Of a DNA stretch of 35,626 nucleotides, positions 1 through 35,626 are shown in pieces. This DNA comes from Rhodospirillaceae bacterium (GTDB lineage: Bacteria; Pseudomonadota; Alphaproteobacteria; GCA-2731375), in the NCBI GenBank assembly GCA_002731375.1, contig PCBT01000099.1:1662-37287 (forward strand), given 5' to 3'. The notes under the pieces are model-generated. The model ran no database searches, was not told the origin of the DNA, and saw only the letters and a program-made list of their open reading frames with translations. Within the stretch, counting starts at the first letter, position 1. Each line of letters starts with the position of its first letter. A program made the position numbers and the translations under genes.

Positions 1-1
1 C

Positions 2-169
2 ATGGGCGGCAGTCAGGCGCAACGGGATGTTTTTGTCCAGATCTTAGTTGATTCCTGCCGTCAACTTGGCCGTAAGGAGGAATTGGCACAATTGGCAAAA
101 GACATCAATACCCTAGGTTTTGAAGCGGTAGACCAACGAACGCTTTACGCCGACGCCTTCGCCGTATAG
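2..169 (+). CDS. C-terminal end of a TTC38-like tetratricopeptide protein (partial)
   Basis: Only the last 55 codons are inside the window; the gene starts to the left of base 1, so the ATG at base 2 need not be the start. The visible piece begins MGGSQAQRDVFVQILVDSC. This matches the GGS-(H/N)-AQRDVF signature followed by a helix in the last part of TTC38-family TPR proteins (the human TTC38 protein has a similar GGSNAQRDVF segment). The rest, a helical stretch with a Leu/Ala pattern, fits a terminal TPR-like hairpin. The family is poorly characterised and no reaction can be assigned. It ends at a TAG and runs toward a decayed GMC oxidoreductase on the other strand. Bases 170-284 hold nothing recognisable. 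Confidence 0.6.
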   Translation: MGGSQAQRDVFVQILVDSCRQLGRKEELAQLAKDINTLGFEAVDQRTLYADAFAV

Positions 170-284
170 CAAGAAATTAAATACGTGGCACTGCGTTTGG
201 AATTGCTAATTATGAAATGTGGTGCCGAAGCGGCGGCGAGCGGTGAATTTGGTGTACTCTTGCCGAACACGACTACTTAGATGC

Positions 285-830
285 CTAAGCGGCTTCTTCC
301 ACAACAATCGCTGCAGCTTTTTTACCAATCGTGTTTATCGGTTCGTTCGTATTGCCGCTGATGATTGGTGGCATTAATGACGCATTGGCGATACGAAGAC
401 TGGCGATGCCGTATGCGCGCAAAAGGGCGACCATCGTCGAAACTACTTCCAAATCCAAACGGCAACTGCCAGCCGAGTGATAATTGGCTATGCCCCGTGC
501 CCTCACAACCGCTAGGGGCTTCGTCACTGTTGATGGATGTGAACTGGGCAGGACCTCTTCGACCATGGAATTCGGAAGGGCCAATTGATTTGCAATTTAG
601 TAGAAAACGCGCATACCGTGAAGACTTGCCTTTCCGTCGTAGCTAATGCGCAAGAATTTATATTCGAACTCTGACGGTGCAATACGATCTGCGCTTTTGA
701 TGTGAACCGAACCATCGCAATCGGGACGCAGGAACACCGGACTGAAAGCGAAGGCGGAGTTGGGGGGGAAGCTAATGCGCTCTGGACTACGAGTGAGACC
801 ACTCCATCTGAACATATTTATTTGAACGAG
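285..830 (-). pseudogene. Decayed GMC oxidoreductase, C-terminal part only
   Basis: Read on the minus strand, one frame carries the C-terminal domain of a GMC (glucose-methanol-choline) flavoprotein oxidoreductase. The order is an FLRPDCDGSVHIKSAD segment (family pattern LRPxSxGxVxLxSxD), then NYHSAGSCRLD around the first active-site His, then LRIANASLMPPIISGNTNEP, the conserved segment with the second catalytic residue (Asn). An in-frame TAA at 597-599 splits it, and another stop at 831-833 ends similarity upstream. The FAD-binding N-terminal domain is absent, and the usual VVDPxLRVHG stretch is eroded. The reading frame is the same on both sides of the 597 stop, so a point mutation rather than a frameshift broke this part. 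It cannot make a working enzyme. Confidence is high for family and for decay, lower for exact limits. Confidence 0.7.
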
Positions 831-870
831 TTAAAGCTGATATTTTTTTCTAAGTTGTTGAAAAGGCTAA

Positions 871-891
871 AACGCGAAGCGCGGTCCGCGC
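871..891 (-). terminator. Possible terminator of the small membrane-protein gene
   Basis: A GC-rich hairpin (GCGCG-GAC-CGCGC, bases 879-891 read on the minus strand) lies about 25 bases after the stop of the 914-1156 gene and is followed by TTCGCGTTTT. The T-tract is short and interrupted, so this is a weak intrinsic-terminator candidate. Confidence 0.35.
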
Positions 892-913
892 CTCCAGCCC
901 CTTCCCAGTTGGC

Positions 914-1156
914 TCAGTTCACTTTACGGCCCCGCCAGCGCCGCAACCACTTTACCTCCAGACGCCGGCGCCATCGGCGTACCGTGGGCAAATCGTAGGA
1001 CAGCACCAGTAGACCCAAGGGAAACATCCAAAATCCAAGGATGGGAAGAAAGCCGAGGATGCCGCCAAACAGCAACAGCACGCCAACACACAACCGTAGC
1101 CAGCGCGGAAAGCGGTGCACGGAATGCTGAATCCGGAGGTAATAATCGTTGGTCAT
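914..1156 (-). CDS. Small membrane protein of unknown function
   Basis: This is an 80-residue protein starting at ATG 1156; the frame is open further up to 1237, but that would run into the divergent permease gene. It has a basic N-terminal segment (HRFPRWLR), one long hydrophobic hairpin-like stretch at residues 20-52 with the pattern GGILGFLPILGFWMFPLGLL, then a very basic tail (RRWRRRLEVKWLRRWRGRK). The Gly/Pro break in the middle suggests two short membrane segments with both ends in the cytoplasm by the positive-inside rule. Similar short proteins with an LPxLGFWMxPLGLLxLxxD motif occur in Alphaproteobacteria, but I know of no assigned role. It is transcribed away from the EamA permease across a 41-base gap that must hold both promoters. 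Confidence 0.6.
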   Translation of the reverse strand: MTNDYYLRIQHSVHRFPRWLRLCVGVLLLFGGILGFLPILGFWMFPLGLLVLSYDLPTVRRWRRRLEVKWLRRWRGRKVN

Positions 1157-1197
1157 GGCCCTGCCTATCACAAATCGCGTACGGCGGAGCGGCAAAT

Positions 1198-2040
1198 ATG
1201 ACCGTTTTTCTGTTGGTACTGGTCTTAGCCACCGCATTGATGCATGCCAGTTGGAACGCCATTGTTAAAGTGGTTTCCGACCGCCTGGTCTCGCTGGCCC
1301 TGGTCAATTTTACCCATACCCTAATCGCCCTCGCCGCCCTGCCCTTCGTCGGCCTGCCAAATTCGGAAAGCTGGCCATACCTAATCGCCTCCGTGGTGAT
1401 CCACCAGGCTTATTACGCCGGCTTGGTGATGCAGTACCGTTTCGGCGATCTTGGCCAGGTCTACCCTCTGGCCCGCGGCGCCTCGCCTTTGTTGGTAGCG
1501 GCGGCAGCCTGGATCTGGGCTGGCGAGGCTCTGGGGCCCGGCGCCCTGATGGCGATCCTGTTGATCACAGGCGGTATTATGTACCTGGCCCTATCCGGAC
1601 GCGGCCAAGGGGGTAACCGCCTGGCCGTCGCCTGGGCGCTGTTCACAGCCCTGACCATCGCCGGTTATTCTGTGGCCGACGGCCTGGGCGGGCGGGCCGC
1701 CGGCGATACCCTGGCCTATATCGTCTGGCTATTCCTGCTCGACGGACTGCCCCTGCCCCTGGTCTTGCCATTGTTGCGCGGTCCGGTGGAGCTTGCTGCG
1801 TCCTTGCGCCGTTACTGGCTACCGGGTCTGTTTGGCGGAGTACTATCCTCGACCGCCTATGGCGTGGTAATCTGGGTGATGTCCCTGGCCCCCTTGGCGA
1901 TTGTCACCGCCCTGCGGGAAACCTCCGTGATCGCCGCGGCCCTGATCGGCATGCTGTTTCTCTCGGAACCCTTTGGCGGCCGCCGTATCCTGGCCACCTG
2001 TCTGGTGGCGTTGGGTATTGCCGTATTACAGTTCAGTTAG
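1198..2040 (+). CDS. EamA/DMT-family permease
   Basis: This 280-residue protein is almost wholly hydrophobic, with about ten predicted membrane helices forming two EamA repeats (residues ~1-135 and ~145-280). The first helix carries the typical HASWNAIVK pattern and the second repeat has the ALRETSVIAAALIG segment usual near helix 9. DMT-superfamily permeases export or import small metabolites such as amino acids or nucleosides; the substrate cannot be read from sequence. The ATG at 1198 gives a normal family length. It ends with TAG directly abutting the stop of the convergent MBL hydrolase (TTAGCTAA), leaving no intergenic space. Confidence 0.85.
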   Translation: MTVFLLVLVLATALMHASWNAIVKVVSDRLVSLALVNFTHTLIALAALPFVGLPNSESWPYLIASVVIHQAYYAGLVMQYRFGDLGQVYPLARGASPLLVAAAAWIWAGEALGPGALMAILLITGGIMYLALSGRGQGGNRLAVAWALFTALTIAGYSVADGLGGRAAGDTLAYIVWLFLLDGLPLPLVLPLLRGPVELAASLRRYWLPGLFGGVLSSTAYGVVIWVMSLAPLAIVTALRETSVIAAALIGMLFLSEPFGGRRILATCLVALGIAVLQFS

Positions 2041-2907
2041 CTAAACCGTATTTAGGGGCATCTTTAGGTAGGAGACGCCGTTCTCTTCCGCTGGCGGGAA
2101 CTGACCACCACGGATATTGACTTGTACCGAAGGCAATAACAGAGCCGGCATATCCAACTCATTGTCCCGCGCCGTGCGCATGGCGACGAATTCCTCTTCG
2201 TCAACGCCGTCCTTCATATGCTTGTTATTGGCCCTTTGCTCGGCCACAGAGGTCAACCAGCGGAGTTTCCGCCCACCGGGCCCGTAATCATGGCACATGA
2301 ACATGCGGGTTTCGGGGGGCAGTGCCAGCAGGCGCTTGACCGAATGAAACAGGGTGCGGGCATCACCGTCGGGAAAATCACAACGGGCGGAGCCGAAATC
2401 GGGCATGAAGATCGTATCGCCAACAAATACTGCATCCTCAATCAGATAACAGATGCAGGCGGGCGTATGGCCCGGCGTGGACCAGACCTGGCCCGATGCA
2501 GCGCCAAAGGCAAAGCGTTCACCTTCCGCGAACAGATGATCGAACTGGCTGCCGTCGGTGGTAAATTCATCGCCCAGATTAAAGACCGCCTTAAAATTCT
2601 TTTGCACTTGGCAAACGCCCTGACCGATACCGGTCCTGCCGCCCAGTTGCTCTTTCAGATAGGGCGCGGCGGTGATATGGTCCGCATGGGGGTGAGTTTC
2701 CAGAATCCAATCCACCACCAGATTGTGATCGCGGATATGAGCCACGATCTCGTCGGCGGCGGCGGTTGCCGTGCGCCCGGATTTGGGATCGTAATCCAAG
2801 ACACTGTCAATAATTACGCAGTGCCCCGCCATCTCTTCTTCCGCCACCACATAGGTGTACGTATTGGACGTAGGGTGAAAAAAATAATCTATCCGCACGT
2901 TCGCCAT
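2041..2907 (-). CDS. MBL-fold metallohydrolase, ETHE1/Blh-like persulfide dioxygenase family
   Basis: This 288-residue metallo-beta-lactamase-fold protein carries the metal-binding motif THPHADH at about residues 71-77, then STPGHTP (metal His), a VGDTIF aspartate and MCHDYGPGG (last His). The MPDFGSARCDFPDGDA stretch and the late insertion with EQRANN are typical of the BigR-associated Blh/ETHE1-like branch, which oxidises glutathione persulfide to sulfite in sulfide detoxification. That assignment is from family knowledge; substrate residues were not checked structurally. The start chosen is ATG 2907, preceded by GGGGGAG at good spacing; a TTG five codons upstream is less likely. No BigR regulator or rhodanese gene is visible nearby. 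Confidence 0.75.
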   Translation of the reverse strand: MANVRIDYFFHPTSNTYTYVVAEEEMAGHCVIIDSVLDYDPKSGRTATAAADEIVAHIRDHNLVVDWILETHPHADHITAAPYLKEQLGGRTGIGQGVCQVQKNFKAVFNLGDEFTTDGSQFDHLFAEGERFAFGAASGQVWSTPGHTPACICYLIEDAVFVGDTIFMPDFGSARCDFPDGDARTLFHSVKRLLALPPETRMFMCHDYGPGGRKLRWLTSVAEQRANNKHMKDGVDEEEFVAMRTARDNELDMPALLLPSVQVNIRGGQFPPAEENGVSYLKMPLNTV

Positions 2908-3023
2908 TTGATGCTCCCCCAAACGCCCACGAGTTTAGGCCGTAAATCCTTGTCTTAGGCTATCAGAAAACTCTCGGGCACGAACGCGAATACTGACGCG
3001 TTTCCAGTCAACAGGGGTACAAC

Positions 3024-3333
3024 CTATTTCAGGGCGTCGAGGGCCTGTCGAATCCGTTCCGCCAGCTCCCGCGCCGGAAATGGTCTTCCAAGCATAATCA
3101 CATCATCGTCAAAGGCACCGCGGCAGGATTACATCGATCAGCAGGAAATCAATACTATCGGACACCGCCATCAACCGTAGCGCGGTTGGCCCATCGCCTG
3201 CCTCCAACACGGTATAACTCAGGTGCCGTAGCACCAAAACAAGGAAATCCCTAACGTCCGCATCGTCCTCGGCCGCGATGAAAATCGCCACCGCCTCACC
3301 AAGCCGACAAACTAGCTTTGTCAAGCTCGCCAC
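3024..3333 (-). pseudogene. Decayed response-regulator receiver domain (relic 1)
   Basis: The minus strand reads FIAAEDDADVRDFLVLVL, then YTVLEAGDGPTALRLM and DFLLIDVILP, which are the acidic pocket, the alpha2-beta3 region and the phospho-acceptor Asp strand of a CheY-like receiver. Directly after ILP the frame goes wrong. In another frame, ending at a TAG at 3024-3026, the C-terminal receiver end can be read: LGRPFPARELAERIRQALD, which corresponds to the conserved K-P-F loop with Lys changed to Arg. The middle (normally about 35 residues) is deleted. No output domain or kinase is attached. The only apparent start is a GTG at 3333 without a clear ribosome site. The flanks 2908-3023 and 3334-3571 hold no other gene that I can recognise; the part nearest the MFS gene is AT-rich and probably carries its promoter. 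Confidence 0.65.
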
Positions 3334-3571
3334 CGGTCAATCCACGCGGCAACTCACCCATGGAGACCAAAACGGCTGCATCCCTTGGCTAACATACTCT
3401 AGCACTCCGCGCTAATAGTCCGCTCCTTAGCGAGTATTCATTCGCGCCTAATTATACCTTAAATAGATTATATCCTTCAGCCTGATTTCGTCAGAAATCA
3501 TACAAAACCTTGTATTAGATGAATTGGCACCCTGGCTTGACCCTACCCACCACGTCTGATCTAAAGTTGCC

Positions 3572-4807
3572 ATGATATCTTCCACAGCAGCCGCGCCGTC
3601 TCTGGGCCGTGATATCAAAGTCATGGGCCTGGTTGGCGTCGCCCATTGGGTCAGCCATTTTTATCATTTGGTCCTACCGGCCGTGTTCCTGCTGCTGCAC
3701 GACGAGTTCGAGGTCTCGTTCGCCGCGCTCGGCCTGCTGACCGCGCTGTTTTATGGCGCCTCGGGCCTGGCACAGACGCCGGCGGGGTTCATGGTCGACC
3801 GCTATGGCGCGCGCCGTGTCTTGCTGGCCGGGTTGGCGCTGCTATCCGCCGCCACCCTTGCCTGTGGTCTGGTCGAGTCTTACTGGATGCTGCTGCCGCT
3901 TGCCATCCTGGCCGGCATCGGTAACAGCGTCTTTCATCCCGCGGATCTATCGATCCTGACGGCGAAAATCAGCCCCCACCGCCTGGGCCGCGGTTATGCC
4001 ACCCATGCGCTATGCGGCAATCTGGGTTGGGCCGCGGCGCCCACCTTCATGATCACTATCTCGCAGATTTGGGATTGGCGCGTCGCCATCATCTGCGCCG
4101 GTCTGATTGGCCTGACCATCGTCGCCGCCTTTCTGATCTGGGGTGCAGATCTGGAGGACACACCGGACGCTTCCGCCAAGGTCGAGCATATCCCAATGGG
4201 CCGGCTGATGGACAATGCGCGGCTGTTACTTTCGGCCACCATCATCTCGTGTTTCTTATATTTCGCCTTCCTGGCGGCGGCCTTGATCGGCATTCAAAGC
4301 TTCGGCATACCGGCCATAATCAACATGTACGGCCTGACCCTGGCCGAGGCCAGCCACGGCATCACCGGCTTTCTGCTGGGCACGGCGGTGGGTATTTTTT
4401 TCGGCGGCATCCTGGCTGACCGCACGGACCGCCATGACCGCATCGCCATCTTCGGCATGGTCGTCTCAGCTCTGTTCATCTTCTATATCGCGATGACGGC
4501 CGGTCTGGGCCCGGCAATGCTCCTAGGCCTATTGGTCGCCGGCGGCGTGGCCTCGGGCGTGACCACGCCATCGCGGGACATGCTGGTCCGCGCCGCGGCC
4601 CCCAAAGGCGCCTCGGGCCGGGTTTTCGGTTTTGTCTACTCCGGTCTCGACCTCGGTTCCGCCCTGGTTCCCCTACTGTTGGGCTGGGCCATGGATCAGG
4701 GTTACCCGGCGGCGGTGTTTTATGCCACCGCCGGCTTCCTCGCCGTCACCACCCTGACCGTCGTGCAAGTGCGCCGCCAGGTCGTCACCGCGGAGGACCC
4801 CGCCTAA
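3572..4807 (+). CDS. MFS transporter
   Basis: This 411-residue protein has about twelve hydrophobic segments. The MFS loop 2-3 motif is present as GFMVDRYGARRVL near residues 73-85 and again in the second half as GGILADRTDRHDR. The NSVFHPADLSIL segment resembles the fosmidomycin-resistance (Fsr-like) and related drug/metabolite antiporter branch of the family; this is only a resemblance. The ATG at 3572 is the first in frame and gives normal length, but no strong ribosome site precedes it. The gene converges with the enolase-superfamily gene and their stop codons overlap by four bases, which may mean the transporter and enzyme serve the same substrate, though convergent genes are not co-transcribed. 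Confidence 0.85.
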   Translation: MISSTAAAPSLGRDIKVMGLVGVAHWVSHFYHLVLPAVFLLLHDEFEVSFAALGLLTALFYGASGLAQTPAGFMVDRYGARRVLLAGLALLSAATLACGLVESYWMLLPLAILAGIGNSVFHPADLSILTAKISPHRLGRGYATHALCGNLGWAAAPTFMITISQIWDWRVAIICAGLIGLTIVAAFLIWGADLEDTPDASAKVEHIPMGRLMDNARLLLSATIISCFLYFAFLAAALIGIQSFGIPAIINMYGLTLAEASHGITGFLLGTAVGIFFGGILADRTDRHDRIAIFGMVVSALFIFYIAMTAGLGPAMLLGLLVAGGVASGVTTPSRDMLVRAAAPKGASGRVFGFVYSGLDLGSALVPLLLGWAMDQGYPAAVFYATAGFLAVTTLTVVQVRRQVVTAEDPA

Positions 4808-6024
4808 TCATTCAGATCGCTGCGCATGATATGGCAATCGGGCCGCTTGAAGACATCCGGCTGCAGCGTGGTGCCCAGGCCGGGGCCTCCGGGAGCCCGG
4901 ATCATGCCGTTTTCCACAGGCGGCAATTCCGTCACCAAATCCTGATACCAGCCATAATAAAAGGCCCGCACCATTTCCTGGATCAGGGCGTTAGTGGCAT
5001 TGAGCGAATGATGCACCGAGGCGGTCAGCAGGACGGGCCCAGTGCAGTCGTGGGGCGCCACGGGGCGATGCCAAGCCTCGGCCATTGCCGCGATCTTGCG
5101 CGCCTCGGACAGGCCACCGCACCAGCTTAGATCGTACATCACATAGTCGCAGGCTTGTAGCTCCAACAGCTCGCGGAACTCGCCACGCATGCCGATGGTC
5201 TCCGACGCGGTGGTGGCGATGCGGGTGGAATCGGCGAATTCCTTCAAACTGCGCAAATTACTCATCTTGATGGGATCCTCGAACCAAAACGGCTCGAACG
5301 GCTCTAGGGCCCGGGCGATCTTCTTGGCCTGAGGCAGATCCCAGAATGCGTGCAATTCCACCATGATGTCCATTTTTGAGCCAACCGCATCGCGGATCTT
5401 GCGGAACGGTTCCAGCGCGGTATCCATATCGGCGGGGGAGATATAATGCCCGCCGGATGCCTCCGCCGCATAGTCAAACGGCCATATCTTCATGCCGGTG
5501 ATACCCATGTCCAGCAAGCTGACGGCCAGTTCATCCGCGTTTTGGAGAAAGCCCCGCAAGTCTTCATATGGCCCCTCCGTGTTCTCGCCCGAACTGCCGC
5601 TGGGCAGGTTGAAGCTCGCCGTGCTCTGCTTGACTTGATTGCGGACATATTGATAGCCGGCGCAGGTATTATAGACCCGGATTTGATCCCGGCTGGCACC
5701 GCCCAATAATTGATAGATCGGCTGATTGGTGGCCTGGCCCCAAATATCCCACAGGGCGATATCGACACCAGAATTGCCCCGGATCTCGGCCCCGGAGCCG
5801 GTAAAACCCACATAGCCGGTCAATACCTTGGAATGATAGTCGATGCACAACGGATCCTGGCCCAACAGGTGCTTGGCGGCGAAGCCGTGAATATGGGCCT
5901 CGGCAGAGGGAACACCGTAGAAGATTTCACCCAGGCCAGTCAGGCCTTCATCGGTATGCACCAGAACCCACAGCAGATTGGGGAATTCCTCCAACCGAAC
6001 GGTCTCGATCGCGGTGATTTTCAT
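4804..6024 (-). CDS. Mandelate racemase/muconate lactonizing enzyme family protein (enolase superfamily)
   Basis: This 406-residue protein has the capping domain of the enolase superfamily (N-terminal ~120 residues with GNSGVDIALWDIWGQ) and the (beta/alpha)7 barrel. Visible active-site elements are MKIWPFD on strand 2, DIMVELH and WFEDPI carrying the first two metal ligands, TASET with the third Glu, YDLSWCGGLSEARK, and APHDCTGP with the His expected for the MR subgroup. Members are mostly sugar-acid dehydratases or racemases. The KIWPFD motif is common in acid-sugar dehydratase-like members, but the substrate is not predictable here. The start is ATG 6024 with AAGGA about ten bases upstream. 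The gene body overlaps the convergent MFS stop by four bases. Confidence 0.8.
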   Translation of the reverse strand: MKITAIETVRLEEFPNLLWVLVHTDEGLTGLGEIFYGVPSAEAHIHGFAAKHLLGQDPLCIDYHSKVLTGYVGFTGSGAEIRGNSGVDIALWDIWGQATNQPIYQLLGGASRDQIRVYNTCAGYQYVRNQVKQSTASFNLPSGSSGENTEGPYEDLRGFLQNADELAVSLLDMGITGMKIWPFDYAAEASGGHYISPADMDTALEPFRKIRDAVGSKMDIMVELHAFWDLPQAKKIARALEPFEPFWFEDPIKMSNLRSLKEFADSTRIATTASETIGMRGEFRELLELQACDYVMYDLSWCGGLSEARKIAAMAEAWHRPVAPHDCTGPVLLTASVHHSLNATNALIQEMVRAFYYGWYQDLVTELPPVENGMIRAPGGPGLGTTLQPDVFKRPDCHIMRSDLND

Positions 6025-6087
6025 CTCTAACTAATCCTTCTACTATGCGCCCAGCGTACTGTTGTTTGGTTTGGTATTCAGGAAAAC

Positions 6088-6141
6088 ATGAAACATATTT
6101 TGGACGGTATTGTCGTTATCGATTTTACCCAGGTCGTTGCC
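6088..6141 (+). pseudogene. N-terminal stub of a CaiB/BaiF CoA-transferase
   Basis: A ribosome site (AGGAAAAC) precedes an ATG that opens MKHILDGIVVIDFTQVVA, an almost ideal N-terminus for a CaiB/BaiF family III CoA-transferase (family pattern LDGIxVLDFTQVxAGP). The similarity stops at that Ala; the frame then runs on only to a TGA at 6196-6198 through sequence that is the antisense of a receiver-domain relic. The rest of the roughly 400-residue enzyme is absent. This marks a deletion or rearrangement breakpoint at about 6133-6141. An intact paralogous family member sits at 26837-28027. Confidence 0.55.
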
Positions 6142-6282
6142 GATGCCGCCAGGCAGCAGAATATCGATCAGCAACTGATCAAACCGCTGTTCTTTTGATA
6201 GACAACCCAGCGCATCCTGCGCCTGACTGAACGGAGTCACCTGATAGCCAAACGTGAGCAGGATCCGCTCGGCGATGTGGCA
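6133..6282 (-). pseudogene. Decayed response-regulator receiver domain (relic 2)
   Basis: The minus strand reads HIAERILLTFGYQV, then a stretch containing AQDALGCL, then FDQLLIDILLPGGIGNDL. This is the alpha1 to beta3 part of a receiver domain, including the phospho-acceptor Asp strand (D-I-L-L-P-G-G). The first strand with the DDE/EDD acidic pair is missing or beyond recognition, and everything after GND-L is lost where the sequence meets the CaiB stub of the opposite strand. Bases 6283-6345 stay open in this frame but resemble nothing. Bases 6346-6507 are AT-rich with no recognisable gene and probably hold the promoter of the 6508 operon. Confidence 0.55.
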
Positions 6283-6507
6283 TTGCGGGCCACTGGTGCA
6301 GGCGCCGTTCTCTTCACTTTGCCGCTCATGAAATTCCCATTACTCGAGGAAAATCGACCAATAGGAAAATCTTACTTTCCGCAAATTAAAACCAATATAT
6401 TTCTGACAATAAATAGCACTCTGGCCGCCCGCATTCTAATCTAGTTCCCGATTCTCGAACGGCGATATCCAGCAAACACCCGCGCGAACCAGTAATCGGA
6501 GAAAAAC

Positions 6508-7647
6508 GTGAGCAATTCCGAAGCAGCAAACAGCAAACTCATCGGCCGGCCCGGCTCTCGCTGGAATTTGTTGACGCCGGCGCTAATCCTGGACCTGGAT
6601 GCATTGGAAGCCAATATCGCCGCCATGGCAGACTGGGCCAAGGCTGGCGGCTTCGCATTGCGTCCCCATGGTAAGTCCCACAAATCACCCGACATCGCCC
6701 GGCGCCAGGCAACCGCTGGCGCCGTTGGCCTGTGTTGCGCCTCGTTAAGAGAGGCGCAGGTGATGGCAGCGCACAACATTAAGGGCCTGTTGATCACCAC
6801 GCCACTCGCGCCGGGCAAGGCGCCGCTGGTTATTGAGCTGATTAAGAATGGTGGCGATGTGGCTGTGGTCGCTGATCATGCTGAGTTAGTGGCGGCTTAT
6901 GGTGCGGCGGCGCAGGCAGCGGGCGTGACATTGGACATCTTCGTTGATCTGGATGTGGGCTTGGGCCGTACCGGCACACCGTCGGCCCAGATCGCGATCG
7001 AACTGGCCGGACAGATTTCCGCGCACCCTGCGCTAAACTATGCCGGCGTGCAGGGGTATATGGGGCACCTACAGCACATCGACCGTCACGCGGAGCGGCG
7101 CGACCGCCTAGACGGAGATACCGTGGATTTACAGGCCAAAGTCGACGCCTTGATCAAAGCTAACCTGCCGCCACCCGTGGTCTCAGGCGGCGGTACGGGT
7201 ACCCATCGCCTGGACGCGGAATATGGCACCCTGGGTGAATTCCAGGTCGGCTCCTACCTGTTCATGGACGTGCAGTATCTGACAGTGCAGCAGTCGGAGG
7301 CAGACGATAAACCTTACGCCGCCTCGTTGTTCGTGCAGACCAGCGTGGTCAACATCAATCACCCCGGCTATGCGGTCACCGATGCCGGCCTAAAATCCTT
7401 CGCCACCGACGGCCCCTTCCCCATTATCGCGCGCGGCGCGCCGGCAGGCGCCAGCTACCGCTATATGGGTGATGAACACGGCGCCATTGACTACGGGAGC
7501 GGTTCCGAAAGACTGACCCTTGGCGACAGGGTTGAATGCGTTGCCCCCCATTGCGATCCAAATGTCAATCTGTTCAACGACTATCACGTGGTGCGCGGTG
7601 ATACGTTGGTGGAGATCTGGCCCGTCGCGGCGCGCGGCAACAGCTAG
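6508..7647 (+). CDS. DSD1-family PLP enzyme (D-threonine aldolase / D-serine dehydratase-like)
   Basis: This 379-residue protein has an alanine-racemase-type N-terminal barrel: LTPALILDLDALEANIA, then LRPHGKSHKSPDIARRQ, in which one Lys is the PLP Schiff-base residue. VSGGGTGTH is the PLP phosphate loop. The C-terminal beta domain ends with HCDPNVNLFNDYHVV, whose His and Asp bind the divalent metal in this family. Members cleave D-threonine or other beta-hydroxy-D-amino acids, or dehydrate D-serine; the sequence does not separate these. The start is GTG 6508, supported by GGAG seven bases upstream. It is the first gene of a plus-strand operon with an MFS exporter 29 bases downstream. Confidence 0.85.
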   Translation: MSNSEAANSKLIGRPGSRWNLLTPALILDLDALEANIAAMADWAKAGGFALRPHGKSHKSPDIARRQATAGAVGLCCASLREAQVMAAHNIKGLLITTPLAPGKAPLVIELIKNGGDVAVVADHAELVAAYGAAAQAAGVTLDIFVDLDVGLGRTGTPSAQIAIELAGQISAHPALNYAGVQGYMGHLQHIDRHAERRDRLDGDTVDLQAKVDALIKANLPPPVVSGGGTGTHRLDAEYGTLGEFQVGSYLFMDVQYLTVQQSEADDKPYAASLFVQTSVVNINHPGYAVTDAGLKSFATDGPFPIIARGAPAGASYRYMGDEHGAIDYGSGSERLTLGDRVECVAPHCDPNVNLFNDYHVVRGDTLVEIWPVAARGNS

Positions 7648-7676
7648 GACCGGCCAAAGACGCCGCGGCCAACGCC

Positions 7677-8843
7677 ATGTTCATCCTGTTGCTTACGGTA
7701 TTTGTCGATCTGGTCGGCTTTGGTATCATTCTGCCGATCCTGCCATTTTATGCCCTGGCCTACGACGCCACGCCGGTGGACATCACCCTGTTGGTTTCGG
7801 TCCATTCCGGCTGCCAGGTCATATGCTCGCCCATTTGGGGCCGGTTGAGCGACCGATATGGGCGCAAGATCATCCTGCTACTAACCCTGGCGGGGGGCGG
7901 AATAGCTTTTATCTGGTTCGGCTATGCGGGTTCTCTACTGGGGTTGTTCCTGGCCCGCGGCCTTAGTGGCGCTATGGCCGGCAATATCGCCGTCGCGCAA
8001 GCCTACCTCGCCGATATATCGACGGCGGAGCAACGCGCCGGTGCCATGGGCCGGCTGGGCGCGGCCTTTGGCCTGGGTTTCGTGGTTGGGCCCATACTGG
8101 GCGGGTTGCTGATCGGACAGGACCCCGGCGCGGGGGACTTCGTCCTGCCCTGCCTGGTCGCCGCCGGGTTTAGCGCGGCGGCGATCCTGCTTGGCCTCTT
8201 CCTACTGCAGGAACCGGCCCAACACCGACCCAAAGAACGCCGTCGCGCAAGCTTTGAGGAATTGCGCACAGCCGTCATCTCCAATGGCATCCCGGGGATC
8301 ATCGGTCTCACGTTACTGGTTACCTTCGCCTTCACGGCCTTGATGGCGCTGTTTCCCCTTTGGTGTCAGACCCGGTTGGGCTGGGGCGCGGCGGAAGTCA
8401 GCTATGGCTATGCTTATATCGGCCTATTGGTTGCTGGCATGCAAGGCGTGTTGGTCGGTCCCGTGACCAAGGCGCTGGGACCGCCACGGGTGCTGCTGCT
8501 GGGCGCAGTGGCATTGAGCACCGGTTTGCTGCTGATCCCCTGGATCAATAGCATTGCCACCTTTGCCGGCGATGTCATATTGCTGTGCCTGGGGACCTCG
8601 TTTTGCCACCCGGTACTAACGGCGATGATTTCCCAACGTGCCGATGGCGATCACCAAGGCACTGTGATGGGCATCGCCAGCTCCATTGCCGCTCTGGGCC
8701 GTATCTCCTCGCCTCCCGTGGCCGGTCTGCTGTTTTCTCAGTTGGGGCCGAACTGGCCCATGTTGATGGGCGGCATTATTGTATTACCCGTGGCTGTGGC
8801 GGCGGCCTGGATGTCCCTGAGGTTTGAACGGCGGCAAGAATGA
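7677..8843 (+). CDS. MFS transporter, DHA1 (TetA-like) branch
   Basis: This 388-residue protein has about twelve membrane segments. The N-terminus (FVDLVGFGIILPILPFY) and the loop motif GRLSDRYGRKIIL are those of the DHA1 multidrug/TetA-like branch, and GFVVGPILGG matches antiporter motif C in helix 5. Its substrate is unknown; efflux of a small molecule is the family norm. The first ATG lies almost at the start of helix 1, and the frame is open without a better start codon upstream, so no ribosome site can be pointed out and translation may be coupled to the gene before it. The stop overlaps the next start as ATGA. Confidence 0.8.
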   Translation: MFILLLTVFVDLVGFGIILPILPFYALAYDATPVDITLLVSVHSGCQVICSPIWGRLSDRYGRKIILLLTLAGGGIAFIWFGYAGSLLGLFLARGLSGAMAGNIAVAQAYLADISTAEQRAGAMGRLGAAFGLGFVVGPILGGLLIGQDPGAGDFVLPCLVAAGFSAAAILLGLFLLQEPAQHRPKERRRASFEELRTAVISNGIPGIIGLTLLVTFAFTALMALFPLWCQTRLGWGAAEVSYGYAYIGLLVAGMQGVLVGPVTKALGPPRVLLLGAVALSTGLLLIPWINSIATFAGDVILLCLGTSFCHPVLTAMISQRADGDHQGTVMGIASSIAALGRISSPPVAGLLFSQLGPNWPMLMGGIIVLPVAVAAAWMSLRFERRQE

Positions 8844-10645
8844 TCAAGTTTTTCGTCCTACTGATTTCCTTCCTAGCTCTGACAGTTTCCTGGGCCGAGG
8901 CAGCACCGGCCATCACCATGCACGGCGCACCTAAATATGGCCCTAATGAAGGCCATTTCGCCTATGCCAATCCCGACGCGCCCAAAGGCGGGCGGCTGGT
9001 CCTGGGGCGGGTTGGCAGCTTTGATAGCCTACAGCATTTCATCGTACGCGGGGCCCGTGCCGATGGCCGGCGGCTGAGCCATCAAAGCCTCCTCGCCCGT
9101 GCCTACGACGAACCATTCTCACTCTACGGCCTGATCGCGGACGATGTCTCCACCCCGCCCGACAGGTCCTCGGTCACGTTTCATCTACGTCCCGGCGCCC
9201 GCTTTCATGACGGTAGCGAGATCACCGTCGGCGACGTGATCTTTTCGCTGAAAATTCTACGCACGAAGGGCCGGCCCAACCATCGATTTTACTACGGCCA
9301 GGTCGCCGCCGTCGAACGGCCAGGTCCCCGCACGGTCAGCTTCCGTTTCAAGGACAGCCGCAACCGAGAACTGCCCCTGATCATGGGTATGATGCCCATT
9401 CTTTCGCGTGCCTGGTTTCAAGACCGGGAATTCGACCGGGTCTCTCTAACCCCGATGATGAGCAGCGGGCCGTATATGGTGGACAAGGTCGATCCGGGTC
9501 GTTCCATACACTACCGGCGAATCAAGAACCACTGGATGGAAGATCTACCCAGTGGCAAGGGTTTGAATAATTTCAATGTCATACGTTACGATTATTACCG
9601 TGACGACAGCGCCATGCTGGAAGCCTTCAAGGCCGGCAAGGTTGATTTGCGCGTGGAATCCGATCCCAAGCTGTGGGCGCAGTCCTATGACTTCCCGGCC
9701 TGGCGCCAGGACAAGGTCCAGTTGATGGAATTCGCAAATGGACGCCCGGCGGGCATGTATGCCTTCGCCCTGAACAGCCGCCGCGCAGTGTTTCATGATC
9801 CACGGGTGCGCGCGGCCATGGCCTATGCGATCGATTTCAAGTGGCTGAACAAGACCCTGTTCCATGGTGCCTATCGGCGCACACGAAGCTATTTCGAAAA
9901 TTCAGAACTGGCCGCCACCGGCCTGCCCAGCGCGGCGGAGCGGGCCCTGTTGGCGCCCTTCAAGGACGATCTTCCCAGTGAAATCTTCACCAAGGCCTAT
10001 GCGCCACCCAGCGCGGATGGCAGCGGCCGGTTGCGGCGCAATCTGCGCACGGCGCGCAAACTGCTTGGCGAGGCCGGCTGGCATATCAAGGATCTAAAAC
10101 TGATGCATGAAAGCGGGGCTGGGCCGTTTTCATTCGAGGTCATGCTGGTACGGCGGGGCAACGAAAAGCTGGCCCTGCATCTGGCCCGAAATCTAAAGAA
10201 ACTCGGCATCCAGGTGATGGTACGCACGGTCGATACCGCCCAATACCAACAGCGTACAAACACCTATGACTTCGATGCCATGATCTATTGGTGGGATCCT
10301 TCACTCTCACCGGGTAACGAGCAGGCCTTCTATTGGGGCACGGAAGCCGCCAAACGGGAGGGCACGCGCAACTATCCCGGCATCCAGGTGCCCGCCATCG
10401 ATGCCCTGGTACAAAAGATTTCCGATGCCCAGGACCGCGCCGACCTGGTGGCCGCCGTCCGTGCCATGGACCGGGTGCTGCAATGGGGCCATTATGTGAT
10501 CCCGCTGTTTCATCTAAAAGCTGACCGCATCGCCCTGTGGGACCGTTTTGGTAGACCCAAGGCGACGCCGGTCTATGGCTACCGCCTGGAAACCTGGTGG
10601 GAAGATCCCATCAAGGCCGCTAAGATCGGCCAAAACCGTAACTAG
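8840..10645 (+). CDS. YejA-like extracellular solute-binding protein, family 5 (oligopeptide ABC transporter)
   Basis: This 601-residue protein has a signal peptide (hydrophobic residues 3-18, likely cleavage after AEA near residue 21). The mature part has the SBP family 5 layout: MHGAPKYG, FAYANPDAPKGGRL, GSFDSLQHFIVRG, an RPGARFHDGS segment, a later DPRVRAAMAYAIDFKWLN hinge region and YDFDAMIYWWDPSLSPG. These segments are typical of YejA, the periplasmic receptor of the YejABEF uptake system for peptides. No yejB, yejE or yejF permease genes follow, so it is an orphan receptor here. It overlaps the MFS gene by four bases and is followed after 15 bases by a crotonase gene. Confidence 0.9.
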   Translation: MIKFFVLLISFLALTVSWAEAAPAITMHGAPKYGPNEGHFAYANPDAPKGGRLVLGRVGSFDSLQHFIVRGARADGRRLSHQSLLARAYDEPFSLYGLIADDVSTPPDRSSVTFHLRPGARFHDGSEITVGDVIFSLKILRTKGRPNHRFYYGQVAAVERPGPRTVSFRFKDSRNRELPLIMGMMPILSRAWFQDREFDRVSLTPMMSSGPYMVDKVDPGRSIHYRRIKNHWMEDLPSGKGLNNFNVIRYDYYRDDSAMLEAFKAGKVDLRVESDPKLWAQSYDFPAWRQDKVQLMEFANGRPAGMYAFALNSRRAVFHDPRVRAAMAYAIDFKWLNKTLFHGAYRRTRSYFENSELAATGLPSAAERALLAPFKDDLPSEIFTKAYAPPSADGSGRLRRNLRTARKLLGEAGWHIKDLKLMHESGAGPFSFEVMLVRRGNEKLALHLARNLKKLGIQVMVRTVDTAQYQQRTNTYDFDAMIYWWDPSLSPGNEQAFYWGTEAAKREGTRNYPGIQVPAIDALVQKISDAQDRADLVAAVRAMDRVLQWGHYVIPLFHLKADRIALWDRFGRPKATPVYGYRLETWWEDPIKAAKIGQNRN

Positions 10646-10660
10646 AAATTGGAGGAAACG

Positions 10661-11515
10661 ATGCAGACTGGAATATTTATCGGCTTCGACGTTCGCCTGG
10701 AAAAACCCGGCATTGCCTGGATTACCTTTAATCAGCCCGAACGTCTAAACGGCATGACGCCGGCGGTGAAGCGCGACCTGATCGAAACCCTGCACCAGGC
10801 ACAGATGGACAGCGCCGTGCGCATCATCGTCATCACGGGTACGGGCCGGGGTTTTTGCGCTGGCGATGATTTGAAATCCTATTCCAAGGGCCTGGAGGCC
10901 GAACAGGGCCTGGTGCCGCCCATTTCCCCCGGCCATGACACCCCAATCGGCACTTATGCGGGCCTGCGCACGGTCAGTCAGGAGCTGAACCGGGTAATCC
11001 GCAGCATCGACAAGCCGACCATCGCGGCCCTGAACGGCATCGCCATTCAGACCGGCTTTTCCCTGGCGCTGGCTTGTGATTTCCGTATCGCGGCGGAAGA
11101 AGCCAAAATGGGCAGCGCCACGTTACGTTTCGCCCTGCTGCCCGATGAAGGCGGCCAACATCTGCTGGTCCAGCACATGGGCCTGGCCAAGACCCTGGAT
11201 TTCCTGATGCGCAAACGCATCGTTTCTGCGGGCGAAGCCCTTGATCTGGGCCTGGTGCACGAAGTGGTCCCCGGCGATCAACTGGCCCAGGCGGCGGGCG
11301 ATCTGGCGCGTGAGTTAGCCGACGGGCCACAGGTCGCCATGCGCCTGTTGAAGCGCTCGATCTACAATGCCGCCGAGCTGACATTCGAGCAGTCTTGTGA
11401 CGAGATTGCCGCCAGGACAGCCGTTGTCGACTATCACCCCGACGCCCGCGACGGCATCGCCTCGTTCGTCGAAAAACGAGTACCGAAGTTCAATGCCTGG
11501 CTGGAAGAAGATTAA
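10661..11515 (+). CDS. Enoyl-CoA hydratase/isomerase family protein
   Basis: This 284-residue protein has the crotonase fold. Oxyanion-hole segments are GRGFCAGDDLKSY and NGIAIQTGFSLALACDFRIA; LLPDEGGQHLL occupies the place of the catalytic glutamate loop (PExxGGxxRL in true hydratases) and supplies an acidic residue. The region between them has an insert of about 20 residues with SPGHDTPIGTY. It probably hydrates or isomerises an acyl-CoA thioester, but crotonases vary widely in chemistry. ATG 10661 is chosen because GGAGGAAACG precedes it directly. It is the last gene of the 6508-11515 operon and its stop is one base from the convergent LysE gene stop. Confidence 0.85.
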   Translation: MQTGIFIGFDVRLEKPGIAWITFNQPERLNGMTPAVKRDLIETLHQAQMDSAVRIIVITGTGRGFCAGDDLKSYSKGLEAEQGLVPPISPGHDTPIGTYAGLRTVSQELNRVIRSIDKPTIAALNGIAIQTGFSLALACDFRIAAEEAKMGSATLRFALLPDEGGQHLLVQHMGLAKTLDFLMRKRIVSAGEALDLGLVHEVVPGDQLAQAAGDLARELADGPQVAMRLLKRSIYNAAELTFEQSCDEIAARTAVVDYHPDARDGIASFVEKRVPKFNAWLEED

Positions 11516-11516
11516 C

Positions 11517-12128
11517 TCAGTGCTCGGCCAGGGCCAGCTTCAGGCCCAGAGCGACAAAGGCACCAGCGAAGGCGCGGCGGAACCAGGCCATCACCCTTGG
11601 TCGGGAAATAATGCTGTCGCGCACGGCGGCGGCGAACAGACCATATACGATAAAAACCGCGAAGGTCATGGCCATGAAGACCACGCCCAGGCCCAGCATG
11701 CGCCAGGCGCCGCCGCCCGCGCCGCTTGATACGAACTGCGGCAGGAAGGCCAGGAAAAATATCGAAAGTTTTGGGTTGAGGATATTGATAAGGATGCCCT
11801 TGACGATGACGCCGCCCATGGAACAGCTGTCCACCTCCGCCTCGACCGCCAGCGCGCCCTTTTCCTGTAGAATAGCCCAGGCCATGTACAGCAGGTAAGC
11901 GACCCCAAGATATTTGACGACCTCGAACGCCACGGCGGAAGCATGCAGCAGGGCGGCCAGGCCCAATACCGTTGCCGCGATATGGGGCAGAATACCAAGG
12001 GTACAGCCGAAGGCCGCGACCACGCTGACCATTGCGCCACGCGAGAGACCATGCGCTAAAGTGTAAAGCACGCCGGTACCGGGCACGATGACGACAATGA
12101 ACGATGTGATCAGAAATTCCGTACTCAT
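11517..12128 (-). CDS. LysE/RhtB-family amino-acid exporter
   Basis: This 203-residue protein has about six membrane segments and the LysE family signatures: an N-terminal FIVVIVPGTGVLYTLAHGLS (family pattern PGPxxxxxxxxGxxxG), a KYLGVAYLLYMAW segment, and GILINILNPKLSIFFLAFLP in the middle. LysE/RhtB proteins export amino acids such as lysine, homoserine or threonine; the exact substrate is unknown. The start ATG overlaps the stop of the upstream gene (ATGA), so the two are translationally coupled. It is the last gene of the long minus-strand block. Confidence 0.88.
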   Translation of the reverse strand: MSTEFLITSFIVVIVPGTGVLYTLAHGLSRGAMVSVVAAFGCTLGILPHIAATVLGLAALLHASAVAFEVVKYLGVAYLLYMAWAILQEKGALAVEAEVDSCSMGGVIVKGILINILNPKLSIFFLAFLPQFVSSGAGGGAWRMLGLGVVFMAMTFAVFIVYGLFAAAVRDSIISRPRVMAWFRRAFAGAFVALGLKLALAEH

Positions 12129-12778
12129 GACGAAGGATGCAGTGCGATTTCCAGCCAGAAGCTTTCGGCGAAGAGATCCACCGCCTCAGTCAATGCACCG
12201 GCCTCACCGCCGTTATCCGACCGCTCGGATTCGATCATGGCCAAATATCTCTGCTGTCCCGGTCCGCCGCCATAGATCTGCCGCTCGGATGTCATAATGC
12301 CCGAGATTTCTTCATCCACCGCATAGAGGCGCACGCGGTAAACGCCAGCCATGGCCCCAACCGACGGCAGCCATTCCTGCGACAAACGAGACACGGCATC
12401 CTCCGCCATATTAAATCGGAAGGTCCGTATATACGGCGCTTCCATCGGCGCAGCTTGCCCGGTCTCGGCCAACAGGCTGTAAATATTGCGCGATGGATTG
12501 CGGAAGTAGGTCAGAGCTTCCTGGGTCCAGGGGGTGGGGTCGTTCAGGCGCGCCATGTAGGCATCCGAGGCGAACACCGAGGCCGCATCGGTTTCGTAAA
12601 ACATCAGGAAGCTTGGCGCTTCGCCAATCCCCCGATAACGGCGGCCAAGGTTGAAACCAGGTATGGAGATGCGCTCGGGGATATGTTCGCAATTATGCCA
12701 TTCCTGAAAACGCAACAGATTGGCCGGCTCGATATCGGCCCAGAATGCCATCAACCCCTGAGAACCCTCGCGTTTCAT
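12125..12778 (-). CDS. Conserved hypothetical protein, possible dimeric alpha-beta barrel fold
   Basis: This 217-residue soluble protein starts at ATG 12778 with GGGAG seven bases upstream; the frame stays open farther up but only inside era. It has no signal peptide. The segment FQEWHNCEHIPERISIPGF followed by GRRY, near residues 24-46, resembles EthD/Dabb-like ferredoxin-fold proteins, where a WHxxEH motif opens one half, and the layout suggests two such halves. No catalytic role is known to me. It sits 10 bases after era, in the place where recO is often found, and is coupled to the LysE exporter by a four-base overlap. Confidence 0.6.
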   Translation of the reverse strand: MKREGSQGLMAFWADIEPANLLRFQEWHNCEHIPERISIPGFNLGRRYRGIGEAPSFLMFYETDAASVFASDAYMARLNDPTPWTQEALTYFRNPSRNIYSLLAETGQAAPMEAPYIRTFRFNMAEDAVSRLSQEWLPSVGAMAGVYRVRLYAVDEEISGIMTSERQIYGGGPGQQRYLAMIESERSDNGGEAGALTEAVDLFAESFWLEIALHPSS

Positions 12779-12788
12779 ACTCAACTCC

Positions 12789-13709
12789 CTACCGGTGATA
12801 ATCCAGACCCATTTCGCGATAGCGTTCGGGGTCATCCTGCCAATTGTCGCGCACCTTGACGAACAGGAACAGATGCACGGTGCAGCCAAAGATCTCGGCC
12901 ATCTCCTCCCGCGCCTCGGCGCCAATCTGTTTTATTTGCTGGCCGCCCTTGCCCAGCACGATAGCCTTTTGCGTATCCCGGCGTACATAGATCACCTGTT
13001 CGATACGCAGGGCGCCGCCCTTGACTGTTTTCCAGGACTCAGTCTCCACGGTGGAAGCATAGGGCAATTCCTGATGCAGGCGCAGGAACAGCTTTTCCCG
13101 GGTGATCTCTGCGGCCAGCAGACGTTCCGAGATATCCGCCAGTTGATCCTCCGGATAATGCCACGGCCCGACAGGCAACCTGGACGCCAGGGCCGCCAAT
13201 AGATCCGCGACGCCATCGCCCTTCAGGGCAGAGATCATGAAGACCTCCGTAAAGACGCCTTCTTCGTGAAGCTTCTCTGCCAAGGCCAGCAAATTCTCCC
13301 TGCGCACCAGGTCGATCTTGTTGATCACCAGGGTCGCCGTCATGCCTTCCTGCTTTAGGCCGGCGATGATGACCCTGGTATTGCCGTCCATGCCACGGTC
13401 CGCATCTACCAACACAGCCCGGATATCGGCATCCGCGGCGCCGCTCCAGGCAGCGGCCACCATGGCTTTTTCCAGTCGCTGTTTGGTCTTGGCGAAGATA
13501 CCCGGCGTATCGACGAAGACAATTTGGGCATTTTCGTGGATGGCGATGGCGGTGATCCGGGCCCGCGTGGTCTGTACCTTTGGCGTGACGATGGAAACCT
13601 TGCTGCCGACCAAGGCGTTGGTCAGGGTCGATTTTCCCGCGTTGGGCGCGCCCAGCAAGGCGACGAAGCCGCAACGCTCAGGTCCATGGTCGTGTTCTAT
13701 TTCGGCCAT
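12789..13709 (-). CDS. era: GTPase Era
   Basis: This 306-residue protein has an N-terminal GTPase domain with the P-loop GAPNAGKST at residues 20-28, switch region TTRARITAIAI, G3 DTPG, and G4 NKID. A C-terminal KH domain carries IVLGKGGQQIKQIG, which binds the 3' end of 16S rRNA. Era helps 30S subunit assembly and couples it to growth. The start ATG 13709 is one base after the rnc stop and has an AAGAAGG ribosome site inside the rnc 3' end; a longer start inside rnc (13739) is less likely. The rnc-era pairing is conserved across proteobacteria. Confidence 0.97.
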   Translation of the reverse strand: MAEIEHDHGPERCGFVALLGAPNAGKSTLTNALVGSKVSIVTPKVQTTRARITAIAIHENAQIVFVDTPGIFAKTKQRLEKAMVAAAWSGAADADIRAVLVDADRGMDGNTRVIIAGLKQEGMTATLVINKIDLVRRENLLALAEKLHEEGVFTEVFMISALKGDGVADLLAALASRLPVGPWHYPEDQLADISERLLAAEITREKLFLRLHQELPYASTVETESWKTVKGGALRIEQVIYVRRDTQKAIVLGKGGQQIKQIGAEAREEMAEIFGCTVHLFLFVKVRDNWQDDPERYREMGLDYHR

Positions 13710-13710
13710 G

Positions 13711-14433
13711 CTATTTCGCCTTCTTACCTCCATCCTCACCCCAGTCCGGCAATTTATCGAGAACTTTCAACATCGCACGCGCCGCTGCTTTTTCGGCCTC
13801 CTGGCGGGAGCCGCCCTGTCCTTGTGCGGCTTCCAGGCCGTCGACCCGCACCTCCACCGTGAAGGAGGGCTCATGATCGGGTCCCTCTTGCGAGACGATC
13901 TTGTAGCCAGGCGGTTCGCCGCTGCGGCCTTGGATCAATTCCTGCAACTCGGTCTTGGGGTCCTTGCCGGCAGCACCGCTGTTGGCCATGAAGCCGGCCC
14001 AATAGCGCAACACGAACGCCTCCGCCACCGCGAAACCACCATCAAGATACAACGCGCCAATCACCGCCTCGCAAACATCGGCCAGGATAGCCGGTTTGTC
14101 CCGCCCGCCCTGGCGCGCCTCGCTCTTGCCCATCAGAATATATGGCCCCAACCCAATCAGACGCGCGGCATCGGCGACGGTGCCACGGCGCACCAAGGTG
14201 TTAAAGCGAACCGCTAGGCCGCCCTCGTCCGCACCGGGGTCGTCATGATACAGGGCGGTGGAGATCACCAAGCCAAGAACCCGGTCACCAAGGAATTCCA
14301 TGCGCTGATAGTCCCGTCCGCCCTGACGGCGGCGGCCCAACGAGGGATGGCTCAAGGCTTCCGCCAACAGCTCCGGTTGCGCGAATTGGTGTCCCAACAG
14401 GGGATAGAGATCAGATAAATCCCGCTCGCTCAC
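13711..14433 (-). CDS. rnc: Ribonuclease III
   Basis: This 240-residue enzyme cleaves double-stranded RNA in rRNA precursor processing and mRNA decay. The RNase III signature RMEFLGDRVLG lies at residues 44-54, with Glu46 and Asp50 among the metal-binding catalytic residues; DVCEAVIGALYLDGG supplies the remaining acidic residues. The C-terminal third is a double-stranded RNA-binding domain (DPKTELQELIQ start, GSRQEAEKAAARAML end). The start is GTG 14433, three bases after the lepB stop, which suggests translational coupling. Length is normal for the family. Confidence 0.97.
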   Translation of the reverse strand: MSERDLSDLYPLLGHQFAQPELLAEALSHPSLGRRRQGGRDYQRMEFLGDRVLGLVISTALYHDDPGADEGGLAVRFNTLVRRGTVADAARLIGLGPYILMGKSEARQGGRDKPAILADVCEAVIGALYLDGGFAVAEAFVLRYWAGFMANSGAAGKDPKTELQELIQGRSGEPPGYKIVSQEGPDHEPSFTVEVRVDGLEAAQGQGGSRQEAEKAAARAMLKVLDKLPDWGEDGGKKAK

Positions 14434-14436
14434 GGC

Positions 14437-15210
14437 TTAACCGAAACCGTCGAAGAAGCGGCTAAAACGGATCGCCGAAGGCCATTTCCAGATTTCCCAG
14501 ATACGAGCGCTGCCATCGACGGAAAAGAAAATCATATCAGCGCGGCCAACCAGGTTTTCGGCTGGAACAAAGCCAACATGTTCGAGGAAACGGCTATCCG
14601 TGGAATCGTCCCGGTTATCGCCCATGGCAAAATAATGATCGGCGGGCACTACATAGACATTGGTGTTATCGGCCATGCCCCGGGGCTGTAGATCCAGGGT
14701 CAGATAGCTCCGCCCGTTTGGCAGGGTCTCCCGGTATTGCCGCACCTGGCCATAGCGGGCACCGCTGTGCTTTTGCACGAAATCATCGACCCGCTCCCTC
14801 TTAACCACCTTGCCGTTGATAATTAGGACGCCCTCGCGGACCTGAATGTGATCTCCCGGCAGGCCAATGATCCGCTTGATATAGTCGGTGGAATTGTCAG
14901 TCGGCAGCTTGAACACCGCGATATCGCCACGCGCCACCGGAGCGCTATTGATCCGGCCACTGAATAATGGCGGACTAAGCGGCATGGAATGCCTACTGTA
15001 GCCGTATGGGAATTTCGAGACGAAAACATAATCACCGATCAATAAAGTCGGCAGCATGGAGCCCGAGGGGATATTGAAAGGCTCATAGGCCACCGTCCGG
15101 ATCACCAGAGCAATCAAAACAGCATAGACCACGGTCTTGACGGTCTCGCGCCAGCCTTCATGTTTATCGGCTTTACCGTCCGAAATTTGTTCTGAATTCA
15201 TCTTAACCAT
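14437..15210 (-). CDS. lepB: Signal peptidase I
   Basis: This 257-residue inner-membrane protease removes signal peptides from exported proteins. One membrane segment (about residues 24-40) is followed by box B PSGSMLPTL with nucleophile Ser51, then the box D region DYIKRIIGLPGD with general-base Lys112, and box E MGDNRDDSTDSR. The catalytic domain faces the periplasm. ATG 15210 is used; ATG three codons later (15201) is an alternative and neither has a strong ribosome site. It lies between acpS and rnc in the same direction. Confidence 0.97.
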   Translation of the reverse strand: MVKMNSEQISDGKADKHEGWRETVKTVVYAVLIALVIRTVAYEPFNIPSGSMLPTLLIGDYVFVSKFPYGYSRHSMPLSPPLFSGRINSAPVARGDIAVFKLPTDNSTDYIKRIIGLPGDHIQVREGVLIINGKVVKRERVDDFVQKHSGARYGQVRQYRETLPNGRSYLTLDLQPRGMADNTNVYVVPADHYFAMGDNRDDSTDSRFLEHVGFVPAENLVGRADMIFFSVDGSARIWEIWKWPSAIRFSRFFDGFG

Positions 15211-15228
15211 ATCGAGTTTAGGGATGTG

Positions 15229-15657
15229 TCAGATCACCTGATCGCCGCCACCCTCCGGATCAGCGGGCACGACCGAGATAATAACAACGGCCTGGCCCAA
15301 GGGGGGTTCATCGGTCAACGTCAGATCAATTTGCGCCTTCATGCCCGTTGGCGTCAGTTCTTGCAAGCGTTTCAAGGCGCCACCTGTCAGCTTCATGCTG
15401 GGCTTGCCGCCCGGCAGATTGACCACGCCCAGGTCGCGCCAATAGACGCCACGGCGAAAACCCGTGCCCAACGCCTTGGAGCAGGCTTCCTTGGCAGCGA
15501 AACGTTTGGCATATGTTTCCACCCGGTTGCGCCGGCGCTCCGCCTTCTGGCGCTCCAACGGGGTAAAGATGCGCTCTATAAAACGCTCGCCAAACCGTTC
15601 CAATGTGCGTTCGATACGGCGAATATCGATCAGATCATTTCCAATGCCGATGATCAT
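15229..15657 (-). CDS. acpS: Holo-[acyl-carrier-protein] synthase
   Basis: This 142-residue enzyme transfers 4'-phosphopantetheine from CoA to acyl carrier protein. Family hallmarks are GIGNDLIDI near the start with Mg-binding Asp8, and [13 protein letters not shown] with Glu57. The C-terminal end ([14 protein letters not shown]) is a little longer than in short homologues. It lies 22 bases after pdxJ and 18 bases before lepB; pdxJ-acpS pairing is common in proteobacteria. Confidence 0.96.
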
Positions 15658-15679
15658 GCCAAATACCTATTCCCACCAA

Positions 15680-16435
15680 TCAAGCGGAGCGGCTGCCACT
15701 GGCCTCGGCACGGGCCTGGTCCATCAGGGCACGCATGCGCTTGATGGCGGAATCCAAGCCACCAAAGATCGCTTCGCCAATCAGGAAATGGCCAATGTTC
15801 AACTCCCGCACATTGGTGATCGCGGCGACGGGTCCGACGTTGTCATAGCTCAAACCATGCCCGGCGTGGCATTCAAGGCCAAAGTCCTCGGCCATGGCGG
15901 CGGCGGTCACCAAACGCTGCAATTCCGCCTCCCATGTCTCAGGCCCGGCCTCCGCATAACAGCCCGTATGGAGTTCCACCACCGGCGCACCCAGACGAGA
16001 GGCCGCGCGCAACTGCCTCTTCTCAGGGTCGATAAACAACGAGACCTTGATACCGGCCTGCACCATTTCGTCCACATAGCGGCGCAGATGGTTCTCCCCA
16101 CCATGGGCGTCCAATCCACCCTCGGTGGTCAATTCCTCGCGCTTCTCGGGAACGATACAGGCGGCATGGGGATGATGGCGCAGGGCGATAGCCAACATCT
16201 CGTCTGTCGCGGCCATCTCTAAATTCAAGGGCAGCTCGATCTGATCACTTAGGCGCTCAATATCCTCGTCCGAGATGTGCCGGCGGTCCTCGCGCAGATG
16301 CGCCGTGATGCCATCCGCACCCGCTTCCGCCGCCATGCGGGCGGCACGGATGGGATCTGGATGGGTGATGCCACGGGCGTTGCGGATGGTCGCGACGTGA
16401 TCAATATTGACGCCAAGGCGTAACGGATTGCTCAT
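15680..16435 (-). CDS. pdxJ: Pyridoxine 5'-phosphate synthase
   Basis: This 251-residue TIM-barrel enzyme condenses 1-deoxy-D-xylulose 5-phosphate with 3-amino-2-oxopropyl phosphate to make pyridoxine 5'-phosphate. Clear family segments are LGVNIDHVATIRNARG at the N-terminus, GADGITAHLREDRRHI, LNLEMAAT, SLFIDPEKRQL, GAPVVELHTGCYA and LECHAGHGLSYDNV with the catalytic His. ATG 16435 has GGAG six bases upstream; a TTG four codons earlier is not needed. The PLP made here could supply the PLP enzymes elsewhere in the window, although it is used cell-wide. Confidence 0.97.
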   Translation of the reverse strand: MSNPLRLGVNIDHVATIRNARGITHPDPIRAARMAAEAGADGITAHLREDRRHISDEDIERLSDQIELPLNLEMAATDEMLAIALRHHPHAACIVPEKREELTTEGGLDAHGGENHLRRYVDEMVQAGIKVSLFIDPEKRQLRAASRLGAPVVELHTGCYAEAGPETWEAELQRLVTAAAMAEDFGLECHAGHGLSYDNVGPVAAITNVRELNIGHFLIGEAIFGGLDSAIKRMRALMDQARAEASGSRSA

Positions 16436-16497
16436 ATCAAGCTCCAAAACAAGCAGTAGGCGACCTATTTGCCACGTTACGCCCCCCTAACGCAAAC

Positions 16498-17109
16498 TTA
16501 GCGCAGACCGCGGCTGCCGGGTTTGACGGCGGGAATAGCCGCCAATTCAGGCGGCAGGTTATCCGCCTCATAGGCTGGCACCTCCAGCCCAACCAGGGCA
16601 AAGAGGGGCACGCCGACATCCACCTTGCCGTCCGAACGGTCAACCAGGCAGGAAGCCGCGACCACCTCGCCGCCCAGTTCTTGGATACAGGCAATGCATT
16701 CCCGCGACGACAGGCCGGTAGTAACAATATCTTCGGCCATCAAAACGCGCGCACCGGCTGGAATCTCAAAGCCCCGCCGCAGTACGAATTCGCCATCCTC
16801 CCGCTCGGTGAATATGGCCGGACAACCCAGTTGCCGTCCCATCTCGTAACCGACAACGACCCCGCCCATGGCCGGCGATACCACCAGATCGATCGTCCCC
16901 TGGCCCAAGGTGGCGACGATACGACCGACTAACTCACCACACAGAATGGCGGCCCGGTCGGGATGCATCAAAACCTTGGCGCATTGCAGGTAGGTCGGGC
17001 TGCGTAGGTTCGAAGTTAGAATAAAATGCCCTTCCAGCAAAGCGCCGACGTCGCGGTAGTGTTGCAGTACGTCCTGATCATTCATTTGTGCGGTCACTCT
17101 CCCTGTCAT
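16498..17109 (-). CDS. pyrE: Orotate phosphoribosyltransferase
   Basis: This enzyme of up to 203 residues forms orotidine 5'-phosphate from orotate and PRPP in pyrimidine synthesis. The PRPP loop is [16 protein letters not shown], and [19 protein letters not shown] and the flexible-loop region TEREDGEF are also typical. The C-terminus GSRGLR matches alphaproteobacterial homologues. ATG 17109 overlaps the stop of rel by four bases (ATGA); the internal ATG at 17085 fits homologue N-termini better but has no well-spaced ribosome site. pyrE directly after rel is a known alphaproteobacterial order. Confidence 0.95.
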
Positions 17110-19283
17110 TCTCTTTGTCTCTCGGCCGAACTAATGTCCGGCGTGGCCCGCAGGGCGGCAATAATATTGGTCAGATGCTTGAGGTCAGCAACCTCCACGT
17201 CCACCTGCATTTCGAAGAAATCGGCGCTACGGTCGACCACCTTGAGGTTTGAAATGTTGCCCATGTTCTTGGCTATAACGCTGGACAGACTGGACAAGCT
17301 ACCCGGCTGGTTAGAGACCACGGTATCGATCCGGCCCACGAATAGCCCAGGGTCTTCCAGATCAAGATCCCAGCGCACATCAATCCAATCGTCGCGCTCT
17401 TCCGGCAATTCGGCCAGACGGGCACAGTCAATGACGTGGATATCAACACCCTTGCCGGGATTGACAATGCCAACGATACGGTCACCGGGCAAGGGATGGC
17501 AGCATTCACCATAGTGCACGGCCAATCCCGGCGTCAGACCCCGTATGGGAATAGCATGCTCCGCCTCGGCGCCATTCACGGTGCCGCCGGCACCCCGCCG
17601 CAACCGGGCTGGCAGCATCCGGTTGATGGCGCCAAACGCCGAGGCGGCGCGCCAGCGCCTCTCACCCGGAAAAATTTTGGCCAGCAGTTGCCTCGACGTC
17701 AAATGGCCCTGGCCCAGTTCAATATAAATATCGTCCGCCCTGGCAGCATCGAAGATCAGCAGGACATTATCCAGAGCCCGGTCGGAAAATTCATGACCGG
17801 ATTCGCGAAACGCCTTTGCTGCGATGGCACGGCCCAGCTTGCGGTATTCCTCCCGCTGTTCAGCCCGGACAAAGCGCCGGATCGCGGCCCGTGCCTTGCC
17901 CGTCACGACGAAACTCTCCCAAGCAGGCTCTGGTGCGGTTTTGGTGGAGCGCAGGATTTCCACCTGATCGCCATTTTTCAGCCATGTACGCAGCGGCGCG
18001 ACGGCCCCGTTCACCTTGCAGCCAACACAAGTATTGCCAATATCGGTATGCAGGGCATAGGCAAAATCCACCGCCGTGCCGCCACGCGGCAGAACAATGA
18101 CTGCGCCGCGCGGGGTGAAACAAAAAACCTGATCGGAATACATCTCCAGCTTGGTGTGTTCCAGGAATTCCTCTGGGTTATGGGCGTGTTCCAATATCTC
18201 CAAAAGGCCCTGCAGCCAACGAAACTGGCTGCCGTCGCCAGGCCCGATATCTTGTTTATATTGCCAGTGCGCCGCCACGCCAAGATCGGCGATACGGTGC
18301 ATCATGGAAGTGCGAATCTGAATTTCGATGCGGCGGTTTTCCGGACCGATTACCGTTGTATGCAGGGACTGATAGTTGTTCGCCTTGGGTGTGGAAATGT
18401 AATCCTTGAAACGGCCAGGTACCATTTTATAGCTGCCATGCACCACGCCCAGAACCTGATAGCAATCCGCCACCGTATCGACGATCAAGCGGAATGCAAC
18501 GGTATCCGACAATTGCTCAAAGGCGATATGATTGCGTTGCATCTTGTGCCAGATTGAATACGGCGTCTTAACACGGCTACTGACTTCCACCGGAATGCCC
18601 GCCGCCTCGCAGGTTTGCTCCAGCTCCGCCGTGATCCGTCCCTGCGGGTCTTCGCCTTCATCGTGCAGGAACTCCAAACGGCGCAGCATGGATTCTCGGG
18701 CATCGAGGTTCTGCTCGGCAAAAGCCAGGTCTTCCAATTCCTGTTTCAGACGCTGCATACCCAGGCGTTCGGCCAGGGGGGCATAGATCTCCATGGTTTC
18801 CGTGGCGATGCGCAAACGTTTTTCAGGTGAACGCAGGTGGTGCAACGTCCGCATATTGTGCAGGCGGTCGGCCAGCTTCACCAGCAGGACCCGAATATCG
18901 TTGGACATGGCCAGCACCAGCTTACGGAAATTCTCCGCCTGCTGATTGGCTTCCGGCTGCAACTCCAACTTAGCCAATTTCGTGACACCGTCCACGAGCT
19001 GGCTAATGTCATCACCGAAGGTCTGCTTGATCTCCTCGACCGTGGCCAAGGTGTCTTCCACTGTGTCATGCAACAGGGCGGTGACGATGGTGGCGCAATC
19101 CAGCCTGTAATCGGCCAGGATGGCGGCGACCTCGACCGGATGGGAAAAATACGGATCGCCCGAGGCCCGCAATTGAGTGCCGTGCGCCTTCATGGAGAAC
19201 ACATAGGCGCGATTCAGCAGATCCTCATCCACTTGGCTGTCATAGTCGGCGACCCGCTCGACCAATTCAAACTGACGGATCAT
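17106..19283 (-). CDS. rel: Bifunctional (p)ppGpp synthetase/hydrolase (RSH family)
   Basis: This 725-residue RelA/SpoT homologue controls the stringent response. In order: an HD hydrolase domain with LLHDTVEDT near residue 70 and [12 protein letters not shown], both intact so hydrolysis is expected; a synthetase domain with [30 protein letters not shown] and the EIQIRT strand; a TGS domain ([20 protein letters not shown]); a helical/zinc-finger-like region with [12 protein letters not shown]; and a C-terminal ACT domain. ATG 19283 is preferred because [15 protein letters not shown] matches alphaproteobacterial N-termini; the frame extends 18 codons upstream. It follows rpoZ, whose omega protein helps ppGpp act on RNA polymerase. 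Confidence 0.95.
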
Positions 19284-19331
19284 GATGCGGCCAAAAGTGA
19301 GGTTTGCCCAGACAACGACAGCGCCGCGAAA

Positions 19332-19390
19332 GAGCAATTTTCAATTAAACGTGACCGCTTTCGCGGTTTAAGTATTCGGTTCAATTGCTC
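19332..19390. repeat. Nested inverted repeat between rpoZ and rel
   Basis: A perfect 8-base inverted repeat, GAGCAATT (19332-19339) and AATTGCTC (19383-19390), encloses a second hairpin ACCGC-TTTC-GCGGT (19354-19367). On the minus strand, transcripts leaving rpoZ would fold this just before the rel start. There is no T-run, so a simple terminator is unlikely; an RNA leader structure, processing site or attenuator is possible. Confidence 0.4.
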
Positions 19391-19403
19391 GACCCCTAAG
19401 AGC

Positions 19404-19432
19404 CTAAGCGCATTCCCGCCTAACGCGCTTAG
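19404..19432. repeat. Inverted repeat downstream of rpoZ
   Basis: A perfect 8-base inverted repeat CTAAGCGC / GCGCTTAG flanks a 13-base loop, about 58 bases after the rpoZ stop. No T-tract follows on either strand. It may be part of the same rpoZ-rel intergenic RNA structure as the nested hairpin beside it, or a transcript-end stabiliser. Confidence 0.4.
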
Positions 19433-19489
19433 TGCGGTGCCGGCTATGTGCCCAATCGCTTCTCGGCGTATGTCGCGGCACCTGCCGCC

Positions 19490-19870
19490 TTAGGCCGCAT
19501 CCCCGTCATCCGCGGAATCATCGCCCGGCATTTCACCGAGAGGCGCAGGATCAGCGACCAGAACTTCCGATTCATCGATATTGTCAGCGAATTGGTGGCT
19601 CACCATCTGCGCCTCCATATCGTCCTCTTCCGGCTCGTCGACTTCCACATGGCGTTGCATTGTCTGAATGACATTGTCACGGAGGGTATCGGCGGCAATG
19701 GTTTCCTCGGCGATTTCCCGCAAGGCGATGACCGAATTCTTATCCCGGTCCTCAGGCACGGTTAACTCGGCACCAGCGGCAATCTGCCGGGCACGCCCTG
19801 CCGCGATCAACACCAGATCGAACCGGTTCTGAACCTTATCAATGCAATCTTCTACGGTGACACGAGCCAT
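19490..19870 (-). CDS. rpoZ: RNA polymerase omega subunit
   Basis: This 126-residue protein opens [20 protein letters not shown], the hallmark of omega, with the [11 protein letters not shown] helix and [12 protein letters not shown] following. Omega binds the beta' subunit and helps polymerase assembly and the ppGpp response. From about residue 75 the tail is long, acidic and rich in Asp/Glu (for example [11 protein letters not shown]); similar acidic tails are known in alphaproteobacterial omegas. The upstream region 19871-20010 has no gene and should carry the promoter for rpoZ and probably the following block. Confidence 0.95.
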
Positions 19871-20010
19871 GGTCGCGATATCTCCATTACGCCGTATGCG
19901 AGACGTCTACGGCACCCATTGTCAGGGGCGCTATAAATAAGTCAGCGGCATTGGTATTTCAAGCACCATGTAAAGCACATTCGCCAATAGTGCAAATGGC
20001 TTAGAGCTAT

Positions 20011-20526
20011 TTAGTCGCTTATCTCGCGCAATTCCTGGCCAGGCTCCAGTAGCGCCAGCATTTCCGACGCCGTTCGACCCGAAACCGGGTGCCGCCAGCT
20101 GGGTGCCAATGCCGCCAACGGCGCCAGCACAAAAGCCCGCCCACCGAGGCGAGGATGGGGCAAATGCAGGCTTCCGGTCGTCTCGCCATCCCCCGTCACA
20201 TGATCACCATATGCCAAAAGGTCCAAATCAATGATGCGGGCGGCCCAGCGTGCATCGCCGGCGCGGCGGCGGCGGCCCAGACGCACCTCGGTGCGGTGTA
20301 ACAATGCCAGCAAGGCTTGCGGCGCCAACGCTGTTTCAATATGGGCGACGCCGTTGACGAACCAAGGTTGATCCGACGCCGGTATGGGAGCGGATTTATA
20401 CCACGGCGAACAGCCCACCAGCCGCACGCCGGCCTGTTGCAGATGCGCCAAGGCGCCGGCAAGAACCTTGATGGGCGGGCCGAATTCAGGCGAGGTCAGA
20501 TTGCCGCCAAGCCCAATCATGATCAT
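20011..20526 (-). CDS. folK: 2-amino-4-hydroxy-6-hydroxymethyldihydropteridine diphosphokinase
   Basis: This 171-residue enzyme (HPPK) transfers pyrophosphate from ATP to hydroxymethyl-dihydropterin in folate synthesis. Visible hallmarks are MIMIGLGGNL at the start, PWYKSAPI, the RIIDLDLLAYGD segment with the two magnesium-binding aspartates, and LPHPRLGGRAFVLAPLA. ATG 20526 is chosen because homologues begin right at this strand; the frame extends 20 codons upstream, and ATG 20538 with AGGA before it is an alternative. It diverges from the NYN-domain gene. Confidence 0.93.
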   Translation of the reverse strand: MIMIGLGGNLTSPEFGPPIKVLAGALAHLQQAGVRLVGCSPWYKSAPIPASDQPWFVNGVAHIETALAPQALLALLHRTEVRLGRRRRAGDARWAARIIDLDLLAYGDHVTGDGETTGSLHLPHPRLGGRAFVLAPLAALAPSWRHPVSGRTASEMLALLEPGQELREISD

Positions 20527-20574
20527 AGGTATTCCCATTCCTGATTTCCGTGTAGAGATTTCCGGCGTCATGGC

Positions 20575-20600
20575 ATTCATGTACAAACCATTGCATGAAT
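20575..20600. promoter_or_regulatory. Inverted repeat in the folK/NYN divergent region
   Basis: ATTCATG (20575-20581) and CATGAAT (20594-20600) form a perfect 7-base inverted repeat with 12 bases between, at the folK end of the divergent spacer. The rest of the spacer up to 20655 is unusually AT-rich for this window, with runs of T and A suitable for promoters. A binding site for a dimeric regulator is possible; nothing identifies the regulator. Confidence 0.3.
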
Positions 20601-20659
20601 AAACATAACGTCTTATTTTTTATTTTTTTATTCAATTAATTTTTAAAAAAGGAATAATT

Positions 20660-21334
20660 ATGAACCAGCCACATGAACGGATTGCCCTTTTTATCGACGG
20701 ATCGAACCTGTACGCGGCCGCCCGGGCCCTGGGTTTCGATATTGATTACAAGAAGTTACTGGAATTCTTCACAGGCCGCGGCTACATGGTCCGGGCGCTT
20801 TACTACACGGCCCTGATCGAAGATCAAGAATATTCCCCGATCCGCCCCCTGGTCGATTGGCTGGACTACAACGGCTATACCATGGTGACCAAGCCGACCA
20901 AGGAATTCACCGATGCCACGGGCCGGCGCAAGATCAAGGGTAACATGGATATCGAACTTGCCGTCGATATGCTCGAAATGGCAGACACCCTTGACCACCT
21001 CTATGTATTTTCCGGTGACGGCGATTTCCGCCGTTTGGTGGAGGCGGTCCAGCGCAAGGGCAAGCGGGTCACGGTTGTCTCGACCGTGCGTTCGTCTCCG
21101 CCCATGGCGGCGGACGAGTTGCGGCGGCAGGCGGATGTATTCCTGGAATTGGAAAAATTGATCCCGCAGATCTCCCGTGTTGGCAACCGCCAACCAGCCG
21201 CTGCGGGCAAATTAGCGGAGCCAAAGCAGTCCCCCTTGTCAGATGATGAAGACGCACATTATGCCGACGATGCCTACGGCGACTATGATGACCACTATGC
21301 CGATTACGATGACGACGAGAGCAAAAGCGCCTGA
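20660..21334 (+). CDS. NYN-domain protein (LabA/DUF88-like)
   Basis: This 224-residue protein has a PIN-like NYN domain over residues ~5-165. The first acidic motif is ALFIDGSNLYAAAR (Asp13), then KGNMDIELAVDMLEMA, then VFSGDGDFRRLVEAVQRKGK with the last catalytic Asp pair, so all acidic residues of a metal-dependent RNase-like centre are present. Members are thought to cut RNA, but targets are mostly unknown. After residue ~195 there is a low-complexity acidic tail made of Asp and Tyr (pattern YADDAYGDYDDHYADYDDD). The start has AAAGGA seven bases upstream. The stop overlaps the uracil-DNA glycosylase start (TGATG), so the two are co-translated. Confidence 0.88.
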   Translation: MNQPHERIALFIDGSNLYAAARALGFDIDYKKLLEFFTGRGYMVRALYYTALIEDQEYSPIRPLVDWLDYNGYTMVTKPTKEFTDATGRRKIKGNMDIELAVDMLEMADTLDHLYVFSGDGDFRRLVEAVQRKGKRVTVVSTVRSSPPMAADELRRQADVFLELEKLIPQISRVGNRQPAAAGKLAEPKQSPLSDDEDAHYADDAYGDYDDHYADYDDDESKSA

Positions 21335-21984
21335 TGGCGGGAGAGCAACTGGCGGACCCGCCTGCTGATTGTGGCCTTTGCCCGCGCCTGGTGGCCTTTC
21401 GCGGAGAGTCTAAGGCAAAAAATCCCGATTGGTTTAACGGCGCCGTCGCCTCCTTTGGCGACCCGGATGCGCGACTGCTGATCGTTGGCTTGGCGCCTGG
21501 TTTGTCGGGGGCCAACCGCACGGCCCGGCCTTTTACCGGTGATTACGCCGGCGATCTTTTATATAAAACCCTGGCGGCGCACGGTTTCTCCACTGGCACC
21601 TATGACAAGCGCGCCGATGACGGCCTGTACCTGCTGGATTGCCGGATCACCAATGCGGTACGCTGTGTGCCGCCGCGAAACAAGCCCGTCGGTGCCGAAA
21701 TCAAGACCTGCCGGCAATTCCTGATCGCGCAATTGGCGCAAGCACCTAGACCGAAAACCATCCTGGCCCTTGGGCGGATTGCCCATGACAGCCTACTGAC
21801 CACCCTCGAGCTGCGCCGCGCCGACTATCCTTTCAGCCATGGCGCCCGCCATGATCTGGGCGATGGCCGGGCCTTGTACGACAGCTATCACTGCTCCCGC
21901 TACAACACCAATACCCGGCGCCTGACACCGGAAATGTTCCACGCCGTCTTTACCACAATTCGCGCCGAACTGGATCAAGGTTAA
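21334..21984 (+). CDS. Uracil-DNA glycosylase, family 5 (UDGb-like)
   Basis: This 216-residue protein carries motif 1 as GLAPGLSGANRTARPFTGD (residues 52-70) and motif 3 as HCSRYNTNTRRLTP, both of which fit family 5 UDGb rather than family 4. Four cysteines fit the iron-sulfur cluster: Cys13 and Cys16 in CGLCPRL, and two in the VRCVPPRN...KTC region. The enzyme removes uracil and some other deaminated bases from DNA to start base-excision repair. Family 5 lacks the Asp/Asn water-activating residue in motif 1, consistent with what is seen. It is translationally coupled to the NYN gene. Confidence 0.9.
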   Translation: MAGEQLADPPADCGLCPRLVAFRGESKAKNPDWFNGAVASFGDPDARLLIVGLAPGLSGANRTARPFTGDYAGDLLYKTLAAHGFSTGTYDKRADDGLYLLDCRITNAVRCVPPRNKPVGAEIKTCRQFLIAQLAQAPRPKTILALGRIAHDSLLTTLELRRADYPFSHGARHDLGDGRALYDSYHCSRYNTNTRRLTPEMFHAVFTTIRAELDQG

Positions 21985-22000
21985 GGTTAGACATCATACT

Positions 22001-22636
22001 CTAGCGCCAGGCCCAGACAGGTTCGCCTAGATGGGCAACGCGGGTTTGTCGGCCATGAAGGCCGACCTCGCGGAATTGGTAGACCATGGCCGCCGAAGGG
22101 GCATGCAGAGCATCGTCATCGCCCATCAACAGGCGGATCACCGGGCGTTCACTTTCGGGGATATCGACAAATTCCGGCGAGCCCGGGCGGTTCAACTCGC
22201 GGAAGGTGATGCGGTGAATGCGCGCAACCTCCTGCGGGTTGGCTTCCATTCTGGCATCAATGCCGCCCCAGACCACGATTGGCGTTATCAAATAGCCTGA
22301 CTGGGTTTGATAATCGTCCAGGACGCCCATGACGGCCTCTTGGCCAAGGCGCAGGTTTACTTCCTCACGCAATTCCCGCAGCGCCCCTTCGATGGGCGTC
22401 TCGCCCTCGTCAATACGACCGCCAGGCAAGGCGAACTGGCCCGCGTGGCTGTTCAGGCGCGGAGTGCGTCGGGTCAATACGTAAGCGCCTTCACCCTGAT
22501 CATCACAAACCAGGGTAATCGCCACGGCGGCATGCTTCAGCCCCTCTGTAGAGGCCCGGGCCCGCGTGAAACCGTCTAGATTGGCGGCAATGCGGGCTCG
22601 CATGGCCTCGTCATAACGATAATGTGTATCTTCCAT
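22001..22636 (-). CDS. Nudix hydrolase, CoA-diphosphatase-like
   Basis: This 211-residue protein has the Nudix box at residues 73-95 (GRIDEGETPIEGALRELREE, then VNL), with the Gly of the usual EExG replaced by Asn94. Just before it is the UPF0035-type motif LTRRTPRLNSHAGQFALPGG, which marks the CoA-pyrophosphatase (NudL/YeaB) branch. Such enzymes split CoA and its derivatives into 4'-phosphopantetheine and 3',5'-ADP. The start ATG 22636 is preceded by GAGGAACG. It converges with the uracil-DNA glycosylase gene with a gap of 16 bases. Confidence 0.85.
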   Translation of the reverse strand: MEDTHYRYDEAMRARIAANLDGFTRARASTEGLKHAAVAITLVCDDQGEGAYVLTRRTPRLNSHAGQFALPGGRIDEGETPIEGALRELREEVNLRLGQEAVMGVLDDYQTQSGYLITPIVVWGGIDARMEANPQEVARIHRITFRELNRPGSPEFVDIPESERPVIRLLMGDDDALHAPSAAMVYQFREVGLHGRQTRVAHLGEPVWAWR

Positions 22637-22705
22637 CGTTCCTCAGATAGCCTCTAAATTTACGGTCGGCAAGCATGCCTCGGAACATTAGGGCCAAGCC
22701 GCACC

Positions 22706-22915
22706 GCCGGCTGAGGCCGAGGCCGCCCTGCTGGCCGCATTGCAGGTGAAGCCAGCGCATGCGATGTCGAATTTCAACCTGGCCTGGTCGGTTTGCAAAA
22801 TGGCAGGTTCGCCATCCTATTTATAGCAACGCTGCGGAAAGCTGGCGCGCCTATGAGAATTTTCTTGGTCCACTGAAAGCAGCTCTAAGCGCGGATAGAA
22901 TTCAACCCCTGTCGC
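22706..22915 (+). pseudogene. Relic of a tetratricopeptide-repeat gene
   Basis: One plus-strand frame reads AEAEAALLAALQVKPAHAM, then FNLAWSVCKM, which fits a TPR motif (A-LxxALxxxPxHAxxxxNLAxxL) and the start of the next helix. After KM the similarity moves to another frame, where SNAAESWRAYENFLG can be read, the pattern of a further TPR helix (AAxxWRxYLxL). A stop ends the first frame at TAG 22832-22834. No start codon, ribosome site or N-terminal domain is present. It fills most of the gap between the Nudix gene and smpB. Confidence 0.4.
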
Positions 22916-23354
22916 GCATCAGGCGAGCCTGATCCCGCTTCCAGTCTCGGTCCTTTTCGGTGGCCCGTTTGTCGTGCTGCTTCTTGCCCTTGGCGATGCC
23001 CAACAGCACCTTGGCTATACCACGCTCATTGAAATACAGCTTCAACGGCACAATCGTGACGCCGGCGCGGGCAACGGAACTGCTTAATTTGTCAATCTCG
23101 CGCCTGTGCAACAGCAATTGCCGAGGCCGCAATGGTTCGTGGTTGTTGCGGTTGCCCGCCTTGTATTCCGGAATATGAGAATTGATCAGGAACAGCCCGT
23201 CATCGCGCTCCACCGCATAGGCTTCGCCAATGCTAGCCTGTCCTGCGCGCAGAGATTTCACCTCCGTCCCGGTCAGGATAAGGCCCGCCTCCAGCGTATC
23301 GGTGATGAAATAGCTGTGGCGGGCCTTTCTATTTTCGGCAACCGATTTGCTCAT
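22902..23354 (-). CDS. smpB: SsrA-binding protein SmpB
   Basis: This 150-residue protein binds tmRNA and brings it to stalled ribosomes in trans-translation. Family segments are clear: [33 protein letters not shown], the H-I-P-E-Y region, [16 protein letters not shown], and the basic C-terminal tail ([20 protein letters not shown]) that folds into the ribosome decoding site. The neighbouring dapA is in the same direction 29 bases upstream, a common alphaproteobacterial pair. The tmRNA gene itself is not seen in the window. Confidence 0.97.
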
Positions 23355-23383
23355 GCCGGTTTTCTCAAGAGGCGCTCATTGGA

Positions 23384-24259
23384 TCAATTCAGCAGACCCG
23401 CATGCCGGAGGGCGACATCAATCTCCTCCGCCGTATCCTCGGTCAATGGCACCACCGGCAGGCGGGCCTCTGCCTCGCACAGGCCCAGGCGCCAGGCGGC
23501 GAATTTTACGCCCGCCGGGCTAGGCTCCAGAAACAGCGCCACATGCAGGGGCATCAGGCGGTCGTGCAATTGCAGGGCCAGAGCGTAATCGCCATCCGTG
23601 CAAGCAGCCTGAAATTCCGCGCATAGTTTCGGCGCCACATTTGCGCTCACGGAAATGCAGCCATGGCCGCCCTGGGAATTATAGGCCAAGGCCGTGCCGT
23701 CCTCGCCCGAGAGGTGACAGAAGTCGGAGCCGAGCAACAGGCGTTCCCGGCTGACCCGGGCAACATCGCCGGTGGCATCCTTGACGCCAACAATGCGAGG
23801 AAGTTCCGACAGACGCTGCATGGTAGAGGGCAGAATATCGACAATGGCGCGGGGCGGTATGTTGTAGACGATAATCGGGATGTTGGAGGAATCGTGCAGC
23901 GCCTTGAAATGCTGATACAGCCCCTCCTGGTTCGGGCGGTTATAGTACCCCGCCACATGCAACACCCCGTCCGCACCCGCGACCTGGGCATGCTGGGTCA
24001 AGGCCACTGCCTCGGCCGTATTGTTCGACCCCGCACCGGCAATAACCGGCAGGCGGCCCGCCGCCTGCTTGACCACTAGTTCGACCACCCGACCGTGCTC
24101 TTCATGAGACAACGTGGGGCTTTCCCCCGTGGTGCCGCACGGGACGATACCGTTGGTGCCTTGCTCAACATGCCAATCGACAAGTTTGCACAGCGCGTCT
24201 TCATCCACCTGACCATCACGGAATGGTGTGATAAGCGCAACAATCGAGCCCTTGAACAT
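23384..24259 (-). CDS. dapA: 4-hydroxy-tetrahydrodipicolinate synthase
   Basis: This 291-residue TIM-barrel aldolase condenses pyruvate with aspartate semialdehyde in lysine and peptidoglycan precursor synthesis. Seen are GTTGES (Thr pair of the catalytic triad), IVYNIPPR (Tyr and Arg), and IVGVKDATGD with the Schiff-base Lys. The interface segment normally written TPYYNxPxQEGLYxHF is here AGYYNRPNQEGLYQHF; the Tyr is kept but Thr-Pro is replaced by Ala-Gly. AGGAGA sits seven bases before ATG 24259. It diverges from slt; the 109-base spacer contains TATAAC and an AAGTT-TGGCG-AACTT inverted repeat that may belong to the promoters. Confidence 0.95.
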   Translation of the reverse strand: MFKGSIVALITPFRDGQVDEDALCKLVDWHVEQGTNGIVPCGTTGESPTLSHEEHGRVVELVVKQAAGRLPVIAGAGSNNTAEAVALTQHAQVAGADGVLHVAGYYNRPNQEGLYQHFKALHDSSNIPIIVYNIPPRAIVDILPSTMQRLSELPRIVGVKDATGDVARVSRERLLLGSDFCHLSGEDGTALAYNSQGGHGCISVSANVAPKLCAEFQAACTDGDYALALQLHDRLMPLHVALFLEPSPAGVKFAAWRLGLCEAEARLPVVPLTEDTAEEIDVALRHAGLLN

Positions 24260-24368
24260 GGTTCTCTCCTAGGAAAATGCTATTCTGTTATAAGTTTGGC
24301 GAACTTAACCCTTTCCCCGGCAAGGGGGCAAGCAGCGAGAATGCATAATCCGTGCCTTAATCGCAATC

Positions 24369-26429
24369 TTGATCAGTAATATATCGGCTGCGTGCTTTGG
24401 CTCCAATATCCTACGCCGCGCCGTTGCGGCAATAATGCTTGCGTTTATATTGCTTATTCCGGGCCTGGCATTGCCGGTGGGTGGCGGCGCAATAGCGCAG
24501 ATCGCGAACAATTTGCTGTCCCATGACGACCGAGCCTACTACCGCAAGGCCTACCGAGCGGCCAAGAAAAAGGATTGGCCCGGAGCCCATCGCCTGGCAC
24601 GGCGGGCGAAAGACCCCCTGCCCGCCAAGGCCCTGCGCTGGCTGAATTATCGGGAAAGCGGCAATCGGGTCAGCTTCGCCGAAATTTCCGGCTTCCTGGA
24701 CGCCAACCCGGCCTGGCCCTCGCGCCGGCGTTTAATCCAGCGGGCGGAAGAGGCGATGGAGAAAAGCCGGGTCAGCGACCAAACCGCGCTGGACTGGTTT
24801 AGCCTGCACCACCCGCTGTCGGGGCCCGGTCAAATCCGTCTGGCCGAGGCCATGCTGGCCAACGGCATGCAGGAAGACGGCTTGCAATGGCTGCGCTATG
24901 CCTGGATCAACAATGTCTTCGCCCGACGGCAATCGAAAAGGCTGTACCGCCGCTACCGCAAAACGTTCACCATGGACGACCATATTGCGCGCCTGGATCA
25001 TCTGCTGTGGCAGGGACGCCGCTATTCCGCCCGACGGCTGTACACCGTGGTGCCCAAGAACTACCGCAAACTGGCCGAGGCACGGGAAAGCCTGATGGTG
25101 CGGGGGCCGGGCGTGGACAGCAAGATCCGCGCGGTGCCGGCCAATTTATTGAACGACGGCGGTTTGAACTATGAGCGCGTGCGTTGGCGGCGGCGCAAGA
25201 ATTTGGACAAGACCGCCCGCGAGCTGCTGTTGATACCGCGTCCCGAGCTTGGCCCACGGCCGGAAAAATGGTGGCTGGAGCGCCATATTCAGGCCCGTGG
25301 CGCCTTGCGCGAGAAGAATGCGGCACTGGCCTACCGCTTGGCCGCAAGCCATGGCCAGGTGCCGGGACGTTTCAGCTTCGCCCAGGCGGAATGGCTATCG
25401 GGCTGGATCGCGCTACGCTTTCTAGACAATAGTGCCCAGGCCCTACGCCATTTCGCCGCGCTCTATAACAATGTCCGCTTTCCCGTTAGTCTGGCCCGGG
25501 CCGCCTATTGGGCGGGACGGGCCAATATCGCCATGGGCCGTCCTATCGATGCGAAGAAATGGTACCAGGCCGCCGGGCGCTATCCCTCTACCTATTACGG
25601 CCAGCTTGCCATTCAGGCGCTGGGCCCAAAGGCAGTTTGGCGCATGCCGCGGGAGCCGTCTCCACGCGATGGGGTCATGCAGCAATTTAACAGCCGAGAA
25701 ATAGTTCGATTGAGCCGCATTTTTATGGAGCTGAAGCAGGAGGATCATTTGCGGCCCTTCATCCTGCATTTGGCCCGCAGCGCGGAGGACGCTGATGGGC
25801 GCCTGCTGGCGGCCCGCCTTGGCCAGGCCCTGGGCCAGCCGGCCCTGGCGGTTCGGGCGGCGAAACTATCGCTGCGCGCCGGCACTTTGCTACCGCGCAC
25901 CGGCTATCCCATTTTATCGGACCTGCCGCCCATGCCGGTCGAAGCCGCCCTGGCACATGCGGTCGCCCGCCAGGAAAGCGAGTTTAATCCCCGCGCCGTA
26001 TCTTCCGCCTCAGCCCGGGGCCTGATGCAGTTGCTACCGCGCACCGCCCGCAAGGTGGCCAAGAAGCTGCGCCTGCGTTATCGCCAGGACCGCTTGTTCG
26101 ATGGCCGCTACAACATGCGCCTAGGTACCGACTATCTTAGCCAACTGGTCAAGGCCTATCACGGCTCTTACATCATGGCATTGGCGGCCTATAACGCCGG
26201 CCCAAACCGGGTGGACCGCTGGCGGCGGAAAAACGGCGATCCACGCAAGGACAATGTCGATCCTATTGACTGGATCGAGGCCATTCCCATTTCCGAGACG
26301 CGAAACTATGTACAGCGGGTGCTTGAAAATCTGCAGGTCTACCGTTGGCGTTTAAATCCCAAGGGGGCGAAGCTGGCTTTGCTCCAGGATTTGCACCGCA
26401 ACCGCCTGCCGCATCCAGATGGCGCATGA
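24369..26429 (+). CDS. slt: Soluble lytic murein transglycosylase
   Basis: This protein of about 686 residues has a signal-peptide-like start (RR followed by AVAAIMLAFILLIPGLALPVG), a long alpha-helical superhelix of the Slt70 U-domain type up to about residue 500, and a C-terminal lysozyme-like catalytic domain. Catalytic hallmarks are VARQESEFNPRAVS (active-site Glu), ASARGLMQLLP and ALAAYNAGPNRVDRW. It cleaves peptidoglycan with formation of 1,6-anhydromuramic acid in the periplasm. The start is uncertain: TTG 24369 includes the basic n-region, whereas ATG 24435 shortens it, and neither has a clear ribosome site. Its 3' end overlaps the open frame of a cyclic-nucleotide-binding relic on the other strand. 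Confidence 0.92.
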   Translation: MISNISAACFGSNILRRAVAAIMLAFILLIPGLALPVGGGAIAQIANNLLSHDDRAYYRKAYRAAKKKDWPGAHRLARRAKDPLPAKALRWLNYRESGNRVSFAEISGFLDANPAWPSRRRLIQRAEEAMEKSRVSDQTALDWFSLHHPLSGPGQIRLAEAMLANGMQEDGLQWLRYAWINNVFARRQSKRLYRRYRKTFTMDDHIARLDHLLWQGRRYSARRLYTVVPKNYRKLAEARESLMVRGPGVDSKIRAVPANLLNDGGLNYERVRWRRRKNLDKTARELLLIPRPELGPRPEKWWLERHIQARGALREKNAALAYRLAASHGQVPGRFSFAQAEWLSGWIALRFLDNSAQALRHFAALYNNVRFPVSLARAAYWAGRANIAMGRPIDAKKWYQAAGRYPSTYYGQLAIQALGPKAVWRMPREPSPRDGVMQQFNSREIVRLSRIFMELKQEDHLRPFILHLARSAEDADGRLLAARLGQALGQPALAVRAAKLSLRAGTLLPRTGYPILSDLPPMPVEAALAHAVARQESEFNPRAVSSASARGLMQLLPRTARKVAKKLRLRYRQDRLFDGRYNMRLGTDYLSQLVKAYHGSYIMALAAYNAGPNRVDRWRRKNGDPRKDNVDPIDWIEAIPISETRNYVQRVLENLQVYRWRLNPKGAKLALLQDLHRNRLPHPDGA

Positions 26430-26679
26430 ATTCCCCGCGCAGGATCTCCAATACCACCGACTTCTCCAAAGCAATGGCGAAGGCCCAGTGCGGGCGGTTC
26501 TCCAACAAAGCGACTTCGCCAAATACCTCGCCAACCTTCACGTCCACCAGGGTCTTGGATTTTCCGTTTTGCGCCGCAACACAGATTCGGACCAAACCGC
26601 TGCGTAGGAAGTAGACCAACGCGGCGGCATCACCTTCATCAAATACATCTGAACGGCTCAAAATTTCTGCGGGTGAACG
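26407..26679 (-). pseudogene. Truncated cyclic-nucleotide-binding (CRP-like) domain
   Basis: The minus strand reads VFDEGDAAALVYFLRSGLV, then VKVGEVFGEVALLENRPHWA and VVLEILRGEF, the usual EGD...YxLxSGxV and FGExALL...RPxxAxxxAxxxxxxLxIxxxxF plan of a cyclic-nucleotide-binding beta-roll. The phosphate-cassette Arg (RPRxA in binders) is His here. Similarity starts abruptly after an in-frame TAA (26680-26682), and it ends where the frame enters antisense of slt; the open frame continues to 26263 as meaningless sequence. No helix-turn-helix or other effector domain is left. Bases 26683-26836 hold no gene; they are AT-rich and likely carry the promoter of the CoA-transferase operon. Confidence 0.5.
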
Positions 26680-26836
26680 TTACCATTGCTCTATCCGCTC
26701 CATATAAGTGATTGATCGCCGCTCAATTGAATCTATTGTCCAAAATCGTGAACCGAATGAAAACGATGGTAAATACCGCATATTATATTCAGGTCCGCGC
26801 TGGTACCGCGTAACGCAAATTCCGAGGAGACGTAAT

Positions 26837-28027
26837 ATGGGCATGCTGGACGGCGTCAAGATCGTCAGCTTCAATCACTTCATGCTTGGTCCGCTGGCCG
26901 CGCAAAATCTTGGCGACCTGGGCGCCGATGTCGTCATGATCGAGCCGATCGGCGGTGCTTTTCAGCGCCAATGGGGCGGCGGCAATACTTTCGTAGGCGG
27001 GGAAAGCGTCGCCTTCCTGGTAGCCAACCGCAACAAACGCAGCATCGCCCTTGACCTAAAATTGGATGCCGGCCGCGATATCGCCCTGGCGCTAATGAAG
27101 GATGCCGACGTGGTGATGGAGAATTTTCGCCCCGACATCATGGGCCGCCTCGGCCTTGGCTGGGAGACGGCCCGCGCCGCCAACCCCCGGCTGATTTTCG
27201 CGTCTGCCTCCGGTTGGGGTTCCAGCGGTCCTTACGTCTCGCGCCCTGGTCAGGATCTGCTTATCCAAGCACGTTCGGGCCTGGCGATGATCACGGGCAG
27301 CAAATCAGCACCGCCGACACCCGTCGGCGTCTCGGCCACGGACCATCACGGCGGCGTCGTATTTGCCTCCGCCATCCTCGCTGCCCTGGTACGCCAGGGC
27401 CGTACGGGCAAGGGTGCGCGGGTGGAGGTTGACTTGATGTCAGCCGCACTTGATCTGCAGCAGGAATCCATCGTCGCCCATCTGAACGGCCCTCGTGAAC
27501 GCGGCATACGCTCGCCTGAACATATCGCCGGCTGGCTCTATCAGGCGCCCTATGGCTTCTACCGCACAACGAATGGCCACATCGCCATCTCGATCTGTAC
27601 CCTGGAACTGCTTGGCACGGTGCTTGAGTGTCCGGAATTGGCCGCCATGACCGAGGCGGATGGCTGGGAGCAGCGCGAGGAGGCCACCGGATTGATCCAA
27701 GACGTCATCGAAGGCGACAGCACCGAGGCATGGTGTGATAAGTTCGAGGCGCACGCCATCTGGCATGCACCGGTCATGGGCTATGACGCAGTGGTGTCCG
27801 ATCCTCAGATCCGCCACAACGGCAATCTGGTGAAGAGCAAGCTGGCAAGTGGCGAGACGGTTACCCTGGTGGCGCACGCCGCCAGCTACGACGGTGAACG
27901 TCCGGGCGTGCGTCTCGCACCACAACCCATCGGCGCCCAGAGCCGGGAAATCCTGATGGAGCTTGGCTATGACGGTGCGCGGATCAGACAATTGGAAAGT
28001 GATGGTGCCGTAGCAATGGCAGATTAG
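26837..28027 (+). CDS. CaiB/BaiF family III CoA-transferase
   Basis: This 396-residue protein has the family opening GMLDGVKIVSFNHFMLGPLA, LGADVVMIE, NRNKRSIALDLK, NFRPDIMGRLGLG and the active-site segment GQDLLIQARSGLA, in which Asp140 should form the acyl-enzyme anhydride. Members move CoA between carboxylic acids, for example carnitine, formate/oxalate or 2-hydroxy acids; the acid used here is unknown. ATG 26837 is chosen because GAGGAG lies eight bases upstream; the frame is open 43 codons further up without support. It starts a four-gene operon, with 22 bases to the dehalogenase gene. Confidence 0.9.
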   Translation: MGMLDGVKIVSFNHFMLGPLAAQNLGDLGADVVMIEPIGGAFQRQWGGGNTFVGGESVAFLVANRNKRSIALDLKLDAGRDIALALMKDADVVMENFRPDIMGRLGLGWETARAANPRLIFASASGWGSSGPYVSRPGQDLLIQARSGLAMITGSKSAPPTPVGVSATDHHGGVVFASAILAALVRQGRTGKGARVEVDLMSAALDLQQESIVAHLNGPRERGIRSPEHIAGWLYQAPYGFYRTTNGHIAISICTLELLGTVLECPELAAMTEADGWEQREEATGLIQDVIEGDSTEAWCDKFEAHAIWHAPVMGYDAVVSDPQIRHNGNLVKSKLASGETVTLVAHAASYDGERPGVRLAPQPIGAQSREILMELGYDGARIRQLESDGAVAMAD

Positions 28028-28049
28028 AATTAATTTTTGGGGATTGATC

Positions 28050-28742
28050 ATGAATACGAACAGGCTGGAGAATATCGGCGCCTGCGTCTTTGATGCCTAT
28101 GGCACCCTGTTCGATGTTAATGCCGCCGCACAGCATTGCACCGCCGATCTGGGTGACAAATGGCTACCCCTGGCAGAACTGTGGCGGGGCCGGCAACTGC
28201 AATACACCTGGCTGCGCAGCTTGATGGAGAATTACGCGGATTTCTGGCAGGTCACGGGGGAAGCCCTGGACTTCGCCATGGAAGCCTTGGAGATCAAGGA
28301 CCCCGCGCTGCGGGAACGTCTGATGGAACTGTATCTGCAACTGGATGCCTATCCAGAAGTTGGCGATGTGCTACGCCAGTTGCGTGACGGTGGCATGAAG
28401 ACGGCCATACTTTCCAACGGTTCACCCAAGACGTTGCAAGCGGCAGTCGACAATGCCAGCATTAGCGATGCCCTGGATACGGTGATCTCAGTTGACCAAA
28501 TCAAGGTCTACAAGACTGCGCCGGCGGTCTATCAATTGGCCGTGGATCAACTTGGCGTCAAGGCATCGACCATCAGCTTCCAATCCTCAAATGCCTGGGA
28601 TGCCCATGCGGCCTCGAACTTCGGCTTTCGTGTGGTCTGGATAAACCGCTTTTCACAAGCCAGGGAGCGACTGCCCGGCAACCCGGATATCATGCTGGAT
28701 AATCTGAAGCCCTTGCCCGCAATCGTCGGCTTGAGGAACTGA
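28050..28742 (+). CDS. Haloacid dehalogenase, type II (HAD superfamily)
   Basis: This 230-residue HAD enzyme has nucleophile motif FDAYGTLFDVNA (Asp15), an RGRQLQYTWLRSLM segment typical of L-2-haloacid dehalogenases (with the substrate-carboxylate Arg), motif II SNGSPK, motif III Lys in KVYKTAP and the SSNAWDAHAASNFG segment (Ser, Asn and Asp of the type II active site). By family it would turn (S)-2-haloacids into (R)-2-hydroxyacids by an ester intermediate. The usual YKP-x-P is YKTAP here. ATG 28050 has GGGGA seven bases upstream. It sits two bases before the alpha/beta hydrolase gene in the same operon. Confidence 0.9.
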   Translation: MNTNRLENIGACVFDAYGTLFDVNAAAQHCTADLGDKWLPLAELWRGRQLQYTWLRSLMENYADFWQVTGEALDFAMEALEIKDPALRERLMELYLQLDAYPEVGDVLRQLRDGGMKTAILSNGSPKTLQAAVDNASISDALDTVISVDQIKVYKTAPAVYQLAVDQLGVKASTISFQSSNAWDAHAASNFGFRVVWINRFSQARERLPGNPDIMLDNLKPLPAIVGLRN

Positions 28743-28744
28743 GG

Positions 28745-29611
28745 ATGGACTTTCAGCAACGGCGCTTCCGGGCCCAGGACGATCTGGAGCTATCCTACCG
28801 CGACTATGGCAACAGCCGGACCGGAACGACACCGGTCCTGTGTCTGGCTGGCCTGACCCGTAGCGCGCCTGATTTCCATGAACTGGCCTTGCACCTATGC
28901 CCAAGGCGGCGGGTACTGGCCCTGGACCTGCGCGGACGGGGGCAGTCCGCCCATGATCCAAATCCCGGCAACTACAACCCGGCGACATATCTTTCCGATA
29001 TTGGCCATTTACTGAACGTCACCGCGTGTCATCGGGTCATCGTCATCGGCACTTCGTTGGGCGGCATCCTAACCATGGCCCTGGGCGCGGCGCGGCCGAC
29101 GGCCCTGGCGGGCGTGATCCTGAACGACATCGGGCCCGAGATCGATCCAACCGGCGTCGCTCGCATCTCCGGCTATGCGGGCAAGACGCCGGCGGCGATG
29201 GATCTGGAGCAAGCCGCCGAACATCAGCGGCAATTGTTCAGCGCGGCCTATCCCGATTGGGACGAGGAACAATGGCGGGATGAAGCCTTGCGTACCTTCC
29301 GCCAGCGCGAGGACGGCATGTTGGTGCAAAACTATGATCCAGCCGTTGCCGACATGGTGACGGATCAAGGTGACAGCCCGGTTGATTTCTGGCCCTACTT
29401 CAAATCTCTGGCGCATCTCCCCACACTGGCCATTCGCGGCGCGCTATCCGACATTCTTAGCGCCGCCACCTTTGCCCGCATGGCGGAGGAGAAGCCAGAC
29501 CTGATCCAAGTCAGCCTGCCCAATCGCGGCCATGTACCGCAACTGACCGAACCGGCCTGCATCGCGGCCATAGATGATTTTCTGGAGACCTATGGACAAG
29601 CCAAACATTGA
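28745..29611 (+). CDS. Alpha/beta hydrolase
   Basis: This 288-residue protein has the alpha/beta-hydrolase fold: oxyanion segment LCLAGLTRSAPDFHELA in place of the HG dipeptide, DLRGRGQS, nucleophile elbow GTSLGG (Ser104), LNDIGPEIDP, and the late GHVPQL with the catalytic His. The LAGLTRS-type oxyanion strand and the LNDIGPE segment are typical of an uncharacterised proteobacterial group annotated as hydrolases or esterases. Its ester or amide substrate is not known. The gene begins two bases after the dehalogenase stop, and its last 20 bases overlap the next gene. Confidence 0.85.
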   Translation: MDFQQRRFRAQDDLELSYRDYGNSRTGTTPVLCLAGLTRSAPDFHELALHLCPRRRVLALDLRGRGQSAHDPNPGNYNPATYLSDIGHLLNVTACHRVIVIGTSLGGILTMALGAARPTALAGVILNDIGPEIDPTGVARISGYAGKTPAAMDLEQAAEHQRQLFSAAYPDWDEEQWRDEALRTFRQREDGMLVQNYDPAVADMVTDQGDSPVDFWPYFKSLAHLPTLAIRGALSDILSAATFARMAEEKPDLIQVSLPNRGHVPQLTEPACIAAIDDFLETYGQAKH

Positions 29612-30584
29612 TTTGCCAGTAAGTTATGACGACGTAGCAGCGGCAGCCCAGGTTCTGCATGGCATCGCCGTACGCACCCCGCTATTGGAGAACAGGACAT
29701 TGAACGAGGGCGTGGGCGGGCGTCTATTCTTTAAGCCGGAACCACTGCAGATCACCGGCTCGTTCAAGTTTCGTGGCGCCTACAACCATATCAGCCGCCT
29801 GGATACAGCCACCCGACGCGCCGGGGTGATCGCCTATTCCTCTGGTAACCATGGTCAAGGCGTGGCTGCCGCAGCCCATTATTGCGATGCCCCCGCCCTG
29901 ATCGTCATGCCTGAAGATGCGCCAGTGGTAAAGAAGCAAGGCACCGCTGCATGGGGGGCCGAGATCGTCACCTATGACCGCTGGGGCGCGCAGACACGCG
30001 AAGCCATCGCCGCCCAATTGTCGGAGGAACACGGCCTCGCCATAGTCCGTCCATACGATGACCGCCTCATCATGGCCGGCCAGGGAACTCTGGGCCTAGA
30101 AATAGTCGAACAGCTGGCGGAATGTGGCCTGGTGCCCGACCGCGTCTTGGTGCCCTGCGGCGGCGGTGGTCTGACAGCAGGCGTGGCCACGGCGGTTAAG
30201 CATCACTGTCCCGAGGCAGAGATCCATACCGTCGAGCCCATGGGTTTTGATGACACCGCCCGCTCCCTGGCCAGCCAATCCCGCCAGAGCAACCCAGCGG
30301 GCGTCAACAGTTTCTGCGATGCTCTGCTGGCGCCAGAGCCGGGCCAGATTACATTTCAGGTTAATCAATGGCTCTGCAGTAGCGGCCTAGTGGTCAGCGA
30401 TGAAGACGTCGCCGTCGCCATGGCAACAGCATTTGGCCAGTTGAAACTGGCGGTCGAACCAGGCGGTGCCACCGCCCTCGCCGCCGCCCTTGCAGGCAAG
30501 CTGGATTTGAGCAAAGGTAACACGGTCATCGTCCTGTCGGGGGGCAATGTCGATCCGGCGCAGTTCGCTGGAATCCTGGGCTAA
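29592..30584 (+). CDS. Threonine dehydratase-like PLP enzyme (fold type II)
   Basis: This 330-residue protein has the serine/threonine ammonia-lyase layout: RTPLLE, FFKPEPLQITGSFKFRGA with PLP Lys59, SSGNHGQGVA, the CGGGGLTAGVA phosphate-binding loop and LSGGNVDP at the C-terminal end. No regulatory ACT domain is present, so it resembles catabolic threonine dehydratase, serine racemase, hydroxyaspartate dehydratase or EutB-type enzymes. It would release ammonia and a 2-oxoacid from a beta-hydroxy amino acid. ATG 29592 has GGAG five bases upstream and lies inside the preceding gene, which suggests translational coupling. It ends the 26837-30584 operon. Confidence 0.88.
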   Translation: MDKPNIDLPVSYDDVAAAAQVLHGIAVRTPLLENRTLNEGVGGRLFFKPEPLQITGSFKFRGAYNHISRLDTATRRAGVIAYSSGNHGQGVAAAAHYCDAPALIVMPEDAPVVKKQGTAAWGAEIVTYDRWGAQTREAIAAQLSEEHGLAIVRPYDDRLIMAGQGTLGLEIVEQLAECGLVPDRVLVPCGGGGLTAGVATAVKHHCPEAEIHTVEPMGFDDTARSLASQSRQSNPAGVNSFCDALLAPEPGQITFQVNQWLCSSGLVVSDEDVAVAMATAFGQLKLAVEPGGATALAAALAGKLDLSKGNTVIVLSGGNVDPAQFAGILG

Positions 30585-30613
30585 GCAATCAGTTTCCAGA
30601 CCCGCCTCAAGGC

Positions 30614-31357
30614 TCAAGCTGGGCGCAAAACCAGGTCACAGATGTTGACATGCGCCGGCGCGTCAAGGGCATAGTGCACGGCGTCGGAGATATCCTCGGG
30701 CGCTAATGCCGCATCAAAGCGGTCGTAGAATTCCTGGGCCCGTTTTTCGTCGCCCAACCAGCGGGCGGAGGCAAACTCGGTTCGTACCAAGCCCGGCATC
30801 ACCTCCGTCAAACGCACGCCGGTGCCTTGCAATTCCTGGCGCAGGCTATTGGTGAAGCCATGCACGGCGAATTTGGAGCCCACATAGACACTATGGTTGG
30901 CGGTCCACTCCACACCATTGACTGAGCCGATGGTGACAATATGGCCCCTGCCCCGCTCCCGCATACCAGGCACGATCGCCAGTGTGGTGCGTATCATGCC
31001 GGTGACGTTGGTCTCGATCACGGCCGCGACATCTGCGGCATCGCGTTGATGAAAAGGCTGCCGTCCGCCCAGATCATGGCCCGCATTGTTGACCAGAATA
31101 TCGATCTGACGCCAATCCTCGGGCAAGCGTTGCAGCAGACCATCGACGGCTTCGCCATCGGCGATATCCAGCTCAAATGCCAGGGCGGGGCTGGGCAACC
31201 CGGCAACCAGGTCTTCCAATCTGTCCAGCCGCCGAGCGGCGCAAATGACCCGCGCACCCCGCGCGCTCAACCCCGTCGCCACGGCCCGTCCAATACCCGC
31301 GCTGGCACCGGTTACCAAGGCCACGCTGCCTTTTGCCAAAATCGCTTCGTCCGCCAT
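30614..31357 (-). CDS. Short-chain dehydrogenase/reductase
   Basis: This 247-residue classical SDR has the nucleotide-binding motif VTGASAGIGRAVA, the NNAGHD segment, a catalytic Ser region (TIGSVNGVEW) and YVGSKFAVHGF with the Tyr-Lys pair. It should oxidise or reduce an alcohol or ketone with NAD(P); the ERARRLDRLE-like region after beta 2 (CAARRLDRLEDL) favours NADP, by family rules. ATG 31357 has GGAGG six bases upstream. It resembles the YdfG/L-allo-threonine dehydrogenase type in overall layout, and the neighbouring beta-hydroxy-amino-acid lyase makes such a substrate conceivable, but this is a guess. Confidence 0.88.
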   Translation of the reverse strand: MADEAILAKGSVALVTGASAGIGRAVATGLSARGARVICAARRLDRLEDLVAGLPSPALAFELDIADGEAVDGLLQRLPEDWRQIDILVNNAGHDLGGRQPFHQRDAADVAAVIETNVTGMIRTTLAIVPGMRERGRGHIVTIGSVNGVEWTANHSVYVGSKFAVHGFTNSLRQELQGTGVRLTEVMPGLVRTEFASARWLGDEKRAQEFYDRFDAALAPEDISDAVHYALDAPAHVNICDLVLRPA

Positions 31358-31411
31358 CACCCGCCTCCATCTAAACTACAGGCAGCAATAATACCCTCAC
31401 CCCGACATCGG

Positions 31412-31457
31412 CGGAAACAAGGAAAGAGCCCTTCACCCAAACAGGATGAAAGGCCCT
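31412..31457 (-). terminator. Intrinsic terminator after the 19-codon ORF
   Basis: On the minus strand a strong hairpin forms from AGGGCCTTTCATCC and GGGTGAAGGGCTCT with a five-base loop (TGTTT); fourteen pairs including a few G-T wobbles. It is followed by TTTCCTTGTTTCC. It lies 22 bases after the stop of the small ORF 31480-31539 and before the SDR gene. On the plus strand no T-run follows, so it acts for minus-strand transcripts. Confidence 0.6.
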
Positions 31458-31479
31458 AGAACAGAAAAATGGATTGAAA

Positions 31480-31539
31480 TTATCCGGCGTGTACCTTGGC
31501 CAGAAAATCATCAACGCTTTGACGCAAGGTTTCAGACAT
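31480..31539 (-). CDS. Possible very small protein (19 residues)
   Basis: The ORF encodes MSETLRQSVDDFLAKVHAG, which would form an amphipathic helix. GGAGAAATA sits directly before ATG 31539, a good ribosome site. The same frame is open upstream to ATG 31596, giving 38 residues with three cysteines in the extra part, but that start has poor ribosome-site support. A strong hairpin terminator follows after 22 bases. Downstream of the O-methyltransferase gene in the same direction (203-base gap) and upstream of the SDR gene. I do not recognise the peptide. It could be a real small protein, a leader peptide, or chance coding inside a small RNA. Confidence 0.4.
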   Translation of the reverse strand: MSETLRQSVDDFLAKVHAG

Positions 31540-31672
31540 TATTTCTCCAGGACATTTGAAATCACCGAAACAGCAGCTCACCGTCCGAAACTCCATGCTC
31601 GCTACGATGACAACTATCAACTGGAGCTATTTCAAAATGGTTAATTACTCATATATTAAATATTTCTTTCTA

Positions 31673-31690
31673 CTTATGCCGCTTATGCCG
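31673..31690. repeat. Two tandem 9-base repeats
   Basis: CTTATGCCG occurs twice in tandem in an AT-rich spacer between the O-methyltransferase stop and the 19-codon ORF. Too short to mean much on its own; possibly slippage or part of a binding site. The rest of 31540-31742 holds no recognisable gene. Confidence 0.35.
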
Positions 31691-31742
31691 CCTAAAAAAG
31701 AGGCACATTTTTTGGCACCAACAGGCGTCCGTCCGAAAACCA

Positions 31743-32750
31743 TCAAGCTTTGAACCCAGTAATCCGCGTCAAGGTGCCGGGGATAAATTCTGTCGCGGTT
31801 ACATTCGCGAAACCCGCATCGCACAGATACCCGATCACGTCAGCCTCGGAATGGGCCAGACCGGTGGAATTGCTGACAGCCTCGGATAGGCCCCACAGGG
31901 CGGGCGCGATGGGGCCGCAGCGGTCATCATCAAGAATTTCGCCAATCAGATGAAATTCGCCGCCCGGCAGCAAGGCATCGTAAACCCGCTGTACCACACC
32001 GGCGATAATTTCACGGCTATATTGCGGCAGATTGGAGGCCATGATCGCCACATCCGCATCTTCAGGCAGGGCATCGGCGGTAAAGTCACAGGCCTCCGCC
32101 GTGATCCGGTCCGTGAAACCGTTCTCGGCGATGAATTCGCGGGTCACCACCCCGACCGAGGGCAGATCGAGTACCACGCCGGTAATTTCAGGGAATTTTA
32201 TGGCCGCGTTGATGCAATAACAGCCCGAACCGCCACCTAGGTCCATGATCCGCTTACGCCCCGTCAGATCGACCTGTTTGTGGAACCAGCGCGCGGCCCC
32301 CATGCCGATGGAGTAGGTCGCCTCATGATAGGCGCGGGCCTTTTCAACAGTGAAACTGTCTTCGTACATGCCCAGCACCCGTTGGCTTTCCTTGGGCAAG
32401 CGCAGGCGCTCGGTTAATTTACCCCAATCGTCCCACTTCGGTTTGCCAAACAGCATCCAGGGACCGGCATAACTGGATTTGCCCGCGACCAGAAAGCGCT
32501 CCACATCAGGTGCGTTGGCGAAGCTATCGCCATCCCGCTGCAATATCGTCATGGCGGTCAGGGCGGTCATCAGACGCTCGGCGTTTTCCACCTCTATAGC
32601 CATCGCGGCGGCGGCTGCCTCAACCGTATTCCGGCCTTCAGAAATTGCCGTGAATAATCCCAACTCGACACCGCTCATCAGGGCCGCGGATTCCCAAAAC
32701 CCCTTCACCACAGTTTGCAGCCTTACCGTATCCACCCGCGCCTCACTCAT
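31743..32750 (-). CDS. SAM-dependent O-methyltransferase-like protein
   Basis: This 335-residue protein has the two-part layout of dimerising O-methyltransferases (acetylserotonin/plant COMT type): an N-terminal winged-helix dimerisation domain (residues ~10-110) and a Rossmann methyltransferase domain starting at RKRIMDLGGGSGCYCINAA, with VVLDLPSV and ITAEACDFT as the following SAM-binding strands. Where typical members have a catalytic His in LHDWxD, this one reads SNLPQYS, so the general base seems to be missing. The true reaction is therefore open. ATG 32750 has GGAGG nine bases upstream. It diverges from the thiolase gene; the 168-base spacer contains GGCCGC/GCGGCC and ACCGG/CCGGT inverted repeats that may be operators. 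Confidence 0.8.
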   Translation of the reverse strand: MSEARVDTVRLQTVVKGFWESAALMSGVELGLFTAISEGRNTVEAAAAAMAIEVENAERLMTALTAMTILQRDGDSFANAPDVERFLVAGKSSYAGPWMLFGKPKWDDWGKLTERLRLPKESQRVLGMYEDSFTVEKARAYHEATYSIGMGAARWFHKQVDLTGRKRIMDLGGGSGCYCINAAIKFPEITGVVLDLPSVGVVTREFIAENGFTDRITAEACDFTADALPEDADVAIMASNLPQYSREIIAGVVQRVYDALLPGGEFHLIGEILDDDRCGPIAPALWGLSEAVSNSTGLAHSEADVIGYLCDAGFANVTATEFIPGTLTRITGFKA

Positions 32751-32918
32751 CACCATACTCCTCCAAAGCAAAAATTTTCTTTTTACCGGCTGTGGCAAAC
32801 CGGTTGCTTCCATTCGCCGCTGCCCAAATCCAGAATTCTGCGCTAGGTTGGCCGCATGTTCCCTGGCTGTCAAACGCGGGCGGCCAGGCCCCTGAATAAT
32901 TAGTATTGGAAGAGCCTC

Positions 32919-34124
32919 ATGTTCCGTGGTGCGGAGATCCCCTATGGTGCCTATTGGTCCACCCCCTTTGCCCGCTGGCAAGGCAGCCTGTCTCATCTTC
33001 ATAGCCTGAAATTCGCTGCCCATGCCGCGAAGAGTGAACTGGCGCAGCGCGAGATTTCCTTGGCCGAAATCAACCACGGCATCCTCGGCATGACGGTGCC
33101 CCAGCAGCAGTCGTTCTATGGCCTGCCCTGGGTTACCGGCATGATGGGCGCCGAAGACGTCGCCGGCCCCACCATCAATCAGGCCTGCGCCACGGGCGCC
33201 CGAACCCTGGCCGCCGCCACGCACGAAGTCAGCGCGGGTCTGTCCGATACCACCCTGATCCTGACCGCTGACCGAACCTCCAACGGACCGCATGTCTATT
33301 ATCCCGCCCCATCCGGACCTGGCGGCACGGGCGACCATGAAGATGTCGTGATGGATAACTTCAACCATGACCCCCACGCCAGGAACGCGATGATCGACAC
33401 AGCGGAAAATGTCGCCGCCAAATATCAAATCAGCACAGCGGAGCAGCATGACGTGGTGCTGCGCCGCCATGATCAATATCAGGACGCACTGGCCAACGAT
33501 CACGCGTTTCAAAAACGCTTCATGACCTTACCCTTTGAGGTTCCCGACAACCGCCTCCGTAAAACCATAGCCATCCTGTCCGGCGATGAAGGCGTGGCCG
33601 CGGCCAACGCGGAGGGACTGGCTAAACTGAGGCCGGTCAAGGCAGGCGGTAGCATTACCTTCGGCGGCCAAACACATCCCGCCGACGGCACGGTGGGCCT
33701 GCTAGTGACAACTGAGGACAGTGCCCAACAGTACGCCTCCGATACCTCGATCCGTGTTCGTTTGCTAGGCTTTGGCCAATCACGCACCGAAAAGGGCTAT
33801 ATGCCCCAAGCTCCCGTGGAAGCGGCGCAGCGGGCCTTGGACGATGCTGGACTGAATATGGCCGCTATTGATACGGTGAAATCGCATAATCCGTTTGCCG
33901 TCAATGATATCGTCTTCAGCCGCGAAACAGGTTTTGCCCTCGAAGCGATGAACAACTATGGCTGTTCCTTGATATGGGGTCATCCACAAGGCCCCACAGG
34001 TTTGCGGACGATTGTTGAATTGATCGAGGAGTTGGCCGTGAAAGGTGGCGGGCGCGGCCTTTTTCAAGGTTGTGCGGCGGGCGACTCCGCAATGGCCGTA
34101 GTCCTGGAAGTTGGTGGCAGATAG
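32919..34124 (+). CDS. Thiolase-family protein (acetyl-CoA acetyltransferase-like)
   Basis: This 401-residue protein keeps the three thiolase landmarks: INQACATGARTLAAA with nucleophile Cys90, an LIWGHPQGPTGLR segment with the activating His (family GHPxGxxGxR), and LFQGCAAGDSAMAVVLE with the second Cys near the C-terminus. Thus both degradative and biosynthetic chemistry is possible: cleavage of a 3-oxoacyl-CoA or condensation of acyl-CoAs. The Gly-Ala around these sites (GCAAGDS rather than CxGGGQG) differs from well-known thiolases, so the substrate may be unusual. GGAAGAG lies before ATG 32919. It is divergent from the methyltransferase gene. Confidence 0.85.
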   Translation: MFRGAEIPYGAYWSTPFARWQGSLSHLHSLKFAAHAAKSELAQREISLAEINHGILGMTVPQQQSFYGLPWVTGMMGAEDVAGPTINQACATGARTLAAATHEVSAGLSDTTLILTADRTSNGPHVYYPAPSGPGGTGDHEDVVMDNFNHDPHARNAMIDTAENVAAKYQISTAEQHDVVLRRHDQYQDALANDHAFQKRFMTLPFEVPDNRLRKTIAILSGDEGVAAANAEGLAKLRPVKAGGSITFGGQTHPADGTVGLLVTTEDSAQQYASDTSIRVRLLGFGQSRTEKGYMPQAPVEAAQRALDDAGLNMAAIDTVKSHNPFAVNDIVFSRETGFALEAMNNYGCSLIWGHPQGPTGLRTIVELIEELAVKGGGRGLFQGCAAGDSAMAVVLEVGGR

Positions 34125-34143
34125 TTGAAGGCCGCATGCTGTG

Positions 34144-34171
34144 CTCTCCATTGCTTTGACGCAACGGAGAG
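34144..34171 (+). terminator. Hairpin after the thiolase gene
   Basis: CTCTCCATTGC and GCAACGGAGAG pair over ten bases with one A-C mismatch and a six-base loop, 19 bases after the thiolase stop. No T-tract follows, so it may be a factor-dependent end or a 3' stabiliser rather than a classical terminator. From here to 34412 I can recognise no gene; the stretch is relatively AT-rich. Confidence 0.4.
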
Positions 34172-34412
34172 AACCACAACATGCTGAAATCACTCAATTA
34201 GTTTCGAGTTGGCCTCTTAGAGACGCATTTTGAGAGGGCAGGAACTAAAAAAGGATTGTTTGGGCAAGAGCAAAGAGTTCAACTGTCCGCTGCATAACGA
34301 CGGGGTCATTAGCTAAGCCTAAAAGGTGCGGTCGCTCACTATTGCGCTCCTTATATGCTTCCTAGAAGGAACAAAGGTTCAGCGTATAAACCAGCTAAGC
34401 TTTTGTTTTATT

Positions 34413-34488
34413 TGGTACGCGCGACAGGGATCGAACCTGTGACAACCTGTTTAAAAGTCAGGTGCTCTACCAACTGAGCTACGACTTC
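34413..34488 (-). tRNA. tRNA-Lys(UUU)-like gene, probably a pseudogene
   Basis: On the minus strand a 76-base cloverleaf can be drawn: TA at 8-9, D arm GCTCAGTTGGTAGAGC, anticodon loop CTTTTAA (anticodon TTT at 34453-34455), T arm ACAGG-TTCGATC-CCTGT and an encoded CCA end. The D and T arms and T loop are perfect. But the acceptor stem is broken: the 5' strand GAAGTCG pairs with the 3' strand CGCGCGT only at the two innermost positions plus one outer G-T. Position 31-39 of the anticodon stem is an A-A mismatch. The acceptor damage makes charging and RNase P processing doubtful. A prediction program may still report a tRNA-Lys here. Confidence 0.65.
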
Positions 34489-34628
34489 GTAATCATACCC
34501 GCTATTGAAATCTTGCAGTTTTCTGCGACCTATCCCTTAAATCCCGGCTCCCATCACGATTTGGGTTGAACCCGAATTATAGCACATTCAGACCCCTTGC
34601 TGTGACCGTATTGTGACAGAATTAGAAC

Positions 34629-34718
34629 CTACCGCAGGGTAGCCAGCACGCTATCTAGCTTACCCTGCACGGAAGCCTTCTGATCACGGCTCCAACGACG
34701 ACGGGCCTTGCAGGTCAT
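34629..34718 (-). CDS. Possible small basic ORF coupled to the caspase-like gene
   Basis: A 29-codon ORF starts at an ATG that overlaps the stop of the caspase-like gene (TGATG). Its product starts MTCKARRRWSRDQKAS and ends LDSVLATLR; it is strongly basic in the first half. The RRRWSxDxK run vaguely recalls DNA-binding segments of transposase small subunits, but it is too short to place. The 3' end contains an 8-base inverted repeat (GCAGGGTA 34634-34641 with TACCCTGC 34661-34668). It could be a chance ORF or the end of a degraded gene. Confidence 0.25.
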   Translation of the reverse strand: MTCKARRRWSRDQKASVQGKLDSVLATLR

Positions 34719-35626
34719 CACTTATACAACTTCATGACACATTTGCCGTGTTCTACCGTGCCCTCAGTAAATCCAAGTTGAGAGCATTGTTTTTTTGCTC
34801 CTTCTAGCGCATCTGCACCTTCAGTAATGCTCGGCTGCTCCGTAATTGCACCCCTCCGAACAAGCAAAAAATCCCCTCCGTCATGCTCTGCTTTTCGAAT
34901 ATCGGAATATTCAGGAGTTTGATCCGAACCAAGCACAACCCGCCTCTTTAGAGCTTCGAAGACCGCAGTGCCATCGATGACGCTCTGATTTTCCTTCAGC
35001 ACATCCAGCAAAGCTTTGGCAAATACAGAGTTCTTTCCACCACCGCCATCCATCACAGGCTCTATGCCACCAGATACCAGAGCCGTGCGAGAGCGCTTTT
35101 GGGATATCCGTTTTAACCAGACATCACGATCTTTGGCTGTGCGTAATCCCTTTCCAGTCGAACGCACCAAAGTTCCGGAGTAACAGGAATCCGCAATTAT
35201 CATGACATGCTTGGCCCCTATTGCGTTGAGCATATTGGTTACGTCCGAATTGGAAATCCAGTTCGATGGATCTTCTTCTGCCGCATCAACTGGTTGCCAA
35301 AATCCAACACCCGTATATTCATCAACTATGCCATGCCCGGCATAATAAATAAGAAGGTTGCTTCCCCATGTAAGTTCTGCCCGGAGCTTAACCAATGCAC
35401 TGAAAATATCAGATCGGGTCGCATTCAGGAGAGTGCTCACCTGAAAGTCGTACATCCGCGTCAGTACAGACGATACATCCTTTGCATCCCCCACGGCATT
35501 TTTGAGTTTTGGCAGGTGGGTATAATTGTTGTTGCCGATCACCAGTGCATGGTAGTCGCCGAATTCAATGGAGGGTATAGCACCTGCCGGCTTGTTCTGT
35601 TCCGCCAGGCGCTTTTGTTCAGATCC
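34718..35626 (-). CDS. Caspase-like (peptidase C14 family) protein, N-terminus outside the window
   Basis: The frame is open to the window edge, so at least 302 residues belong to a longer protein. The first visible part (EQKRLAEQNK) looks like the end of a charged helix or coiled coil. The peptidase domain follows: YHALVIGNNNY, LKNAVGDAKDV, LIYYAGHGI with the catalytic His, MIIADSCYSG with the catalytic Cys, and TALVSGGIEPV. Both dyad residues are intact, so protease activity is expected, usually after Arg or Lys in prokaryotic members. The last 28 residues form a separate motif, CSQLGFTEGTVEHGKCVMKL, seen at the ends of several bacterial envelope or Sel1-type proteins. Base use is visibly more AT-rich than the housekeeping block, which hints at an accessory origin. 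Confidence 0.85.
   Translation of the reverse strand, partial: GSEQKRLAEQNKPAGAIPSIEFGDYHALVIGNNNYTHLPKLKNAVGDAKDVSSVLTRMYDFQVSTLLNATRSDIFSALVKLRAELTWGSNLLIYYAGHGIVDEYTGVGFWQPVDAAEEDPSNWISNSDVTNMLNAIGAKHVMIIADSCYSGTLVRSTGKGLRTAKDRDVWLKRISQKRSRTALVSGGIEPVMDGGGGKNSVFAKALLDVLKENQSVIDGTAVFEALKRRVVLGSDQTPEYSDIRKAEHDGGDFLLVRRGAITEQPSITEGADALEGAKKQCSQLGFTEGTVEHGKCVMKLYK

Follow-up and report, generated by a model that had tools for sequence, protein, structure and literature searches.

Organization of the locus

The locus described here raises the question of whether four tightly packed genes, encoding a class III CoA-transferase, a haloacid dehalogenase-like protein (HAD), an alpha/beta hydrolase and a PALP enzyme, specify one catabolic pathway. 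They lie in a stretch of 35,626 nucleotides from a Rhodospirillaceae bacterium (hereafter the window), taken from contig C99 of a draft genome of 4.5 Mb in 115 contigs. All four ORFs are on the plus strand. The CoA-transferase gene runs from an ATG at 26837 to a stop codon ending at 28027 (CoA_transf_3, 302.9 bits), the HAD gene from 28050 to 28742 (HAD type II, TIGR01428, 213.7 bits against a cut-off of 125.4), the hydrolase gene from 28745 to 29611 (Abhydrolase_6, 58.7 bits) and the PALP gene from 29592 to 30584 (PALP, 228.6 bits), each likewise measured from its ATG to the end of its stop codon. On rechecking, the coordinates, the 22-base and 2-base gaps and the 20-base overlap given in the preliminary description all proved exact.

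Upstream on the same strand is slt, encoding an SLT lytic transglycosylase (24369 to 26429, PF01464), which is the ancestral upstream neighbour of the HAD gene; the ancestral neighbour of slt, a dapA-like gene named from its sequence without a family scan, occupies 23384 to 24259 on the minus strand. A small ORF for a cyclic-nucleotide-binding protein is also found on the minus strand at 26263 to 26661 (PF00027, 62.2 bits), and similar sequence occurs between slt and the CoA-transferase gene in two sister species, G004 and G007 (tblastn matches in the loci L282 and L285).

Our answer, to which we assign a probability of about 0.7, is that dapA-slt-HAD-hydrolase-PALP is an old alphaproteobacterial synteny block carrying a recent CoA-transferase insert, and that the HAD protein is a group A L-2-haloacid dehalogenase most likely acting alone.

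The HAD protein as a probable group A L-2-haloacid dehalogenase

The HAD protein has all nine residues that mark group A enzymes (D15, T19, R46, S122, K155, Y161, S179, N181 and D184). Replacing any one of them in L-DEX cuts activity, according to PMC4899344, and DTRSKYSND is given as the group A signature in PMC8490876. The set was complete in 164 of 181 HAD loci, and in two of the incomplete ones the sequence stops at a contig end. The predicted model (mean pLDDT 94.5) superimposed on DehIVa with a TM score of 0.93 and an rmsd of 1.3 at 42% identity, and a FastTree tree of 180 sequences placed DehIVa inside the HAD family. With DehIVa, L-DEX and DhlB, all of group A, the protein shares the nine residues and the fold; it differs from the group A dehalogenases in its conserved chromosomal slt/dapA neighbourhood, and in the alignment it has G47 where L-DEX has Q42.

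Phosphatases of this superfamily carry the motif DxD, with a second Asp two residues past the nucleophile. The window's protein reads D15-A16-Y17, and of 95 sequences at least 97% share Y17; a phosphatase was ruled out by the missing second Asp, and the view taken in the preliminary description, that this is a dehalogenase, is upheld as far as its residues go. Judged by sequence and model, the HAD protein is very probably a group A L-2-haloacid dehalogenase.

The mechanism best supported for it is the one established for the dehalogenase group (PMC4899344): Asp15 would attack C2 of a small L-2-haloacid and displace the halide, which Arg46 would receive, and water would then hydrolyse the ester to free the 2-hydroxyacid, such as glycolate from haloacetate. 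A related set of HAD proteins with confirmed catalytic residues still included one inactive enzyme, as stated in PMC12184663. The protein might instead have shifted to hydrolysis of another C2 substituent, for example an epoxide (cis-epoxysuccinate) or an azetidine ring, as in the solved HAD type II enzymes 8wmt, 8wbk and 3smv, and a product like a hydroxydiacid would fit the neighbouring genes. Such a shift is nevertheless very unlikely, since those enzymes are distant (8wmt 53.6 bits, against 193.4 for DehIVa) and the full group A dehalogenase set, Arg46 included, is in place.

The likeliest job of the HAD protein is the stand-alone removal of small 2-haloacids, by which it may protect against, or recycle, small natural haloacids. 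The functional model is ZgHAD of Zobellia galactanivorans, a group B member of the same enzyme class, for which PMC8490876 describes a knockout revealing a role in haloacetate tolerance, that is, protection by a single gene; ZgHAD belongs to another phylogenetic group, however, with about 23% identity to the window's protein in a structural alignment. Two genomes of 1.2 Mb with 31-32% G+C (G111 and G219) keep the HAD gene without its partners and with the nine residues complete. One of these two genomes looks SAR11-like from its neighbouring genes (cytochrome oxidase genes and others). In the FastTree tree, where many forks are weakly supported and many of the records from other phyla are metagenome bins, solo HADs of betaproteobacterial, acidobacterial and myxobacterial records nest among alphaproteobacterial cluster copies. 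Because these solo HADs sit among copies from trios, the gene seems to have moved into other phyla singly.

The hydrolase and the PALP enzyme

The hydrolase has Ser104, His263 and Asp236, together with Arg39 in the loop GLTR; among 31 sequences S104, H263 and R39 are invariant and D236 nearly so. Its predicted model (pLDDT 93.8) is nearest to the structures 3bwx, 4ose and 3kxp. Of these, 3bwx from Novosphingobium (TM 0.91, 42% identity) and 4ose from Rickettsia typhi (TM 0.87, 27% identity) are structural-genomics entries listed with no stated substrate. The enzyme would carry out a chemistry of its own, Ser-His-Asp hydrolysis. Dehalogenases of the alpha/beta-hydrolase fold use an Asp nucleophile in the nucleophile elbow, and a second dehalogenase of the fluoroacetate or haloalkane type was ruled out by Ser104, which lies in GTSLGG and is invariant in the 31 sequences.

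The nearest solved structures of the PALP enzyme are 1v71, 6lut and 1ve5, and K59, S84, E215 and D221 are conserved in no fewer than 97% of 61 sequences. The likeness to serine racemase and L-threo-3-hydroxyaspartate ammonia-lyase consists in these residues and in 1v71 and 6lut. By sequence the enzyme appears to be of the serine-racemase, hydroxyaspartate-dehydratase or threonine-deaminase type, and it would act on a small hydroxy amino acid, by PLP-dependent elimination or racemisation. It scored below the equivalog cut-offs of all families compared, including L-threo-3-hydroxyaspartate ammonia-lyase (NF005454, 302.2 bits against 452). The window contains both this BhcB-like enzyme and a BhcC-like ORF (6508 to 7647), which recall the beta-hydroxyaspartate cycle (BhcA-D). 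The two are 20 kb apart, and their scores, 205.9 of 550 for BhcB and 295.7 of a curated 690 for BhcC, are so far below the cut-offs that the PALP enzyme was ruled out as BhcB of a full cycle; the BhcB cut-off was passed by no gene of the window's own genome.

Conservation of the HAD-hydrolase-PALP trio

The trio of HAD, hydrolase and PALP genes stands behind slt in all 11 genomes of the genus, window included. Across the class, 92 of 289 genomes gave a HAD match at E <= 1e-30, and the surroundings of 89 of these loci were analysed, the window being counted apart and G125 and G182 omitted. A gene counted as a partner if it lay on the same strand no more than 4 kb downstream, a rule under which contig ends may conceal some; the HMMs for the three proteins were seeded from the same loci as were counted, with thresholds set by the analyst. 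By this count, both partners adjoin the HAD gene in 30 of the 89 loci, always in the same order and strand and with short gaps; 18 loci have the PALP gene only, 4 the hydrolase gene only and 37 neither, which gives the PALP gene in 48 and the hydrolase gene in 34. Either slt or dapA is near the HAD gene in 58 of the 89 loci, in many families; five full trios and two HAD-PALP pairs are located elsewhere. Four loci have slt-hydrolase-PALP without the HAD gene (L259, L264, L265 and L271). The adjacency of the three genes is more than chance, and they are co-directional and probably co-transcribed.

A scan of named genomes, limited to the top 80 of at least 588 relatives, found 15 trios, 10 loci with the PALP gene, 1 with the hydrolase gene and 54 with the HAD gene alone, 51 of these last being away from slt and dapA. 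One scan locus (L047), apparently on the same contig as that of G007, was counted in the scan set and omitted from the tree. Clustering of neighbours in these 80 loci, in 21 of which the ORF caller missed the HAD gene, revealed no neighbour common to all solo HADs; some neighbours recur in a few gammaproteobacterial loci. Sneathiella chungangensis and S. glossodoripedis are cultured carriers of the trio, and Skermanella aerolata carries the HAD-PALP pair. Within the limited set of papers searched, no description of this cluster was found.

Do the three genes form a pathway without the CoA-transferase? The hydrolase would release a substituted acid bound as ester, lactone or amide, the HAD protein would hydrolyse the C2 substituent and the PALP enzyme would deaminate a hydroxy amino acid. 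The constant arrangement in the 30 loci and the overlap of the hydrolase and PALP genes in the window agree with this, and five of the 30 trios being away from slt and dapA hints at a shared function. The genes nevertheless also occur apart, as is evident from the 18 loci without the hydrolase, the 4 without the PALP gene, the 37 without both and the four HAD-less loci; a tree-based test of coupled loss detected no link among losses of the trio genes, although with 5 supported pairs it was weak. We regard such a three-step pathway as unlikely. As the HAD, hydrolase and PALP genes each occur without the others, the proposal in the preliminary description that four enzymes act in series is not borne out.

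The CoA-transferase gene as a newcomer

The CoA-transferase gene lies between slt and the HAD gene in 3 of 15 family genomes, namely the window's, G004 and G007. Of the operon described in the preliminary description, HAD, hydrolase and PALP are borne out as a conserved cluster, and membership of the CoA-transferase is not supported; a neighbourhood search found the four-gene order outside the window only in these two sister species, close to an order conserved nowhere else. Five of the 11 genus genomes have no insert between slt and the HAD gene (G001, G002, G003, G006 and G010), two have a divergent flavin monooxygenase there (G005 and G009) and one has a TauD dioxygenase whose stop is 13 bases before the HAD start (G008). 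The interval resembles a hot spot for insertions. In G011 a 77% copy of the CoA-transferase is on another contig among ORFs resembling an enoyl-CoA hydratase and oxidoreductases, named from their sequences. Relatives at 48-53% identity were found in seven other genomes among the 289 of the class, six of which also have the HAD gene, never adjacent; an enoyl-CoA-hydratase-like gene, likewise named from sequence, is near the CoA-transferase relative in 6 of 8 loci, G011 included. The CoA-transferase gene is a late insertion between slt and the HAD gene.

The protein matches the Pfam family PF02515 and scores well below the curated cut-offs for the CoA:oxalate, formyl-CoA and succinate-glutarate enzymes (179.6 against 522, 165.9 against 504.2 and 167.2 against 750, respectively). 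There are 72 CoA_transf_3 matches in the window's genome, some of them fragments, and a single such neighbour is therefore a weak observation.

The gap between the CoA-transferase and HAD genes (28028 to 28049, plus strand) is 22 bases in the window, against about 91 in G004 and 85 in G007, a difference of some 63 to 69 bases. Each of the five insert-free genomes has a promoter-like site (TxGTCC or near, 16 bases, then a GATAAT-like element) that starts 61 to 68 bases before the HAD gene; behind the CoA-transferase gene this site is intact in G007, G004 has a changed second half, and the window lacks it, the segment that holds it in the relatives being missing. The pattern, drawn up after the alignment had been viewed and hence a description rather than an independent test, was looked for and not found in G005, G008, G009, G012 and G014, and occurs in G011 with a 14-base spacer. 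A generic scan for promoters and terminators found no more than chance would give (1 against 2.0 expected and 1 against 3.7 expected) and adds no separate evidence for the site. From these alignments the 22-base gap is likely a derived state: the CoA-transferase gene would have landed upstream of the HAD gene, and a later deletion would have taken what was presumably the old HAD promoter and left the HAD gene under read-through.

The genus has, separately, a conserved dehydratase-HAD-CoA-transferase operon, tightly coupled and with a different HAD. Because of this operon and of the trios away from slt and dapA, we kept as rivals both the three-step pathway and a single catabolic route of all four genes with CoA activation. 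The four-gene route can point, besides that operon, to the order common to G004 and G007, to the 22-base gap and to the conserved region around the catalytic Asp of class III enzymes. We give it very little credence, the CoA-transferase being missing at this place in 12 of the 15 family genomes, its relatives in the seven other class genomes never standing beside the HAD gene, and the sister species having gaps of 85-91 bases with the promoter-like site or its remains; as the gene is recent at the locus, a new four-step pathway is unlikely. It is also highly doubtful, if slightly less so, that the trio is an ancestral alphaproteobacterial module disposing of a natural, as yet unrecognised amino-acid derivative that is 2-substituted (halogenated or hydroxylated), and that the window's clade added CoA activation to this module, the two being fused by loss of the old HAD promoter.

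Implications

The 22-base gap can mislead, for the tight coupling of the CoA-transferase gene seems to have arisen recently in a single species. On the reading favoured here, an enzyme of a known dehalogenase group belongs to the old synteny of many Alphaproteobacteria, and two very small genomes keep it alone. The cultured carriers of the trio in Sneathiella make its role directly testable. Retention of the dehalogenase would point to small haloacids as a daily burden on these bacteria and not a pollutant niche.

Other genes in and around the window

An ORF encoding a 132-aa cyclic-nucleotide-binding protein (26263-26661, minus strand) overlaps the end of the lytic transglycosylase gene slt on the opposite strand. 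Among the genus loci, a similar sequence was found only in the two sister species G004 and G007, where it lies beside the CoA-transferase gene, and the matching stretch of G007 contains stop codons. At two loci from other genomes of the class (L264 and L265, in G043 and G173), two copies of the alpha/beta hydrolase gene stand in tandem with slt on one side and the PALP enzyme gene on the other, and there is no HAD gene.

Elsewhere in the window, the ORF at 6508-7647 (plus strand) matches the domains Ala_racemase_N and D-ser_dehydrat; its closest NCBIfam model is BhcC 3-hydroxy-D-aspartate aldolase, with 295.7 bits, under the cut-off of 690. A caspase-domain (Peptidase_C14) protein is encoded at 34718-35542 on the minus strand (69.2 bits).

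A second HAD operon in the genome

The whole genome (4.5 Mb) gave 72 matches to the class III CoA-transferase family CoA_transf_3, some of them fragments, apparently an unusually large set. A second HAD type II protein, HAD2, is encoded on contig C40 (locus L327, 2399-7990) and scores 158.0 bits against a cut-off of 125.4. Its gene is the middle one of three closely packed genes, preceded by one for an enolase-superfamily-like dehydratase and followed by one for a class III CoA-transferase, which it overlaps; 5' of this cluster are ORFs that, named from sequence, resemble enoyl-CoA hydratase and gamma-glutamyltransferase. The same three-gene order was also found in nine related genomes, G001, G002, G003, G004, G006, G007, G009, G010 and G011 (loci L328-L336), with the CoA-transferase gene cut by the contig end in G001 and a wider gap in G011. 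We consider the HAD2 operon a better candidate for a pathway combining a HAD enzyme and a CoA-transferase than the slt-HAD locus of the window.
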